Positions 1 to 64,000 of a DNA stretch of 64,000 nt are shown here, in pieces. A program made the translations under genes and the position numbers. Each line of letters begins with the position of its first letter. The first letter of the stretch is position 1. Under the pieces are notes generated by a model. That model made no database searches, was not told the origin of the DNA, and saw nothing but the letters and a program-made list of their open reading frames with translations. The stretch is taken from the NCBI RefSeq assembly GCF_003428875.1, contig NZ_QQRS01000002.1, forward strand, positions 62,001-126,000, read 5' to 3'. The DNA comes from Planomicrobium okeanokoites (lineage in GTDB: Bacteria > Bacillota > Bacilli > Bacillales_A > Planococcaceae).

Positions 1-702
1 AACGTCCGAACCCGGAATCGGGGATGCCCCGATAATCCCGGCCGAGACACCGGCTCCGACAATCCATCTGGTAGCTGCGGCTGATTTCTCTTTCATACTT
101 TTAGCGAAAAGCAGGTCTTTACCCTTTTTTTCGAGCATCACTAGAATTTCCCTTTTGAGATCTTCAAAGTTTTCGCCTGTTTTTGACGAAACCGGTATGA
201 CTTTGTATTTGTGATTGGTGTGCTTTTTCACAAATTGGATTAAAGAAGGGATATTTTCAGCAGCATCGATTTTATTCAAGACAATAAGGATATCTTTATT
301 ATTCTTTTCGATAGCAGAAAATTTCTCTTTTTCACTGTCGGAAAATACTGTTCCCGCAGCATTGAGGAAAAATAAGACGACATCAGATTTCTGGACGAAT
401 TCAAGCGTCTTTTTGGGGTTCTCATCGTTCGGATCATTCAATCCCGGCGTATCCATAAATTTGATGTTTTCGAGCCCACGCATATTATAAGGGTCGACAC
501 TGACTGTTTCGCCCGGCATCGGGTTTGTACTCGCAATGTCTTCTCCGATGATTCTATTAACCGTTGAGGATTTTCCAGCATTGACTTCGCCGATCATCGA
601 GATCAGCAAATCCTGTTCCAATGTATCATTCACTTTTTTCATCTCATTTTCAAACATCTTATTCATTGTCTGCATAACTTCATCTTCAAACTTCTTCACC
701 AA
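1..702 (-). CDS. Dynamin/Era-like GTPase, partial (C-terminus outside window)
   Basis: This is a P-loop GTPase gene read leftwards out of the window; 234 codons are visible. The G1 loop GEVNAGKS lies at about residues 38-45, DTPG (G3) at 84-87 and NKID (G4) at 143-146. The visible end, with a glycine-rich hydrophobic stretch and a PIPGSD motif, resembles the start of a DUF697-type membrane-associated domain found in stress-related GTPases. The start is set at TTG 702, nine bases after AAGGAGG; GTG at 699 is an alternative. The next gene is divergent. The GTPase call is firm; the cellular role is unknown. Confidence 0.85.
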   Translation of the reverse strand, partial: MVKKFEDEVMQTMNKMFENEMKKVNDTLEQDLLISMIGEVNAGKSSTVNRIIGEDIASTNPMPGETVSVDPYNMRGLENIKFMDTPGLNDPNDENPKKTLEFVQKSDVVLFFLNAAGTVFSDSEKEKFSAIEKNNKDILIVLNKIDAAENIPSLIQFVKKHTNHKYKVIPVSSKTGENFEDLKREILVMLEKKGKDLLFAKSMKEKSAAATRWIVGAGVSAGIIGASPIPGSDV

Positions 703-834
703 ACCCAGTCGCCTCCTTAGAGAATATCTACACTTATTATAGTCGTTTCCCGTCTTTGTAACTATTCTAACGCTGTGAATAAAAAATAACAGATAGGGAA
801 TAACAAGGAATATCAGAAGAAAAGGAGTGTTCAT

Positions 835-1458
835 ATGCAGAATATAAAAGCTTTATTTCTTAATACCTCTTTAAAAAGCACCTCGGACCCTTCCCATACG
901 GAAGGCTTTATGGAAGACGTGAAAGTCCATTTCAATCAGCTTGGGGTTGAATCGGAAATTGTCCGTCTGGCGGATTATAACATCGCCTATGGAGTCCAGG
1001 AAGATATGGGAGACGGTGACCAGTGGCCGCAGATTCTGGAAAAAGTGATGGCAGCTGACATTTTGATCATCGGTACGCCTATCTGGCTCGGTGAAAAAAG
1101 TTCATTGTGCACTCAAGCAATCGAACGGCTTTACGGCAGCAGCAGTGTAACCAATGATAAGGGACAGGCAGTTTTCTACAATAAGGTTGGCGGAGCTGTC
1201 GTAACCGGCAATGAAGACGGCGCCAAGCATGCTGCTTCAGAAATTCTTTACAGCCTTTCGCACATAGGCTTTACGGTACCGCCGAATGTCGACGCTTATT
1301 GGGTCGGCGAAGCGGGTCCGGGAGATTCTTACATGGATGCCGGCCGTGACAATGACTTCACCAAATCAGCCATCGAACGACTGGCCTACAACACATACCA
1401 CTTTGCAGGGTTGCTGAAAAACAATCCGATTCCAGCTGAAGGCAATACATTGGAATAG
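835..1458 (+). CDS. Flavodoxin-like NAD(P)H-dependent FMN oxidoreductase
   Basis: The 207-aa protein has a flavodoxin-like fold: an N-terminal strand followed by a phosphate-binding region (residues about 7-20) and the segment ILIIGTPIWLGEKSS near residues 78-92, which is typical of the FMN-reductase/WrbA-like superfamily. It is expected to be a soluble flavoprotein that reduces quinone- or azo-type substrates, but the substrate cannot be read from sequence. AAAAGGAG precedes the ATG. The gene stands alone, divergent from the GTPase and closed by a strong terminator. Confidence 0.8.
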   Translation: MQNIKALFLNTSLKSTSDPSHTEGFMEDVKVHFNQLGVESEIVRLADYNIAYGVQEDMGDGDQWPQILEKVMAADILIIGTPIWLGEKSSLCTQAIERLYGSSSVTNDKGQAVFYNKVGGAVVTGNEDGAKHAASEILYSLSHIGFTVPPNVDAYWVGEAGPGDSYMDAGRDNDFTKSAIERLAYNTYHFAGLLKNNPIPAEGNTLE

Positions 1459-1460
1459 AA

Positions 1461-1495
1461 AAAAGTCCGGAACGAAGGTTCCGGACTTTTTTTAT
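1461..1495. terminator. Bidirectional intrinsic terminator
   Basis: A 13-bp perfect stem (AAAAGTCCGGAAC with its complement, loop GAAG) is followed by a T run on the plus strand and, because of the A-rich base, by T residues on the minus strand. It separates the flavodoxin-like gene from the convergent phosphatase gene. Confidence 0.9.
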
Positions 1496-2022
1496 TTCCA
1501 CATTCTTTTTACAGTCGCTTTTTCTCCTTCAATGGAAAGAACGTATACATCCGGATTCGACAAAGCATTCCATTCCTCGAAACCGTAAGCTTCTTCGAAT
1601 CTTTTCAGCAGCAAGCCCATCATATTCCCATGGGTCACCAGTACCGCGTTGCCAGGAGCTTCAGCCAGCACTTCAGCTCCCCGTTCAGCAGCTTCCCCTG
1701 CAGATTCGCCCCCTTCAAATTTCAAATCGAAATCATTGAAGGATTGCTCAAGTTTTTCCATCCAATCAGGCAAGTCTTCTGTACTCAGCACTCGCTCTGC
1801 CAGCCTGTCATCGATTTGGACCGGCAAATCACGTGATGCCGACAACGGCTCAATGGACTGGATGGCGCGTGTAAAAGGACTGCTGATAATATGGCTGATT
1901 TCGATATCTTCGAAAAATGCAGTCAATGCCTCGGCTTGCTCCCTGCCTTCGGCTGTCAATTCCGCGTCGGGTGCCTGGCCCTCAGCCTTGCAATGCCTGA
2001 TCAAATAGAAAGTCTTCTGCAT
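1492..2022 (-). CDS. Histidine phosphatase family protein (phosphoglycerate mutase-like)
   Basis: The 176-aa protein starts with LIRHCKAEGQ, so the catalytic Arg-His pair is at residues 9-10. It also has the second arginine segment SSPFTRA and the late THGNMMG histidine motif of the histidine phosphatase superfamily. The residue after RH is Cys rather than the usual Gly. A GAGGTGG site precedes the ATG. It lies 38 bp downstream of ribH with no terminator between them, so it may be the last gene of the riboflavin transcript. The phosphatase fold is well supported; the substrate is unknown. Confidence 0.85.
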   Translation of the reverse strand: MQKTFYLIRHCKAEGQAPDAELTAEGREQAEALTAFFEDIEISHIISSPFTRAIQSIEPLSASRDLPVQIDDRLAERVLSTEDLPDWMEKLEQSFNDFDLKFEGGESAGEAAERGAEVLAEAPGNAVLVTHGNMMGLLLKRFEEAYGFEEWNALSNPDVYVLSIEGEKATVKRMWK

Positions 2023-2060
2023 AAGTCCACCTCATTGAATATATTTTAAATCAGTAAGCT

Positions 2061-2528
2061 TTATTGGATTTTCTTCATCAAATTGGCCATTTCAATGGCG
2101 CCTGCTGCCGATTCCCAGCCTTTATTGCCCGCTTTTGTTCCAGCGCGTTCGATTGCCTGCTCAATGGAATCCGTTGTCAATACACCGAATATCACCGGAA
2201 TATCGGACTGGTCGCTGGCACGTGATACACCTTTTGCCACTTCACTGCAGACAAAGTCGAAATGCGGCGTTGCTCCGCGAATTACGGTTCCAAGCGTAAT
2301 GACCGCATCATAATTACCGCTGACCGCCATCTTTTTTGCAACCAACGGAATTTCAAATGCACCCGGCACCCAGGCAATGGACACATCTTCATCGTTTACA
2401 CCGTGTCTTTTCAATGCATCTTCAGCACCACTCAGCAGCTTGCTGGTGATAAATTCGTTGAAACGGCCGACAACGATTCCAATCTTTAATCCTTCTCCAT
2501 TTAAATATCCCTCATAATGTACTGTCAT
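2061..2528 (-). CDS. ribH: 6,7-dimethyl-8-ribityllumazine synthase
   Basis: RibH condenses 5-amino-6-ribitylaminouracil with 3,4-dihydroxy-2-butanone 4-phosphate to give the lumazine precursor of riboflavin. The protein shows [16 protein letters not shown] and [15 protein letters not shown], and it ends at the usual family length (155 aa). The ATG at 2528 sits eight bases after GGAGG. An ATG two codons upstream overlaps the ribB stop but is too close to the ribosome binding site. It is the third recognisable rib gene of the operon. Confidence 0.96.
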
Positions 2529-2530
2529 AT

Positions 2531-3169
2531 TCATTCTCCTCCTTCGCTGCGGTTTGAAACCTCAGCTGCTGTTTTTTGCTGATAGGCAATCAAATTTTTT
2601 ATCGTCAAAATGCCCATTCCCAGCCTTTCAGCCACCTTGACCAAATCGGGGACTCTCGCCATCGTTCCATCTGCATTCATGATTTCACAAATAACACCTG
2701 CCGGAGCTGAACCTGCAAGCTTTGCCAAATCCACTGCTGCCTCGGTATGCCCAGAACGTTCGAGTACGCCGCCATCTTTAGCGATCAGCGGAAACACATG
2801 GCCTGGACGCTTAAAATCTGAAGGCTGCGCATCTTCATTGATCAAGCTCAATATTGTATGGGAACGCTCAAAAGCGCTGATTCCGGTGGTCGTATCTTTA
2901 TGATCCACACTGATGGTGAAGGCAGTGCCATATTCGTCTGTATTTTCGTCAGTCATCAACCCGACTTTGAGTTTTTTGGCGAGTCCTTCTGTGACAGGCA
3001 CGCATATCAACCCTCTGCCTTCAGTTGCCATCAAATTGATGATTTCAGGTGTCGCGTGTTCTGCCAACGCAATAAAATCACCTTCGTTCTCACGGTCCTC
3101 ATCATCAATAACAATGACTGCCTTGCCTTGTTTCAAATCTTCCAACGCTTGTTCCACTTTGTAAAACAA
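2531..3169 (-). CDS. ribB: 3,4-dihydroxy-2-butanone 4-phosphate synthase, stand-alone
   Basis: RibB converts ribulose 5-phosphate to 3,4-dihydroxy-2-butanone 4-phosphate. Family motifs are all present: [39 protein letters not shown] and the C-terminal [15 protein letters not shown]. The frame stays open upstream, but TTG 3169 is seven bases after AGGGAGG and leaves no overlap with ribE; ATG 3193 is the alternative. In most Bacillales this domain is fused to GTP cyclohydrolase II (RibBA, about 400 aa). Here the protein ends at 212 aa, just after the DHBP domain, and ribH follows at once, so the cyclohydrolase half is absent from this locus. Confidence 0.93.
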
Positions 3170-3182
3170 AGTTATGCCTCCC

Positions 3183-3815
3183 TTAGAATCCATGTTCCGC
3201 CAGCCAGCTTCTCGACATTTCCGGTTTATCGGACTGTTGGATCCGTTCTGTATATTTCGCCAAAAGATCACACTCGATGTTGACGCGTTCGCCAATCCCT
3301 TTTTCACCCAGCAATGAATCTTCCTGTGTAGTAGGAATCAATGAAATCGCGACTGTATTTTTGCCAACCGAAAAAACCGTCAGAGATGTGCCATCTACGG
3401 ATATGGACCCTTTGACCATCATGTATTTCATCAATGAAGATTCCAGTTCGATTGTTTTTGTTACTGCATTCGATTCTTTATTCACTGTACGGATGACACC
3501 AACGCCATCAACATGGCCACTTACAAAGTGTCCGCCAAAACGTCCATTGGCCGGCATCGCCCTTTCAAGATTTACACGCGCACCGGTCCTCAGGTCAGAC
3601 ATGGTTGAGGATTTCACTGTCTCGGGAATGACATCGACTGTAAAAGAATGCTGATCATAAGTTGACACTGTCAAACAAACACCGTTGATTGAAATGCTGT
3701 CCCCTCTTTTGATGTCTTCCAAAATCAGAGCACAGGCAATCGTCAATTCCATAGCTTGAGGTTTTGCGCGAAGCGAAGTGACATGTCCCACTTCTTCCAC
3801 AATTCCTGTGAACAT
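3183..3815 (-). CDS. ribE: Riboflavin synthase alpha subunit
   Basis: The enzyme dismutates two 6,7-dimethyl-8-ribityllumazine molecules into riboflavin. The 210-aa sequence starts [10 protein letters not shown] and contains two lumazine-binding repeats, with the hallmarks SINGVCLTV in the first and SVDGTSLTV in the second. GAGGAG lies eight bases before ATG 3815; an upstream in-frame ATG is ignored. The ATG shares one base with the stop of the preceding 94-aa ORF (TGATG), which points to translational coupling. Confidence 0.96.
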
Positions 3816-4099
3816 CAGGCACACTCCTCTATTCTTTTTTTGGCATTGATAACTGATTGTTTCGATCGATAGTATGGGTATTTTTCCACCATGGGGCGAA
3901 TGGGTGGTGGGGATAGGGTTGCAGAGTAGGTTTGAGATGGTTTTACTATTACCGATGTGCCGAACTTCTCTTCATGAATTGCGGGCAAACAAATTTTTGC
4001 CGTGCCCAAATAACCCTCTTTTGCGAGGGTGTGTGTAAATTCACTTGCAGTTTGAGAATCTTTGAACTTGAAATACTTTTTTGAATTGGTTCGTTTCAT
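3815..4099 (-). CDS. Unknown 94-aa protein, first gene of the FMN-riboswitch operon
   Basis: I do not recognise this protein. It is basic (many Lys and Arg), with a predicted alpha/beta start (residues 8-45, KYFKFKDSQTASEFTHTLAK onward), a proline-rich segment SPPPIRP near 63-69 and a helical, lysine-rich end. It has an excellent GGAAGGAGG site, its stop overlaps the ribE start by one base, and it occupies the place where ribD stands in Bacillus. It shows no cytidine deaminase zinc motif and no RibD reductase motif, so it is not a recognisable ribD remnant. That it is translated is likely from context; the function is open. Confidence 0.7.
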   Translation of the reverse strand: MKRTNSKKYFKFKDSQTASEFTHTLAKEGYLGTAKICLPAIHEEKFGTSVIVKPSQTYSATLSPPPIRPMVEKYPYYRSKQSVINAKKRIEECA

Positions 4100-4107
4100 A
4101 TAATTTT

Positions 4108-4137
4108 CCTCCTTCCGATTCGGTTATCGAAAAGAAG
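4108..4137 (-). promoter_or_regulatory. Hairpin sequestering the ribosome binding site of the 94-aa ORF
   Basis: On the minus strand, arms 4137-4126 and 4119-4108 can form a 12-bp stem (three G-U pairs) around a 6-base loop. The 3' arm is the AAGGAGG ribosome binding site itself. No terminator with a T run lies between the riboswitch and the gene. This suggests that the FMN riboswitch acts by blocking translation initiation rather than by terminating transcription. The pairing was worked out by eye. Confidence 0.55.
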
Positions 4138-4162
4138 AGGCACATAACAAATAGAGCATGAA

Positions 4163-4321
<159 letters not shown>

Positions 4322-4408
4322 ATTCAATTCGATTATTTGTCCTTTCCATAGTAGCATAGGATAAAAGAAGAAAACATCATTTCACCACCAGCGAAAGGAG
4401 AATTGTAA

Positions 4409-4732
4409 ATGGCACATGCTGTAAAAGTGAAGGGCATTGGCGTTGACCCGGAAACCCGCTGCACCCATTACCATTCTGAAATCGACCGAATCGCCATTAA
4501 ATTTTATTGTTGCCGCGAATATTATCCGTGCTTTGAATGCCACCAGGCTGTCGGCTGCGGCAATCCTCAAGTGTGGCCTAAAGAAGAGTTCAGCCAAAAA
4601 ACGGTGCTTTGCGGCTCCTGTGGCTACGAGCTTACAACAGCACAATATTTGCAATGTGAATCAACGTGCCCAAATTGTTCAGCAGCATTTAATCCTGGCT
4701 GCAGCCTCCATAAACATCTTTATTTCGAATAA
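4409..4732 (+). CDS. CHY zinc finger protein
   Basis: The 107-aa protein is rich in Cys and His. It has CTHYHSE near residues 18-24, the CC...YYPCFECHQAVGC block near 34-50, a CGSCGYELT knuckle and a CPNCSAAFNPGCSLH end. This is the layout of the zf-CHY family, whose members bind several zinc ions (the eukaryotic relative Hot13 acts in mitochondrial import). AAAGGAG precedes the ATG. It is a single gene divergent from the riboflavin operon and closed by a terminator. Its bacterial role is not established. Confidence 0.85.
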   Translation: MAHAVKVKGIGVDPETRCTHYHSEIDRIAIKFYCCREYYPCFECHQAVGCGNPQVWPKEEFSQKTVLCGSCGYELTTAQYLQCESTCPNCSAAFNPGCSLHKHLYFE

Positions 4733-4738
4733 AAGAAA

Positions 4739-4771
4739 AGCACAAGGCAATTTACGCCTTGTGCTGTTTTT
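4739..4771. terminator. Bidirectional intrinsic terminator
   Basis: The stem GCACAAGGC with its complement around a 7-base loop is followed by GTTTTT on the plus strand and CTTTTC on the minus strand. It overlaps the last codons of the GNAT gene and ends both convergent transcripts. Confidence 0.85.
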
Positions 4772-5246
4772 CAATTCTCATACTCATTACAATCTGTTCC
4801 CCGCTCGTACGCATGAAACGCCTGCCCGTATCTTCGAACCCGGCTTTTTCAAAAAGTCTCTTCGCCGGTTTATTCCTTGCATTCACTCCCAGAACGACTT
4901 CATTAAAATCAGGAAATTCAATACGAATAAAATCCTGCAGAGCGTATATCGAACCTGTTGCAATCCCGCGCCCCTGGAATTTTGGATTTACAGAAAAACC
5001 TCTCAATAATAAAGCGTCGGGATTATTGGAATATTTTTTCCTGTCCTCTGATTCATCCAGTTCGAGAAAACCCGCGGCTTCGCCTCTCGCATGAATAATG
5101 ACAAGATGCTTCAGCGGATTCTCCACATCGCGCTTAATGATATCCTGCGGCATTCCAGAAAACTCCAATTGTTCTGTAGGCAGCTCATATTCAACAGAGA
5201 TTTTCGGATTGTACAAGCTGAGGGAAACTTCCTTTTTCTTGATCAT
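4752..5246 (-). CDS. GNAT family N-acetyltransferase
   Basis: The 164-aa protein carries the acetyl-CoA pyrophosphate-binding signature PKFQGRGIATGSIYAL (Q/RxxGxG/A type) in its middle and the C-terminal NxxAxxLFEKAGFEDTGR motif of the GNAT superfamily. GAAGGGGAG lies five bases before ATG 5246; a longer reading from upstream is not supported by a ribosome binding site. The acceptor substrate is unknown. It has its own terminator within the 3' end. Confidence 0.85.
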   Translation of the reverse strand: MIKKKEVSLSLYNPKISVEYELPTEQLEFSGMPQDIIKRDVENPLKHLVIIHARGEAAGFLELDESEDRKKYSNNPDALLLRGFSVNPKFQGRGIATGSIYALQDFIRIEFPDFNEVVLGVNARNKPAKRLFEKAGFEDTGRRFMRTSGEQIVMSMRIEKQHKA

Positions 5247-5285
5247 GATTTCTCCCCTTCTCTGTAGCATTGTGAATTGATGAAG

Positions 5286-6113
5286 TTACTCAGTTTTCTC
5301 CAATGTAACCGACACTATTTCCGGCAAGTTCAGAATACGCAAAGGAAAACCGCTGTTACCCAGACCGCGGCTCAAGACGAGCTGCGTCTCCCTGTTTTCA
5401 AAGATCCCCTCAGTCATTCGCGGGAACCAGCCTTGTCCAGGTGCAAATAAACCGCCCAGACCGGGGATCCTCACTTGCCCACCATGTGCGTGCCCGGAAA
5501 AAACAACATCAATTTCATTGTCCGCATATACAGCAATCTGTTCGGGGCGATGCGCAAGAAGCAAAGTGAAATCATCCGTCAGCGAAGCGGTGGCGATTGC
5601 ATCTCTTGTGTATTCTTCATCACGGTAATACATATCCATCAAAGGATCATGGATGCCGGCAATCTGGAGAACTTCACCGTCCACTTCCCATTCCACTGCT
5701 TCATTTTCCAGATAAATGACACCACGCTCAACAAGAGCGGCCTTAATGTCCTCGAGTTTATTGACCGCCACTTCGTGGTTGCCGGTGACAAAATAGACGT
5801 CACTCATTTCAACTAACGCATCCACCAGTATGAGAGCAGTATCCAAATCGTACCTTTCACTGTCAATCAGGTCCCCGGTGATGAATATGGCGTCCGGCTC
5901 CGCTTTCTCCACTTTCTCAATCAATGATTTCTGATTGTTTCCGAACATTGCGTTATGCAAATCCGAAACTTGCACAATTTTTTTGCCATCAAAAGCCTCG
6001 GGCAGTTTTTCTGAAGAAATGGTATATTCTGTAGTTTGAATCCAGTTATTGCTCCCCCATATAAAAAGCCAGATCAAAGCTGCCGTAATTAAAAACACAA
6101 TTAATTTTTTCAT
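5286..6113 (-). CDS. Membrane-anchored calcineurin-like metallophosphoesterase
   Basis: One N-terminal membrane segment (residues about 4-20) is followed by the full set of metallophosphoesterase motifs: VSDLHN, ITGDLID, TGNHE, LLLAHRP and FSGHAHGGQ. The closing block resembles YkuE-type phosphodiesterases, which act outside the membrane on lipid-linked or cell-wall substrates in related species. The length of 275 aa fits. It is on the same strand and close to the CBS gene upstream (12 bp), so the two are probably co-transcribed. Confidence 0.88.
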   Translation of the reverse strand: MKKLIVFLITAALIWLFIWGSNNWIQTTEYTISSEKLPEAFDGKKIVQVSDLHNAMFGNNQKSLIEKVEKAEPDAIFITGDLIDSERYDLDTALILVDALVEMSDVYFVTGNHEVAVNKLEDIKAALVERGVIYLENEAVEWEVDGEVLQIAGIHDPLMDMYYRDEEYTRDAIATASLTDDFTLLLAHRPEQIAVYADNEIDVVFSGHAHGGQVRIPGLGGLFAPGQGWFPRMTEGIFENRETQLVLSRGLGNSGFPLRILNLPEIVSVTLEKTE

Positions 6114-6125
6114 TTTATCAACCTA

Positions 6126-6830
6126 CTATTCTATTTGAATCAAATCTATCGGCGTTATGATGCCTGTCAGCGTTTCATCTTTTCTGCCATTTCGTGTGAT
6201 CAGCAGCGCTTCCAGCTTATGCCCTGATAAAACCGAGTTCTTGAATATTTCCTCAGCTTCATATACTGATGTATTTGACGCGATAAACCGGTAAGTGTTC
6301 CCGTTTCTCTCATATTTCAATATGTCATCCATTGTAGTTATTTCCCGGGAAATAGTTTCCTCTTCAACTGTAGCCGCGAGCCAGCGCATTATGCCGCTTG
6401 CTGTAAGTAAACCCATGAATTCCTCTTTATCATATATAGGAATGTGTTTGAATTTCTTATCTCTCACCTTACGTAATACTTCGCTCAAAGTGTCATTTGA
6501 TTGGAAAGTATGAACTTCCCTGGCAAAGCTGGTTCCTACTGTGACCGGCTGCGACAACAGCTTTTCAATATGCTCAATCAATTCCACGATTTCTGTATGC
6601 GGCTCGGCGATAACATATTCAACCTCTGTCCGGTGATGGACGATCGCATTCCGCAAATCTCCGAATTCACGCAGTTCATCTTCATATTTCCTTATTGCCG
6701 CGTGTTCTTTCTTCGAAAGTTCAATCGCTTTAAAAAAGCTGATGTGGCCGTTTTGGCCGACCATGCCTTTCATAATCTTCTCGATTTTATTGAATGCAAT
6801 TAAGAACCGTTCGGAATTCTGCTTATCCAT
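6126..6830 (-). CDS. CBS-pair protein with a HEPN-like N-terminal helical domain
   Basis: Residues about 105-160 and 180-234 form two CBS motifs (FKHIPIYDKEEFMGLLTASG and the LTGIITPIDLIQIE end), expected to bind an adenine nucleotide. The first about 90 residues are helical and contain GDLRNAIVHH, which matches the Rx4-6H motif of HEPN domains. Many HEPN proteins are RNases or RNA-binding, but catalysis here is only a possibility. The start is ATG 6830, one base after the stop of the downstream-lying VOC gene, so the pair is tightly linked. Confidence 0.75.
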   Translation of the reverse strand: MDKQNSERFLIAFNKIEKIMKGMVGQNGHISFFKAIELSKKEHAAIRKYEDELREFGDLRNAIVHHRTEVEYVIAEPHTEIVELIEHIEKLLSQPVTVGTSFAREVHTFQSNDTLSEVLRKVRDKKFKHIPIYDKEEFMGLLTASGIMRWLAATVEEETISREITTMDDILKYERNGNTYRFIASNTSVYEAEEIFKNSVLSGHKLEALLITRNGRKDETLTGIITPIDLIQIE

Positions 6831-6831
6831 T

Positions 6832-7227
6832 CTAATCCCCGCTTCCCCATACTGCTACTTCAATTTTCAAACGATCCGGATCTTCCATGAATACGGCATA
6901 AGTTTCGGCGCCACCGGCATATGGGTGGCGATCCTGATAGAGAATGCTTATACCTGATTGTCGCATTTTTGCTGTAATTGCGTCCACTTCCAAGGATGAT
7001 GGTGCGTGAAAGGCTATATGATTCAGCCCGGCAGCTTTCCTGTGATAACCGGCTTCAAGATATTCGGGCGGGGTTTGGACAAAGACGATATACTCTTTGT
7101 CCTTCCGGTAGCTGAAGCCCTCACTCCAGTCCTGGAATTGATGATATCCAAGCAAAGGCAGTAAGCTGTCATAAAATTTCCTGGTAAGCTTAAGGTTCGA
7201 AACATTCAGTTCGATATGGTGAATCAA
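6832..7227 (-). CDS. VOC family protein (glyoxalase/bleomycin resistance fold)
   Basis: The 131-aa protein starts HHIELNVSNLKLTRKFYDSLL, the first beta-alpha-beta unit of the vicinal oxygen chelate fold, and ends with FMEDPDRLKIEVAVW, the C-terminal metal-ligand block. The first His and the last Glu are plausible metal ligands. TTG 7227 is chosen because GGAGGAGAG lies just upstream; the frame is open further out but the extra residues do not fit the family. The gene abuts the CBS gene. The reaction is unknown. Confidence 0.82.
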   Translation of the reverse strand: MIHHIELNVSNLKLTRKFYDSLLPLLGYHQFQDWSEGFSYRKDKEYIVFVQTPPEYLEAGYHRKAAGLNHIAFHAPSSLEVDAITAKMRQSGISILYQDRHPYAGGAETYAVFMEDPDRLKIEVAVWGSGD

Positions 7228-7303
7228 AGCCTCTCTCCTCCAATCATGTCTGTAAACAGAAATATGCCGCAGTCCAACTACATACGGAGCCACGGCACTT
7301 CCA

Positions 7304-8089
7304 TTAAATTTTTGTAGATGCCGCTTTTCTGGATGAAATGTAAATTCCAAGTACAAGAAGCAGGGCGATTAACAGTACAGTCGTTCCTGCTGTCCACCAG
7401 AAGTCAGCCAGGTCCGGACCATTTTCAAACCAGGCCGCAGCATATGCAGTCAGCTTCAACGGAGAAACTGGCCAGTAAGCTCCCAGCAAACCATCCACCA
7501 ACTGGCTGATGACGATAACACCAAGCGAAACTGCCGCGGCGAGACCCGCATTCGGCATTAACGCACTGGCGACAAGAACGACCGTGACTACGAGAAGAAT
7601 CCAAAAACTATAAGTAAAGCCGAATCGGATAAGATCCATAAGGTCGATACTGCCAAACAGCAGGTATGTATAATAATAGCCTGCCAAAAATCCAAGCCAG
7701 ACACTCAGCAGCGCAATAATAGACGCCATCATCCATTTACTCATAAAATATGCCTTGAACGATAAAGGGCGGGCGTATAATAAAGTCGCGGTTCCGCTCT
7801 TCCGCTCGCCAGCTATGGTCCCCATATACGCAAGCACTAAAACCAGAAGACCCAGGAGCTGATACTGCCCCATGATGGCAACCATCACCTGCTCGGGTTC
7901 AGGCACCGGAAATTCCATTATGGTGCCTTCCGGCAAATTCCCCACCGAATCCAGGATTTGAGGCAAAAAATAATTACTGACGGGTTCAGTGATCCCTAAA
8001 AGGATGAACACTGCCGGAATCCAGAATAATTTATAATTTCTCAGGTTTTCACGCCATTCTTTTTTCAGCAACACACCAAATTGATTCAT
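7304..8089 (-). CDS. ABC-2 type permease, YxlG-like
   Basis: The 261-aa protein has six predicted membrane segments, beginning LFWIPAVFILLG near residue 20, with an extracytoplasmic loop (residues about 40-70) and a GERKSGTATLLYARPLS cytoplasmic loop typical of ABC-2 exporters of the NosY/YxlG type. It overlaps the ATPase gene by four bases and is the last gene of a three-gene operon that matches B. subtilis yxlE-yxlF-yxlG in order. The exported compound is not known. Confidence 0.85.
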   Translation of the reverse strand: MNQFGVLLKKEWRENLRNYKLFWIPAVFILLGITEPVSNYFLPQILDSVGNLPEGTIMEFPVPEPEQVMVAIMGQYQLLGLLVLVLAYMGTIAGERKSGTATLLYARPLSFKAYFMSKWMMASIIALLSVWLGFLAGYYYTYLLFGSIDLMDLIRFGFTYSFWILLVVTVVLVASALMPNAGLAAAVSLGVIVISQLVDGLLGAYWPVSPLKLTAYAAAWFENGPDLADFWWTAGTTVLLIALLLVLGIYISSRKAASTKI

Positions 8090-8967
8090 CTCTTACCCGC
8101 CACCTTCAGGAATATTTCTTCCAGCGAAGCGCTCTGCCTGTCGATTCCCGCGATTCCGCTTTCCTCATTTGCCAAAACTGCAAGAACCTGCCGCATCGCG
8201 GGGCCTTCATCAGTTAAAGGAAGTGCAATAACATGCCTGTCTCTGATCATCGGCCATAACTTGCGGCTCTCAAACTGCATGGCGGCCTGTTCCGTTTCAA
8301 AACGAAGACGGATTCTCGGTTCAGCGTAACGTTTCTTCACTTCTGACAAGGACCCCTGCTCAACGAGTTTTCCTTCTTTCAGAAATAATAATTGGTCGGT
8401 CATTTCTTCCGCATCATTCAAAATATGTGTGGAGTATAGAATGGTCGTATCTTGCTGAAGCGATTTCAATAAATCCATAATTTCGCGTCGGCCCGCAGGA
8501 TCCAGCGCTGACACCGGTTCATCCAGCAATAGTAATTTCGGCTGATGCACAATTGCCTGGGCCAATCCCAGCCGCTGCCGCATTCCACCTGAAAAGGTTC
8601 CGGTCTTTTTATTGACAGCTGAACCAAGTCCGACAAAATCCAATGTCCTCATCGATTGCTGCCGCACTTTTTTCCCGTCTACACCGCTGATCTGCGCCGC
8701 CATTTCAGTAAATTCCAACGCGCTTAACCAAGGGAAAAATTGTGGATACTGCGGCAAGAAGCCGACCCCCGATTTGAAATCCCGTTGAATCGAACCTTCC
8801 GATTCCTTCAATAGCCCCGCGATCATTGACAGCGTAGTCGTTTTTCCGGAACCATTCGGCCCAATTAATGCAGTAGCGGTTCTTTCTTCAAGCGCAAAAG
8901 AAACACGGTCCACCGCCAAATTACCGTTATAGGATTTTGTCAGTCCTTTCACTTCCAGCAAACTCAA
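8086..8967 (-). CDS. ABC transporter ATP-binding protein, YxlF-like
   Basis: Walker A is IGPNGSGKTT, the ABC signature is FSGGMRQRL, and Walker B is LLLLDEPVSALD, followed by the H-loop STHILND. The C-terminal extension of about 80 residues is typical of exporter ATPases of the NatA/YxlF type. TTG 8967 is the likely start: GGGAGGCGG lies five bases upstream, and the TTG overlaps the stop of the preceding small gene. It energises the permease encoded next. Confidence 0.9.
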   Translation of the reverse strand: MSLLEVKGLTKSYNGNLAVDRVSFALEERTATALIGPNGSGKTTTLSMIAGLLKESEGSIQRDFKSGVGFLPQYPQFFPWLSALEFTEMAAQISGVDGKKVRQQSMRTLDFVGLGSAVNKKTGTFSGGMRQRLGLAQAIVHQPKLLLLDEPVSALDPAGRREIMDLLKSLQQDTTILYSTHILNDAEEMTDQLLFLKEGKLVEQGSLSEVKKRYAEPRIRLRFETEQAAMQFESRKLWPMIRDRHVIALPLTDEGPAMRQVLAVLANEESGIAGIDRQSASLEEIFLKVAGKR

Positions 8968-9158
8968 TAGTTCCGCCTCCCAACCACAAAGTATAAAATC
9001 GGACCGATGATGTTCACCACCACAATGATTACTCCCCACATCCATTTGGGTCCGTTCGTATAAGGAATCTTTATCAAGTCAATCAAAGCGAAGATCATTA
9101 ACCCCAATTGAATGAGCAGTACCGGCAATAATAGCAGTAAAAGCTTGGATTCTTCCAT
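8964..9158 (-). CDS. Small membrane protein with PLDc_N domain, YxlE-like
   Basis: The 64-aa protein has two membrane segments (residues about 5-25 and 40-60) and the PLDc_N signature, with WMWGVIIVVVNIIGPILYFVVGRR at its end. This short domain alone matches YxlE. In B. subtilis YxlE is part of the sigY operon, where it acts as a negative regulator of SigY activity. Here no sigma factor gene lies upstream, so that role cannot be assumed. It leads the three-gene operon. Confidence 0.8.
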   Translation of the reverse strand: MEESKLLLLLLPVLLIQLGLMIFALIDLIKIPYTNGPKWMWGVIIVVVNIIGPILYFVVGRRNY

Positions 9159-9267
9159 TTTCGCAACCCCTTTTTTTGGCTGTTTACAAATTGTTCCTTG
9201 ATACTAATATAGAACAAAGCTTACCTTATAGCCATATGTGCTTTAAATTTGCACTGCTTATAAGCAC

Positions 9268-9304
9268 ATAAAAAATAGCCTGCAGCAGAAAGCCGCAGAC
9301 TGTT
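9268..9304 (-). terminator. Intrinsic terminator after msrA
   Basis: On the minus strand AGTCTGCGGC and TGCTGCAGGCT pair (with G-U pairs) around a TTTC loop and are followed by ATTTTTT, just after the msrA stop. Confidence 0.75.
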
Positions 9305-9313
9305 TTAGCCATT

Positions 9314-9994
9314 TCACCATTTAATGGTCTCCAATTTATTGAGCAGAACTTCTTTATCCTCTTCATCGATATTCCATAAGGCTATTTCGTTCTTAAGCAA
9401 ACGCAATTTCCCGTAGCCTTTGACAAATCCGTTCAGCCTTGCCGCAAAAGTTGAATCGATGAGCAGTTCCGGTTTTGGGAACAGATCTTGTAATTGCTGC
9501 AGCGTATTCGGATATCGCTTCAAATAGTATTTTTGATGCCGCTCATCCGCCATTGTGAAATTCTCGTATTCTGCAATTTCCGTTTCAATCGCTTCACCGA
9601 GATTTCGCTCCATTTCCTTCCGGACTTTCTTTATCGCTTCTTTTTGCTGTCCACTCCGGTAGCGAAGCATTGATATATACTGGCGTCCTTTATAGTTTCC
9701 GCGGTTCGGGTAATGATTTTGCCAAAACTTCCTCAGAATTTCCTCATAGCTGATTATAGTGGGATCAAAATCAATCTCCACTGTTTCAGTGTGATCTCCC
9801 ATATGACGATAGGTCGGCTTCGGAGAAGTGCCGCCCGCAAAGCCTACACGTGTCCTTAATACACCTTGCGTGCTGCCGAACATCGCTTCCGGCCCCCAAA
9901 AACACCCCATGCCGAATGTTGCGGTCTCAACCGTTACAGCTTGCGGATTATATTTTTTTATCATGTCTTCGACAGTCTGATAACCTTGAAACAT
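9314..9994 (-). CDS. msrA: Peptide-methionine (S)-S-oxide reductase
   Basis: MsrA reduces methionine-S-sulfoxide in proteins. The catalytic motif GCFWGPE is near residues 30-36, and GFAGG, YRHMGDHTETVEIDFDP and the RGNYKGRQYIS block are present. The protein is about 226 aa, longer than the minimal MsrA; the final 50 residues (after DLFPKPELL) form a helical tail not seen in the core enzyme. ATG 9994 lies eight bases after GGGAG; GTG codons upstream are less likely. No msrB is adjacent. Confidence 0.93.
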   Translation of the reverse strand: MFQGYQTVEDMIKKYNPQAVTVETATFGMGCFWGPEAMFGSTQGVLRTRVGFAGGTSPKPTYRHMGDHTETVEIDFDPTIISYEEILRKFWQNHYPNRGNYKGRQYISMLRYRSGQQKEAIKKVRKEMERNLGEAIETEIAEYENFTMADERHQKYYLKRYPNTLQQLQDLFPKPELLIDSTFAARLNGFVKGYGKLRLLKNEIALWNIDEEDKEVLLNKLETIKW

Positions 9995-10183
9995 ATTCAC
10001 CACTCCCTGTTTATTTTATTCCCCAAATACCACAACTTAAGCGGGCGATTTGAAAAGCGGCCAAATACAATGAATTGTAAAGGGACATCACACGACAAGA
10101 CTTGAAGCATCCAATAAAATGGAGTTAATAAATATTTTTTCATGACAGGCTGCTGCTTCAAAAAAAGAAAGCGGGTGTTGAAA

Positions 10184-10765
10184 ATGAAAAATAAGGAGAA
10201 GGACATCAGAGCTTATTTCAATAAGCTCGACAGAAGTTTTTTCATGGACAGATTCAAGGAAATGGCTTCCTTCGATGAAGCAATTCCAATCGGGCACGAA
10301 CAAACTATATCCCAGCCTTCCCTCGTCCTCGAAATGACTCTTGCCCTTGAGCCCGAAACCGATTCCAGAGTGCTGGAGATAGGAACAGGTTCAGGATTTC
10401 AAACTTCTTTATTGGCTGAGTTCGCCTCCCAAGTCTACACGGTCGAACGGATTGAAGAACTGTATCATCGCGCAAAAGAGCGGCTTGATGAATCAGGTTT
10501 CAGTAATATCTCTTTTAAACTCGATGACGGCAGCATGGGATGGGAAGAAAATGCCCCTTATGACCGGATAATGGTGACCGCTGCGGCATCGGCAATCCCT
10601 GAAGAGCTGCTGAACCAATTGGCTTTCGGCGGTAAAATGATCATCCCGGTCGGTTCTTCCTTCAGTCAGGAATTAAAGCTGATTGAAAAAGATGAAAATG
10701 GCAAAATCCATTCCACCGTACTGAACCACGTCCGCTTTGTGCCGTTGAAGGGGAAGTATGAGTAG
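10184..10765 (+). CDS. Protein-L-isoaspartate O-methyltransferase-like protein
   Basis: The SAM-dependent methyltransferase core is clear: VLEIGTGSGFQTSLLAEFA (motif I), YTVERIEELYHRAKERL (post I) and the upstream PIGHEQTISQP segment that is diagnostic of the PCMT family. PCMT repairs isoaspartyl residues in damaged proteins. ATG 10184 is favoured because the extra residues upstream are Cys/Lys-rich and unlike the family; the ribosome binding site is weak. The gene is monocistronic and followed by palindromic repeats. True Pcm activity is likely but not certain. Confidence 0.83.
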   Translation: MKNKEKDIRAYFNKLDRSFFMDRFKEMASFDEAIPIGHEQTISQPSLVLEMTLALEPETDSRVLEIGTGSGFQTSLLAEFASQVYTVERIEELYHRAKERLDESGFSNISFKLDDGSMGWEENAPYDRIMVTAAASAIPEELLNQLAFGGKMIIPVGSSFSQELKLIEKDENGKIHSTVLNHVRFVPLKGKYE

Positions 10766-10769
10766 ATAA

Positions 10770-10890
10770 GAAAAGCGGAAACGGCCGTTCAGCTCCGACA
10801 AGCGTAAGACGATTTGGCGAAGCGGCGTGTTTTCAGCCGCACAGCCAAAGTGGCTTACGACTCGAGGAGTTGGCCGTTGAAGTCTGGACA
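10770..10890. repeat. Palindromic repeat element, copy 1
   Basis: The element runs from GAAAAGCGGAAACGGCCGTT to AGTCTGGACA and contains nested inverted repeats: GCGTAAG with CTTACG, TTTGGC with GCCAAA, and GCGGC with GCCGC. The right part reads GACTCGAGGAGTTGGCCG. The same left and right ends recur at 10895-11104, 36801-36920 and 36924-37044. It belongs to a dispersed intergenic palindromic family and does not code. Confidence 0.8.
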
Positions 10891-10894
10891 ATAC

Positions 10895-11104
10895 GAAAAG
10901 CGACTGTGCCCGTTAAGCTCTGACAAGCATAAGACAGACCACGTAGACAGTTGTATTGCTAATGCAAGCGGGCAGTTTAAAACCATGCTCCTGCATCGCT
11001 TCGCTGCTTCGTCGCAAAGACTTAGCCTCGCAAGCGTCGGCTAATGTCTTCGCAGCTGGGCTGGCTTATGACTCGAAGAGCTGGGCCACAGGAGTCTGGA
11101 CACA
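10895..11104. repeat. Palindromic repeat element, copy 2 (long variant)
   Basis: It starts GAAAAGCGACTGTGCCCGTT and ends GACTCGAAGAGCTGGGCC...AGTCTGGACA like copy 1, but the centre is about 90 bp longer and includes CTTCGCTGCTTCGTCGCAAAG. The inner arms ACAAGCATAAGAC and GGCTTATGACTCG remain roughly complementary. Confidence 0.75.
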
Positions 11105-11139
11105 GAAAAGCGGAAACGGCCGTTCAGCTCCGACAAGCT
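11105..11139. repeat. Palindromic repeat element, copy 3 (left end only)
   Basis: This 35-bp stretch repeats the first 35 bp of copy 1 (from GAAAAGCGGAAACGGCCGTT to CGACAAGC) and then breaks off. The three copies fill nearly all of the 10766-11155 gap, in which I see no gene. Confidence 0.8.
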
Positions 11140-11155
11140 AAAAAGGATAAATAGC

Positions 11156-11207
11156 AAAAGCTGTACTCCGTCCATCTTTCACAGGGACTGGAGCACAGCT
11201 TCTTCTT
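11156..11207. terminator. Intrinsic terminator after the DUF2243 gene
   Basis: AAGCTGTACTCCGTCC and GGACTGGAGCACAGCTT form a long stem with two mismatches around an 11-base loop. The flanks are pyrimidine-rich on the plus strand and TTTTGC on the minus strand. Confidence 0.65.
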
Positions 11208-11228
11208 TTCCGATCAATGGAACCTATA

Positions 11229-11738
11229 TTAATTCGCGCTTTTTTTCTTTCGTTGATTTTCCTTTTTTGTCTGAAGCACCAGAAATAATCCGGTCAGTAA
11301 AAAAAGTCCGCCGCTTGCATTCCAGGCAATGTCATAAGGCAGGACATCCATGCCATAGCGGACTTGGTGGAAACCGAACACCTTATGGATGACAAAACCA
11401 TCAAACAGCAAGTAAAGCCCTGAGCCCATCAGCGCAGAACCCACCCACCTTTTCGGCCAGACAGCATTTCTCCGGCGCAAACTGGAAAGCAGGAAAAGTC
11501 CAGTTACTGTCGCAATCCAAGCGAATAAATTCACCAAACCATCCGAAAAAACACCTGTCTTTTCATCGGCAAGATCATAAAAATGATTCCACTGCAGTAA
11601 CTGATTAAATACAGTCCCGATGAAAAATGACATCATTCCGATTCCAAAGAGGAGTCCTGACCAAAAATTGCGGGGAGCGAATACTTCCCGGTTTCTTAAA
11701 TTACCATAAGAAACCACTCGATCCGAATTGTTTTCCAT
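11229..11738 (-). CDS. DUF2243 family membrane protein
   Basis: The 169-aa protein has four predicted membrane helices (from FWSGLLFGIGMMSFFIG on). The conserved NQLLQWNHFYD and LFDGFVIHKVFGFHQVRYG blocks are typical of DUF2243. The His residues in and near these helices could bind metal or haem; I do not know of an established function. The C-terminus is Lys-rich and cytoplasmic. It is a single gene between repeats and a small ORF. Confidence 0.85.
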   Translation of the reverse strand: MENNSDRVVSYGNLRNREVFAPRNFWSGLLFGIGMMSFFIGTVFNQLLQWNHFYDLADEKTGVFSDGLVNLFAWIATVTGLFLLSSLRRRNAVWPKRWVGSALMGSGLYLLFDGFVIHKVFGFHQVRYGMDVLPYDIAWNASGGLFLLTGLFLVLQTKKENQRKKKSAN

Positions 11739-11943
11739 TCCATCCCCCTCCCAGAATTTGAATTTCGAGAGACAGAACAGAACGGCTGCTGCAATTACAT
11801 ATTGAAAGTAGAACTATAAAACAAAAACTGAGGATAAATTCCATTATCCATTTTACTCAGGTTCTATTAAGCCTCTTAGGATAAAATACCCTCTATCGTT
11901 CTTTTCAAACAAATAAATACCAATTATGAAAGTTAATTACCAT

Positions 11944-12234
11944 TCACATGACTAATTGAGGTTTATGGCAATACGTACAAAATTCAAATCCCTCTGCTGA
12001 TTCAAGTGTCAGAACATAATCTCTTGCCGCAGTAAATTCCCTCTTATCTACAGGTGTATCCAGAAAGCCGCATTCATCACCCGCAAACCTTTGATCGTGT
12101 ATCTTCTTATTTTTATGGTCTATAAAATAAGTAATAGTAAAAGCTCCTTTCTCTCCCTTAAACAGAAAAAACCGAAAAGAACCCATTATAGGGGCTCTTT
12201 CCGGCTCTGTTTCCAGCTCTATTGTCTGAAACAT
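11944..12234 (-). CDS. Hypothetical 96-aa protein with C-terminal CxxC
   Basis: I do not recognise it. The composition is that of a real soluble protein (balanced charge, beta-rich SFRFFLFKGEKGAFTITYFIDH), and it ends with FCTYCHKP, a possible single zinc knuckle or redox pair. The ribosome binding site is weak (ATTGGTAAA), and the flanking gaps are AT-rich, which lowers confidence. No neighbour suggests a role. Confidence 0.5.
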   Translation of the reverse strand: MFQTIELETEPERAPIMGSFRFFLFKGEKGAFTITYFIDHKNKKIHDQRFAGDECGFLDTPVDKREFTAARDYVLTLESAEGFEFCTYCHKPQLVM

Positions 12235-12265
12235 TTTACCAATGAATGTATGTGTTTTGTTAGTC

Positions 12266-12280
12266 CAGGGCTGGGCCCTG
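12266..12280. repeat. Short perfect inverted repeat
   Basis: CAGGGC and GCCCTG flank a TGG spacer in the gap between the 96-aa ORF and the HMA-like gene. It could be a protein-binding site; nothing else supports a function. Confidence 0.3.
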
Positions 12281-12377
12281 ATGAATTATGGATAAAATAT
12301 TAAATGGAAATGCTAGTTGTTTTCCAAGTAGTTTCACCTTACTATAGATACCTCTATGCGTAAAGGAAAGAGAGCTT

Positions 12378-12584
12378 TCATGCGATATGAAAACCTTCGA
12401 TTTGTATTCGCTGAATAATCTGTTCTTCAGAAGTTTGATTTTCGTCAAAAGTGATTTTCACTTCTCCATCCTCAACATCGATCAAAGCTCTTTCGACTTC
12501 GGGAACATCCGCTAAAATCCCTTCCAGTGATTGTATCGGTTTTTCTGCTGTCGCCTCTTTAATGTAGATAGTCATTGTCTGCAT
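12378..12584 (-). CDS. HMA-like small protein without metal-binding cysteines
   Basis: The 68-aa protein has the beta-alpha-beta-beta-alpha-beta pattern of heavy-metal-associated domains (VERALIDVEDGEVKITFDE and the IQRIQIEGFHI end match the typical V-V--GEV-V-YDE and I-----I---GY pattern). The metal-binding CxxC in the first loop is replaced by AEKP, and there is no Cys at all. It therefore probably does not carry copper. AAGGATG precedes the ATG. It lies 27 bp from the ktr gene upstream on the same strand. Confidence 0.7.
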   Translation of the reverse strand: MQTMTIYIKEATAEKPIQSLEGILADVPEVERALIDVEDGEVKITFDENQTSEEQIIQRIQIEGFHIA

Positions 12585-12611
12585 CGAATCATCCTTCCAT
12601 AACAGAATTAT

Positions 12612-13271
12612 TTATAACCTCTTATCTTCGAGTTTTTTCAAATCATTACGATGTCCCATTACCACTAGAATATCTTCCATTGAAATAACATCATCTGGAT
12701 GAGGAGCGATATTAACATCTTGCCCTCTCTTGATAGCGAGGGTAATACAATTGAATTTTGTCCGAATGTCCAGCTGCATCAGCGTTTTACCGGCAATTTT
12801 CTCTGTCGCCGCCAACTCCACGATACTATAGTCATCCGAAAGATCGATGTAATCGACGATTTTTTCCGAATCGACATGGTGAGCGACGCGGACGCCCATT
12901 TCATATTCCGGCTGGATAACACGGTCGGCACCGACCTTTTCAAGAATTTTTTTATGCTGAAGATCGCGGGCTTTCACCCATATTCTTTCCAATCCAATTT
13001 CCTTCAGCATCAGTGTACACAAAACACTTGCCTGCAGATCATCTCCAATAGCTACAATAGCCTGGTCAAAATTCCTGACTCCTAAAGCTTTCAGCTGGGA
13101 CTTATCCGTCGCGTCGGCAACAGATGCCTGCGAAGCATATTCAGCCATGCTCTCAACTTTGTCAGGATCCATATCCAAAGCCATCACTTCATGGCCGAGT
13201 TTATATAATTCCCGGCACACACTGCTGCCAAACCTTCCCAATCCAACAACTACTATTTGCTTTTTTTTCAC
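12612..13271 (-). CDS. Potassium channel regulatory subunit, KtrA/KtrC family
   Basis: The 219-aa protein has an RCK_N domain (residues 1-120, with the nucleotide-binding GLGRFGSSV at the start and an acidic ALDMD after the second strand) and an RCK_C (TrkA_C) domain from about 135. This is the peripheral gating subunit of Ktr K+ uptake systems, expected to bind ATP/ADP, and possibly c-di-AMP through RCK_C. No ktrB/ktrD membrane subunit is adjacent, as for B. subtilis ktrC. Confidence 0.9.
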   Translation of the reverse strand: MKKKQIVVVGLGRFGSSVCRELYKLGHEVMALDMDPDKVESMAEYASQASVADATDKSQLKALGVRNFDQAIVAIGDDLQASVLCTLMLKEIGLERIWVKARDLQHKKILEKVGADRVIQPEYEMGVRVAHHVDSEKIVDYIDLSDDYSIVELAATEKIAGKTLMQLDIRTKFNCITLAIKRGQDVNIAPHPDDVISMEDILVVMGHRNDLKKLEDKRL

Positions 13272-13296
13272 GGTCTCTCCTCATTTCCAATAAAAA

Positions 13297-15405
13297 CTAA
13301 AATTCCATTTTCAGTTTGCCGTCTTCCAGAATCAGCTTAGCGCTGAACTTTTTGCCGTTTTTTGATACGAAGCCTTTCATTACAGGCGTCTTCCCTTTTG
13401 TGCATAAGTATTCAATCGTTTTTGCTGTCAGCCTTTTCTTCAGGAATGTTGACGGAAATGACTGCTTGCAGCCATTGGCATACTCGGTACAGCTGAAGAA
13501 TCCTCTGCTGGAGACGATGCTCCCTTTTTTGCAGCGCGGACATAAAGCGATCGCATCTTTGCTGTTGGCCATTTCCACACGGTCCGGCAAGCCATTTGTC
13601 TGCAGCTGAGAAGGAACATCTGTCAGCAGCTTTTCAATGAACTTTCCGATTGTGGCCAGAAATACTTCCGGCGACCCCTCTCCGCGTCCGATCTTTTTCA
13701 GGTAACTTTCCCATTTAGCAGTCATGGACGGGCTCGATAATAAATTCCCTTCAATGGCCTGACATAAAATCCGTCCCTTTTCAGTAACAGATACAATGTT
13801 TTTCTTTATTTGGATGTATTCATGCCGTTTAATAGTTTCAATAATATTGCTGCGCGTCGCCTCTGTACCCAGTCCTTCCACTTCTTTCAGTATTTCACTG
13901 TCTTCGGCGTCTTCAGCGAATTTACCGCAAGTCTTCATCATCGCGATCAATTGCCCTTCTGTATATGGTTTCGGAGGTGTCGTCATGCCTTCTTTTACCG
14001 CAACTTTGGCCGCCACTTTCTCCTGTTCGCGAAGTTCGGGCAGCGCTGGGTCTGATTTGCTGTCCTTCGCAACAGGAAACAGTTCCTTCCAGCCTTTATC
14101 AATTTCCGTTTTTCCTGTTGTGAAAAAATGCAGACCTTTGACATCGGTTGTCACTTTCGTCTCCGCATAGCGGTAATCCCTATGGAACATCGCAAGCGTT
14201 GTCCGCAGCACTTCTTCATATAAATTCCGTTCGTCCCGGGCCAGCCCTTCCAGCTTTCTTGCTGTGGGTATGCTTTTTGTCGGGATAATGGCATAATGCT
14301 CCTGCACTTTTGCGTTATCCACGAAACGTTTTTTGGGGGCCCTTGACGCAACCGGAAATTCTGCGCCAATCAATTTCTGGTAGGTTTCCACCTGCTTCGC
14401 CAAATAACTGAATTCCGCGTTCGTAATATGCTGGGTGTCTGTACGCGGATAGCTCACCAGCTTCTTTTCATACAGAGTCTGCATCACGGACAGCACTTTC
14501 GCCGGACTGTATTTCCACTTTCTGTTTGCCGCGGCTTGAAGCGTTGACAATGAATGCAGCTGCGGCGCCGGCTGTCGTTTTTCAGCAGTCTTGACCTGCA
14601 GCACTGTCCCTTCTTCTTTCGGATCAATGGCATGTTTTGCGAGAAGATCTTCCGCTTCCTGCCGAACTTTCGCTTTAATCTTCGCCTTGCCTTTGTATTT
14701 CCCTTTTTCCGCCTGGAAGTCACCTTCGACTTCATAAAAAGGTTCCGGCACAAATGCCTCGATTTCTTTCTCGCGCTGATAAATCAGATAGACCGTCGGC
14801 GTCTGCACCCTGCCGATAGCGAACACTTCGCGGATCCCTTTTTCCTGAAGGAGAAGTGAATATAAACGGGAACCGTTCATGCCGACCAGCCAGTCGCTGA
14901 TTTGACGTGCCCTCGCTTCCTGGTACAGCAGCAAATCCTGCTTATTATCGCGCAGCTGCTGGAAACCCTTTCTCACTTCATCTGCCTCCAGCGAATTGAT
15001 CCACAGCCGTTTGATGTTTTTTCCTCTTACGCCTGTATGATAATAGATGCTGTAGAAAATATTCGACCCTTCCCTGTCTACATCGCAGGCATTAATGACC
15101 GTATCGGTCTGCTGGATCAATTTCTTGATGATATTGAATTGCTGGTATTTGCCGCGCGCCACTTGGAATTGATAATCCCCCGGCAATATAGGAAGAGCAG
15201 CGAGTGACCACTTCCCCCATTTCGGATCGTACGCTTTCGGCTCCTTCAACTCCACCAGATGGCCAATTCCCCAAGTGATATAAGCGCCTTCCGGAAATAT
15301 GGCGTCCGGCATGATTTCCAAAAAACCTTCCCTTTTAGCTGTTTTGAAGGCTTCCGCATAAGCTTTGGCCTGGCTTGGCTTTTCAGCCACTATCACTGGT
15401 TTCAT
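13297..15405 (-). CDS. topB: DNA topoisomerase III
   Basis: This type IA topoisomerase of 702 aa relaxes and decatenates DNA. The Toprim domain starts VIVAEKPSQAKAY and includes CDVDREGSNIFY; the active-site tyrosine is in SYPRTDTQ near residue 319; GLGTEATRSNIIETI follows. The end carries a reduced C-terminal zinc-finger-like region (CPRCKKGSIVSSRGFFSCTEY). ATG 15405 follows GGAAGGAAG; the TTG one codon before is possible. The gene stands alone. Confidence 0.95.
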   Translation of the reverse strand: MKPVIVAEKPSQAKAYAEAFKTAKREGFLEIMPDAIFPEGAYITWGIGHLVELKEPKAYDPKWGKWSLAALPILPGDYQFQVARGKYQQFNIIKKLIQQTDTVINACDVDREGSNIFYSIYYHTGVRGKNIKRLWINSLEADEVRKGFQQLRDNKQDLLLYQEARARQISDWLVGMNGSRLYSLLLQEKGIREVFAIGRVQTPTVYLIYQREKEIEAFVPEPFYEVEGDFQAEKGKYKGKAKIKAKVRQEAEDLLAKHAIDPKEEGTVLQVKTAEKRQPAPQLHSLSTLQAAANRKWKYSPAKVLSVMQTLYEKKLVSYPRTDTQHITNAEFSYLAKQVETYQKLIGAEFPVASRAPKKRFVDNAKVQEHYAIIPTKSIPTARKLEGLARDERNLYEEVLRTTLAMFHRDYRYAETKVTTDVKGLHFFTTGKTEIDKGWKELFPVAKDSKSDPALPELREQEKVAAKVAVKEGMTTPPKPYTEGQLIAMMKTCGKFAEDAEDSEILKEVEGLGTEATRSNIIETIKRHEYIQIKKNIVSVTEKGRILCQAIEGNLLSSPSMTAKWESYLKKIGRGEGSPEVFLATIGKFIEKLLTDVPSQLQTNGLPDRVEMANSKDAIALCPRCKKGSIVSSRGFFSCTEYANGCKQSFPSTFLKKRLTAKTIEYLCTKGKTPVMKGFVSKNGKKFSAKLILEDGKLKMEF

Positions 15406-15540
15406 CAATTTCTTCCTTCCATAAACTTTCTTTTCCTTTATTGTACCCTGCCGGTCAATATTTCATAACCAATAGACATCGGGCGAATGTGTAGATTACA
15501 GCTGGAAGCGGTATAATAATAAAAAAGAGGAGGCATTGCC

Positions 15541-16206
15541 ATGACTGGAAAATCCGCATTGATCGCAGGAGCAACCGGACTTACCGGCAGTAAGCTGGTG
15601 GAGGTCCTGCTGAATCGTCCTGAATATGATAGAGTAACCGTTCTTGTCCGCCGTCCATTGGAGCTGGAGCATCCGAAACTGGAACAAATCCAGGTCGATT
15701 ATTATAGACTAGAAGATTATAAAAAGCACTTTCAAGTGGACGATGTATTTTGCTGTTTGGGTACCACTATTAAAAAGGCAGGTTCACAAAAAGCGTTTCG
15801 AAGAGTCGATTACGATTATCCTGTGGCACTTGCGGAGCTGGCGAAATCAGCCGGCGCAAAAAAATTCCTCGTCATTTCCGCAATTGGCGCAGACTCACGC
15901 TCAAATATTTTCTATAACCGGGTGAAAGGCCAAATGGAAGACGGCCTGAAGAAGTTGGATTTGTCCGCGCTGCATATTTTCCGCCCGTCTCTTTTGCTTG
16001 GTGACCGGAAAGAATTCAGGCTCGGCGAAAAAGCCGCCAGTCTGGTCTCTCCTTTCATCAGCCCTATTCTGCGCGGCGGCATGAAAAAATACAAGCCGAT
16101 ACAGGCGGAGCAAGTTGCACAGGCAATGTATGCTGCAGCGCAGAGTGAAAGTGGCGGCGTCCATATACATCCATCTGATGAAATTGCCGAACTGGCTGGA
16201 CAATAA
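15541..16206 (+). CDS. NAD(P)H-binding oxidoreductase, atypical SDR (TIP30-like)
   Basis: The 221-aa protein begins with the Rossmann motif ALIAGATGLTGSKLVEVLL and continues with VLVRRPL and VFCCLGTTIKKAGS. These are typical of the HTATIP2/TIP30-like atypical short-chain dehydrogenases. YNRVKGQMED holds the YxxxK pair in the usual place. The substrate is unknown. GAGGAGG precedes the ATG, and it is a single gene ended by a terminator. Confidence 0.82.
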   Translation: MTGKSALIAGATGLTGSKLVEVLLNRPEYDRVTVLVRRPLELEHPKLEQIQVDYYRLEDYKKHFQVDDVFCCLGTTIKKAGSQKAFRRVDYDYPVALAELAKSAGAKKFLVISAIGADSRSNIFYNRVKGQMEDGLKKLDLSALHIFRPSLLLGDRKEFRLGEKAASLVSPFISPILRGGMKKYKPIQAEQVAQAMYAAAQSESGGVHIHPSDEIAELAGQ

Positions 16207-16217
16207 TCTTTCAAAAC

Positions 16218-16250
16218 AAAAGCGGAGCCGGCAATCGGCTCCGCTTTCTT
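16218..16250. terminator. Bidirectional intrinsic terminator
   Basis: An 11-bp perfect stem AAGCGGAGCCG with its complement surrounds loop GCAAT, with T-rich flanks on both strands, between convergent genes. Confidence 0.85.
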
Positions 16251-16274
16251 TACGGTCATTCTGTTATAAATAAA

Positions 16275-17333
16275 TCACTCTGTACGGCGGGTAGTTTGAG
16301 TCGCCAGCGTATCCCAGAATGAAATATCGGCATTTTCAATCGAACCGTCAGCAATTGCACGCACAGCCGCATCAAGTGTGGTAATTGTTTGCTTGATCAA
16401 ATAGCCATTGCTCTTTTGCCCAAGAACATATGGCTCGTATTCATGGTCAGACATGCCGCGCATTTCAAACAACAGCGTCGATATGCCGTATTCCACTGCA
16501 ATGCCGTTTCGGCTGATCGTTTCCGCGTTGCCGCCATTGTATTTGCCGAGATGTCCCCAGCCCGTCGAATCCACCGCGTCAAAAACGACTGCACCAAGTT
16601 GTTTGGATTTCAGCAGTACATCTTCATCGACATTCGGGGTAGTCGGATACAGGATCGATCCTGAAACCAATTCGCCATCGCGTTCACTTTGCGTGCCTTG
16701 GTGATGCAAGTCTATCATATAATCGATGTCGTACTTCTGCATAACATTATAGTGAAGTGCCTGAGTTTCCGGCTGGATTTTATTGACGTGGTCACGGTTC
16801 AAATCCACTTCATTCGCGTTGTAGCGGGTCAGGTTCCGGTCGCCTTTAGCTACATAATCTTCAAGTGAGAAATTCACATCACCCATTGCACCGTCAGCGT
16901 TCAGCATCGGTACAATCAGCACGTTGACGCCATCCGTTACACCTTTCATCTTGCCTGTACCCATGTGTTTGACGAATTCGAGGGCGCCTTCAGTCGTCAA
17001 CTGTTCATTGCCGTGCTGCTGCGTCAGAAACAGGATTGTCGGATTTTCCGGATTTGTCATATATTTAACTAGATAGAGGTCACGGCCTTTTACACTTTGC
17101 CCAATGACTTCCAATTCCATGTTTGCCTGCTTTGCGTCCTGCTCTTTTAGGAAATCTGCCATTTCATCATAAGTGGTCAAAATTGAAGTGTTGATTGTTT
17201 CATTGCCGCCGTATCCTGGACCTTCACCTACTGCGAGTGCTGTCGGCAAAGCCAGTGGCGATGCGCTGAAAACCAATGCGCCTGCAACAGAAAGACTTAA
17301 CATGCTTTTCTTCATTCCCATCTTCTTCATCAA
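16275..17333 (-). CDS. Secreted M14 family zinc carboxypeptidase
   Basis: A signal peptide (basic MKKMGMKKS, hydrophobic core, likely cut after ALA near residue 34) precedes an M14 peptidase domain. The zinc ligands are His107 and Glu110 (QQHGNE) and His210 (DLHHQG); RNLTRYNANEVDLNRDH gives the substrate-binding Asn-Arg pair, and FEMRG carries the likely catalytic Glu. It would trim C-terminal residues of peptides or wall peptides outside the cell. TTG 17333 and ATG 17330 fit the AGGAG site about equally. The upstream gap (17334-17572) shows no gene. Confidence 0.88.
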   Translation of the reverse strand: MMKKMGMKKSMLSLSVAGALVFSASPLALPTALAVGEGPGYGGNETINTSILTTYDEMADFLKEQDAKQANMELEVIGQSVKGRDLYLVKYMTNPENPTILFLTQQHGNEQLTTEGALEFVKHMGTGKMKGVTDGVNVLIVPMLNADGAMGDVNFSLEDYVAKGDRNLTRYNANEVDLNRDHVNKIQPETQALHYNVMQKYDIDYMIDLHHQGTQSERDGELVSGSILYPTTPNVDEDVLLKSKQLGAVVFDAVDSTGWGHLGKYNGGNAETISRNGIAVEYGISTLLFEMRGMSDHEYEPYVLGQKSNGYLIKQTITTLDAAVRAIADGSIENADISFWDTLATQTTRRTE

Positions 17334-17572
17334 ATGATCGGCTCCTTTTGTGTTTGATTTTTCACCTTAACTCCAAGCGATAATTTCTTTTCCTATACTT
17401 GAGCGTCCTCCTTCCCCCTTAAGCGTTTCGTTACCCTAAATAGATTCCTTAAGTCTTTTGGGAATTCCTTTCTTAATTTTAAAAAGAGGTAAATTGTTCC
17501 ATAAATAAATATTATTAAGAGATATTGTACCTATTTCTATATGATCCATTTTTCATCCATACAGCAATAAAA

Positions 17573-17602
17573 GAAGCCACCAGCTCTTTTCACTGGTGGC
17601 TT
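17573..17602 (-). terminator. Intrinsic terminator after the OsmC gene
   Basis: AAGCCACCAG and CTGGTGGCTT pair around a 9-10 base loop and are followed on the minus strand by CTTTTATT. Confidence 0.8.
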
Positions 17603-17609
17603 GCATCCT

Positions 17610-18059
17610 TTATTCGGCTGCGGAAATATCCGCTGCCAGTTCGACTTCCACATTGCCTTTGATGGCGCGTGTGATCATGCAGGAACTTTCCGCTTTCTCG
17701 GCAAGCTTCCCTGCCATCGAGAAATCTTTTTCAGAAGCGTCCTTTTTCAACACCAGCTTCGGCCGGTGAATGATTTTTTTATACGTGATGACGCCGTTGG
17801 TGACATCCACAACCCCTTCCGATTCCATCGTCAACGCTTCTTTTTCGATTTTACTGCGCTCAAGCATCGCAGCAAGCGTGATAATATAACAAGTCGCCGC
17901 AGCACCGAGCAGCATTTCATCCGGGTTTGTCCCGGTTCCCGGGCCATCCATTTCGGGTGGAATCGATATCTCCGTCTTCAAATTGCCCGTTTCAATTGTT
18001 CCTACATCATTGCGCAGACCTGGCCAATCCGCTTTTACATGAAAACTGTGAACAGCCAT
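17610..18059 (-). CDS. OsmC family peroxiredoxin-like protein
   Basis: The 149-aa protein has both reactive cysteines of the OsmC/Ohr superfamily, in GAAATCYIITLAAML (near residue 57) and in AEKAESSCMITRAIKG (near 127). The pattern is closer to OsmC/YhfA-type proteins than to Ohr. It should reduce organic hydroperoxides with thiols. GGAGGAG lies five bases before ATG 18059. It is divergent from the aminotransferase gene. Confidence 0.87.
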   Translation of the reverse strand: MAVHSFHVKADWPGLRNDVGTIETGNLKTEISIPPEMDGPGTGTNPDEMLLGAAATCYIITLAAMLERSKIEKEALTMESEGVVDVTNGVITYKKIIHRPKLVLKKDASEKDFSMAGKLAEKAESSCMITRAIKGNVEVELAADISAAE

Positions 18060-18100
18060 CCAATCTCCTCCATTAAACTCGTTTACCATCTGTTTCCGCC

Positions 18101-18126
18101 TTTCATTGCGCAGCTCCGCAATGAAA
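18101..18126. repeat. Perfect inverted repeat in a divergent promoter region
   Basis: TTTCATTGCG and CGCAATGAAA flank a 6-base spacer between the divergent OsmC and aminotransferase genes. There is no T run, so an operator or an RNA hairpin is more likely than a terminator. Confidence 0.5.
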
Positions 18127-18142
18127 TCGGCAATTTCCAGTG

Positions 18143-18171
18143 TGGACAGATATGGTTAAACTCTATAAGAT
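18143..18171 (+). promoter_or_regulatory. Candidate SigA promoter of the aminotransferase gene
   Basis: TGGACA, a 17-base spacer and TAAGAT lie about 40 bp upstream of the start codon. Both hexamers deviate from consensus. Confidence 0.35.
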
Positions 18172-18214
18172 TTGGGATAGATGCGCAATTATTTAGAAAA
18201 TGAGGGAATGCATA

Positions 18215-19378
18215 ATGGAATTTTCAAAGCGTTTGCAGCAATTACCGGAACAATTCTTTTCTTCACTGGCGGCACAGACAGCAAAAGCTTTGGCTGAAGG
18301 ACGCGACGTCATAAATCTGGGCCAAGGAAATCCTGATCAGCCAACGCCTGCACATATCATCAAAGCCATGCAGGAAGCTGTCGCTGATCCGAAGAATCAT
18401 AAATATTCACCGTTCCGGGGGATAAAGGAGATGCGTCAGGCCGCTGCTGATTTCTATAAACGCGAGTATGATGTCGATATCGATCCTGACCTTGAAGTTG
18501 CCTTGCTGGCCGGTACGAAAATCGGACTTGTAGAGCTGCCGCTCGCATTCCTGGATCCAGGCGAATCACTCCTCCTGCCTGATCCGGGCTACCCGGATTA
18601 CATGTCCGGCGCCCCTTTGGCAGGAATCGATATGGATTTGATGACATTGAAACCTGAGAACGGCTATCTGCCTGATTACAGCGAACTGGAACAAAAAACG
18701 CTCGACCGGGCTTCGATGATGTACCTGAATTATCCTAATAACCCGACCGGCGCAGTCGCCACCAAAGAATTTTTCGACGACACCGTTCAATTTGCGAAAA
18801 CCAACGGCATTGCTGTCGTCCATGATTTTGCATACGGCGCCATCGGTTATGAAGGCATAAAGCCGCCAAGCTTCCTGCAGTCTGAAGGAGCCAAGGATAT
18901 TGGAATCGAGATGTATACTTTATCGAAGACCTATAATATGGCCGGTTGGCGGATTGGTTTCGCCGTTGGCAACTCGAAAATGATTGAAGCGCTGAATCTG
19001 ATTCAGGATCATCTATTCGCAGGACTGTCGCCTGCCTTGCAGCATGCTGCAGCCGAAGCGTTGACCGGAGATCAGTCCTGCGTCACAGAACTCGTTGACA
19101 CTTATGAAAAACGCCGGCAGGTGCTGATTGAGGAATGTGCCCGCATCGGCTGGGAAATCGAAGCGCCGAAAGGCTCTTTCTTTGCCTGGCTGCCGGTGCC
19201 TAAAGGATTCACAAGCATTGAATTCGTCAATTACCTGCTGAAGCATGCGGATATTTCCGTTGCGGCAGGAAGTGGATTCGGCGGAAGCGGCGAAGGATTT
19301 GTGCGTGTCGGCCTGCTGGTGGATGAAGAGCGAATTGCGGAAGCGATCAGAAGGATTGAAAAGTTGGACCTTTTCTGA
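18215..19378 (+). CDS. mtnE: PLP-dependent aminotransferase, MtnE-like
   Basis: This fold-type I aminotransferase (387 aa) has DVINLGQGNPDQPTPAHI at the N-terminus, NYPNNPTGAVA, and the PLP lysine in LSKTYNMAGWRIGF (about K238). The start region QLPEQFFSSLAAQ matches MtnE (formerly MtnV/YkrV), which transaminates 2-keto-4-methylthiobutyrate to methionine in methionine salvage. No other mtn gene is adjacent, so the substrate is inferred from similarity only. GAGGG lies eight bases before ATG 18215. Confidence 0.8.
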   Translation: MEFSKRLQQLPEQFFSSLAAQTAKALAEGRDVINLGQGNPDQPTPAHIIKAMQEAVADPKNHKYSPFRGIKEMRQAAADFYKREYDVDIDPDLEVALLAGTKIGLVELPLAFLDPGESLLLPDPGYPDYMSGAPLAGIDMDLMTLKPENGYLPDYSELEQKTLDRASMMYLNYPNNPTGAVATKEFFDDTVQFAKTNGIAVVHDFAYGAIGYEGIKPPSFLQSEGAKDIGIEMYTLSKTYNMAGWRIGFAVGNSKMIEALNLIQDHLFAGLSPALQHAAAEALTGDQSCVTELVDTYEKRRQVLIEECARIGWEIEAPKGSFFAWLPVPKGFTSIEFVNYLLKHADISVAAGSGFGGSGEGFVRVGLLVDEERIAEAIRRIEKLDLF

Positions 19379-19579
19379 AGCTAATAGAAAAGTGCTGATG
19401 TAAAATGGCATTCGAATCGATTAATTCAGTTAGTATAAGAATTAAGGTGTCTTTTGATTGTTTTGCTTCACTTGTCACCAAGTTTATGTTAGCTTGGAAT
19501 GAACTACAGATAACGAAAATCAGATTATTAAAATAATTATATCTAAGCGCAGTGTATTCCAGACAATAGTGCTGGCAAT

Positions 19580-19620
19580 AACGCCGAAAAGGACTGTCTG
19601 TTCTTTTTGGCGTTTTTTTT
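19580..19620 (+). terminator. Intrinsic terminator between mtnE and the following pair
   Basis: AACGCCGAAAAGGAC and GTTCTTTTTGGCGTT form a 15-bp stem with two G-U pairs and loop TGTCT, followed by a run of eight T. It lies 200 bp after mtnE but only about 50 bp before the next start codon, so it could end the mtnE transcript or act as a leader attenuator. I see no gene in 19379-19671. Confidence 0.75.
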
Positions 19621-19671
19621 ACCATGAAGATGTTTTTTTCTTCACAGTCAGTTATGAAAGGAGCCCTTCCA

Positions 19672-20367
19672 TTGACCAACCAGCAGAATGTGAAAACCCT
19701 TGTCGCCAAATACGCAGAACAATTTCTGGAGGATCATTTCGGAGAAAAACCGGGGAAAACAACTGTGATTCTTCAACCGCCATTCCTTCTTATCCACTTG
19801 CAGGAATTTCTCTTGCCTGCTGAAAAAATATTTGTGGAGCGCCAGGAATTGGACCGGGTGCTTGAAACCCGGGATCTGATGATCAGCTCTTTGAAACAGG
19901 ACATGCTAAATGGACTCAGAGCTTATATTGATCAACCGTTGTCAGATTTGTATGCAGATTGGAATTTAAAGAAAAAGAGCGGATTGCTGTTTATTCCCTT
20001 TGAAAAAGACCATTTGCCTGAAGAATTGCCATGGCCTGAAGCTGTGGATCAGGAAACCTTGAAGGAAATCGTCATCTTAAACAGTATTCGGACTCAGAAA
20101 AAGCCGGAACAAACAAATTTCTATTGGCTGAGCGACAAAATCCTGCTGATTGAGCGTATCGGCATTCTTGTAGAAATTGAAAAAAAGCTTGTTCAGAATG
20201 GCGTCATCGAAGAACTGCGTTTAGCCAAACGTCCAATGGAACAACGGATTACCAGTCTGTTCAATCTCGAATCTTTGCTGGATGGACAGGTTCAGGACTT
20301 ATTTGTGGATTGGAACTTCCATAAGGATGTCAGTTATATGGTTCTCCTGCTTGAAAAGCAGGCTTAA
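19672..20367 (+). CDS. Conserved protein with two DUF2294-like repeats, paralogue A
   Basis: The 231-aa protein has two similar halves. Each has a beta-rich start, then an arginine-rich helix segment (DRVLETRDLMISSLKQDM in the first, LAKRPMEQRITSLFNLES in the second), then a closing LYADWNL or LFVDWNF motif followed by a hydrophobic strand. This resembles DUF2294, a small domain without clear function in Bacillales. TTG 19672 is eight bases after GGAG and fits better than the ATG 48 bases upstream. The next gene is its paralogue. Confidence 0.7.
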   Translation: MTNQQNVKTLVAKYAEQFLEDHFGEKPGKTTVILQPPFLLIHLQEFLLPAEKIFVERQELDRVLETRDLMISSLKQDMLNGLRAYIDQPLSDLYADWNLKKKSGLLFIPFEKDHLPEELPWPEAVDQETLKEIVILNSIRTQKKPEQTNFYWLSDKILLIERIGILVEIEKKLVQNGVIEELRLAKRPMEQRITSLFNLESLLDGQVQDLFVDWNFHKDVSYMVLLLEKQA

Positions 20368-20427
20368 ACATCATCTGCCTTTAAAGGGAATACCAGCTTT
20401 TACTGTGCTGAAAAGGAGCTGCTCGAT

Positions 20428-21135
20428 ATGCCTAAAGAACGAACCGTCCAATCAGAAACCAGTGGTTATATATCTACCTTATTGCGCAATCACTTTGGCA
20501 AAGGCCCCACTTCTGTCTATGTCACTATTGCCAGACCTTACATCACCATCCATTTTCGAGGATTCATCAATCCTGTTGAAAAGACGCTGCTCAAGCAAAA
20601 CGAGTGGAAACGCGTCCTGGAAACGAGAGATCTGCTGTTGAATGATCTGAAGCCAAAGATCCTCCATGAGCTTTTGCAAGTGACAGGATTGGAGTTTAAA
20701 GAACTGTATGCTGATTGGAATCTTTCCATGGAATCCGGATTATTACTGGGAATCATGGATGAAAAACCGAAACAGTCAGAGTTCGATTGGCAAAATGGAC
20801 TGGATAAAGAAAGCTTTTATCAAAAAATTGAGAAGGTCCATGAAGAAGCGGAACGTAAACCCGGACGGGTAGAAAGCTATTGGCTCAGTAACCGGACGCT
20901 GCTGGTGAAACGAGTAGGGATTCTGGTCGGGATTGAGAAGGCTTTGATAGAAGAAGGATATACGGAAACCTTAAAATTAGTCAAACGCCCGCTTGAACGA
21001 ACTTTGCTTGAAAATGTAGGTTTAGAAAAAGTGCTGAAGCGCAATATACTTGAAACATTTCTGGATTGGAATTTCGGGGAGGATATGGGTTATATCATTT
21101 TTGTCCTGGACTCAGATTCGGGCAGCCGAAAATGA
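20428..21135 (+). CDS. Conserved protein with two DUF2294-like repeats, paralogue B
   Basis: The 235-aa protein aligns along its whole length with the preceding gene: WKRVLETRDLLLNDLKPKIL and LYADWNLSMESGLL in the first half, ESYWLSNRTLLVKRVGILVGIEKALIEEG at the centre, and ETFLDWNFGEDMGYIIFVL at the end. AAGGAG lies nine bases before the ATG. The two genes are 60 bp apart and share one terminator, so they look like a tandem duplication that acts together. Function unknown. Confidence 0.72.
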   Translation: MPKERTVQSETSGYISTLLRNHFGKGPTSVYVTIARPYITIHFRGFINPVEKTLLKQNEWKRVLETRDLLLNDLKPKILHELLQVTGLEFKELYADWNLSMESGLLLGIMDEKPKQSEFDWQNGLDKESFYQKIEKVHEEAERKPGRVESYWLSNRTLLVKRVGILVGIEKALIEEGYTETLKLVKRPLERTLLENVGLEKVLKRNILETFLDWNFGEDMGYIIFVLDSDSGSRK

Positions 21136-21147
21136 CTATTGCAACAC

Positions 21148-21177
21148 AAAAAGCGCTGTTTACTGCAGCGCTTTTTC
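21148..21177. terminator. Bidirectional intrinsic terminator
   Basis: An 11-bp perfect stem AAAAAGCGCTG with its complement and a 7-base loop lies between the convergent DUF2294-like pair and hutH; T runs are present on both strands. Confidence 0.85.
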
Positions 21178-21180
21178 AAA

Positions 21181-22695
21181 TCAGGAAACTACATATTTTT
21201 TAATTCCTAAATAAGCCTCTTCCAATAGAAACGCCGCAATACGCTCGATGTCCGGATTGAATACGCGGTCTTCGTCGATCGGACCGGCTACTTTCCGGAT
21301 TGCCCCGAGGCGCTCTGCTGTTCTTGGCGACATTCTGTCCGCTCCGCGATATTCGGCTGCCTGAGCCGCACAGAACGCTTCAATTGCAAGTACGCGTCGG
21401 GCGTTTTCTGTGATGTCGCTCGCATGTCGCGACCCGATCGTGCCCATGCTGACATGATCCTCCTGATTGGCGGAAGATGGAATCGAATCTACTGATGCGG
21501 GATGTGCCAAGGTTTTATTTTCCGACACAAGACTTGCCGCAGCATATTGCAGAATCATCGCTCCCGATTGCAGACCCGGTTCAGGACTGAGGAATGCAGG
21601 CAGTCCTTCGTTCAATGCCGGATTGACAAGACGCTCAATGCGCCGTTCAGAAATGTTCGCGAGTTCAGCCACTGCAACTTTCAGGAAATCCATCGCAAAA
21701 GCGATGGGCTGCCCGTGGAAGTTGCCTCCTGAAATCACCACTTCGCCGTCTTCAAAAATCAGTGGATTATCAGTTGCCGCATTCATTTCGATTTCCAGTT
21801 TCTCTTTTACGTACGCCAAAGTTTGCCAGCTGGCACCGTGGACTTGCGGAATACAGCGCAGTGAATAGGCGTCCTGGACGCGTTTTTCTCCCTGTACCGT
21901 TGAAAGGCGGCTGCCGTCAAGCCACCAGCGCATGCGCTCGGCAACTGCCATTTGTTCTTTATAGCCGCGCGCCTTGTGTACCGCCGGATGAAACGCATCC
22001 ATGACGCCGAATAAGGATTCAAAAGTCATTGCAGCGATCCACTCACTTTGAAGTGCCAGTGTTTCCGCTTCAATATATGTGACGACTCCCTGAGCCGTCA
22101 TGGTCTGGGTGCCATTGATCAGTGCAAGCCCTTCTTTCGCCTGCAATTCCACAGGAGACAGGCCTTTTTCCTGCCAAACTGATGAAGCGTCTGCCGGTTC
22201 GCCGTCTTTCCAGTATTCGCCTTCCCCAATCAGCACCAATGCCAGATGTGAAAGCGGAGCCAAATCACCGGAAGCTCCCAGTGAACCTTGCTGTGGAATG
22301 ACCGGATGAATCTTTTCATTGACCATCATCGCCAGTCGTTCAGCGACAATCGGACGGATTCCGGAGAAACCTTTCAATAACGCATTCAAGCGCAGCACGA
22401 CCATGGCGCGTGAAACCGCTTCCGAAAAAGGGCTGCCGATGCCACATGCATGTGAGCGGATCAAATGGAGCTGCAACGGGTTTACATCTTCTTCCGATAT
22501 GCTGACATCGCTGAATTTCCCGAAACCTGTATTGATGCCGTAAACGGTCTTTTTCTCCGCTACAATCCGTTCAACCGCTGCCCGGCTGTTACGGACGCGC
22601 TCCATTGCCTCTTCGTCCAATTTGATCTTCTCATTCTCAAACAGGATTCTGCGCAATTGTTCAATCGTTAAATCGTTCCCTGTTAATGTAATCAT
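21181..22695 (-). CDS. hutH: Histidine ammonia-lyase
   Basis: HutH deaminates L-histidine to urocanate, the first step of histidine degradation. The MIO prosthetic group forms from Ala-Ser-Gly in [14 protein letters not shown] near residues 142-144. [14 protein letters not shown] and the [12 protein letters not shown] block are also typical. The length of 504 aa is normal. The other hut genes lie upstream on the same strand but are separated by a membrane protein gene; hutH has its own promoter and leader hairpin. Confidence 0.97.
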
Positions 22696-22713
22696 TCGTT
22701 TCCCATCCCTTCG

Positions 22714-22747
22714 AAAAAAGATGCGATAGCAGCCGCTATCGCATCTT
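22714..22747 (-). terminator. Terminator-like hairpin in the hutH leader
   Basis: On the minus strand AAGATGCGATAGC and its exact complement pair around a 4-base loop and are followed by TTTTTT, ending about 18 bases before the hutH ATG. It looks like a complete intrinsic terminator. It may end the transcript of the YjiH-type gene, but it also sits at the very 5' end of the predicted hutH mRNA, so an attenuator or a 5' stabilising hairpin is equally possible. Confidence 0.8.
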
Positions 22748-22758
22748 GAGTTACCCTC

Positions 22759-22787
22759 AGTATAAATTTCAGCTAACCAAAGCTCAA
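22759..22787 (-). promoter_or_regulatory. Predicted SigA promoter of hutH
   Basis: On the minus strand TTGAGC (22787-22782), a spacer of exactly 17 bases and TATACT (22764-22759) form a good SigA promoter. Transcription would begin near 22752, only a few bases before the leader hairpin. Confidence 0.6.
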
Positions 22788-22836
22788 GTATTAATTACCA
22801 TATTTTAACAAGATACAGTGGTAACGTATCAGTGCG

Positions 22837-24177
22837 TTAAAGGATCAGATAGGCGATTGGCGTAACGAAAACCAAAGTTAAAATAACACGCTGTATCCAA
22901 ATGACAACCAATTTGGGAATGGAAAGCGGAATATCCGTCGCTACGATACAAGGGACCAACGCCGAGAAAAAGATGATGGATGAAACCGAAACCACCGCAA
23001 TGACGAATTTCACCAATAGAGCGGCTTCTGCCACGAATAACGCAGGCAGGAACATCTCTGCAATGCCGAGTGCGCTGGCTTTGGCAACAAGCATCGGTTC
23101 AGGCAATTGGAGCGCCCATGTAAATGGATAGAAAAGATAGCCAATCCAGTCGAATACCGGAGTAAATTCAGCCAGCACCAGCCCTAAAAGACCGATCGAC
23201 AGGATTGTCGGCAAAATGGCCATTGTCATCAAAAAGCCGTCTTTGAGATTTTGAACGACATTATCTGCGAGCCGCGGCGCTTGTCCAACTGTTTCTTTCG
23301 CTTCTTTCCAAGCAGCAGTAAAGCGATTACCCTCTGCTTTTTGTTCAGGCTGCGGAGTCGCATCCGGATGGTAATCGTCCTTTATTTTTGATAACGGCCA
23401 GATTCTGACGGTCACCATTGTTACCAGGAACGTCACGACTAGAGTAACCCAGAAATATGTCAGCCACATATCCATAATATCCAGCGTTGATGCGACAACA
23501 ACCATGAAAGTGGCGGAAACAGTTGAAAAGCCGGTTGCAATGATGGCCGCTTCCTTCGCTGAATATTTCCCTTCTTTATAAACACGGTTTGTGATCAGCA
23601 ACCCTAATGAATAGCTGCCGACAAACGACGCTGCTGCATCAATTGCAGAACGCCCCGGTGTCTTGAAGAGTGGACGCATGATCGGCTGCAGCAAAACACC
23701 GATGAATTCAAGCAGGCCGTAACCGACCAATAATGCCAGGAACACCGCACCAATCGGCACCAATAAGCCGACCGGAATAACCAGTGCATTGAAAAGGAAC
23801 GGCCCCATATCAGGGTCAAACAGCCAGGCGGGACCGATACTGAAAACGATCATCACGCCGACCAGCAAGCCGACCACTTTAAAGATGGAGAATACTTTAT
23901 CAACACCGCTCTTTTTCCAGGTTCCTGATGCAAATGGATAAACCGCGCCTGCAGCAATTATAGCAAGTGCATAATAAGGCAGAACGCCACTGACATTAGC
24001 GCGCAGAAAAGTAACGATGTGATCCAGCATGATCGAGTTCTTTTCACCGATTGTCACAGGTACAAAAAACATGAACGCGCCAATAAAACTGTAAACGAAG
24101 AATTTCCACATCCCCGTATTGCTTTTCACTTTCGGAAGATCGTTTTCTTTAACCCCTTTTGTGACCATTTTCCCCAT
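22837..24177 (-). CDS. YjiH family nucleoside-recognition (Gate) membrane protein
   Basis: The 446-aa protein has about ten predicted membrane helices and a soluble Lys/Glu-rich loop near residues 255-300. The segment LLITNRVYKEGKYSAKEAAIIATGFSTVS and the late AEMFLPALFVAE helix are typical of YjiH/Gate-domain proteins. Such genes often sit in histidine-utilisation loci, as here between hutG and hutH, which suggests uptake of histidine or a related compound; transport has not been shown for this protein. A palindromic repeat separates it from hutG. Confidence 0.8.
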   Translation of the reverse strand: MGKMVTKGVKENDLPKVKSNTGMWKFFVYSFIGAFMFFVPVTIGEKNSIMLDHIVTFLRANVSGVLPYYALAIIAAGAVYPFASGTWKKSGVDKVFSIFKVVGLLVGVMIVFSIGPAWLFDPDMGPFLFNALVIPVGLLVPIGAVFLALLVGYGLLEFIGVLLQPIMRPLFKTPGRSAIDAAASFVGSYSLGLLITNRVYKEGKYSAKEAAIIATGFSTVSATFMVVVASTLDIMDMWLTYFWVTLVVTFLVTMVTVRIWPLSKIKDDYHPDATPQPEQKAEGNRFTAAWKEAKETVGQAPRLADNVVQNLKDGFLMTMAILPTILSIGLLGLVLAEFTPVFDWIGYLFYPFTWALQLPEPMLVAKASALGIAEMFLPALFVAEAALLVKFVIAVVSVSSIIFFSALVPCIVATDIPLSIPKLVVIWIQRVILTLVFVTPIAYLIL

Positions 24178-24232
24178 CCCCTTTTATTGGATTAAGTAAG
24201 TTGAATCAATAATCTAATGTAGTCGATATTCC

Positions 24233-24340
24233 GCAAAACAGCTGCGCTTTCCTGGGGGCTCGAGCTGAACTAACTCGGGCTAAACGCCCGAGTGGATTTC
24301 AGCACTGCGCTTGCTCCCCTGGGAGTCTTCGCTGTTTTGC
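24233..24340. repeat. Palindromic intergenic element between hutG and the YjiH gene
   Basis: The ends GCAAAACAGC and GCTGTTTTGC are exact inverted repeats 88 bp apart, with a central hairpin CTCGGGC-TAAAC-GCCCGAG and the sub-arms CTGCGCTT and CTGCGCTTGC. It differs from the GAAAAGCG family in this window. I see no gene in it. Confidence 0.65.
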
Positions 24341-24469
24341 TCCATATCTTTAGAGACTTCCCTCAGCGCCGGCGCGCCTCCGGACTGGTCGGAGCAATAA
24401 GACGAGTGTCCTTCTCGGCTTATTGCGGGAGACTTGTCCAAAGCGCCGAAGCGGTATATAAAAGCTATT
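24341..24469. repeat. Second palindrome-rich segment before hutG
   Basis: GAGACTTCCCTCAGCGCCGG at one side and GCGGGAGACTTGTCCAAAGC at the other bracket a hairpin GCAATAAGACGAG / CTCGGCTTATTGC. Together with the preceding element it fills the 292-bp gap between hutG and the membrane protein gene, with no gene visible. It may be a separate member of a dispersed repeat family. Confidence 0.5.
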
Positions 24470-25414
24470 TCAACTTGTAGAACTTCTCATTGCAACTCCG
24501 GTCATAAACTGCAGCCACGCATACACCCCTGTTTTGACTGTGGCTGCCACATGATCATCTTTTTGCGGATCCAGGCAGACAAAATCGATATGTCGCACTT
24601 TCTCCGTTTTTCCTATCTCCAATAAAGCTTCAAATAACTCTTCTGATTTCATTCCGCCCGGCGTCGAAGCAGGGACCCCCGGAGCCACACTGATGTCGAG
24701 CACATCCATGTCGATCGTGGCGTAGATGCGGTCCACATGGTCAAGAGCTTCCACTGCTTTGCGGATTGTTTCAGTCAAACCTGCCTTTCTCGCTTCCCGC
24801 ATCGTCACCATCCTGATGCCGTTTTGATCCGCGTATTCAACCAGGTCTTTCGTATTGAAATAGCCGTGCAGACCGATGTTCACGACATCTTCACCCTTAA
24901 CCGTTTCACCATCGATCAGTTGGCGGATTGGCGTACCGTTGGCTGGCCCCAATTCCTTGGGGTCGCGCACATCGAGATGCGTATCGAGCTGCAGAATGCC
25001 GATCCGTTCACCGGAAAAGGCTTTTTTCACCCCTCTGACAGCGCAGGCCGTCGTCGAGTGGTCGCCGCCGATCATGCAGGTCAATTTGCTGTCGGCCAAA
25101 CCTTCCACCGATTCTTCAATGCGCCGGTGCGATTCTTTGATGTTCGTCGTGTGCATGGCGACGTCACCCGCATCACGCACTGAAATTTTTGTCAGATCGA
25201 TTCGTTCGTCCAGATTGTAGGCGGCATAGCCTTTCCACATTTTACGGAAAGCTTCGGGATATTCCGAAGCCGCTGAAGCGGAGATGGACGAACGCGAGAG
25301 CGGCGCGCCGAAAAGGACGACATCCGCTTCCCCTTCCTGTTTCACCCAATGATGCACATGAGTCACTCTGTCCGCTGGCTGCCATGCCCATTCCGGTCTT
25401 TTCAAATAACTCAT
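24470..25414 (-). CDS. hutG: Formimidoylglutamase
   Basis: HutG hydrolyses N-formimidoyl-L-glutamate to glutamate and formamide, the last step of the pathway. It is an arginase-fold dinuclear Mn enzyme with metal ligands in GGDHSTT, LDTHLDVRD and IDMDVLDISVAPG. The 314-aa length fits. ATG 25414 follows AAGGTGG and overlaps the hutI stop by four bases (ATGA), so hutI and hutG are translationally coupled. Confidence 0.95.
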   Translation of the reverse strand: MSYLKRPEWAWQPADRVTHVHHWVKQEGEADVVLFGAPLSRSSISASAASEYPEAFRKMWKGYAAYNLDERIDLTKISVRDAGDVAMHTTNIKESHRRIEESVEGLADSKLTCMIGGDHSTTACAVRGVKKAFSGERIGILQLDTHLDVRDPKELGPANGTPIRQLIDGETVKGEDVVNIGLHGYFNTKDLVEYADQNGIRMVTMREARKAGLTETIRKAVEALDHVDRIYATIDMDVLDISVAPGVPASTPGGMKSEELFEALLEIGKTEKVRHIDFVCLDPQKDDHVAATVKTGVYAWLQFMTGVAMRSSTS

Positions 25415-26658
25415 CCGACCACCTTCTCGCCATTTTTCCAAACCGATTCAACATGATTCACGCCGAATAAATACTGCAGCTCCTGATACGATTTCACTTT
25501 CCATAAAACAACATCCGCCTGTTTGCCGACTTCAATCGATCCGGCCCGGTTTTCACGCTTGATGGCACAGGCGGCATTATACGTCGCAGCCACCAAAGCT
25601 TCCGCAGGCGTCAGGCGCATCGAGATGCAGGCCAGGTTCATGACCAGCGGCATGGAGACGGTCGGCGAGGATCCAGGATTGCAGTCCGTCGATATCGCAA
25701 CCGCCACTCCCGAATCGATCATTTTCCGCCCCTGTGCCGCTTCCTCGCGGAGATAAAGAGCTGTCGCAGGCAGCAGGCAAGCGATGACGCCGGCATCGGC
25801 CATCGCCTTAATGCCTTCATCGGAAGCTTTCAACAGATGCTCCGCTGAAATGGCGCCGACTTTTGCAGCCAGTTCCGCTCCGCCGTAAGAGACGATTTCA
25901 TCAGCGTGGATTTTTGGCGTCAGGCCGTACTTTTTGCCAGCTTCCAGAATGCGCTCAGACTGTTCCGGCGTATAGACATTCTTTTCGCAGAACACGTCAT
26001 TGAATTCTGCCAAGTCCGCAACTTCCGGCAGCATTGTTTCTATTAAATAATCGACGAACTCATCTTCTTTTCCTTTGTATTCGGACGGCACCGCATGCGC
26101 GCCCATGAACGTCGGCACCAGATCAATCGGGTGCTCCGCGTTCAATCGTTTCATGACCTTCAATTGCTTCAGCTCGGTTTCCAGGTTCATACCGTAGCCG
26201 CTTTTGCCTTCAACCGTTGTCACGCCGTGTTCAAGGAAAGAATCGAGCCGTTTCGTCGTCTGCGCAATCAATTCCTCTTCCGTCGCTTCGCGGGTCATGC
26301 GCATCGTGGCATGGATTCCGCCGCCGGCATTCATGATATCCATATAGGAAACGCCCTGCAGCCGTTTTTCAAATTCGCCTTCGCGGCTTCCGCCGTACGC
26401 GACGTGCGTATGCGGATCGACCAGCCCCGGCGTCACCAATTGCCCTTTGGCATCGATGACCTCAGCCTCCGATGAGCGGGCTGTGTATTGCTCTTCCAGC
26501 TCAGCTGTTGTGCCGACTGCCGCTATTTTTCCGTCTTCCAGCCAGATGCTGCCATCTTCGATCAATCCCAATTCGCTCATCGCTTCTTTAGATCTTGGGC
26601 CCTGCTGGCCTTTGATGGTTGCAAGCTGTGCATGTTTAATCCAAACCGCTTTAGTCAT
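25411..26658 (-). CDS. hutI: Imidazolonepropionase
   Basis: HutI opens the imidazolone ring to give N-formimidoylglutamate. This amidohydrolase has the metal motif [10 protein letters not shown] near residue 75 and the later HADEIV, AEHLLK and [11 protein letters not shown] blocks. ATG 26658 follows AAAGGTGG at a distance of 11; a GTG five codons upstream has no ribosome binding site. It overlaps hutU by eight bases. Confidence 0.95.
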
Positions 26659-28333
26659 TTTTGGGGTTTCCACCTTTCATCATCGGAATGTTAACGCCTT
26701 TTTCACGCGCTGTTTTCTCTGCGATTTCGTAGCCGGCATCGACGTGGCGCGCTACACCCATTCCCGGATCTGTCGTCAATACTCTTTCCAGACGCGCTTC
26801 GGCATCTTTCGTGCCATCCGCAACTATGACCATACCCGAGTGTATGGAGTAGCCCATGCCGACACCGCCGCCGTGATGAAGCGAAACCCATGTCGCGCCG
26901 CCGACCGCGTTGACCATGGCGTTAAGAATCGGCCAGTCAGCAACAACATCCGAGCCATCTTTCATCGATTCGGTTTCGCGGTTCGGCGATGCCACGGAAC
27001 CGGAATCCAAGTGGTCGCGCCCGATAACGATCGGAGCGCTCAACTCGCCGCTCGCCACCATATCGTTGATGATCTTTCCGAAGCGGGCGCGTTCGCCGTA
27101 CCCGAGCCAGCAGATCCGCGCAGGCAATCCCTGAAACTGGATTTTTTCCTGCGCCATCTTGATCCAATTGCAAAGATGCGTGTTGTAGCTGAATTCACGT
27201 AAAATCACTTCATCCGTCTTGCGGATGTCTTCCGGATCGCCGGATAGCGCCACCCAGCGGAATGGACCTTTGCCTTCACAGAATTGCGGACGGATATAAG
27301 CCGGTACAAATCCAGGGAAATCAAACGCATTTTCGACGCCTTCGTCTTTTGCCACCTGGCGGATATTATTGCCGTAATCAAACGTAATGGCGCCTTTTTC
27401 TTTCATTTCCAGCATTGAACGAACATGCTGCGCCATCGACGCTTTCGACAGCTTCACGTATGCCGCCGGATCCGATTCGCGGAGCGCTGCGGCATCTTCT
27501 AATGACATCTTCGACGGAATATAGCCGTTCAATGGATCATGCGCCGAAGTCTGATCCGTTAGGACATCCGGTGTAAAGCCCCTGTCGATCATTTCCGGCA
27601 ATACATCCGCAGCATTGCCCAGCAAGCCGATGGATAACGCGCGCCCTTCCTGTTTCGCTTCTTCAGCCAAGCGGATCGCTTCGTCGAGTGAATCTGTTTT
27701 TACGTCTGTATAGCGTGTGGCGATGCGGCGATCGATGCGGGTCTCATCCACTTCAATGCCGATGCAGACACCGCCGGCCATCGTAACCGCCAACGGCTGT
27801 GCGCCGCCCATGCCGCCGAGTCCGGCAGTCAGCGTAATTGTCCCTTTCAGCGACTCGCCGAAATGCTGTTTCGCAAGTTCCGCAAACGTTTCATACGTCC
27901 CTTGCACGATGCCCTGCGAACCGATGTAGATCCAGCTGCCGGCTGTCATCTGGCCATACATCATCAACCCTTTCTTATCGAGTTCATGGAACGTTTCCCA
28001 ATTTGCGTAAGCCGGAACAATATTCGAGTTGGCAATCAACACTCGCGGCGCATTTTCATGCGTCTTGAAAATAGCGACCGGTTTGCCGGACTGCACCATC
28101 AGCGTTTCATCGTTCTCCAGTTCTTTCAGCGACAGGACAATGGCGTCAAAACTTTCCCAGTTTCTTGCGGCCTTACCGATTCCGCCGTAAACAACCAAGT
28201 CTTCCGGGCGTTCCGCCACATCGGGATCCAGATTATTCATCAGCATACGCAATGCCGCTTCCTGCTGCCATCCTTTTGTATTAAGCTTTGTGCCTGTATA
28301 TTGCATTACTTTTTGTTCTGAAATCGTTTTCAT
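26651..28333 (-). CDS. hutU: Urocanate hydratase
   Basis: HutU converts urocanate to imidazolonepropionate with NAD as an electrophilic cofactor. The 560-aa sequence is highly typical: [48 protein letters not shown] and the [12 protein letters not shown] cofactor-site motif. AAAGGAGG lies eight bases before ATG 28333. It leads the hutU-hutI-hutG operon. The 190-bp AT-rich region upstream should hold the promoter; I could not pick convincing hexamers. Confidence 0.97.
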
Positions 28334-28499
28334 TTCGAGTTCCTCCTTTGTGTATATTTTCATTCTATATGAATTATTCAGTTAATTATTTATAATTTAT
28401 TTCATTTATTTAGTTTTGTTTACTTTAATTTCGAATAAAACAGTCGATTTTAGAATTATTTTTCAAACTACTTTATTTTCATGAATTTTAAACAAATTT

Positions 28500-28530
28500 T
28501 AAACGGCCTTCCGAAGAAAGCCGCTCAATC
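28500..28530 (-). terminator. Probable weak terminator after the AraC-type gene
   Basis: On the minus strand GCGGCTTTC and GAAGGCCGT (two G-U pairs) surround a TTCG tetraloop, followed by TTTAAAATTTG, overlapping the end of the regulator gene. Confidence 0.5.
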
Positions 28531-29949
28531 CACCAAATGAAGTTCTCCCTGCCGATATTGGGAAGGAGTCAATTTTTCACGTTTCTTATAGACTGCACTG
28601 AAATAAGAAGCATTGCCGAAGCCGCTGAGCCGAGCCACTTCATCGAGCGGTATATCCGTCTCTTTCATGAGCCGGTTGGCTTCACGTATGCGGATCTGCA
28701 TCAGCAGGTCGCTGAACTTCCGGCCGCTCTGCTTTTGGAATCTGCGGCTTAATGTGCTCTTATTCATCCGCAGCTGTTCAGCACAGGCCGATAAATTCCA
28801 ATCCGGATTCCAGTAATTCGCTTCCATGAGCGCACGGATTTCTTCCGAAGCGGGGGATTCTCCGCTTTCCGCATGCTTCACTGCTGCGGACACCACATTC
28901 ACAATAAAGTTCAATGTGGATTGCGCGATCTTATAGACTACGGGATCTTTGACGATCACTTCGAATATTTCATGATAGCGCTGCTCCCATTGCTCATCCT
29001 GCAAATGGACGGACTTCATATATCGGCGCGCCTGGGCCAGCACACTCGTCAGCCGGACGCGTATCATTTCCGGATCGGGATATGGACGCGAATAGTAAAG
29101 AAATTCATGCTGCATCCAGGCATGGATGGCCCGTGTGTCTTTCCTCTCCAGCATTTCAATCCATTCGCGCTGCTCAACCGGCGTCAAAAATGGGTCCAGC
29201 GGCTGCCAGCCAATGGGTTCATATTCAATGACAGTAATATCATAGCCTTCATAAAAGATCAGTGAAGTCATATCCCTTGTTCCCTGATAATAGTCTTTCA
29301 GCCGCAGCTGGCGGTTGGCATTGACGAAAATCGACAGGTCCTCCCGGCTCTCCCGTTTCCAGGATTCATAAAACATCCGGCTTTCTTCGATGCAGGCCTG
29401 CTCATCATCCGTCAGAAACGCAGCTAAAACAAAATCGGAAAAAGCGAAGATTTCCGCTCCTTTATGAAAAGGATAATTTTTCAGCTGCTTGCTCAACAGC
29501 GGATAGCCCGCTTTATCCGGCAACACGAATGCAGCAAACGTCACAGCTGGGGTCAGAACTTCAGCATCAAAGAAATCTTCGTATCTGAGAAGCGTCTGTT
29601 TCAAGCTTCCTTCACTTGTTTTTTCATTGCGAAGCTGGAAGCGAATCTGCTGCAGCTGCTTTATGAGAAGCAGTGGATCGAATGGCCGAAACAGCAAATC
29701 GGCCGCTTTCCCTTTTAAAGCCCGGTAAGCCGTCATGAATGTGCGATCGGATGACAAACCGACCCACGGAATATTGCGCTGGGTGAGTTCCTTTTCCAGA
29801 TCATCGGTCCACATATCCATATCAACCACAAGGCAGTCGGCAGGAGCATCCTTTGAAAATGAGACGGAGACCCCGTTCATATGCGACTCCATCACCCACT
29901 TCAATCCTTGGGCTTCCAGCTCGTTCTGAGAAATCACCGCAATTTCCAT
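28525..29949 (-). CDS. AraC family regulator with receiver-like N-terminus
   Basis: The C-terminal about 100 residues form an AraC-type double helix-turn-helix (NWNLSACAEQLRMNKSTLSRRFQKQSG and PLDEVARLSGFGNASYFSAVYKK). The first about 105 residues look like a degenerate response-regulator receiver (CLVVDMDMW in place of the phospho-Asp strand, LLFRPFDPLLLIKQL like the KPF region). A long helical middle part joins them, as in YesN-type regulators. There is no kinase gene nearby. It is directly upstream of hutU on the same strand, so hut regulation is likely but inferred. Confidence 0.8.
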   Translation of the reverse strand: MEIAVISQNELEAQGLKWVMESHMNGVSVSFSKDAPADCLVVDMDMWTDDLEKELTQRNIPWVGLSSDRTFMTAYRALKGKAADLLFRPFDPLLLIKQLQQIRFQLRNEKTSEGSLKQTLLRYEDFFDAEVLTPAVTFAAFVLPDKAGYPLLSKQLKNYPFHKGAEIFAFSDFVLAAFLTDDEQACIEESRMFYESWKRESREDLSIFVNANRQLRLKDYYQGTRDMTSLIFYEGYDITVIEYEPIGWQPLDPFLTPVEQREWIEMLERKDTRAIHAWMQHEFLYYSRPYPDPEMIRVRLTSVLAQARRYMKSVHLQDEQWEQRYHEIFEVIVKDPVVYKIAQSTLNFIVNVVSAAVKHAESGESPASEEIRALMEANYWNPDWNLSACAEQLRMNKSTLSRRFQKQSGRKFSDLLMQIRIREANRLMKETDIPLDEVARLSGFGNASYFSAVYKKREKLTPSQYRQGELHLVD

Positions 29950-29972
29950 AAAGACTCCCCTTTCCTTCGACG

Positions 29973-30506
29973 CTATTTGACCGGTCCCAAATGGTCAACC
30001 GGTGACAGCCTGAATTTCACTTCCCCAAGAATATTATCGCCTTTGATAAAGCCGAGCATCCTGGAATCGACACTGTTCAGGCGATTGTCGCCCATCACAA
30101 AGTAATAACCGGCAGGCACAGTCACCGCGGAAAAATCTTCTGTCAGTTTGCTGAATCCCAGCTGCTTCGCCACTTTTCTATTTTGTTCCAAATAAGGTTC
30201 TGCTGTTTCTACACCGTTTATATACAGATGGTCATTGTTCATTTCCACCACGTCTCCCGGAACCCCCACTACACGTTTCAAGTAGTTTCTGTCTTCAGCT
30301 ACTTTGAAAACGATCATATCGGAACGTTCAATGTCACTTATCTTCATCAGGAGGATCCGATCATTTTCCTCAAATGTCGGCATCATGGATTTGCCATGAA
30401 CTTCCACAGGTTCAAAGATGAACTGCCGGGCACCCAAAAGCACCAGAGATGCCAGGATGATCACTTTCATCCATGCAATCAATCGATGGGAAGGTTCTTC
30501 TATCAA
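29973..30506 (-). CDS. Type I signal peptidase
   Basis: One N-terminal membrane anchor (residues about 13-30) is followed by the catalytic Ser40 in HGKSMMPTF and Lys77 in YLKRVVGVPGD; the GDNRLNSVDSR box is also present. This is a SipS-type Gram-positive leader peptidase (177 aa) that cuts secretory signal peptides outside the membrane. TTG 30506 lies eight bases after AAGGAGG. Bacillales usually carry several sip paralogues. Confidence 0.93.
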   Translation of the reverse strand: MIEEPSHRLIAWMKVIILASLVLLGARQFIFEPVEVHGKSMMPTFEENDRILLMKISDIERSDMIVFKVAEDRNYLKRVVGVPGDVVEMNNDHLYINGVETAEPYLEQNRKVAKQLGFSKLTEDFSAVTVPAGYYFVMGDNRLNSVDSRMLGFIKGDNILGEVKFRLSPVDHLGPVK

Positions 30507-30640
30507 CTCGGATTCCTCCTTGGCACCAAATCATTTTCTCTCATCATACTATACTGCGGAACTGGGCGCATCCTGGGTTTTGCTATTCAAAGGTGCAGTT
30601 GCTACAATTGACTAAATAGTAAGAAAAGGAGTGGTTTATT

Positions 30641-31543
30641 GTGCACAAGCTGTCCACTGATGATGTCATTTATTCTTTTTCAAGAAAAAACGCCCCCGTA
30701 CTCCGTGTGAATTCGGGAGATACGGTCAGCATTGATACCTGCGATTGCTTCACCGACCAGATCCAGTCGGCGGATCAGGAAGTGGCTGCAATCGACTGGA
30801 ACCGGATCAATCCGGCAACTGGTCCCGTCTATGTAGAAGGAGCTTCCGCCGGCGATTTACTCAAAGTGACAATCGATGAACTTGAAATCGGCGATCAGGG
30901 CGTCATGGTCACAGGGCCGGATCTTGGTGTCATGGGCCACCGCCTTGAGGAGATGGAATCCAAAATCATTCCGATCAGGAACGGTAAAGCCATTTTCAAT
31001 GAAAAATTGCATCTGCCGTTGAACCCGATGATCGGTGTCATCGGTGTTGCCCCTGAAGGTGAACCGGTTTCCTGTGGGACGCCCGGTGCTCACGGCGGCA
31101 ATATGGATACAAAGCACATCACGCAAGGCGCCACCCTCTACTTCCCTGTCTTTACCGAAGGCGCATTGTTTGCCCTTGGTGATTTCCATGCCGCCATGGG
31201 CGACGGCGAAGTCAGCGTTTCCGGCATTGAAGTGCCAGGACGCGCCACGGTGACCCTTGAAGTGGTGAAAGGCTTCCATTCCAAATTCCCTGTACTGATC
31301 AACAATGAAGGGGTTTCACTTCTCGTCTCCGCGATGACGCTCGATGAAGCGGTGAAAGTCGCCACTGAAGAGATGATCGATCTTTTATTGCCATTCACTG
31401 ATTTAAGTGTCAGCGAAATGACCATGCTCATGAGTGCGGCCGGCGAAGCGCAGATCAGCCAAGTCGTCGACCCACTGGTAACGGCGCGCTTCTTCGTTCC
31501 TCAGCACATTCTGGAAGCTTTAGAAATCAAGTTGTTTTCATAG
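30641..31543 (+). CDS. Acetamidase/formamidase family protein
   Basis: The 300-aa protein matches the FmdA/AmdA family: NPATGPVYVEGASAGDLLKVTI near residue 58, the GAHGGNMDTKHI metal-site block near 146, and LGDFHAAMGDGEVSVSGIE. It would hydrolyse formamide or a similar short amide to ammonia and an acid. HutG makes formamide about 6 kb away, which is an attractive link, but the genes are on opposite strands with other genes between. It starts at GTG, nine bases after AAAGGAG. Confidence 0.88.
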   Translation: MHKLSTDDVIYSFSRKNAPVLRVNSGDTVSIDTCDCFTDQIQSADQEVAAIDWNRINPATGPVYVEGASAGDLLKVTIDELEIGDQGVMVTGPDLGVMGHRLEEMESKIIPIRNGKAIFNEKLHLPLNPMIGVIGVAPEGEPVSCGTPGAHGGNMDTKHITQGATLYFPVFTEGALFALGDFHAAMGDGEVSVSGIEVPGRATVTLEVVKGFHSKFPVLINNEGVSLLVSAMTLDEAVKVATEEMIDLLLPFTDLSVSEMTMLMSAAGEAQISQVVDPLVTARFFVPQHILEALEIKLFS

Positions 31544-31656
31544 GTCTAAAAGACCAATCATTTGCGATTCCCATACCAAAAGTGCGTCAGAATCGTCGGA
31601 CTTTTGAGCGAAACCGCAATGTATGGTACACTCAAGAAAAAATGTAGGTGATTAGA

Positions 31657-32679
31657 ATGGTAGGAAGAAATGATCCTTGCCCATGCGGCAGCGGAAAGAA
31701 ATACAAGAAATGTCACGGAAAAGAACAAACTGTCTCGGTAAATGACTTGGTGAACGAAGAACTATTCAAAGTGCGCCAGTTGTTCTTTTCAGAAAACCCG
31801 AATCAGGAACAGCTTGCTGATTTCCGTGAATTGCAGCAGGAATGGCAGCCTCGCCTGATGAAGACAATGGCAGAAAATGATGCACAGGCATTTGTCATCG
31901 AGAATTTTCTGTTCATGAAAAAACCTGAACTTTGGCAGGAGCACCTGGATAAGCAGATTGATCTTTCCCAGCGCCCTACCACTCAGGACATCCTGAAAAA
32001 CTGGAGCAACGTAAAAGTCTTCGTCGGCCAATATGTAAAAGGCGATGAAAGCTCTGCTCAATTCAAAGATGCCTTTACCGGCGATATGTACACAATGGCT
32101 GATCAGCCACCGACAGATATGGAAGACGGACAAGGCTTGCTTGCAATCCTGTTGCCTGATTCACGCGTCGGCGAAGAAGGTGCTTTATTCCTTAACGGCT
32201 ATTTGACGATTGTCGGCGAATTCGCTCCTTACCTTGAGCAATTAAAAGCTGAGATGGCGAAAGAGAATGCAACTGACGGCGAACAATACGTTCGCGACAA
32301 TTATTTGGCGGTAGTTGAAAGCATCGTCAAATACTCTACTGGAACTGTTGATGAAAGCATCGACCTTTCACCTGAACACCAGTCTGTCATGGACGAATTG
32401 CAAAAGCATGTCCAGGAAGCCGATTTTGACGCGGAAACGGTAGATAATGTGACCAGCATCATGAACAGCTACCTGGCAAGCCAGCAGCCAAGCGTCCAAA
32501 AACCCGAGGCACTTGTCGGAGGCTATTGGAGATTCCTGCAGGATCATGAATTGATCAAGGGACCTATGCTTGCTCCTAAACAATTAAGCGAAAAGTTCGG
32601 CGTGGCTTCAAGCACCATCCTGAAGCGTTCAAAAGAATTCGGATCTTATTTTGATGAGCTATTGGCTAAAGCTAAATAA
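31657..32679 (+). CDS. SEC-C metal-binding domain protein
   Basis: The N-terminus [19 protein letters not shown] is a complete SEC-C zinc motif (C8, C10, C19, H20 or nearby), as at the tail of SecA. The remaining 320 residues are helical and acidic without a recognised catalytic motif; a segment near the end ([20 protein letters not shown]) looks like a helix-turn-helix. ATG 31657 fits the AGGTGATTAG spacing better than the GTG nine bases upstream. Function unknown. It is ended by a very strong terminator. Confidence 0.75.
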
Positions 32680-32690
32680 GCAGGTATAAA

Positions 32691-32736
32691 GCAAAGAGTC
32701 GGCCGAAGAAATTTCGGCCGACTCTTTGCTTTTTTA
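32691..32736. terminator. Bidirectional intrinsic terminator
   Basis: A 17-bp perfect stem (GCAAAGAGTCGGCCGAA with its complement) and a 5-base loop are followed by TTTTTT on the plus strand; it also closes the convergent small membrane protein gene. Confidence 0.92.
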
Positions 32737-32940
32737 TTTTCTCCTCCGAAATCTGACCAATATATACGCAAGGATCCCAGTGACTGCAAGGAACAGATAG
32801 AGACGGATGAAGGCCGGTTCAAACCACAATATATCTGTAAACGATATAAAGTAGTTAAGTATGGCTGCCAGCAGCATAAGAACTGCCAATCCGAAAATAA
32901 CCAATCCGGCATAGCGGATGAACTTCAGAAACGTTTTCAT
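32734..32940 (-). CDS. Small two-helix membrane protein
   Basis: The 68-aa protein has two membrane segments (YAGLVIFGLAVLMLLAAIL, residues about 10-28, and LYLFLAVTGILAYILV, about 47-62) and an RFRRRK tail. AGGAG lies eight bases before ATG 32940; the longer open frame upstream is not supported. I do not recognise the family. The gap 32941-33206 upstream holds no other gene that I can see. Confidence 0.65.
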   Translation of the reverse strand: MKTFLKFIRYAGLVIFGLAVLMLLAAILNYFISFTDILWFEPAFIRLYLFLAVTGILAYILVRFRRRK

Positions 32941-33206
32941 CACAAGCGCTCCTTTTACTGAATTTCTTACTTCTTTACATACCCTCTTTGCGCAATCTAA
33001 GCTCCCTGAACAAAGCCTTATCTTTTTCAGGAACGGATTCACCCAAAACTGTTTGTTCAGAAGTTTATGGGGAAAAGATGGAATATGGGAAAACTCTGTG
33101 AATGATGGGGGTAACTCTGCATAATTCCCAAAAAAATAAAGCGGAGGTATCAACATGTTGATAAGTTGGAAAAAGAGTATCTTTTCCACAGAAAGGAGTC
33201 TGAAGA

Positions 33207-33716
33207 ATGTTTGAAATAACCTGGAGCAGCTTTACTCGAATCGTGACCGTCGGTTTTCTGGCTTATATCGGCTTGGTTTTTTTCCTTCGAATTTCAGGAA
33301 AACGGACACTGACTAAATTGAATGCATTCGATCTTGTTGTGACTGTGGCCCTCGGTTCCACTTTGGCTACCATATTGCTGAATGATAAAATCAGCCTTCT
33401 GGAAGGGCTGACTGCATTTGGTTTATTGATCGGCGGACAATACATCATGACATTCTTGGCGGTACGATCAAAGACTTTTAATAAGTTCATAAAATCCGAA
33501 CCCAAATTATTGTATCTGAACGGCAACTTTTTGGAAGATGCGATGAAAAAAGAACGGATCAACAAAGTGGAGATTTTGCAGTCCATCCGCAACCAGGGCA
33601 AAGGCAGCCTTGAAGAAGTGCAGGCTGTGGTGCTTGAAACCGATGGCAGTATGTCGGTCATTCAAGGAGAGCCGGGCAATACGCTGGCCAATGTTAAATC
33701 TGATAAGAAGATATAA
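33207..33716 (+). CDS. DUF421 (YetF/YcaP-like) membrane protein
   Basis: Three N-terminal membrane segments (from RIVTVGFLAYIGLVFFLRISGKR, including ALGSTLATILLND) are followed by a cytoplasmic alpha/beta domain with the NGNFLEDAMKKERINKVEILQ motif of DUF421/YetF_C. The length of 169 aa is on the short side, because the second half of the C-terminal domain is reduced. AAGGAG precedes the ATG. Relatives in B. subtilis spore formers affect spore properties; the role here is unknown. Confidence 0.85.
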   Translation: MFEITWSSFTRIVTVGFLAYIGLVFFLRISGKRTLTKLNAFDLVVTVALGSTLATILLNDKISLLEGLTAFGLLIGGQYIMTFLAVRSKTFNKFIKSEPKLLYLNGNFLEDAMKKERINKVEILQSIRNQGKGSLEEVQAVVLETDGSMSVIQGEPGNTLANVKSDKKI

Positions 33717-33753
33717 AAAAGGTTCCGGCAGTTTTTTGCCGGAACCTTTTTCT
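33715..33753. terminator. Bidirectional intrinsic terminator
   Basis: AAAAAGGTTCCGGCA and its complement surround a T-rich loop, with T runs on both strands, between convergent genes. Confidence 0.9.
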
Positions 33754-33783
33754 GATAAGATACAGCTGCCGGGCCTTTCGGGA

Positions 33784-34260
33784 TTAACGCGGCGTTTTCG
33801 CTCTCTGCTTGCGGTGTTCCCGGCGCGCTGGCGCCGTTTCGAAAAACAGCTTCTCGCCTTCTGATTCGGGGATGACAGCCGGAACTGGCGTTGGTTTGCC
33901 GTCATCGCCCATCGCCACCATGGTCAGGAAGGATTCAGTTGTAAGCCGTTCTTCCCCTGTCTGCAGATTTTTCGATTTCACCCTTACATAGACTTCCATG
34001 GAAGTGCGGCCCGTTGACGTGACATTCGCTTCAAGCTCAAGCACATCTCCTACGTGTGCTGAAGAAAGGAAGTCGACCGAATCGATGGAAGCTGTCACTA
34101 CGACTTGCCGGCGGGCATGTTTCATTGCCGTAATGCCTGCAATTTCATCGATATACGCCAGAACTTTCCCTCCAAAAATTGAATTCATGTGGTTCGTGTC
34201 TGGCGGAAGCACCAATTTCGTTTGGATTGTCCGTGATTCTTTCATTAGCCTTGCTTCCAT
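33784..34260 (-). CDS. Hotdog-fold acyl-CoA thioesterase (YkhA-like)
   Basis: The 158-aa protein has the hotdog fold with LVLPPDTNHMNSIFGGKVLAYIDE, in which the N(H)MNSIFGG segment and the Asp of YIDE form the usual active site of BFIT/YkhA-type thioesterases, and SIDSVDFLSSAHVGDVLELE. It should hydrolyse medium- or long-chain acyl-CoA. AGGAGTG lies six bases before ATG 34260. The Arg/Lys-rich C-terminus (about 20 residues) is extra. Confidence 0.9.
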   Translation of the reverse strand: MEARLMKESRTIQTKLVLPPDTNHMNSIFGGKVLAYIDEIAGITAMKHARRQVVVTASIDSVDFLSSAHVGDVLELEANVTSTGRTSMEVYVRVKSKNLQTGEERLTTESFLTMVAMGDDGKPTPVPAVIPESEGEKLFFETAPARREHRKQRAKTPR

Positions 34261-34366
34261 AATTTTCACTCCTACTTTTTTAATCAATATATACTAATGC
34301 TATACGCAATATTTCAGGTCGGCAACTTTTAGCCGTATGATATATTGAACTTACAGGAGGTGCATT

Positions 34367-35170
34367 ATGTCAGAATTAATGAGTATTTTAAATACACCTG
34401 AGTTCCAATCGAAAGATTCATTGAAAACACAACTTAAAGAACTCGGCATCCAAGAAGGCGACCAGCTTATGGTCCACTCTTCGCTGAAGTCGATGGGGTG
34501 GATTGCGGGAGGTGCCCAGGCAGCCGTCGAAGCGCTGATGGAAACAGTTACTGGGAGCGGCACCCTCGTAATGCCTTCACAATCCGCTGACAACTCGGAT
34601 CCGGTGTATTGGATGGAGCCCCCGATCCCTGAAAACTGGCACGCGGATTTGCGGGAGAACCTTCCTGCCTATGACCCTTATCTGACGGGGCTCAGAGGCA
34701 TGGGGAAAATCGCCGAATGCTTTCACCGGCACCCTGCCACGATCCGGAGCCCCCATCCGTCCCATTCTTTTATGGCCTGGGGCGCTGACGCAGCAGAGTG
34801 GATGCGTGATCATCCCATTGAAGATTCATTCGGTGAAGGTTCACCGCTTGCGAAAATGATGAAGGCTGAAGTAAAAATCCTGTTCATCGGCGTCGGCTTT
34901 GATTCGTGCACCGCTTTGCATTACGCCGAATTTGCACAGGACGACCGGACAACTTCTCCGCAAGGCGCTGCGATTATGCTGAACGGCGAGCGGATTTGGC
35001 AAAGATTCGAATGCGTGGATATGGATTCGGACCGCTTCCCTGAAATCGCCAAAGATTTTCCGTGCGAATTCAGAACCGGCAAACTCGGGCAAGCGGAGGT
35101 CAAACTGGTCGCTATGAAGCCGTTGGTGGAATTCGGCATTCAGTGGCTGCAGGAAAATAAAAAACAATAA
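34367..35170 (+). CDS. AAC(3) family N-acetyltransferase (YokD/FrbF-like)
   Basis: The 267-aa protein has the antibiotic-acetyltransferase fold: LMVHSSLKSMGWIAGGAQAAVEAL near residue 34, TLVMPSQS, and RSPHPSHSFMAWG with the catalytic-type His. Chromosomal homologues such as YokD are not proven resistance enzymes, and some relatives acetylate other amines, so aminoglycosides should not be assumed as substrate. An AGGAGG site precedes the ATG. It is a single gene ended by a terminator shared with fic. Confidence 0.85.
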   Translation: MSELMSILNTPEFQSKDSLKTQLKELGIQEGDQLMVHSSLKSMGWIAGGAQAAVEALMETVTGSGTLVMPSQSADNSDPVYWMEPPIPENWHADLRENLPAYDPYLTGLRGMGKIAECFHRHPATIRSPHPSHSFMAWGADAAEWMRDHPIEDSFGEGSPLAKMMKAEVKILFIGVGFDSCTALHYAEFAQDDRTTSPQGAAIMLNGERIWQRFECVDMDSDRFPEIAKDFPCEFRTGKLGQAEVKLVAMKPLVEFGIQWLQENKKQ

Positions 35171-35216
35171 AACCATAGGATTGCCGCTTTTCGAATGCGG
35201 AAATCCTATGGTTTTA
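35167..35216. terminator. Bidirectional intrinsic terminator
   Basis: ATAAAACCATAGGATT-CCGC and its complement form a stem of about 20 bp around a 10-base loop; the minus-side arm contains the fic stop codon. Confidence 0.85.
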
Positions 35217-35796
35217 TCATTTCATCCAGAAGATTCTCCAGACGGTCGTTAGTCGAATTAAACGAATCCACGAATGCGTTGATGATTTCAGCTGGCCCTG
35301 CAATTTTCTCCCAATCCAGCTGGTAGCCTGCATTGGCCATCAATTGGCGTGCAAATTCACGGACTGTCCGGCCGTTGCCTTCCCTGAATGGATGCAAGGC
35401 ATTAAGCTCTGCAAGATAATGGGCCAAACGCTCGATCATCTTATCGCGCGGAAGGTCCTTTAAATAATTCTCTTCTTTCAATTCATTGAAAATCCGGTGC
35501 ATCTGCACTTCGATATGATCGGGGTGTGCGAAAGACGACGAGCCCTTGGAAATCATCTCTTTGCGCAATTCACCGGCAAACGGATAGATGTCCTGAAGAA
35601 TAGTCCGATGAATATCGATAAAAGCGTCCATATCCAAAGGATCAGCCGGCTTCTTCAACTTCAGTTCGGAGAGGCGCAGCAAGGTGTACACCGTTTCCAA
35701 TTCCTTCAGTTTATTGTCATCATGAATTGAAAAATGATTGATCAGAACATCCGAGCCTGGATAGCAATACATAGAAGAATGCTTATACCTAGACAT
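35206..35796 (-). CDS. Fic/DOC family protein (toxin-like AMPylase)
   Basis: The catalytic motif HPFREGNGRT is intact at residues 135-144, so transfer of AMP (or a related group) to a target protein is expected. The flap region IYPFAGELRKEMISKG lies near 70-84. The 196-aa length is that of a compact Fic such as VbhT-FIC or FicT. ATG 35796 overlaps the end of the preceding small gene by eight bases, which couples their translation. The target is unknown. Confidence 0.9.
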   Translation of the reverse strand: MSRYKHSSMYCYPGSDVLINHFSIHDDNKLKELETVYTLLRLSELKLKKPADPLDMDAFIDIHRTILQDIYPFAGELRKEMISKGSSSFAHPDHIEVQMHRIFNELKEENYLKDLPRDKMIERLAHYLAELNALHPFREGNGRTVREFARQLMANAGYQLDWEKIAGPAEIINAFVDSFNSTNDRLENLLDEMIKP

Positions 35797-35977
35797 CAAA
35801 TCTGTTTCGAATGGCCTTATGGAATTGAGCTTCCGTTTTTTCCCCCGTCAGAACCGACCGTACAAAATTACAGTCCTCATGTGTCACATCAAAGCCCTCG
35901 ATATGGAGTGAATGTGAGGCATAGGAAATCGCATGTTCGGCTTGTTCAAAAGAAATCCGGTTAACTAATTTCGTCAA
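35789..35977 (-). CDS. VbhA-like Fic antitoxin
   Basis: The 62-aa protein lies directly upstream of fic. It contains SLHIEG at residues 23-28, a match to the [S/T]xxxE[G/N] inhibitory motif whose Glu blocks ATP positioning in Fic proteins. The end FVRSVLTGEKTEAQFHKAI matches the VbhA-like antitoxin family. TTG 35977 is eight bases after AAGGTGG; a GTG at 35989 is also possible. The pair is an intact class I Fic toxin-antitoxin module. Confidence 0.85.
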   Translation of the reverse strand: MTKLVNRISFEQAEHAISYASHSLHIEGFDVTHEDCNFVRSVLTGEKTEAQFHKAIRNRFDV

Positions 35978-36034
35978 ATTGATGACCACCTTTCATTCTT
36001 CCATTATACCATTTTACAAGCGCGGAATCTATTG

Positions 36035-36081
36035 ACAGCAAGCGGTTTTGAGTAAAAAATTCACTTTATTCCGCTTGCTGT
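36035..36081. repeat. Perfect 11-bp inverted repeat with long loop
   Basis: ACAGCAAGCGG and CCGCTTGCTGT flank a 25-base AT-rich loop upstream of the Fic module. It could be an operator or the base of an RNA hairpin. The rest of 35990-36219 is AT-rich and shows no supported gene. Confidence 0.6.
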
Positions 36082-36219
36082 TCCTCGTATTTTTATGGAT
36101 TTCAGAAGGAATGAAAATCATGCAGTTTTTCATTTCAAATTCTTTACAGAAATAATTATTTTTAAGTTTTGGCAGCTCAAAAATTAAATTACTTGAATTT
36201 ATAATTCCATAATTTGGCG

Positions 36220-36324
36220 ATACTTTCCGGTTCAACCAAAATACTTTCCAGTTCTCCTAAAATACTTTCCAAAATGCCTGAAATACTTTCCAATTCGGCT
36301 CAAATACTTTCCAATTTCATTTCA
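36220..36324. repeat. Five exact-period 21-bp direct repeats
   Basis: Five copies start at 36220, 36241, 36262, 36283 and 36304. Each opens with the invariant nonamer ATACTTTCC; the remaining 12 bases vary (GGTTCAACCAAA, AGTTCTCCTAAA and so on). The 21-bp period places every nonamer on the same face of the helix. The array lies in a 428-bp AT-rich gap between the Fic module and the DUF779 gene. Confidence 0.9.
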
Positions 36325-36386
36325 GGAATTCGCAAGCGATTTAATTGTATATATATAACAGTCCCACTCAATATTTTTACCAAATA

Positions 36387-36414
36387 AAAAAGGCGGGATG
36401 AACATCCCGCCTTC
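36387..36414 (-). terminator. Intrinsic terminator after the DUF779 gene
   Basis: AAGGCGGGATG and ATCCCGCCTT pair around a 3-base loop and are followed by TTTTTTATT on the minus strand. Confidence 0.88.
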
Positions 36415-36417
36415 TCT

Positions 36418-36780
36418 TTAAACCTGTTCCTGCAATTCCTTCGATTCTTCCGAAGTAAACGCGCGGGACCTTGTCAGGAAACGTTTCCCTTCAACGCCTT
36501 CCAGTGAAAACATCCCTCCGCGTCCCGGCACTACATCGATGATCAATTGGGTGTGTCGCCAATAATCAAACTGATTTTTGTGCATATAGAATTTGCTTCC
36601 GCCGATTTCACCCATCAGCACATCCTGGTCACCGATAAAGAGGTCACCTTCCGGATAGCACATCGGCGAGCTGCCGTCACAGCAGCCGCCTGACTGGTGG
36701 AACATCAGTGGGCCATGCTTCTCTTTTAAAAACTCGATCAATTCAAGGGCGGCATCAGTAGCTGTTACACGTTCAACCAT
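36418..36780 (-). CDS. DUF779 family protein
   Basis: The 120-aa protein shows the conserved cysteine block HQSGGCCDGSSPMCYPEG near residues 28-45, typical of DUF779, whose genes are often linked to aldehyde dehydrogenase genes. The cysteines suggest metal or thiol chemistry, not established. An aldehyde dehydrogenase lies upstream on the same strand, but two palindromic repeats separate them. GGAAGGG precedes the ATG. Confidence 0.88.
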   Translation of the reverse strand: MVERVTATDAALELIEFLKEKHGPLMFHQSGGCCDGSSPMCYPEGDLFIGDQDVLMGEIGGSKFYMHKNQFDYWRHTQLIIDVVPGRGGMFSLEGVEGKRFLTRSRAFTSEESKELQEQV

Positions 36781-36800
36781 TGCAATCCCTTCCTTTCGTA

Positions 36801-36920
36801 GAAAAGCGAAAGTGCCCGTTTAGCTCTGATAGGCATAAGGCAAATCAGCGTAGTGGCGCTCTTTGCCGCGCAGCTGATTGAACTTATGACCCGAAGAGCT
36901 GGGCCGCTGGAGTCTAGACA
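36801..36920. repeat. Palindromic repeat element, copy 4
   Basis: It runs from GAAAAGCGAAAGTGCCCGTT to AGTCTAGACA with GACCCGAAGAGCTGGGCCGC near the right end, and is the same family as at 10770-11104. The central part CAAATCAGC...GCTGATTGAAC forms the inner arms. Confidence 0.8.
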
Positions 36921-36923
36921 CTA

Positions 36924-37044
36924 GAAAAGCGACAGCGCCCGGTTAGCCCCGACAAGCGCTGGAGGACTTGTCAGTAATGGCGTTCTTTGCCATTACTGAC
37001 AAGTCCGAAGCGACTCGAGGGGCTGGGCCGCTGGAGTCTAGACA
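36924..37044. repeat. Palindromic repeat element, copy 5
   Basis: It runs from GAAAAGCGACAGCGCCCGGT to AGTCTAGACA. The inner hairpin is nearly perfect: GGACTTGTCAGTAATGGC and GCCATTACTGACAAGTCC around a short GTTCTTT loop. It ends seven bases before the aldehyde dehydrogenase stop codon and may shape the 3' end of that mRNA. Confidence 0.85.
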
Positions 37045-37051
37045 GTGCCGA

Positions 37052-38578
37052 TCAAAAGAACCCTTGCTTGTCCTGGCTGTAGCTGACCAGCATGTTTTTC
37101 GTGTTTTGGTAATGGTCCAGCATCATTTTATGGTTTTCACGGCCGAAACCGGACATTTTGTAGCCGCCGAATGCAGCATGGGCTGGATATTGGTGATAGC
37201 AGTTTGTCCAGACGCGTCCCGCTTGGATGCCGCGGCCGAAACGGTAAGCCGTATGCGTATCGCGGGTCCAGATGCCTGCTCCAAGGCCATATAATGTATC
37301 ATTGGCGATTTCCATCGCTTCTTCTTTCGTTTTAAAAGTCGTTACGGAAACGACCGGTCCAAAAATCTCTTCCTGGAAAATCCGCATTTTATTGTTCCCT
37401 TTAAATACAGTCGGTTTGATATAGAAACCTTCCGCCAAATCGCCTTCAAGCACATTCCGGTCGCCGCCTGCAAGGACTTCGGCGCCTTCCTGCTTGCCGA
37501 TATCCAGATAGGACATGATTTTTTCCATCTGTTCCTGCGAAGCCTGAGCTCCCATCATCGTTTCCGGATCAAGCGGATTACCAAGTTTGATCGCTTCAAC
37601 GCGTTTCAACGCACGTTCCATGAATTCTTCATAAATATCCTCTTGGATGAGCACACGCGATGGGCAAGTACACACCTCGCCCTGATTGAGCGCGAACATG
37701 ACAAACCCTTCAATCGCTTTATCAAGGAAAGCATCATCCTGGTCCATCACATCCTTGAAGAAGATGTTCGGTGATTTGCCGCCCAGCTCCAAAGTGACCG
37801 GAATCAGGTTTTGAGATGCATATTGCATGATCATCCGGCCAGTAGTCGTTTCACCTGTGAAGGCAACTTTAGCGACACGAGGACTGGACGCAAGCGGTTT
37901 CCCTGCTTCAAGACCGAAGCCGTTGACGATATTCAATACGCCCGGCGGCAGCAGATCCCCTACCAGTTCAGCCCACACCAGGATGCTTGCAGGCGTCTGT
38001 TCTGCCGGCTTCAATACGACACAGTTTCCTGCAGCAAGCGCCGGCGCCAGTTTCCAGGTTGCCATCAGGAGCGGGAAGTTCCACGGAATGATTTGCGCAA
38101 CCACTCCGAGAGGCTCATGGAAATGATACGCGACAGTGTCGTCATCCAGTTGGCTGAGCGATCCTTCCTGCGCACGGATAACGCCTGCAAAATACCGGTA
38201 ATGGTCAATCGCCAAAGGAATATCAGCATTCAGGGTTTCCCGTACCGCCTTGCCATTGTCCCAGGTTTCGGCAACTGCCAGCATTTCAAGATTCTGCTCC
38301 ATCCGGTCGGCGATCTTCAAAAGAATATTAGCGCGTTCAGTAACTGATGTCTTGCCCCAGCCATCCTTCGCTGCATGGGCCGCGTCAATCGCAGCTTCAA
38401 CATCTTCGGCTGTCGAACGGGCAATTTCCGTGAATTTTTTGCCGTTTACAGGAGACACGTTATCAAAATACTGTCCCTTTGCCGGCGCTTTCCACTCGCC
38501 GTTAATATAGTTTTCGTACCTTTCCTTGAACGAACTCTTTGCACCAGCTGTATTCGGAATTGCGTATTCCATTACCAT
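37052..38578 (-). CDS. NAD-dependent aldehyde dehydrogenase
   Basis: The 508-aa protein has [30 protein letters not shown], the catalytic Glu in [10 protein letters not shown], and the nucleophile Cys in [11 protein letters not shown]. The C-terminal [19 protein letters not shown] region is like the AldA/acetaldehyde dehydrogenases (ExaC/AldB type) that often pair with DUF779. It oxidises aldehydes to acids. ATG 38578 is seven bases after GGGGAGG. It is more likely a general aldehyde enzyme than part of the carotenoid pathway. Confidence 0.93.
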
Positions 38579-38812
38579 TCTGTTTCCTCCCCTTGATTGG
38601 TTTGCCGTTATGTATGCGCTTTCATTATACTGTCGATTTGGCTGCGCATAATGAAACAGCTTACCTTCTATATTGTCAAACAACTTAGAAAATTGCAATA
38701 GATTATACTTTCTTTTTCGCTGTAAAAGTAATCAGCCCTTCGTTTTGTTCTGTCCCTTTTGAGGGTATAATGGAAACACACAGCAAATTCTACAAATCGA
38801 AGGGATTTTATT

Positions 38813-39520
38813 ATGCGAATTAACAAATTTTTAAGTGAGACCGGGATCACCTCCCGCCGCGGCGCGGATAAATTTATCGAAGCCGGCCGCGTTACCATCA
38901 ACGGCGCTCCGGCGGAACTCGGCAGCAAAGTGCAGCCGGGTGATCAAGTGCATGTCGACGGCAAGCTGATCGAACAGCCGCAGCAGGAATACGTTTATAT
39001 CGCCTTGAATAAGCCTGTGGGCATCACAAGCACGACCGAACGCCACATCGAAGGGAATATCGTCGATTTCGTCAATCACCCTGAACGGATTTTCCATGTC
39101 GGACGCCTGGATAAAGATTCTGAAGGATTGATCCTTCTGACAAATGACGGTGACATCGTCAATGAAATTCTGCGAGCGGAAAATGAACACGAAAAAGAAT
39201 ACATTGTCAGAGTCGATATGCCGATCACCGATTCTTTCCTGAAAAAAATGCGGGAAGGCGTTGAAATTCTGGATACAGTCACGCTTCCGGCAAAAGCCGA
39301 GAAACTGACGAAATATATTTTCAAATTGACGATCAAACAGGGATTGAACCGCCAGATCCGCCGGATGTGTACAGCACTTGGCTATGAAGTTCGCAGCCTG
39401 CAGCGGATCCGGATCATGAATATCCAGCTCGGAGATCTGCCGATAGGCGAATGGCGTGATCTAACAGATGATGAACGCAATGGATTATTCAAGCAGCTCG
39501 ACTACAAACCGAAACGTTGA
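38813..39520 (+). CDS. rluF: RNA pseudouridine synthase, RluF/RsuA family
   Basis: An S4 RNA-binding domain (residues 1-60, [20 protein letters not shown]) precedes the RsuA-type catalytic domain with the active Asp in [30 protein letters not shown] and the [18 protein letters not shown] end place it with the RluF/RluB group, which modifies 23S rRNA. The exact target is inferred. The next gene follows after 12 bp and is likely co-transcribed. Confidence 0.88.
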
Positions 39521-39532
39521 GGAGGATTCTGC

Positions 39533-40249
39533 ATGCTGACGATGAAGAGTACACCGAATCATACCGGTGTAAAAATTAGCGGTGATTATTTTGACCTGGA
39601 TGAGTTGAACCAGGCATTTTATAAAGTGATCGGCAAAGAAGACCAGTATCACGGCTATGAAGGTTCACGCCGGCGCATACTCGGGATTTCATATGAAATC
39701 CGCCATGCTGCCCAAGGCGACCGCAATGTGGACTTCGTCTTCAACGGCCTCCATGAACACACGATGAAGCAGCACGGATTTATCGCACCTGATAAAAACA
39801 TCTATTTCTCTGCAGAAATCCTTTGGCCTGAATTGATTTACGCGGCGATTGCGCTGAAGGATTTCGTGAGCCTTTATCAGAAACGGGTTTCACAATCGAT
39901 ATGGGATGTTCATCTGCCGGTCATCTATCGTTTCCAGTCGCTTGTTCTGGATTGCCTGCAGGGCCATGTTCCCGATGAAGAATACGAGTCGATTTTAAAA
40001 GGTTTTAACCAGCCCGTCACAGTGGATGATTACGCCATTCAATATGTGGACCTGATGAACCTCAAGTATATCGGCATGACAAAAGAGCAGCGCGAAAAGA
40101 GCCTTTCCACAATTGCTATGAAACTGGCTGTACAGGACAATGATTATCAGGCATTTCGCAAACAGGTTCTTTCTGCTGCCACTCCCGGCAAGAAGCAAAT
40201 ACATGAAATCGAAGTATCCGCAAAGTATCCCGAGGACTTCGAATGGTGA
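39533..40249 (+). CDS. Conserved hypothetical protein, DUF6904-like
   Basis: The 238-aa protein starts MKSTPNHTGVKISGDYFDLDELNQAFYKVIG and contains RRRILGISYEIRHAAQGDRNV, a pattern I associate with the DUF6904 family, known only as hypothetical proteins of Firmicutes. It has no signal peptide, membrane segment or catalytic motif that I recognise. A GAGGAGG site precedes the ATG. It forms an operon with rluF. Confidence 0.7.
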   Translation: MLTMKSTPNHTGVKISGDYFDLDELNQAFYKVIGKEDQYHGYEGSRRRILGISYEIRHAAQGDRNVDFVFNGLHEHTMKQHGFIAPDKNIYFSAEILWPELIYAAIALKDFVSLYQKRVSQSIWDVHLPVIYRFQSLVLDCLQGHVPDEEYESILKGFNQPVTVDDYAIQYVDLMNLKYIGMTKEQREKSLSTIAMKLAVQDNDYQAFRKQVLSAATPGKKQIHEIEVSAKYPEDFEW

Positions 40250-40286
40250 TTTGAGAATTTCCATCTCAAAAAGTATAGATTGACAG

Positions 40287-40320
40287 AAAAAATCCCAAGC
40301 CGTTTGACTTGGGATTTTTC
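40287..40320. terminator. Bidirectional intrinsic terminator
   Basis: AAAAATCCCAAG and its complement surround an 8-base loop, with T runs on both strands, between convergent genes. Confidence 0.9.
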
Positions 40321-40619
40321 TATTGCTTAATTTGAATGACGAGGAAGTTTGAATCTTCTATCGCCTTCAGGCTGTGTTTCTCTTTCGGCGTCATCCTCAT
40401 CATGACACCTGTAGATACTTCCGCGACTGTTCCTTCTACTGTAAACTCGACTCGTCCGCTGTTTACGATGATCAGAACATCCGCGTCGGCGTCATGTTCC
40501 GATATCTCTTCCCCTGCTGCCAATTGCATATTCACAATATTGGTCTTTTCGAATTCCGCAACTTTCTGTACGTGCTTTTTCTTATTGTCCAGCTGATTGG
40601 GCATTTCAAATAACTCCAT
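40320..40619 (-). CDS. Small cupin-fold protein
   Basis: The 99-aa protein is a single cupin barrel: GEEISEHDADADVLIIVNSGRVEFTVEG carries the first motif (metal ligands His and Asp/Glu) and GVMMRMTPKEKHSLKAIEDSNFLVI the second (His). It may be a sensor or enzyme of unknown substrate. GAGGTG lies five bases before the ATG. It is a single gene. Confidence 0.82.
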   Translation of the reverse strand: MELFEMPNQLDNKKKHVQKVAEFEKTNIVNMQLAAGEEISEHDADADVLIIVNSGRVEFTVEGTVAEVSTGVMMRMTPKEKHSLKAIEDSNFLVIQIKQ

Positions 40620-40765
40620 GCTTGCACCTCATTTCTTTCCTTGTTTATTCCATTCGACAAATGACAGGCAATCCCTGCCCGCGAATTCCGCCTATCGTTT
40701 TAAAACCTCCGAAAGAAGGGTATATTTCCTGAAACGATCAAATTCAACGTACTGGAGTGATCACA

Positions 40766-41185
40766 ATGAAGAAATGGTATTTGCCGATAAGTGTTGCACT
40801 ATTGCTGTCAGCCTGTGGAGGCGATGATACGCCCGAGCTTGAAGAGGAATCGCAAACGGAAGTTTCCGCTCCTGAAGGCGACGACCTTGATCCCACTGAT
40901 CCTGAAGAAGTGGAAAATGCAGAGATGACTCCTGTTTCAGACCTGGCTGCTGGGAATATAGAAGAAGGCGCAGCAGTAAAAATCTCAGGTACAGTAGAAG
41001 AACTGGCGGATGATGTCGCTTTCCCTTCCTTTATCCTTTCCAATGACGGCCAGCAGGTATATATACGGAATATGGCTGAAACGCCAGTTGAACCGGGAGA
41101 CACTATCCAATTGGAAGGCATCTATGACGGCAACGCAGAAGAGGACATGCCACTCATTTCCGCTTCAGTCATTACAGTCGAATAA
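40766..41185 (+). CDS. Small acidic lipoprotein
   Basis: The lipobox LLSAC puts the lipidated Cys at residue 17. An acidic linker (DDTPELEEESQTE onward, residues 20-55) is followed by a beta-rich domain (AAVKISGTVEELADD, FILSNDGQQVYIRN, GDTIQLEGIYDG) that looks like an OB-fold (tRNA_anti-like) domain. It would be anchored on the outer face of the membrane. GGAGTG precedes the ATG at 40766. Function unknown. Confidence 0.8.
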   Translation: MKKWYLPISVALLLSACGGDDTPELEEESQTEVSAPEGDDLDPTDPEEVENAEMTPVSDLAAGNIEEGAAVKISGTVEELADDVAFPSFILSNDGQQVYIRNMAETPVEPGDTIQLEGIYDGNAEEDMPLISASVITVE

Positions 41186-41204
41186 AATCCAGCAAGCTTG
41201 CAAA

Positions 41205-41240
41205 CTAAAAAACCGGCCGAAACTTCGGCCGGTTTTTTGC
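41205..41240. terminator. Bidirectional intrinsic terminator
   Basis: AAAAAACCGGCCGAA and its perfect complement with a minimal loop, T runs on both strands, between the lipoprotein gene and the convergent CBS gene. Confidence 0.92.
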
Positions 41241-41252
41241 TTATTCTTTTTC

Positions 41253-41678
41253 TTACTTCTCGGGTTCAGCCGGTTCTGAAACTTCATCAAGCGCAATATC
41301 AGCATTGCCATATGATTTATCTTTTACAGCGATGTCGCCAAGAGAGACGATTCCAACGACTTTGTCATTTTCCACAATCGGCAAACGGCGGATTTGGTGG
41401 TCAGCCATCAGTTCTGCGGCTTCTTCAACGCTCATGTCTTTATTGCCCGTCACCATATTTTCAGAAAGAATTTCAGAAACAGCTGACTCCAATGACAGGT
41501 TGTCCGCAATGCCGCGAACCACAATATCGCGGTCTGTAATGATGCCGACTAATTTTTCATTTTTGCATATCGGTATAGAGCCGACGTTGATTTCCTTCAT
41601 CTTGGCGGCCACTTCCTGAAGCGAGTGTCCGGGATTGCATGTATCAACTTCTTTGGTCATTATGTCTGCGACTTTCAT
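41253..41678 (-). CDS. CBS-pair protein (YhcV-like)
   Basis: The 141-aa protein consists of two CBS motifs (ADIMTKEVDTCNPGHSLQEVA...GIITDRDIVVRG and SENMVTGNKDMSVEEAAELM...GIVSLGDIAVKD) and an acidic tail. Stand-alone CBS pairs bind AMP or ATP and may act as energy or nucleotide sensors; the partner is unknown. AAGGAGG precedes the ATG. Confidence 0.88.
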   Translation of the reverse strand: MKVADIMTKEVDTCNPGHSLQEVAAKMKEINVGSIPICKNEKLVGIITDRDIVVRGIADNLSLESAVSEILSENMVTGNKDMSVEEAAELMADHQIRRLPIVENDKVVGIVSLGDIAVKDKSYGNADIALDEVSEPAEPEK

Positions 41679-41760
41679 TGAATGTTCCTCCTTAGTTTTT
41701 TGTATTTACACTATATACGTTGTTTATCCTTTATCATACGCCCGAAACCTTTTGGCCACG

Positions 41761-41797
41761 AAAAAAGCGATTCCGCATTACAGACGGAATCGCTCTC
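41761..41797 (-). terminator. Intrinsic terminator of the amino acid ABC operon
   Basis: AGCGATTCCG and CGGAATCGCT pair around a 9-base loop and are followed by TTTTTTC on the minus strand. Confidence 0.88.
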
Positions 41798-41802
41798 ATC
41801 GA

Positions 41803-42525
41803 CTACTCAACCAATTGGATGAATTGTTTTGTACGTTCATTCTGGGGATTTTCAAAGAAATTCTTCGGATCCGCAGATTCAATGATAGTGCCCTGGTCAA
41901 TCATGATGATCCGGTCCGCCACTTCTTTGGCGAACTTCATCTCATGGGTGACGACAACCATTGTCATGCCTTCTTCTGCAAGCTGTTTCATAACCTGCAG
42001 GACTTCCCCGACCAATTCAGGGTCAAGCGCAGAAGTAGGTTCATCAAACAGCATGACTTTCGGTTCCATCGCCAGGGATCTGGCAATGGCCACACGCTGC
42101 TTTTGACCGCCTGACAATTTGCTCGGATAAACATCCGCTTTGTCTTCAAGGCCGACTTTTCTCAAAAGGTTCATACCCAGTTTTTTCGCTTCTTCTTTTT
42201 TCATCTTCTTGACTGTAATCGGTGCTTCAATCACATTTTCCAGAACTGATTTGTGCGGGAAAAGATTGAAATGCTGGAATACCATACCAACTTCAGCACG
42301 TATCTTGGCTAAATCCTCTTTTTTGGGGTTGATTGTGTGCCCGTCAATAGTAATTTCTCCGCTGTTGATCATTTCCAGAAAGTTAAAGCACCTCAGAAGT
42401 GTACTTTTCCCCGATCCACTGACACCGACAAGAACAACCACTTCTTGGGGTTTCACATGCAAATCAACCCCTTTGAGCACTTCCAGATCGCCGAAGGATT
42501 TGTGTATATTTTTCCCTACTATCAT
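41803..42525 (-). CDS. Polar amino acid ABC transporter, ATP-binding protein
   Basis: The GlnQ-type ATPase of 240 aa has [13 protein letters not shown] (Walker A), [13 protein letters not shown] (signature) and [20 protein letters not shown] (Walker B and D-loop). It drives import through the permease encoded just upstream (12 bp). AAGGAGG precedes the ATG. Confidence 0.95.
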
Positions 42526-42537
42526 GTCTGTCCCTCC

Positions 42538-43206
42538 TTAGGCTTTGTCCACATCAAGTTTATTTTCGTACAAGCGCAACAGGAATGTGAAAATCATTAC
42601 AAGCACTAAGTAATAGAGCGCGACCACCAGGAAGGATTCGAAAGCCTGGTAGGATTGAGCCGCTTCACGGTTTGCAAGTGAGAAGATTTCCGCCACACCG
42701 ATGATGTAAACAAGTGATGAGTCTTTTAACGTAATGATGAACTGGTTGCCGAGCGGCGGAATTGAGCGGCGCAATGCCTGTGGAAATACAATTCGCTGCA
42801 TGGTCTGCTTGCGGTTCATCCCAAGTGACAGGCTGGCTTCACGTTGGCCCGGGTCAATCCCCTGAATGGCGCCACGGAAGATTTCCGCGATATAAGCACC
42901 ATTATGGACGCCGAGTGCAATAGCGCCTGCCCAGAAATTAGACATAGTATAAATCTCAACAATCCCGAAATACAGGAACATGATCTGTACAATTAAAGGT
43001 GTGCCTCGTATTACTGTGATATATATATTAGCGATTCCTCTCAGGATTTTTGATCCTGAGATTTTCATCAATGCGAAAATCAGGCCGATGACCGTTCCGA
43101 GAACGACGCCGATCGCTGTCAATTCCAGAGTGACCACTGTCGCTTCCAGGAATCCCTGATAAGTACGCATGAATACGTCAAAAACGTCGACAAATAAGTC
43201 CGGCAT
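42538..43206 (-). CDS. Polar amino acid ABC transporter, permease
   Basis: The 222-aa His/Glu/Gln/Arg-type permease has five predicted helices, the TLELTAIGVVLGTVIGLIFALM start and the EAA loop IFRGAIQGIDPGQREASLSLGM. ATG 43206 follows GAGGAGTG; a GTG three codons upstream is less likely. It forms the membrane channel with the ATPase encoded downstream. Confidence 0.93.
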   Translation of the reverse strand: MPDLFVDVFDVFMRTYQGFLEATVVTLELTAIGVVLGTVIGLIFALMKISGSKILRGIANIYITVIRGTPLIVQIMFLYFGIVEIYTMSNFWAGAIALGVHNGAYIAEIFRGAIQGIDPGQREASLSLGMNRKQTMQRIVFPQALRRSIPPLGNQFIITLKDSSLVYIIGVAEIFSLANREAAQSYQAFESFLVVALYYLVLVMIFTFLLRLYENKLDVDKA

Positions 43207-43242
43207 AAATTCCACTCCTCTTTTCCCTCTTTAACGGCAGGA

Positions 43243-43323
43243 GGAACTCCACTTATACGAGTAGAGTTCCACTGGCCGTAAAAGCCCGATTGAATCAGCT
43301 TGCACTTTCTGAGTGCAGGCTGC
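43243..43323 (-). promoter_or_regulatory. Two hairpins between the binding-protein and permease genes
   Basis: On the minus strand CAGCCTGCACT/AGTGCAAGCTG (43323-43297) comes first, then GGAACTC/GAGTTCC with inner ACT/AGT pairs (43270-43243). There is no T run after either. Such intercistronic stem-loops commonly protect the 3' end of an abundant binding-protein mRNA and lower expression of the membrane genes. Confidence 0.5.
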
Positions 43324-43345
43324 TGTAAACTCAATCAAACAGCTT

Positions 43346-44185
43346 CTATTCGAGCACTTCCACACCTTCAAGATCTACATCGAGGAGATTGCGGCCGAAC
43401 CATTTCTCTGAAATCTCTTCATATGTTCCATTTTCAATGATTGTATCCAATGCTTCATCGATTGCTGCAAGAAGTTCTTCATCGTCTTTACGCACAGCGA
43501 TGGATGGCTGCTCGATCCATAGCGGTTCGCCGACCATTTCGACTTCAAGTCCGGCATTCTGTGCTTCAAAACCAACTACATCTGCCGTAATTACTGCGTC
43601 CAGACGGCCTTCAATCGTCAAATCCTGAAGCGCTACGACATCACTTGTGTAGTATTGGATGTCATCTGTATATTCGGCTGCTGCTGTTTCATAAGTACTT
43701 TGTCCAACTACGCCAATTTTCTTGCCTTCAAGATCCTCAGCTGATTGGATTTCGGTATTTCCTTCCCGTACAAAGATTGCTCCGCCTGAATAATAGTATG
43801 GGTCAGAGAAGCTAACCTGCTCCGAGCGTTCTTTCGTGTTCGACATTGATCCGATAATGGCATCGTAACGGTTTGAGTTCAACCCCTGGATGATTGTTTC
43901 AAAAGGTGTAGTGACGGGATTCGGCTCCAGTCCCATTTCTTCTGCAATCGCATTCCCGATATCGATATCGAAGCCTTTCAAATCGCCGCCTTCTTCAAAA
44001 CTGAAGGGTTTGTATAATCCACTTGAAGCAGTTGTGAATTGGCCTTCTTCCAATAGATCGAAATCGCTCCCCGATCCTTCTGATCCTGTACTTTCTGAAC
44101 CGGAAGACGAATCGTCTTCACCACATGCGGCCATGATCATCCCTGCTGATAAAACTATTCCTAAAAATGGATATTTCTTTTTCAT
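43346..44185 (-). CDS. Polar amino acid ABC transporter, substrate-binding lipoprotein
   Basis: The lipobox IMAAC places the lipidated Cys at residue 21, followed by a Ser/Gly/Glu-rich linker and an SBP_bac_3 domain (FTTASSGLYKPFSFEEGGDLKGFDIDIGNAIAEEM, DAIIGSMSNTKERSEQVSFSDPYYYSG). The family binds glutamine, histidine, arginine or cystine; the ligand cannot be chosen from sequence. It leads the transporter operon. Confidence 0.93.
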   Translation of the reverse strand: MKKKYPFLGIVLSAGMIMAACGEDDSSSGSESTGSEGSGSDFDLLEEGQFTTASSGLYKPFSFEEGGDLKGFDIDIGNAIAEEMGLEPNPVTTPFETIIQGLNSNRYDAIIGSMSNTKERSEQVSFSDPYYYSGGAIFVREGNTEIQSAEDLEGKKIGVVGQSTYETAAAEYTDDIQYYTSDVVALQDLTIEGRLDAVITADVVGFEAQNAGLEVEMVGEPLWIEQPSIAVRKDDEELLAAIDEALDTIIENGTYEEISEKWFGRNLLDVDLEGVEVLE

Positions 44186-44261
44186 ATCGTTCTCCCCTTT
44201 TCATTTTATGATTCACCAAAACGCCTGGGCGTTCCGGGACCTGCCTTTACATTGGGTCTAA

Positions 44262-45104
44262 TCAGATAAAAACTTCTTTCTCCATATATATCGCTTCCAC
44301 CTTTGCCAAATTCCGTTTTACTTTTGAATGTTCTTTGACATATACAAAACGCATGATTGAAGCAATCAGCGCATGTACAGCGGTGTAAGAATCGATGTTC
44401 AGATTCGAGTTTACGGAAACCTCCAGCTTTATATCGGCATATTCTGCTGCCGGAGAATCCGCGGCATCCGTAATCAGCACAATTTTGGCTCCCTGTTTAC
44501 TGGCAGTCGCCAATGTGTCGATGACTGATTTCGTATAACGTGGAAACACGAAAGCAATAACGGTATCACCTTCAGTCAGTGCTGATAATTGCCGGTAGTA
44601 TTGGGCGTCTCCATGCATCATCAATTCAGCATGATCGAGCGTCAAATTCAGCCAGGACGTCATAAAATGTGCGAGGCCGAAATCGAAAAAATTACTCGTT
44701 ACATATATATCCTTCGCCTGGCCGATGTAATCCACCGCCTGCAGGAGCTGGTCTTCGTCCGCAGACTGCTTCAACTGGGTGATGCTGGCGATATCCGCAT
44801 CCAGCAGATTTGCAAGAAAGGATTGTTCGACCGCCGGCTGGGTATCGGATTCCTCCACTTGTTCAAAGCGTTCTTCCGCCAGCTTCCTTTGCAGCACGTG
44901 CTGAAATTCCGCGTATCCACGGTAACCGAGTTTTTGGGACCATCTGATTACTGTGGATTCACTGACATTGACCCTCCTGCCTACTTCAAGTGCCGATGAA
45001 AAGGCAAGAAAGATGGGCTCTTTGAAAAAAAGATCCCCAATCTTTTTTTGTCCAGAACTAAAATCTTTATACGAGTTCGAAACGTTTCGCAGTAAATCCT
45101 GCAT
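44262..45104 (-). CDS. MurR/RpiR family transcriptional regulator
   Basis: The N-terminal HTH_6 domain (residues 1-75, with VNVSESTVIRWSQKLGYRGYAEFQ) is followed by a SIS domain (residues about 115-260, DIYVTSNFFDFGLAHF and VIAFVFPRYTKSVIDTLATASKQGAKIVLITD). SIS domains usually sense sugar phosphates. The gene lies 76 bp upstream of the amino acid transporter on the same strand and may control it, although such a pairing is less common than with sugar genes. Confidence 0.88.
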   Translation of the reverse strand: MQDLLRNVSNSYKDFSSGQKKIGDLFFKEPIFLAFSSALEVGRRVNVSESTVIRWSQKLGYRGYAEFQHVLQRKLAEERFEQVEESDTQPAVEQSFLANLLDADIASITQLKQSADEDQLLQAVDYIGQAKDIYVTSNFFDFGLAHFMTSWLNLTLDHAELMMHGDAQYYRQLSALTEGDTVIAFVFPRYTKSVIDTLATASKQGAKIVLITDAADSPAAEYADIKLEVSVNSNLNIDSYTAVHALIASIMRFVYVKEHSKVKRNLAKVEAIYMEKEVFI

Positions 45105-45359
45105 ATTTTACAGCCCCCAATGTAAAAACAAGCTTCTATACTAATTCAAGTATACTATAATGCAGGATTTCCTTCAATAATTATCCGAATATTCTTTGTA
45201 GAAAGTAAAATTTGAAGAATTATTTAATTCTTTTTCCCCACCTTACTTACACCTAAACTACTACGGATTTTTTTAAGACACCCTGCCGCTGTCCTCTTTC
45301 TCTCTCTTCAAACGGTTTTCAAGTATACTGTTTGTATAACTTGTAATGGAGTGATGTTT

Positions 45360-46112
45360 TTGAACTGGGAAGAAGGAATTTATCGACTTTTTTTAATATG
45401 GTATACAATCGGCATCATACTGTTGGCTTTTGATTTATTGCCTTCGTGGCTGGAATGGGCTAACGCCGTCTTTCTTATACTTGCTGGCACAATAGGTTTT
45501 CTATACTTTTTGAAACGCTTTGGCAAGCCTGCCGGAATCACCATCGGCTTAATCATATTCTTCGCCACTTTTATCGTTGAAGGTGCAGGCGCGAATTCCG
45601 GGTTTCTGTTCGGTTCGTATGATTACACAGATCATTTTGCTCCGAACCTGTTCGGTGTGCCCATCGCCATCGGCTTTGCCTGGCTGATGGTGGTTGCAAC
45701 GTCCCATGTGCTGGCGCGCTGGATTTTTCCGAACGGCACTTTCGCTTATGCTGTAACCGGCGGAATAGGGGCGGTCATCATGGACCTTATAATCGATCCT
45801 GTTGCCTATCGCATAAAGACTTATTGGATTTGGGAAGACACCGGCTGGTATTACGGGATTCCCTGGACCAATTTTTGGGGCTGGTTTATTGTATCGTTCG
45901 TTCTTCATCTGCTGATCGATTGGGTGATGCGCCGTAAATCGATGGCAATTGCCAATGACCCGGCCGAGCGCCGGCTTGTGCTGCTTTATCTTCTCATGAT
46001 CGCCATGTTCGCCATGCTGGGTGCCCTGGGCGGATTATGGCTGGCTGTGGCAGCCAGCACTATTCCGGCAGTGTTGCTTGTAGTGCTTGCATGGAAAAGG
46101 AGGCCACTATGA
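45360..46112 (+). CDS. Carotenoid biosynthesis membrane protein (DUF422/CruF family)
   Basis: The 250-aa protein has about seven membrane helices and the family segments EGAGANSGFLFGSYDYTD, GVPIAIGFAWLMVVATSHVLARW and GAVIMDLIIDPVAYRIKTYWIWEDTGWYYGIPWTNFWGWF (cited in parts). CruF-type members hydrate carotenoid ends at C-1'. Its exact reaction in a C30 pathway is not known. TTG 45360 is eight bases after GGAG; GTG/ATG codons just upstream are too near. It heads a four-gene operon and overlaps the next gene. Confidence 0.82.
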   Translation: MNWEEGIYRLFLIWYTIGIILLAFDLLPSWLEWANAVFLILAGTIGFLYFLKRFGKPAGITIGLIIFFATFIVEGAGANSGFLFGSYDYTDHFAPNLFGVPIAIGFAWLMVVATSHVLARWIFPNGTFAYAVTGGIGAVIMDLIIDPVAYRIKTYWIWEDTGWYYGIPWTNFWGWFIVSFVLHLLIDWVMRRKSMAIANDPAERRLVLLYLLMIAMFAMLGALGGLWLAVAASTIPAVLLVVLAWKRRPL

Positions 46113-46780
46113 TAATTGCGAAAAAAAGCCGTTTATTTGAAAAAGGGTTTGCACTCTATCTTTTGCCGTTGCTTCGCAGGTCGTTTTCTCATCTATTGGG
46201 ATACGGCATCCGAAAGATTCCTGAAAAACCGGTGATTTTCATCGCAAACCACAGTTCCTGGTGGGACGGCCTGCTGTTCTTCTTTTTGAACCACACAGTC
46301 TGGAAGCATGACATCCACATGATGATGCATGAAAAGAACCTGAGGAAATATATTTTCTTCCGTTATCTAGGCGCGTTTTCGATTGATAAGCAAAATCCGA
46401 AAGATATCATCCGGTCCCTTCAATATGCTGAAAAATTGTTGGCTGAAGGCAAGTCGGTTGTGTTATTTCCGCAAGGCGATGAATATCACCAGGAAATCCG
46501 CCCGCTCGCTTTTTCCACCGGAATCGGTTATCTGGTTGAAAAACATCCCGATGTACCGGTAGTTCCGATTACATTCTATTATTCATTCCGGCACGATCAG
46601 AAACCCGAAGTTTGGATACGGCAAAGTTCACCATTATCTATAGAGAAAATCGCTGGAACTTCCAGAAAAGAGCGCACAGCGTTTCTTCAGGATACTGTAA
46701 CCGCTCAGTTGGATGCATTAAAGAAAGAAGCCATCGCTGAAAACGTGTCTGAATTCAACGATTTACTGGGAAAGGAGTGA
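46109..46780 (+). CDS. PlsC-type acyltransferase of the carotenoid cluster
   Basis: The 223-aa protein has the acyltransferase HX4D motif in ANHSSWWDG (near residue 45) and the VVLFPQGDEYH block equivalent to FPEGTR. It is unlike the small S. aureus CrtO. In this setting it probably esterifies the sugar of a glycosylated carotenoid with a fatty acid. AAAAGGAGG lies five bases before the ATG, which overlaps the upstream stop (ATGA). Confidence 0.82.
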   Translation: MIIAKKSRLFEKGFALYLLPLLRRSFSHLLGYGIRKIPEKPVIFIANHSSWWDGLLFFFLNHTVWKHDIHMMMHEKNLRKYIFFRYLGAFSIDKQNPKDIIRSLQYAEKLLAEGKSVVLFPQGDEYHQEIRPLAFSTGIGYLVEKHPDVPVVPITFYYSFRHDQKPEVWIRQSSPLSIEKIAGTSRKERTAFLQDTVTAQLDALKKEAIAENVSEFNDLLGKE

Positions 46781-46789
46781 AGCAAAACA

Positions 46790-47899
46790 ATGATTATGTG
46801 GATTTTCATCCTTTGCCTGGCCGCTTTTCTGCTATGGACGATCTTCAATAGCTTTTTCATGCCTTCTCTTCCTAAAAAAAATCCTGCAGTCAATGGGCAT
46901 CCCTTGCTGTCGGTTTTGGTGCCCATGCGCAATGAAGAACGGAATGTCAAATCGCTTGTTGCTTCGCTCAAAAACAGTACATACCCGAAGATAGAATTTA
47001 TCATCCTGAATGACCAATCCACCGATCGGACGCAGCAATTGCTTGAAGAAGAAATTGGCGGCGACAGCCGTTTTACGATCTTGCAGGGAGCCGAACTTCC
47101 AACAGATTGGGTGGGAAAAGTTCATGCGTGCCATCAGCTTCAAAAGGCTGCTGCCGGGGAGCTTTTAATGTTTGTGGATGCTGATATCAATTTCGGTCCC
47201 GAAGCATTCCAACAGTCTATTGCATTGATGCAGCAGAAGAACGCAAAGTCGCTGTCTGGCTTTCCGGCCTTCGAAGTCGCGCCATTTTTAAGTAAACTGC
47301 TGGTTCCGATGCAGCATTTTGTTGTCTTCTTCCATTTGCCGCTGGGATTGGCGAATTATGCCTCATTTCCTGCAGCAACAGCAGCGCACGGAGCATGGAT
47401 GCTTTTTGACAGAAAAGTATATGAAGATATTGGCGGGCACCAGTCGGTTCGAAACTCCCTCGTGGAAGATGTCCATATTTCCCGGGAAATAAAGAAAGCC
47501 GGCCATCGCATGCTGCTGGCCAATATTACAGAGTCCGTCAGCAGTAAAATGTATGACACCAACAAGGAAGTTTGGGAAGGTTTTTTGAAAAATAGTTATA
47601 CAGGCATCGGGCGATCGTCGGTGATGGCAGTTTTGCTCACTCTATTTTATATACTGTTTTATGTTATTCCTTTCGCCTTGGCTGTCATCGGCATTTTTAT
47701 GCTCAAGCCGCTGCTCGTTGTCCCTTATCTGCTTATTTGCCTGCAGCAGCTGTACGTCATGCTGAGGACCCGGCAGAATCCTCTTTTGGCATTTTTGATG
47801 CCTTTTCAGGCTGGCGCGATGATTGCTGTGCTCCTCCACGCAATGCAAAAATCCCGCAGAAGGCAATCATACTCATGGAAAGGCAGGAATTATTTATGA
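46790..47899 (+). CDS. crtQ: Carotenoid glycosyltransferase, CrtQ-like (GT2)
   Basis: An N-terminal membrane helix (residues 3-20) is followed by a GT-A domain with LSVLVPMRNEERNVKSL, ILNDQSTDRT, a DWVGKVHACHQ segment and FVDADINF (DXD). Two or three helices follow, and the protein ends WKGRNYL, like the WKGRQYS end of staphylococcal CrtQ. It should attach glucose to the carboxyl group of a C30 carotenoic acid at the membrane. It overlaps crtP by four bases. Confidence 0.85.
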   Translation: MIMWIFILCLAAFLLWTIFNSFFMPSLPKKNPAVNGHPLLSVLVPMRNEERNVKSLVASLKNSTYPKIEFIILNDQSTDRTQQLLEEEIGGDSRFTILQGAELPTDWVGKVHACHQLQKAAAGELLMFVDADINFGPEAFQQSIALMQQKNAKSLSGFPAFEVAPFLSKLLVPMQHFVVFFHLPLGLANYASFPAATAAHGAWMLFDRKVYEDIGGHQSVRNSLVEDVHISREIKKAGHRMLLANITESVSSKMYDTNKEVWEGFLKNSYTGIGRSSVMAVLLTLFYILFYVIPFALAVIGIFMLKPLLVVPYLLICLQQLYVMLRTRQNPLLAFLMPFQAGAMIAVLLHAMQKSRRRQSYSWKGRNYL

Positions 47900-49377
47900 G
47901 CAAAACGATTATCATCGGTGGCGGCCTCGGCGGGCTGTCCGCAGCAGTGACTCTTGCCAATGCAGGAATGGAAGTAGAGTTATATGAAAAGAATGATCAT
48001 TTCGGCGGCAAGCTGATGCCGGTCCAACTCGGCACCCACTCGTTTGATTTCGGTCCTAATACCATCACGATGCCAGAAGTTTTTAAAGCGGTTATTGAAC
48101 AGACAGGAGAAGCCGCCGCCGATTATTTTGATCTGATCCCATTGACTACCCATACCAGAAACCATTTCTCCGATGGCCGCCACCTTGATTTTTCTTCCGA
48201 TCAGGAAATTATGCAGGCTGAGTTGAATCGCGTTGCAGCGGATGACGCGAAGAACTATAGTCGTTTTCTCAGTGAAATCAGCCGCATCTATAATTTATCG
48301 GAACGCTATTTCTTCCCTTCCACTTTTCAGTCATGGCGTGATTATCTGTCTCCGTCACTTGGAAAAGCCCTATTGCAGGTTCGGCCGGCAGAGACGATGG
48401 ATCATTTCTACAAGAAGTATTTCAAAGATCCCGTTTTGCTCCAGGCGTTCGGCCGGTATGCAACGTATATCGGATCATCTCCCTATAAAGCTCCTGCGAC
48501 TTTTTCAATGATCGCTTATCTGGAATTGGTCGGCGGCGTTTATTACGCTAAAGGGGGAAACACTCGCATAGCGGAAGGGTTTGCCGCGGTGGCAAAAAAA
48601 AGAGGGGCACGTCTTTATTCCGGAAAGCCAGTCAAAAGAATAATCGTCAAAGACGGTAAAGCTGCAGGAGTGGAATTGGATGATGGCACTGTATCTGAGG
48701 CGGACGCAGTCGTTTTGAACGGCGACCTGTTGACTGCCTTCCCCCAGCTCACCGCTGAAAATGAACGGCCGTCTTTCAGCAATGAAAAGAGCGAATCCTT
48801 CGAGCCTTCCATTTCCGCTTTTGTTATACTGGCAGGTTTGAAAACCCGCCTGCCTGAACTGAAGCATCATAACGTCTATTTCTCAGAAGATTACCCGAAG
48901 GAATTTGATGAACTCTTTGTAAAGAAAAGCTATTCCGAAGAGCCGACCGTGTATATCAGCAAGTCTTCTGCAACGGATCCTTCGGTATCCCCAGACGGTG
49001 ATAATCTGTTCATCCTTGTCAATGCTCCTGCGCTGACTCCGGATGGAAAACTGCAGATCGATGCCGAAACATATAAGAATCGGATATACGATTTTCTGGA
49101 AAACTATGGATTGAATATACGAAGCCATCTTGCAGAAGAAAAAGTCTTTACGCCTTCTTTTATAGCTGAGAATTTCAATGCTTTCCGCGGGGCTTTATAC
49201 GGGCCCTCTTCGCATCGGAAGAAAGATGCTTTTCTGCGTCCGGCAAATGCCAGTCCGGATATTAAAAACTTGTTCTTTGTTGGCGGCAGCACACATCCCG
49301 GCGGCGGATCACCCATGGTTACGATGAGCGGCCATAATGTTGCAACTCGCATTTTGAAGAAGTTCGGCCTGCTGTAA
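47896..49377 (+). CDS. crtP: Carotenoid oxygenase, CrtP-like (diapolycopene oxygenase)
   Basis: The 493-aa FAD enzyme of the phytoene desaturase family has IIIGGGLGGLSAAVTLANAG (dinucleotide site), FDFGPNTITMPEVF, YIGSSPYKAPATFSMIAY, and the end FVGGSTHPGGGSPMVTMSGH. Several segments match S. aureus CrtP rather than CrtN (GGGLGG start, GPxxLTMP-like motif, HHNVYFSED, SPMVTMSG). CrtP oxidises the terminal methyl group of the C30 polyene to an aldehyde. ATG 47896 overlaps the crtQ stop. Confidence 0.82.
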   Translation: MSKTIIIGGGLGGLSAAVTLANAGMEVELYEKNDHFGGKLMPVQLGTHSFDFGPNTITMPEVFKAVIEQTGEAAADYFDLIPLTTHTRNHFSDGRHLDFSSDQEIMQAELNRVAADDAKNYSRFLSEISRIYNLSERYFFPSTFQSWRDYLSPSLGKALLQVRPAETMDHFYKKYFKDPVLLQAFGRYATYIGSSPYKAPATFSMIAYLELVGGVYYAKGGNTRIAEGFAAVAKKRGARLYSGKPVKRIIVKDGKAAGVELDDGTVSEADAVVLNGDLLTAFPQLTAENERPSFSNEKSESFEPSISAFVILAGLKTRLPELKHHNVYFSEDYPKEFDELFVKKSYSEEPTVYISKSSATDPSVSPDGDNLFILVNAPALTPDGKLQIDAETYKNRIYDFLENYGLNIRSHLAEEKVFTPSFIAENFNAFRGALYGPSSHRKKDAFLRPANASPDIKNLFFVGGSTHPGGGSPMVTMSGHNVATRILKKFGLL

Positions 49378-49481
49378 TGAGAGCACTTAATGATAAAAAG
49401 GCCAAATAAAAAATCAGCCTGATATTGATTGGCTGATTTTAACAAGATATGCCCGCTTGAGGCATATCTTTTTTATTCGTT

Positions 49482-50312
49482 TCATAGACAAGCAAGTATC
49501 TGCTGCTTGGATTGATCAGTCACAAAATGTTTCTGGCCGAAAACGTTATAGTCTTTCTTTCGGATGGTTGTCAGAATTTCACGGTACACCAGTCCGGCAC
49601 CTTTTACAGGAATTCTTGAACTGACCGGATATTCGTTTATGGTTTCAAACGCTTTCTCGTAATAATACTCCGCTTCCTGCGCCATCTCTTCCCAGACTGA
49701 TACGAAGGCCGGCGTTACAGTTTTCCTATGAAGATCTGCTTCCTCCAGGTTGTGTTTAACCATCAGCTCTGAAGGCAAATAAACCCGGCCTAGCCCTAAA
49801 TCTTCATCGATATCACGGAGAATATTGGTGATCTGCATTGCGTATCCAAGGGCAATCGCCCCTTCTTTCAGAATTTCCGTTTTGCCCGGAGCCAGCACCG
49901 GCAACAGCATAAGGCCAACAGAACTCGCTACGTGATAACTGTAATCCAGTACGTCATCCACCGTCTTATAGCGTTTCATCAGCAAATCCATTTCCTGGCC
50001 AGCGATCATGCTGGCATAGGCTTCATCGTCCATGTCGTAATTCTTGAAGACATCGGAAAGCGCCAGCCACATCGGATTTTCAACATCAAAATTACCTGCC
50101 AGAAAATCATTGAACTCCTGTTTGAAGAGAGTCAGCCCACGAACTGGATCCGCACCTTCATCCACAATATCGTCCACCGTCCGGCAAAAAGCGTAAATAG
50201 CCCAGACAGCTTTTCTATTTTCCTTCGGCAGCATGGAAAAACTTTTGTAAAAGCTCTTGGAATTGGCGGCAATGATTTCTTCGCAAAAACGGTAAGCTTT
50301 ACTTAATTCCAT
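49482..50312 (-). CDS. crtM: Dehydrosqualene (diapophytoene) synthase
   Basis: The 276-aa trans-prenyltransferase condenses two farnesyl diphosphates head to head, the first committed step. The two Asp-rich motifs are DDIVDE (residues 47-52) and NILRDIDEDLGLGRVYLP. Its size matches CrtM. The ATG overlaps the stop of the crtN-like gene by one base (TAATG), so it is the third gene of the minus-strand crt operon. A C30 rather than C40 product is inferred from the company of CrtN/CrtP-like enzymes. Confidence 0.93.
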   Translation of the reverse strand: MELSKAYRFCEEIIAANSKSFYKSFSMLPKENRKAVWAIYAFCRTVDDIVDEGADPVRGLTLFKQEFNDFLAGNFDVENPMWLALSDVFKNYDMDDEAYASMIAGQEMDLLMKRYKTVDDVLDYSYHVASSVGLMLLPVLAPGKTEILKEGAIALGYAMQITNILRDIDEDLGLGRVYLPSELMVKHNLEEADLHRKTVTPAFVSVWEEMAQEAEYYYEKAFETINEYPVSSRIPVKGAGLVYREILTTIRKKDYNVFGQKHFVTDQSKQQILACL

Positions 50313-51769
50313 TAAGAACCTCTCCTCTCGCTTAAGGAATCACGTTCAATTTGTTCGGCAAGCAATTTGGCTCCCTGCATTACAATCGGAATACCGCCGC
50401 CAGGATGGACGGAAGCTCCCACCGCGTAGAGGCCTTCTACATCGAAAGGTTTAACTTGAGGGCGGAAAACACCCGATTGCAATAGTGTCGGACCGATTCC
50501 GAAGCTCCCTCCGCGGAAGAGGCCGAATGTCTCCGCATCGGTTGGAGTCCTTACTTCCATCCACTCGATTGCATCTTTTAATCCAGGGAACGACAATTCT
50601 TCCATCCTGTCGATCACTCCATCGATCCACTCTTTTTCATTTGCCCAATCGACATCCGACCCTGCAGGCACGGGAATCAGGGTGTACAGCACCCCTTTCC
50701 CTTCCGGTGCCAAAGAATCATCGATTTTTGATGGATGGAATGTATAGAATGCTGGATCTTCAGGCTTCTGCTTGTCGGTGAACACGTCTTTCATGTGTTT
50801 CGCATAATCATTTCCAATAAAAAATTGATGTACGTTTACTTCATCATAGACTTGATTCAGTCCAAAATACAGCAATACACAGGCAGAAGATGGAACAAAT
50901 TTCTTCTTTTTCCGTTCCGGCAATAAACGCGACACCGTTGGAAAGTCGCCGTTGTAGACTACTGCGTCAAAATCTTCCCTTCCGGATTCCAACTCCACTC
51001 CTGTTGCTTTCCCATTATCCACTAGGATCTGTTTCACTTTTTGACCTTTTCGGACAGTGACATTCGAGAGGGTGAGCAGCTTTTCCTCCAAAAGCGGCAC
51101 GATACTCGCATAACCGCCTTTCAAATAATGGACGCCGTGCTCATGTTCGCTGAAAGATACCAGCGAATACATACCAGGAGCACTGTACGGATCTCCCCCG
51201 ATATAAAGTGACTGGAGCGTATAGGCCAATTGAAGACGTTCATCTGTAAAATAGCGGGCCATCAACTGTTTTATGGAAAGCTGAGGTTTCAAAGCCAATA
51301 GATTCTTAACGTTTCCTGGAGTGAAAAATGTTTTTTTATCGACGAAAGAATGCTCAAGAAAAGCGGATTTACCGATGGCAAACCGAGTACGCCCTTCTTC
51401 CATAAAACGTCTGAAGCCTTCTTCCTGTCCGGGGAATACATTTGCCACTTCTTCTATTTGCCGCTTGTTGTCCGGGTATTTCGTATATACTTTTCCGTCA
51501 TTGAAACGGATGGTGTAAAGAGGGTCGCAAAGCAACAATTCATATTTTTCTTTCGGGATCCCCGCTTCAGCCAACAATTCCTGAAACATCTCCGGCAATA
51601 AAACAATTGTCGGTCCCTCATCAATTTTGAAACCATCACGCTCAACGAAGTTCATACGGCCGCCAAGGCGGTTTTCCTTTTCAATGATTGTCACGTCGTG
51701 CCCTTGTTTACTTAAATACAAAGCACCCATCAATCCACCGATGCCGCCGCCGATTATCCCGATTTTCAT
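50312..51769 (-). CDS. Second diapophytoene desaturase-like enzyme
   Basis: The 485-aa FAD-binding desaturase-family protein has IGIIGGGIGGLMGALYLSKQG, KIDEGPTIVLLPEMFQELL, QSLYIGGDPYSAPGMYSLV and GLYAVGASVHPGGGIPIVMQGAKLL. It resembles both CrtN and other Bacillales desaturase paralogues, and I cannot tell whether it desaturates or oxidises. It overlaps crtN upstream by four bases and crtM downstream by one. The three desaturase-family genes of the locus may divide desaturation and end-oxidation between them. Confidence 0.85.
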   Translation of the reverse strand: MKIGIIGGGIGGLMGALYLSKQGHDVTIIEKENRLGGRMNFVERDGFKIDEGPTIVLLPEMFQELLAEAGIPKEKYELLLCDPLYTIRFNDGKVYTKYPDNKRQIEEVANVFPGQEEGFRRFMEEGRTRFAIGKSAFLEHSFVDKKTFFTPGNVKNLLALKPQLSIKQLMARYFTDERLQLAYTLQSLYIGGDPYSAPGMYSLVSFSEHEHGVHYLKGGYASIVPLLEEKLLTLSNVTVRKGQKVKQILVDNGKATGVELESGREDFDAVVYNGDFPTVSRLLPERKKKKFVPSSACVLLYFGLNQVYDEVNVHQFFIGNDYAKHMKDVFTDKQKPEDPAFYTFHPSKIDDSLAPEGKGVLYTLIPVPAGSDVDWANEKEWIDGVIDRMEELSFPGLKDAIEWMEVRTPTDAETFGLFRGGSFGIGPTLLQSGVFRPQVKPFDVEGLYAVGASVHPGGGIPIVMQGAKLLAEQIERDSLSERRGS

Positions 51770-53292
51770 GCAAATCCCTCCAATTGAGGCAACGGAAGAA
51801 TCGGTATTCCTTCATTTCCATCTTTTTTCAAAATGCCGTTGGCAGTGATGCGGGCGGATTCCAATATGGTCGGCAAGCCGCTTCCTGGATGCGTTCCGCC
51901 ACCCACCAGCCAGCATTGTTTAAGTTCTTCGAATTCATTGTGAGGACGGAATATCATCATTTGAGTCAATTGATGCCCCAGGTTGAATGTTGCGCCTTTA
52001 TAAACGGAATAGTCATGTTCCCAGCCGAACGGCGTCAACACTTTTTCCACTTCGATATGTTCACGCAGATTTTTAAATTCCGTCTTCTCCTCAATTATAT
52101 TCAATACGAGTTCCCTGAATTCCTGCTGTTCATTGTCCCATCCGATATCACTGAAATTATTCGGGACCGGTGCCAATATGTAAAGTGCTGATTTCCCTTC
52201 AGGTGCGAGTGTCGGATCTGTGACACTGGCATTTTGGATATAGATGGAAGGATCCGCTGATAAAAGCTTAGAATCTGTAATTTCTTCCACATTTTTTTTG
52301 TAATCCTTGGCAAAGACAATTGTATGGTGAGATAGATCATACTTTTTATCCAATCCCAAATAAATCATGAAAGTGGAACAGGAGTATTTTTTCTTCTCCA
52401 GTTTTTCAGGCGTATATTTCTTCAGAATCCCTGGCTCAACAAGATTGGTCATGACATGGGCAAAATCCCCATTGATGATGACTTCATCAGCGGCTTCGCA
52501 GCTTCCGTCCTCAAGATCCACGCCTTTTACGGTACGGCCTTCAAGCCATAATTTTTTCACACCTGTGCCTGTATGGATTTTACCGCCAAGCTCGCGGATC
52601 ACTTTCGCCATCGATTCAGAAAGCTGATTGACGCCACCGATCGGATGATAGATTCCATAAGCGTGCTCCATATAAGACAAAATCGTAAAAGCACCTGGAC
52701 ATTCCCATGGTGACATGCCAAGGTATTTGGACTGGAATGCAAAAGCGAGCTTTAACCGTTCATCTTTGAAGTAGCGTGAAAGCACATCGTAAAGGCTTTT
52801 GTTCACTTCCAGTTCCGGCAAAGCCTTAAGCACTTTAGGCTGGATCATGTGTGAAAACTTATCCATTCTTGTCTGCAGGATTGGTGAAAGAGCCTCCAAT
52901 TTACGGCCGGTCTCTTTCATGAACCGTTCATAACCTTCCCCGCCGCCTTCAAAATCTTTATCAATTTTGGCTTTCATTTCTTCGGCATTGCGTGTCATGA
53001 CTAATTTTTGATCTTCAAAAATCAATTCATACATCGGGTCCAGTTCGACAGGCTCCATGTAATCGGCAAGCTTTCGTCCAGCAACTTCAAACAGCTCTTC
53101 CACTATATGAAGCATGCTTAAAAAAGTTGGACCGGTATCAAAAGTGAAATCACCGATTTTCAAGGCCGCATTGCGCCCGCCGACCCGTTCGTTTTTTTCA
53201 TAGATATCCACTTTATATCCTTTTGCTGCCATCAGCATGCCAGCTGCAAGTCCTCCTGGACCAGCTCCGATTATAATGATTCTCTTCGACAT
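51766..53292 (-). CDS. crtN: Diapophytoene desaturase
   Basis: The 508-aa FAD enzyme starts IIIIGAGPGGLAAGMLMAAKG, with FTFDTGPTFLSMLHIVEELF, FQSKYLGMSPWECPGAFTIL and the end WLVGGGTHPGSGLPTILESARI of carotenoid desaturases. It would desaturate dehydrosqualene stepwise to diaponeurosporene or diapolycopene. It is the first gene of the operon crtN, crtN-like, crtM. Assignment of crtN to this gene rather than its neighbour is tentative. Confidence 0.85.
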   Translation of the reverse strand: MSKRIIIIGAGPGGLAAGMLMAAKGYKVDIYEKNERVGGRNAALKIGDFTFDTGPTFLSMLHIVEELFEVAGRKLADYMEPVELDPMYELIFEDQKLVMTRNAEEMKAKIDKDFEGGGEGYERFMKETGRKLEALSPILQTRMDKFSHMIQPKVLKALPELEVNKSLYDVLSRYFKDERLKLAFAFQSKYLGMSPWECPGAFTILSYMEHAYGIYHPIGGVNQLSESMAKVIRELGGKIHTGTGVKKLWLEGRTVKGVDLEDGSCEAADEVIINGDFAHVMTNLVEPGILKKYTPEKLEKKKYSCSTFMIYLGLDKKYDLSHHTIVFAKDYKKNVEEITDSKLLSADPSIYIQNASVTDPTLAPEGKSALYILAPVPNNFSDIGWDNEQQEFRELVLNIIEEKTEFKNLREHIEVEKVLTPFGWEHDYSVYKGATFNLGHQLTQMMIFRPHNEFEELKQCWLVGGGTHPGSGLPTILESARITANGILKKDGNEGIPILPLPQLEGFA

Positions 53293-53619
53293 ATGATTAC
53301 CCCATTTATGTTTCTTTAGTTATACATTATTTATATAAAAATTATACAATATAATAAATAATAAAACTATTGAAATGATTTGCTGTTACAAAAATTTATA
53401 AGTTAGATGAAAGTCTAAAATTAGCAGTATTAAATATCTTATTACCCTTCTTCCTAAAATTACTAACTGTTGTTTAAAATAATCAAAAAAAGAACGTTAA
53501 ATGTTTCTATTTAATAGTTAATATTAATCATTTTTGTAATTGCTACTAGTTTTTTCTCTTTTTTTACATTACATTTTAAAAGTTGAGAAAATTACAATAA
53601 TTTTATAGGGGGAAAAATT
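53293..53619. other. AT-rich divergent intergenic region (327 bp)
   Basis: It lies between the divergent crtN and M6 protease genes and must hold both promoters. It is markedly AT-rich. I see several TATAAT-like hexamers but none with a convincing -35 box, and no gene, hairpin or repeat. Confidence 0.6.
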
Positions 53620-55980
53620 TTGAATAAAAAAATACTGACCAGCACGGCTATTGCAGCGGTTCTTGGATTTACTGCATTTACGGGCAGCGGATTTGCGACC
53701 GCCTCCACAGCCCAATCAGAAGAATTATTAACACAATTCAAGAGCACTCTTGGCGGGGCACCCATCGATGCAGGAATTGCCAATGATGAAAAGCTGATCG
53801 AAATGCTGAAGAAAAATGGCACTTTGGCAAAAGATTCCGGTCCAGCAGAAGCAAACAAAGCTCTCGAAACATTTTTAGCTGCTAAAGAAGCAAGTGCTTC
53901 CAACGACAAGGCAAATACGCCTTTTGAGAAAAAGCATGAAAACCACTTGAAAGATAAAGCTAATAACAATGGCATGACAAGCGGCAAAGGCAATAAGCTT
54001 GGCCAGGCCAAGAAAAACACAGTCGATTCAGTAAAAGAAGAAGCTTACAGCGGTGAAGTTCGTGAAGATAAAGTACTTGTACTTGCTATCGACTTCCCGG
54101 ATTATCCAGCCAGCTCGATTACTAAAGAAGAAACTGATATGTTCTATGAAGATTATCCGATCAGCCATTTCCAGGACATGGTTTTCGGTTCTGACGGCTA
54201 TGAAGGGCCGAATGGTGAAAATATTATTTCCATGAAACAATATTACGAGCAGCAATCCGGCGGCAGCTATACACTGGATGGCACAGTAGCCGGATGGTAT
54301 ACAGCTGACCACCCAGCAGCTTATTATGGCGGTAACTACCCAACTGCCGATGACAGCGATGCTAGACCCCGCGATTTAGTAATGGAAGCTTTAACAAAAG
54401 CCGGACAAGATCCAAACGTGGACCTTTCTGAATATGACGTCTGGGACCGTGACGATTATGATGGCGATGGCGTCTATAATGAGCCTGACGGTATTATCGA
54501 TCACTTGATGGTCGTCCATGCGGGCGTTGGTGAAGAAGCTGGCGGCGGTAAATTGGCCGGCGACGCAATCTGGTCCCACCGCTGGAATCTCGGAGCTCTT
54601 AAAGCTGTTCCAGGCGGAACTTCCAACAGTGACCGTTTCGGTGGCTTACTCGGAGCTTACGATTACACTATTGAACCTGAAGATGGTGCAGTGGGCGTAT
54701 TTGCACACGAATTCGGCCACGACTTGGGTCTGCCGGATGAATACGATACACAGTACACAGGAGCTGGCGAACCGGTTTCTTACTGGTCGATCATGTCTAG
54801 CGGAAGCTGGGCAGGCGCTATTCCAGGTACGCAGCCTACTGGATTCAGCCCATATGCGAAAGAATTCCTTCAAAATGCTCATGGCGGAAGCTGGCTCAGC
54901 GGCTCAACTTTGAACGCGGAAGACATTACTGCTGCCGGAACTTCTGTTTTATTGGATGAAGGTGTTACAAAAGGAACAAATAACGATGCAGTACGCATTG
55001 ATCTTCCTGACAAAGCAACTGTGGTGAACGAGCCGTTCAGCGGTGAAAACGAATACTTCAGCGGCAAAGGCAATAACTTGGACAACTCGATGTCAGTTGA
55101 AGTTGATTTGACCAATGCTACTGAAGCGGCTTTGAACTTTAAAGCCTGGTACGATATTGAAACGGATTGGGATTATGCTTCAGTTAAAGTGAACGGCGAA
55201 TCGATTGAAGGAAATATCACGACGACTACAAATCCTTATGAGCAGAATCCAGGCCACGGAATTACCGGTTCTTCCAACGGCTGGGTTGATGCGAGTTTCG
55301 ACCTTTCGGCATATGCTGGACAAACAGTCACTGTTGAATTGAACTATTGGTCAGATGGCTATGTAGCCCTTCCTGGATTCTATGCAGATGACTTAACTGT
55401 TTCTGCAGATGGCACTGCAATTCTTTCTGATGATGCTGAAGGCGAATCAGCCTTTGTGCTTGATGGTTTTAAAAAGGATAGCGGCTTGGTTTATTCTGAG
55501 CATTACTATCTACTGGAGTGGCGCTCGCATAACGGGGTTGATGAAGGTCTTGCCAACATTCGCCGTGGTGCAAGCCTGATGAGTTTCGATCAGGGTATGC
55601 TGGTATGGTATGTCGATCCATCTTATGATAATAACTGGACAGGCGATCACCCGGGCGACGGATTCCTTGGGGTAGTGGATGCAGATCAGCACACCAATTT
55701 CTGGAGTGACGGATCTGTTGCTGATACACGCTTTCAGTTGAACGACGCTGCTTTCAGCTTAGAAAAATCAAGCAAAATGTATCTTGATTACAGTGACTTG
55801 CTTGGTGTGACACTGAGAGACAATTATACTAAACGCAATCCACTATTCGATGACAGCGCGGATTACACTAATCCCGGCCTAGTCGATGCAGGACGCAATG
55901 TCCCTTCATACGGATTGAAATTCCGTGTTTCAGGCAAAAGTGCTGATGGAACAGTCGGACAAGTCTTGATCACTAAATAA
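53620..55980 (+). CDS. Secreted M6 family metalloprotease (immune inhibitor A-like)
   Basis: A signal peptide (MNKKILTSTAIAAVLGFTAFTGSG) and a propeptide of about 110 residues, with a Lys/Asn-rich linker, precede the M6 catalytic domain. The zinc motif HEFGHDLGLPDEYD spans residues 363-376 (H363, E364, H367). The C-terminal half has beta-rich domains (ALNFKAWYDIETDWDYASVKVNG), as in immune inhibitor A. The 786 aa length fits that family. It is an exported protease for proteins in the surroundings. It starts at TTG after a GGGGG-type site. Confidence 0.92.
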   Translation: MNKKILTSTAIAAVLGFTAFTGSGFATASTAQSEELLTQFKSTLGGAPIDAGIANDEKLIEMLKKNGTLAKDSGPAEANKALETFLAAKEASASNDKANTPFEKKHENHLKDKANNNGMTSGKGNKLGQAKKNTVDSVKEEAYSGEVREDKVLVLAIDFPDYPASSITKEETDMFYEDYPISHFQDMVFGSDGYEGPNGENIISMKQYYEQQSGGSYTLDGTVAGWYTADHPAAYYGGNYPTADDSDARPRDLVMEALTKAGQDPNVDLSEYDVWDRDDYDGDGVYNEPDGIIDHLMVVHAGVGEEAGGGKLAGDAIWSHRWNLGALKAVPGGTSNSDRFGGLLGAYDYTIEPEDGAVGVFAHEFGHDLGLPDEYDTQYTGAGEPVSYWSIMSSGSWAGAIPGTQPTGFSPYAKEFLQNAHGGSWLSGSTLNAEDITAAGTSVLLDEGVTKGTNNDAVRIDLPDKATVVNEPFSGENEYFSGKGNNLDNSMSVEVDLTNATEAALNFKAWYDIETDWDYASVKVNGESIEGNITTTTNPYEQNPGHGITGSSNGWVDASFDLSAYAGQTVTVELNYWSDGYVALPGFYADDLTVSADGTAILSDDAEGESAFVLDGFKKDSGLVYSEHYYLLEWRSHNGVDEGLANIRRGASLMSFDQGMLVWYVDPSYDNNWTGDHPGDGFLGVVDADQHTNFWSDGSVADTRFQLNDAAFSLEKSSKMYLDYSDLLGVTLRDNYTKRNPLFDDSADYTNPGLVDAGRNVPSYGLKFRVSGKSADGTVGQVLITK

Positions 55981-55984
55981 AAAC

Positions 55985-56028
55985 AAAACAGCTGTGCAAA
56001 AGAAATTTTGCACAGCTGTTTTTTGCTT
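55985..56028 (+). terminator. Strong intrinsic terminator after the M6 protease gene
   Basis: A 17-bp perfect stem AAAACAGCTGTGCAAAA with its complement and a GAAA loop, followed by a T run. Confidence 0.93.
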
Positions 56029-56055
56029 TAACAAATATTGATAAATCAGCATTTC

Positions 56056-56109
56056 AAGAAAAGCGAAAGAGGCTCCCCATTAGAGGCCGCCCCTTTCGCT
56101 TTATTTCTT
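56056..56109 (-). terminator. Intrinsic terminator after dbpA
   Basis: On the minus strand AAAGCGAAAGGGGCGGCCTC and GGGGAGCCTCTTTCGCTTT form an imperfect long stem around a short loop, followed by TCTTG; it overlaps the dbpA stop. Confidence 0.7.
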
Positions 56110-57546
56110 GGCTTTATGGACTTTCAATGTTTTGCCTTTGATAGTTTTATTTTTCATTTCCTTCAAAACCATCGGGCCTTTGCCGTTCAGGATATCGATA
56201 TACGTCACCGTATCCTGAATTTTGATGATGCCGATGTCTTCAGCTGTAACACCTGGAATGCTTGTCAGTGTTCCGACAAAATCAAAAGCACGCAACTTCT
56301 TCTTTTTACCGCCATTGAAATAGAGCTTCATAATATCCTTGTTTACCTGCTCGTTCTTGTTGCGTTTAAGCTGCGGGCGGCTTTCAAGTTTTTCAGTGAA
56401 AGCTTCTTCCGCTGCACGCACCTCTTCTATGGAAGGCGCGGTTTTTTCAGGAATTTCAAATCCGATATATGCCTCGATTTCAGCCAGGAACTTATCTTCA
56501 TGCGGCGTCACAAAGCTGATCGCTTTGCCTGTTTTTCCGGCGCGTCCTGTGCGGCCTGCACGGTGGACATAGCTTTCCTTCTCAAGGGGAATATCATAGT
56601 TGACAACATGCGTGATGCTGTCAATGTCGATGCCTCTTGCCGCTACATCTGTAGCGACCAGATAGCGGAATTCTCCGCGTTTGAAGTCATTCATTACAGC
56701 GAAACGATCTTCCTGCACCATACCGCCGTGCAATTTATCACAGGTATAATAATGCTTTTCAAGCTGCTCCATCACAAAATCGACATTATCTTTAGTCCGG
56801 CAGAAAATGATGCAGCTGTCCGGATTTTCAACGATGGTCACATCACGCAATAAAGCGAATTTCTGCTTTTCTGCAACGCGGATCAAATAATGTTCAATTT
56901 GGTTTTTCAATGTTTCAGTTGAAGCAATTTCAATATGTTCTGGCTGATTCATATACTTTTGCTGCAATTTCTCCACGTTTTCAGGCAATGTCGCAGAGAA
57001 CAGCATTGTCATACGCTGTTTCGGCACCTTATTGATGATGGCTTCCACTTGTTCGATGAAACCCATATTCAGCATTTCGTCCGCTTCATCGAGCACCAGA
57101 TACTCGATGCGGTCGAGTTTCAATGTACCGCGTTCGATGTGGTCGAGCACACGTCCTGGAGTACCTACAACCACGTGGCATTTCTGTTTCAATTCGGCCT
57201 GCTGGTAGGCAAATGGCTGCTTGCCGTAGACCGCTGCTGCTTTAATGCGTTTGAAGCGCCCGATATTGGTGATGTCTTCTTTGACCTGATCCGCCAGTTC
57301 ACGAGTAGGTGTCAGAATCAGCGCCTGCGGTTTGTTTTCTTCCCATTCGACCATTTCACAGATCGGTATGCCGAATGCAGCGGTTTTCCCGCTCCCCGTC
57401 TGTGACTTTACAGCGATATCTGTTTTCTGCAATGCCACAGGAATCACTTTTTCCTGCACTTCCGTCGGCTCTTTATAGCCAAGTCCCTCAAGTGCCTTTA
57501 AAATCGGTTCACTTATTTTATAATCTTTGAAATCCTTGCTGTCCAT
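56101..57546 (-). CDS. dbpA: DEAD-box RNA helicase DbpA (YxiN)
   Basis: The 481-aa protein has [12 protein letters not shown] (motif I), [19 protein letters not shown] (motif II), FSATLP (III) and [13 protein letters not shown] (VI). A C-terminal DbpA RNA-binding domain follows ([21 protein letters not shown] ... [17 protein letters not shown]), which in YxiN and DbpA recognises hairpin 92 of 23S rRNA. It acts in late 50S assembly. ATG 57546 is eight bases after AAGGAG; the longer frame upstream is not needed. Confidence 0.94.
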
Positions 57547-57645
57547 GTATAATTCTCCTTCTCCGTCCAAAACGTCAGATAGTTCCATTATGGCATGGAT
57601 TTTACGCATTCTCCAATAAACGATTATTAAGTTTAATTTAAGCTT

Positions 57646-59517
57646 TTATTGATCCAGCAGACTGACAGAAACTTTAACATCAAGAGACTGGCTGCCACCG
57701 CGGTAAACGCCTTGAACAGGACTTACATCATTGTAGTCGCGTCCAACGCCGACACGGATATGGTTTTCGAGCGCTTCCACATTGTTTGTCGGATCGAGTC
57801 CGACCCATCCGACTCCCGGCACCATAAACTCCACCCATGCGTGACTGGCCGCATCGCCGACCAGTGCCGAGTTTTCACCGACATACAGATAACCGCTGAC
57901 ATAACGTGCTGGAATATGCTTGCTACGCAAAATTCCCAGCATGACATGGGTGATGTCCTGACAAACTCCTTTACGCAAATCAAAGGATTCCGATGCTTTT
58001 GTGGATACATCCGTCGACTCGCCATTATAAGTGAAATGATCATGAATGTAATTCATGACATCTAAGGCGTACTGAACGGGGTTATCGAATTTCCCCAGCT
58101 CCCGGTCTACCTGCTCAATCTGTTCCGGATTCAAATAGGTATAGGCAGTGTTGCTTAAGTATGCCAAATAATGCTCTCCGAATAATTTGGAATGAAAGAT
58201 TGCGCGCATTTCCGGTGAATAATCGATTTGATGGATGAACGGGCTTTTTTGGATACTGACAATGGAAGTTGTTTTGACTTCCAGATGCTGATGGTGTTCC
58301 GCGATGAAAAAGGTCTCAACGTTATTGCCCCATATATCGATGTGTTCCTTTGTCAATGAGGCCGGGGTGATGTCAGCACGATAAGACAGCAGTCGCTGAA
58401 CTTCATCTGTTCTCGGTTTCAACCGGATGGAATTCATGCTTTGGTCTACAACCGTGTCGTACTTAAAGATATTGGTGTGCTCGATTTTATATTTCATAGA
58501 AGTGATTCCTTTCGCACTCTCCGTCTGGGTTTGGGTGCTCTTGTAGTTTTCGCTGTCAGGATCGATAAGGTAGTATGTCTTGGAAAAAATCTGGCCGATT
58601 TCATTGCAGCCATTTTGGAATTCATTTAAAAAATTCATCATGTCCTGCTGTTCTAAATCCTGAAAATTAAAATCATCAAAATCAGCAGTCAGCTGATCAA
58701 TTTTCGCAAACAGTTCCCATGAATAATGGGATACTTTGCCGTCTTCCAATTTGACGATCGCTTCCCGCATATGATCCAGACAATAGCGGATAGACCGTGG
58801 GAAGCTTGAATTGGAAACCAGGAAAGTCAGCACAAGGGAAGGGTCCATTTTTGGCGGATTCGCCTTCAAGTACGCATCGTACCCATTTGTCATACGGAGA
58901 GCCGCAAGCCAGTAATAATAATCTTCCGACTGCTGCGCTGCAGACCTCGCCAGTGTACGTTCACAAACCACGTTAAGGATTCGCGCGGTTTTTTCAGCCC
59001 GTTCCAGCCATTTTCCAATTTTGATCATTTGGTACTCTACGCCGCGTGACATGGATGATTCCACGATGCCTTGGGAAGTTAATGCAGTGTTTTTGACTTT
59101 CTGTAAAAATTGCTGCATTTCACGGACAGAAAGATTTTCTGTATCCATATCCTGCAGCGTCAAATAGCATCTGTTCCAGACTTCCCAATAATCATCTGTA
59201 ATATGGTCCCGGCTGACACGGGCATTTTCACGGATGAAACGGACACAGCTTGCCACAGAGTTGAAATTCTCTTCTTCCATGGCAAGATAATAAACAAGCT
59301 GATCTTCATTATAAGCAGGCAAGGACTTGATATATTCCATCATATCTGTTGAAGCGCAAATTTCATATATAAGCTTCCAATCATCATCCCTGACCAATTC
59401 TTCGTCAGATGCTTCAATCATCTGCAATAATTGTACATCCAAAATGCGCGCGTTGTTCTCGGCGCGTTCCGCGTTTCTCGACATCCAGTATAAGGAATTT
59501 GCAACTCGGCTCAGCAT
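57646..59517 (-). CDS. Alpha-E domain / transglutaminase fusion protein
   Basis: Residues 1 to about 330 form an alpha-E domain (MLSRVANSLYWMSRNAERAENNARILDV and GKWLERAEKTARILNVV). Residues 341-623 form a bacterial transglutaminase-like protein (MKYKIEHTNIFKYDT start, catalytic Cys in LRKGVCQDITHVMLGIL, His in DAASHAWVEFMVPGVGW, Asp in LDPTNN). In most genomes I know, these are two genes. The join keeps a start-like ATG at 58497 with GAAAGGAA before it. The gene directly follows the ATP-grasp gene, and the three activities are a known module predicted to build or modify peptides. Confidence 0.88.
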   Translation of the reverse strand: MLSRVANSLYWMSRNAERAENNARILDVQLLQMIEASDEELVRDDDWKLIYEICASTDMMEYIKSLPAYNEDQLVYYLAMEEENFNSVASCVRFIRENARVSRDHITDDYWEVWNRCYLTLQDMDTENLSVREMQQFLQKVKNTALTSQGIVESSMSRGVEYQMIKIGKWLERAEKTARILNVVCERTLARSAAQQSEDYYYWLAALRMTNGYDAYLKANPPKMDPSLVLTFLVSNSSFPRSIRYCLDHMREAIVKLEDGKVSHYSWELFAKIDQLTADFDDFNFQDLEQQDMMNFLNEFQNGCNEIGQIFSKTYYLIDPDSENYKSTQTQTESAKGITSMKYKIEHTNIFKYDTVVDQSMNSIRLKPRTDEVQRLLSYRADITPASLTKEHIDIWGNNVETFFIAEHHQHLEVKTTSIVSIQKSPFIHQIDYSPEMRAIFHSKLFGEHYLAYLSNTAYTYLNPEQIEQVDRELGKFDNPVQYALDVMNYIHDHFTYNGESTDVSTKASESFDLRKGVCQDITHVMLGILRSKHIPARYVSGYLYVGENSALVGDAASHAWVEFMVPGVGWVGLDPTNNVEALENHIRVGVGRDYNDVSPVQGVYRGGSQSLDVKVSVSLLDQ

Positions 59518-60975
59518 TCAGGAATCTCCTCCTTCTTCTTTTTTCTTAAAGACCCACGTATCTTTACCGCCGCCGCCCTGTGAAGAGTTGACGACCAATG
59601 AGCCTTCTTTAAGAGCGACACGGGACAAGCCGCCCGGCAGGACGTTCGTTTCTTTTCCGCGCATCACAAAAACCCTCAAATCCACATGACACGGATAAAA
59701 TTTTTCACCCTGATAAGCGGGAGCACGGGATAATTTAATGGTAGGCTGTGCGATATATTGATGAGGCGATTCAATGATCTTCTCACGGAATATCTCGATC
59801 ATTTCTTTGGAAGCGTGGGGGCCGACCAGCATATCGTATCCGCCGGAAGCACCTACATTTTTCACCACCAGCTCTTCAAGATGATCAAGCACCCATTCCC
59901 GCTCTTCTTCATTTTCCAGAAGATAGGTTTTCACATTATCGATCAATGGCTCCTCGTCCAGATAATAGCGGATCATTTCGGGCACGTAAGCATAAATCGC
60001 CTTATCGTCCGCAACGCCATTGCCAATCCCGTTGAGAATGGCGACATTGCCGTTTCGATAGGCCTGCAATAAACCCGGTACCCCTAATGCCGAATCTTCG
60101 TTGAATGCTTCGGGATCCAGAAAATCATCATCGATGCGGCGATAAATGATGTCCACTCTTTTCAAACCGCGAATCGATTTCATATATACGATATTTTTCT
60201 TAACGACCAAATCGCGGCCTTCTACCAGATCGATGCCCATTTGCTGGGCAAGGAAAAGATGATCGTAGTAAGCCGAATTGTACATTCCTGGTGTCAGCAG
60301 CACAGCAAAAGGCTTGCCTTTTTGAGTGGCTGGCGCATGGTCAAGGATGGCTTGATGCATATGGGTCATTTGATGTTCAAGAGTTTGAACAGAATGTTTA
60401 GCAAAAAATTCAGGGTAAACTTGCCTCATTACATACCGGTTCTGGTATACATAGGACATTCCTGACGGATTGCGAAGATTATCCTCAAGCACGTGGTATT
60501 TACCGTGTTCATCCCGAATCAGGTCGATTCCCGCGAGGAAAATATGGTTTTTCAGAGGAATTTCAATTCCTTTTACCTGTTTTTCGTAATAATACGGATT
60601 TTCTTCAATCAGATTTCTTGGTACAATGCCGTCCTGAAGAATCTTTTGATCTCCGTAGACATCTTCAAGAAAAAGATTTAATGCTTCTGCACGCTGAATC
60701 ATCCCTTTTTCGACAACTTCCCATTCTTCAGGCGGAATGATGATCGGCACAAAATCGAAAGGCATAGTTCTTTCAGTTCCTACATTATTATTATAGACAG
60801 TGAACGTGATGCCTTGCCGGAGGAAAGATAATTGAGCGGTCTCATGCTTTTCGCGCAATTCCTCCTCACTGAAATGCTGGAGCAATTGAAAGAAATTTCT
60901 GTAATGAGGCTTCGGCTGCTTATCTTCTTCAAACATTTCATCGTAAAAAGGTTTTACTGTATAAGATTGAAACAT
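59518..60975 (-). CDS. Circularly permuted ATP-grasp type 2 protein
   Basis: The 485-aa protein matches the CP_ATPgrasp_2 (DUF404/DUF407) family: MPFDFVPIIIPPEEWEVVEKGMIQRAEALNLFLEDVYGDQ (cited in part) near residue 75, DLIRDEHGKYHVLEDNLRNPSGMSYV, YRRIDDDFLDP, GNGVADDKAIYAYVPEMIRYYL and KNVGASGGYDMLVG. It should ligate a carboxylate to an amine with ATP; the substrate is unknown. Its stop directly abuts the ATG of the alpha-E/transglutaminase gene, with that gene's GGAGGAG inside the last codons. Confidence 0.9.
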   Translation of the reverse strand: MFQSYTVKPFYDEMFEEDKQPKPHYRNFFQLLQHFSEEELREKHETAQLSFLRQGITFTVYNNNVGTERTMPFDFVPIIIPPEEWEVVEKGMIQRAEALNLFLEDVYGDQKILQDGIVPRNLIEENPYYYEKQVKGIEIPLKNHIFLAGIDLIRDEHGKYHVLEDNLRNPSGMSYVYQNRYVMRQVYPEFFAKHSVQTLEHQMTHMHQAILDHAPATQKGKPFAVLLTPGMYNSAYYDHLFLAQQMGIDLVEGRDLVVKKNIVYMKSIRGLKRVDIIYRRIDDDFLDPEAFNEDSALGVPGLLQAYRNGNVAILNGIGNGVADDKAIYAYVPEMIRYYLDEEPLIDNVKTYLLENEEEREWVLDHLEELVVKNVGASGGYDMLVGPHASKEMIEIFREKIIESPHQYIAQPTIKLSRAPAYQGEKFYPCHVDLRVFVMRGKETNVLPGGLSRVALKEGSLVVNSSQGGGGKDTWVFKKKEEGGDS

Positions 60976-61019
60976 AATTGGCCTCCTCTTTTCATTTCAT
61001 AATATTCCGTTAATTCTGT

Positions 61020-61056
61020 TAAAAAAACTACCACTCACTAGCTGCGAGTGGTAGTT
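61020..61056 (-). terminator. Intrinsic terminator after the YtxH-like gene
   Basis: AACTACCACTC and GAGTGGTAGTT pair around a 9-base loop and are followed by TTTTTAAC on the minus strand. Confidence 0.9.
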
Positions 61057-61073
61057 CCCTGTTGTATCCTTCT

Positions 61074-61613
61074 TTACTTGTCGAAAGTTGTATCGCTCTT
61101 ATCCTTTTTCGACGAATCTTCGTCAATCCCTTTTTTTAAGGAATCGGTGTATTCTGTGCTGCCGCCAAATGCTCCGCCGCTCGGCGTCGAATCATTGAAC
61201 GGGCTGCCTGTTTTGCCGGCTTCACTTTGTTTGGAAGAGCCAGTGTTTGTTGATGAAGACGAACCGGATTTTGAGTTCTCGCCAACTTCATCCTGCAGGG
61301 TTTTATCTGCCTTATCGAGCATATCCTTTTCCTGGTCCATCATCTTTTGCTGGCTGTCAATTGCATTCTTGACCTGGTCAACCGCTTTCGAGACATAAGG
61401 TTTTGCTTTATCAACCAATCCACCGGACTGCTCATTGAAACGGTCCAGACCTTTTTTCACGTTTTCTTTCATATTGCCGGATTGTGAAGTTCCGGATGTT
61501 CCGGCAGAAGTGCCGTTGGAGTCCACTTTTTTCTGAGCCATAGCGGAACCGATTGCCGCTCCTATACCTAATAAGACTAATTTCCCGAACATACCGCCTG
61601 AACGTTTTGCCAT
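61074..61613 (-). CDS. YtxH-like small membrane/stress protein
   Basis: A glycine-rich N-terminal membrane segment (GGMFGKLVLLGIGAAIGSAMA) is followed by a long amphipathic helix region (residues about 45-110) and a Ser/Gly/Lys-rich low-complexity tail. This layout resembles YtxH-type general stress proteins, but the similarity is loose. GGAGGAG precedes the ATG. Function unknown. Confidence 0.65.
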   Translation of the reverse strand: MAKRSGGMFGKLVLLGIGAAIGSAMAQKKVDSNGTSAGTSGTSQSGNMKENVKKGLDRFNEQSGGLVDKAKPYVSKAVDQVKNAIDSQQKMMDQEKDMLDKADKTLQDEVGENSKSGSSSSTNTGSSKQSEAGKTGSPFNDSTPSGGAFGGSTEYTDSLKKGIDEDSSKKDKSDTTFDK

Positions 61614-61749
61614 TGGAATCTCTCCTCCTCAGTATTTAAATACACTGTGTTCTTATTATTTACTATTCCAGGGTAACTTAAACCTTTTCCCTACTAAAAA
61701 AGACACACTGATTTTCTGCCAGGTGTCTTGTGTAGGGAAATTCATCCTA

Positions 61750-62655
61750 TTAAATTTTGCCTTCCTGCTGCAGCACCTTTTCGAAAGCCTCCACAACTTC
61801 TGGATCGTATTGGATGCCAGAAAGGCTGCGGATTTCCTCCATTGCATACTCAGAGGTATAAGCTTTGCGGTAAGAGCGATCTTCAGTCATCGCATCGAAC
61901 GTATCACAGACACCAATGATTTTTGCTTCCAGCAGAATTTCGTCCGCTTTCAAACCGAATGGATAGCCTCTGCCATTAATGCGCTCATGATGTTGTTCCA
62001 CTATATCAGCAAGCTTTTTATAAGCTGTTTTCCGGAGCATATCTGCGCCATCCCCCGGATGCTTTTTAATCATGTCGAATTCTTCATTCGTCAATTTACC
62101 CGGTTTATTCAAAACTTCTTCCGGAATGTTTATTTTACCGATATCATGAAGGATGGAAGCGATGAATAGATCGTCCATTCTTTGTCTGTCCAATTTCATT
62201 CTCTTGGCAGTTTTAACAGCAAACTGGGACACACGCAAACTATGTTTATGCGTATATTTATCTTTTTTCTCTACTAACCCACCGACTCGTTGAAGCTCTT
62301 TTATTTCTTCGCTAACTGAATGAAAAACTAATGAATTAGATAAAGAGAGAATCGAAACTTCTGATTTTGCCATCATTTGAACTGGTTCGTCCAAATCATT
62401 TGTTGAAATCAAGTCATCTGGGCCAACATGAATAGTTTCACCATTGACCTGTAATTCCAATTCACCTTTCAGTACATAGAAAAATTCATGGATATCTGTC
62501 TCTTCACTAGGAAAAAGGATCATGAGCTTATCTTTTTGGACAGTTTGCTTCATTAATTCCATACCGCCACCACGCCCAAGAAGACTCAAGGTAGTTGATC
62601 GGTTTTGGACTGTTTCAAGGTATTCATTTCTCAGTATATCCAAACCTTTCACCAA
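61750..62655 (-). CDS. Cupin/HD-GYP domain protein (probable cyclic-di-nucleotide phosphodiesterase)
   Basis: Residues about 42-105 form a cupin-like barrel (IHEFFYVLKGELELQVNGETIHVGPDD). Residues 130-300 form an HD-GYP domain with HD at 170-171 (ILHDIGKINIPEEVLNKPGKL) and HHERINGRGYP at 222-232. HD-GYP enzymes hydrolyse c-di-GMP or related dinucleotides; the cupin could sense a small ligand. Asn replaces the usual Asp in HHExxDGxGYP. The start is TTG 62655 after GGAGGGG. Confidence 0.88.
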   Translation of the reverse strand: MVKGLDILRNEYLETVQNRSTTLSLLGRGGGMELMKQTVQKDKLMILFPSEETDIHEFFYVLKGELELQVNGETIHVGPDDLISTNDLDEPVQMMAKSEVSILSLSNSLVFHSVSEEIKELQRVGGLVEKKDKYTHKHSLRVSQFAVKTAKRMKLDRQRMDDLFIASILHDIGKINIPEEVLNKPGKLTNEEFDMIKKHPGDGADMLRKTAYKKLADIVEQHHERINGRGYPFGLKADEILLEAKIIGVCDTFDAMTEDRSYRKAYTSEYAMEEIRSLSGIQYDPEVVEAFEKVLQQEGKI

Positions 62656-62746
62656 TACACGCCCCTCCTAAAAAAAAGCACTATGTGAAGTATATTAGCG
62701 CTATACTTCCATAGTACTTTAATTGAGCCTTTTATGACAATAGGTT

Positions 62747-63190
62747 TTACCAACCAATCACTTTAATCGGATCGATCATTCTTTCACGATCAGCGAATTG
62801 AACTGGAATCCATACCATTTCAACGTCCAGGCCGGAAGCTGTTGCCTTTTCCATCCCTTGGAACGTCATAGCCTGTGTTCTTGTGTTCAAAGCAGCAATT
62901 TCTGCTTCAACTTTCGAATCATAATTATTCCATGCATCGGATTTTTTCTGTTTGTCAGAAACTCCGGAAACCTCTACTAAATAATCTTCATACATTTCTT
63001 CTGCCAATGCCTGCACTCTAGCGATTTCTGCATAAATTTCGTTGTTCACTCTGTATACTTCTGCCAAAGCGGTTGCTGTTTCTGAATTTACGGCTGGCTG
63101 TCCGGTCGTTTCAGCAAACCCTCCGCCCGTAAATGCAGTAAAAATCAATAGCAATGAAAAAAGTGCAGTGATTGAATATTTCTTCAACAT
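62747..63190 (-). CDS. Small secreted protein of unknown function
   Basis: A signal peptide (MLKKYSITALFSLLLIFTAFTGGGFAET, cut near residue 26) precedes about 120 residues that are mainly helical (ALAEVYRVNNEIYAEIARVQALAEEMYEDYL, DSKVEAEIAALNTRTQAM), likely a coiled coil. I do not recognise a family. ATG 63190 is seven bases after GGGGAGG. The gene is alone. Confidence 0.72.
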   Translation of the reverse strand: MLKKYSITALFSLLLIFTAFTGGGFAETTGQPAVNSETATALAEVYRVNNEIYAEIARVQALAEEMYEDYLVEVSGVSDKQKKSDAWNNYDSKVEAEIAALNTRTQAMTFQGMEKATASGLDVEMVWIPVQFADRERMIDPIKVIGW

Positions 63191-63341
63191 TCTGTTTCCT
63201 CCCCTTTTCCCTGATAAAGCTTGAATATAATAAGGGTTATCCATAGAAAATGTACCTATTATACTGCAAGCACCTCACGTATAAGTATAAATGAACTAGG
63301 CATAAAGAACAATATGAACTTGAAAATTTTACAAAATAAAC

Positions 63342-63367
63342 AAGCCGGAATTATTCCGGCTTATCTC
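63342..63367 (-). terminator. Intrinsic terminator after gltD
   Basis: AAGCCGGAA and TTCCGGCTT pair around a 3-base loop, followed by GTTTATTTT on the minus strand. Confidence 0.85.
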
Positions 63368-63368
63368 T

Positions 63369-64000
63369 TTACGGCAGTACTGTCGCGCCCATTAAATAAC
63401 GGTCGCATTCCCTTGCGGCTTCTCGCCCTTCGTTGATTGCCCAGACAATCAGACTTTGTCCGCGGCGCATATCGCCAGCTGCAAAAATCCCTTCAGCGCT
63501 TGTTGCATACTTTCCATATTCCGCTTTCACACATGAATTTGGCTCAGTCGCGACATCCATCTGCTGAATCAGAGCTTGTTCGGGTCCGCTGAATCCGATG
63601 GCAATCAGCACCAAATCCGCTTTCCATATTTTTTCTGTGCCGGGAATTTCCTCCCGTACCCGATTGCCTTCTTCATCAATACGCAATTTCACATTGACTG
63701 TATGGACTTCTTTGACATTTCCTGTGTCATCTCCAACAAACTTTTTCGTCATTACAGCATATGCCCTCGGATCTTCCCCAAAAGTGGCTGCAGCTTCTTT
63801 ATGGCCGTATTCGATGCGGTGAACTTTTGGATATTGCGGCCACGGATTGCCCTGCTCATCACGTATTGCACCTTTTTTGTCATAGACGTCGAATTGGACA
63901 AGACTCTCACAGTCGTGGCGTACAGCTGTAGCAAGACAATCTGTACCAGTATCGCCGCCTCCTATGACAATGACGTTTTTGCCTTCAGCTGAGATGAAAT
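63369..64000 (-). CDS. gltD: Glutamate synthase small subunit, partial (N-terminus outside window)
   Basis: The visible 210 C-terminal residues include the NADPH-site [20 protein letters not shown], the [17 protein letters not shown] segment of GltD, and the FAD-site [26 protein letters not shown]. GltD passes electrons from NADPH to the large subunit GltA, which makes glutamate from glutamine and 2-oxoglutarate. The start and any gltA lie beyond the right edge. Confidence 0.93.

Follow-up and report, generated by a model that had tools for sequence, protein, structure and literature searches.

Why should a small open reading frame (ORF) with no recognisable protein product stand as the first gene behind an FMN riboswitch in a riboflavin operon? 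In the window, by which we mean the whole 64,000-nucleotide stretch of Planomicrobium okeanokoites DNA that was analysed, such an ORF of 94 codons lies between the aptamer and ribE. An earlier note on this DNA had described it as the first frame behind the FMN switch, with a strong ribosome-binding site (RBS), overlapping ribE at TGATG and replacing ribD in position, and all of this is correct. The ORF follows an RF00050 aptamer of 106.5 bits, AGGAGG stands ahead of its ATG, its TGA overlaps the ATG of ribE by one base, and the intact operon ribD of relatives occupies the same place. Its RBS sits where that of ribD itself would, and the same layout of RBS and ATG behind the switch is found with the intact operon ribD of relatives. 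The features of the locus are as follows.

4159-4326, minus strand: aptamer of the FMN riboswitch (RFN element); RF00050 by cmscan at 106.5 bits, gathering score 66.2
4107-4138, minus strand: hairpin covering the RBS of the leader ORF; 13 pairs, local fold -15.4 kcal/mol
4111-4134, minus strand: conserved core of the RBS hairpin, CUUUUCGAU/AUCGGAAGG
4108-4113, minus strand: AGGAGG, ribosome-binding site for the leader ORF, read from the sequence
3815-4099, minus strand: 94-codon leader ORF, probable ribD relic; ATG start, open frame, unconserved peptide, ribD homology via the 38-nt element
4013-4030, minus strand: small relic hairpin, ACCCUC/GAGGGU; alignment A2 (seven sequences), helix 1
3983-4007, minus strand: relic hairpin, GGGCA/UGCCC; alignment A2 (seven sequences), helix 2
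3880-3917, minus strand: 38-nt element conserved as nucleotides; matched in 91 of 91 regions by an expression composed after viewing them; encodes PFLTTRLPHGGK in the intact ribD of relatives
3886-3907, minus strand: element core CCACCCATTCGCCCCATGGTGG; CCACC/GGUGG around a loop with GCCCC
3813-3817, minus strand: TGATG, stop of the leader ORF and start of ribE with one-base overlap, read from the sequence
3183-3815, minus strand: ribE, riboflavin synthase; TIGR00187, 232.7 bits
2531-3307, minus strand: ribB (DHBP synthase), the ribA half of ribBA being absent; PF00926 match, no PF00925
2061-2534, minus strand: ribH, lumazine synthase; TIGR00114, 194.4 bits

The results suggest that the ORF is probably a relic of ribD, selected as an open frame plus a cis element and not as a protein. 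We also lean towards a wider reading, in which an RNA element acting in cis, about 38 nt long and not described before, lies inside the ribD coding sequence over PFLTTRLPHGGK in several Planococcaceae genera and serves the downstream riboflavin genes. It would have outlasted some ten independent losses of ribD, with the gene around it decaying or becoming an FMN-controlled ribosome relay. In the literature searched, no earlier account of the relic leader or of the element was met.

The remark in the earlier note that the 94-aa product has no known motif was confirmed, with no family found in Pfam or NCBIfam, each searched up to E 1, or in PHROGs, and no convincing relative in the PDB (best E 1.5). 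It also matched no RibD model (TIGR00326 or the RibD domains). An AlphaFold model was poor (pLDDT 53.6, pTM 0.25), which is weak evidence because the alignment used was thin (3 sequences). A protein search of 100 genomes gave nine matches at E <= 0.01: the genome of the window, seven others of the genus (G003, G005, G007, G012, G018, G026, G037) and one from another family (G087, E 0.001). A full-scoring FMN riboswitch lies just upstream of all eight matches outside the own genome except G037 and G087. Around the G087 match there is no FMN riboswitch, and a stop interrupts the matched frame of G012. Named relatives are Planomicrobium sp. Y74 and Planococcus halotolerans, and relatives at the protein level in the same context are limited to part of one genus.

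Substitution patterns are no more protein-like. In the clade with the 94-codon form dN/dS ranged from 0.35 to 1.26 with a mean of 0.84 (15 pairs, six species), and the same DNA in its two other frames gave 0.47-1.52, so that the own frame did no better; a second clade gave 1.0-2.2 (nine pairs with a value, of ten). The comparison of synonymous and non-synonymous change proposed in the earlier note thus indicates little constraint at the protein level, with values near 1 or above. The best-conserved stretch reads (L)SPPPIRPMVE in some species; in sister species this DNA falls in another reading frame and gives FLTTHTPHGGK. The suggestion of a new regulator, binding protein or enzyme part was not borne out.

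A different picture emerges if the frame rather than the peptide is considered. ribE was found in 45 of 46 genomes of the genus and stands in two operon types: the type of the window in 31 (ribE 70-100% identical), and another in 14 (ribE 46-49% identical) that does not carry the element pattern given below. Thirteen of these 14 have a full-length ribD between switch and ribE, and in the remaining one (G022) ribD is gone. The 31 window-type leaders were collected through ribE and all were read. A recognisable RBS and start were present in 20 and missing in 11. In 19 of the 20 there is no stop in frame up to ribE, compared to 2-8 stops in each of the two other frames; 15 of these open frames stop 0-1 base from where ribE begins and four (G017, G020, G023, G028) extend 16-20 bases into ribE. 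The exception is G018, where the frame is broken at codon 30. Openness of the leader frame exceeds chance, and the ORF is probably translated. The earlier note had named frequent frameshifts as grounds for discarding its view, and a broken frame was seen in just one of 20 leaders. The conservation that it proposed to look for was seen in the open frame and not in the protein, whose relatives in the same context cover part of one genus.

Several further arrangements were seen in the genus. Thirteen genomes with the other operon type (G004, G009, G011, G013, G019, G021, G022, G024, G025, G027, G034, G041, G044) carry two full FMN riboswitches in tandem with starts about 240 nt apart, for example at L076 142-510 and L078 138-509. 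In G022 (L078) a 336-aa open frame runs behind the tandem riboswitches from a RibD-like N-terminal start into ribE, without the element, and looks as if it were a relic fused to ribE. The operon riboswitch of G006, G032, G037, G038 and G045 appears as two low-scoring halves with some 170-330 nt between their starts, as though the aptamer contained a large insertion. G043 has no ribE match and a single FMN riboswitch, and therefore seems to have lost the operon.

By sequence comparison the 94-codon ORF is probably what remains of ribD. A ribD DNA profile searched against 57 leaders found 52 at E <= 10, the own leader with E 4.2e-7 at profile positions 654-698. With the element masked, 21 leaders still matched, none of them among the 31 from Planococcus, whose leaders gave weak collinear ribD matches outside the element (E 0.19-0.45) in the unmasked run only. 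For Planococcus, a ribD origin of the part outside the element is suggested by its position, by these weak collinear matches and by the series of relics elsewhere, since the operons of three other genera (g3, g11, g12) hold full-length ribD as well as relics of many lengths. When all 57 relics were aligned to one intact ribD, the element was in each case better matched than the rest. The best 30-nt window averaged 0.86 in the 31 Planococcus relics and 0.95 in the 26 others, versus 0.19 and 0.40 for median windows; weaker peaks of similarity lie at the gene start and at reference positions 420-480. In the Planococcus relics the identity of the element is 0.68-0.95, but outside it no more than 0.14-0.27 of the intact reference finds a match; in the young relics G227, G243 and G245 this outside fraction is 0.75-0.82.

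The distribution of the conserved stretch was followed at the nucleotide level. All 31 window-type leaders carry a stretch like CCTTTCCTCACCACCCATACGCCCCATGGTGGAAAG, including the 11 without an ORF. The pattern CCACCCN{2,4}GCCCCWTGGYGG occurs in 68 of 261 genomes of the family, in four of 19 genera, with one copy per genome, and gave one control match. In the operon upstream regions read from g3, g11 and g12 the element lies inside ribD or a ribD relic and encodes NPFLTTRLPHGGKNP. Of these 60 regions 40 were picked for carrying the pattern and 20 for lacking it (15 from g3, five from g11); a further 12 ribE-bearing genomes of the same listing fall outside the 60. A single expression, composed after viewing the regions, matches all 91 regions of element-bearing lineages (31 from Planococcus and the 60 others), of which 57 are relics. 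The distance between element and riboswitch varies from 137 to 763 nt (77 regions).

Retention in dead genes is nearly complete. The element is kept in 57 of 58 ribD relics, and since 20 of those with the element were found through it, the more informative set is the 37 (31 plus six) that were found independently, all of which carry it. The exception is G022, which belongs to the other operon type and has 20 mismatches in 41 positions; two intact ribD genes of that operon type (G040 and G041) do not have the element either (19 and 20 mismatches of 41).

Conversely, the element does not accompany ribD to other places. All 46 genomes of the genus have a full-length ribD somewhere, in the own genome at C22:264736-265782 (G000; 401.7 bits, cut-off 156.35), where it overlaps a stand-alone ribA (L177 371-1129 and 1116-2204). 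FMN riboswitches of the own genome are confined to C1 and C12, with none at the ribA-ribD pair. In the relocated ribD of 20 genomes the element is absent, with 18-22 mismatches in 41 at best. Codon usage follows the same division. Counted where two genes share the amino acid, codon identity in 20 intact operon ribD genes was 0.90 in the motif versus 0.52 elsewhere, the motif being the top window; this set is biased since it was found through the pattern. An unbiased set of 14 intact operon ribD genes, chosen for lacking the pattern, gave 0.86 versus 0.49, with the best window starting 10 codons further on. In 19 relocated ribD genes the corresponding values were 0.44 and 0.45.

The loss of ribD from the operon appears to have occurred repeatedly. 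A RibE tree was built from 60 rows (22 with full-length ribD, 37 with a relic, one unclassified; 11 of the 31 Planococcus genomes included), and along it the label changes ten times, with a bootstrap range of 10-12 and at least six changes forced by well-supported branches. The 22 full-length genes are 17 that were assigned by rule and five accepted as full-length after reading of the zinc motif. If no relic was ever revived, these changes may be read as about ten losses of ribD, a number that horizontal transfer of the operon could inflate. Together, the evidence for selection on a nucleotide signal is strong.

Searches beyond these lineages gave little. No family of Rfam 15 matches 3880-3917 at gathering or up to E 5. 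A covariance model of the element (R1) scores 59.7 bits (E 9.9e-14) on the own genome, a member of its training set. In 398 genomes of the class this model matched 28 at E <= 0.01, five of them outside the family (E 3e-4 to 4e-3), and a loose pattern gave 23 matches, 21 within the family, the others being G098, taken as chance, and G313. The model matches in G470 and G541 lie in ribD before ribE, with the aptamer 3' end GGATGGGAG upstream as a string match, and were rejected as element copies because the GGTGG arm is missing. The other three matches outside the family, and a weak one within it (G054), are located in other genes. Thus, leaving G313 aside, the loose pattern and R1 found no convincing copy outside the family in these 398 genomes. 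Among 20 ribD loci of other genera (19 genomes) ribE follows in three: G190 and G191 of g53 and one G112 copy (g2). In the g53 pair, where the 3' end of the switch was seen in G190 only, the element is absent; in G112 the operon copy of ribD carries a partial element and the other copy none. The second FMN riboswitch of the own genome (L014 772-1437, minus strand) has no element found with it; it precedes a membrane protein, which we take to resemble the riboflavin transporter RibU.

The element may act as a folded RNA. It folds as a hairpin in most of seven examples, with z values of -1.2 to -2.8. Across 34 sequences two structures of the stem show two and three two-sided changes, numbers reached by 21 and 7 of 500 shuffles, respectively; structures slid by 2-3 columns give as many such changes, with far fewer paired cells. 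Changes compatible with pairing include CCGCC/GGCGG in G001 and ACCGCC/GGCGG in G252 and G268, which have an intact ribD. The stem is thus weakly supported. Support is fair for a hairpin further upstream in the relic, for which 12 sequences show nine cells with two-sided changes (two of 500 shuffles) in three pairs (207 of 500), and slid versions give 0-2 cells. Of the two hairpins aligned in seven sequences from the clade of the window, GGGCA/UGCCC has 97% of its cells paired and appears as AACA/UGUU in G018; two of its pairs change on both sides (25 of 500 shuffles), as many as in slides of -1 and -2. ACCCUC/GAGGGU has 88% of its cells paired and no two-sided change. RNAalifold on the whole leader returned little besides the element stem.

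How far other explanations fit has to be considered. A functional small protein, whether a regulator, a flavin-binding protein or an enzyme part, would account for the strong RBS, for a start and length conserved over 94 codons in six species without indels, for the 19 open frames of 20 and for a mean dN/dS slightly below 1. The same dN/dS values, near or above 1, argue against it, as do the lack of a family or credible structure match, the reading of the best-conserved DNA in different frames, the 11 of 31 leaders that have no such ORF, and homologues in the same context that are confined to part of one genus, and we regard it as highly improbable. Even less credible is a plain pseudogene that still resembles ribD for want of time to decay. 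Some relics are indeed young, those of G227, G243 and G245, and the relic of G022 has no element. However, in Planococcus the element has stayed recognisable where the rest of the gene has nearly vanished, the codon constraint predates the loss of ribD, the frame stays open, and the intact ribD of the G022 operon type is also without the element in both genes read.

If a nucleotide signal is under selection, it could also act as DNA, as an operator or as part of an internal promoter for ribE-ribB-ribH. In this respect it is relevant that a second promoter of the B. subtilis rib operon, ribP2, is named in an excerpt of PMC9863419. The inverted repeat TTTCC..ACC / GGTGGAAA, the single copy per genome and the independence of both reading frame and riboswitch distance (137-763 nt in the 77 regions) would suit such a site. 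Yet no conserved -35/-10-like sequence was seen by eye in the short flanks of the 91 regions, conservation of the middle equals or exceeds that of the arms, and two-sided changes preserve pairs (G001 and G003, and G252 and G268 in intact ribD), which makes a DNA site unlikely. Two other options invoke RNA. Untranslated C-rich RNA could promote Rho-dependent termination or cleavage from which translation gives protection. This polarity would agree with the C-rich sequence, with the location inside translated frames of intact ribD and within the leader ORF that stays open in 19 of the 31 genus leaders, and with FMN control of leader translation. The 11 leaders that keep the element without an ORF, and in which it would always be exposed, count against it, as does the fact that rut sites are less conserved in sequence than the 38-nt element; we consider it improbable. 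The loop GCCCC could, on the other hand, pair with the unpaired GGGGC of J1/2 of the FMN aptamer and lock the FMN-free state. Both motifs are invariant in the 76 genomes compared, J1/2 is unpaired in the Rfam structure, and a strong duplex is predicted (about -19 kcal/mol). However, the partners show no coevolution, own pairs averaging -18.86 and shuffled pairs -18.93; 1312 of 2000 shuffles equalled or surpassed the own pairs. The distance between element and aptamer is also highly variable. Such a latch is very improbable.

We therefore return to a cis-acting signal that would serve ribE-ribB-ribH. Its absence from relocated ribD and its independence of frame, ORF and switch distance favour a cis job for this message, and with a weak stem and a conserved C-rich loop the signal would more likely be RNA than DNA. 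As a first guess, it may direct processing or stabilisation of the mRNA or bind a protein ahead of ribE. This assignment is tentative and drawn by analogy, and the evidence for any specific job is weak. An excerpt of PMC11780869 describes a hairpin inside B. subtilis cggR that stabilises gapA mRNA. In both cases an RNA signal in the coding sequence of a first gene would act for a downstream gene; here, in contrast, the stem is weak, the loop strongly conserved and the signal outlives its carrier gene, and cleavage is only putative. In two relatives a terminator-like hairpin was seen downstream of the aptamer: AAGTGCTCGAAGCACTTTTTT, by eye, after the aptamer in L062 (G032), which suggests that the expression platform differs among element-keeping species, and CTCGCTTTTGCGAGGAGATTTTTT between riboswitch and element in a relic leader of another genus (L112, G168).

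A role can also be proposed for the open frame that surrounds the element. A hairpin core of nine pairs covers part of the leader RBS, with standard pairs in all 20 leaders that have an ORF and one G-C to A-U two-sided change between clades. In the window the hairpin reaches 13 pairs over the whole AGGAGG and is also present in a 551-nt fold. From these folds, the hairpin at 4107-4138 is likely the OFF structure of the riboswitch. With FMN bound, it would hide the RBS and leave the leader untranslated; without FMN, ribosomes would translate the relic and restart at TGATG, whereby RibE is made. A dead ribD could in this way still relay the riboswitch signal to ribE. We infer this relay on fair evidence. 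It is not general, since 11 of the 31 genus leaders have no RBS-bearing ORF.

Comparable arrangements are known. For M. tuberculosis ppe2 a relay from a B12 riboswitch through a uORF with an AUGA overlap has been measured, and the excerpted text of PMC11260477 terms this uORF an indispensable relay. The order of an aptamer, a short translated frame and a stop/start overlap with the real gene would be the same here. The ligand differs, FMN instead of B12, and here the uORF would be a shrunken ribD and the coupling is inferred. Among rib operons with an FMN riboswitch (RF00050), a full aptamer followed by an RBS-covering hairpin is as expected for riboswitches that control translation; what sets this leader apart is that control falls first on the frame of a gene relic, without a conserved protein product. 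The relation to RibD itself (TIGR00326) is similarly divided: where ribD is intact the element encodes PFLTTRLPHGGK of RibD, whereas the 94-aa product matches no RibD model.

The proposed history amounts to a natural experiment that separates protein from nucleotide function, in which ribD was lost time and again, the protein with it, and the signal remained. It also cautions that a small 'unknown protein' encoded behind a riboswitch may be a translated relay. For the vitamin B2 operon, the element would be an unannotated control point that can be tested. Being compact, present in a single copy and easily recoded without touching RibD, it makes the question decidable in a single laboratory strain.

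The operon ribBA is reduced to ribB (window 2531-3307); a GTP cyclohydrolase II domain (PF00925) was looked for in this gene and is absent, the own genome having PF00925 only at C22, where ribA and ribD form the separate overlapping pair (L177 371-2204). Ten of the 31 window-type genomes of the genus also keep a ribA domain in the operon. Upstream of the riboswitch lies a GNAT acetyltransferase-like protein, labelled by eye (window 4752-5270, minus strand), which has clear homologues at six loci of the genus (L004-L008 and L010). B. subtilis ribT, a member of the rib operon, is likewise of GNAT type.
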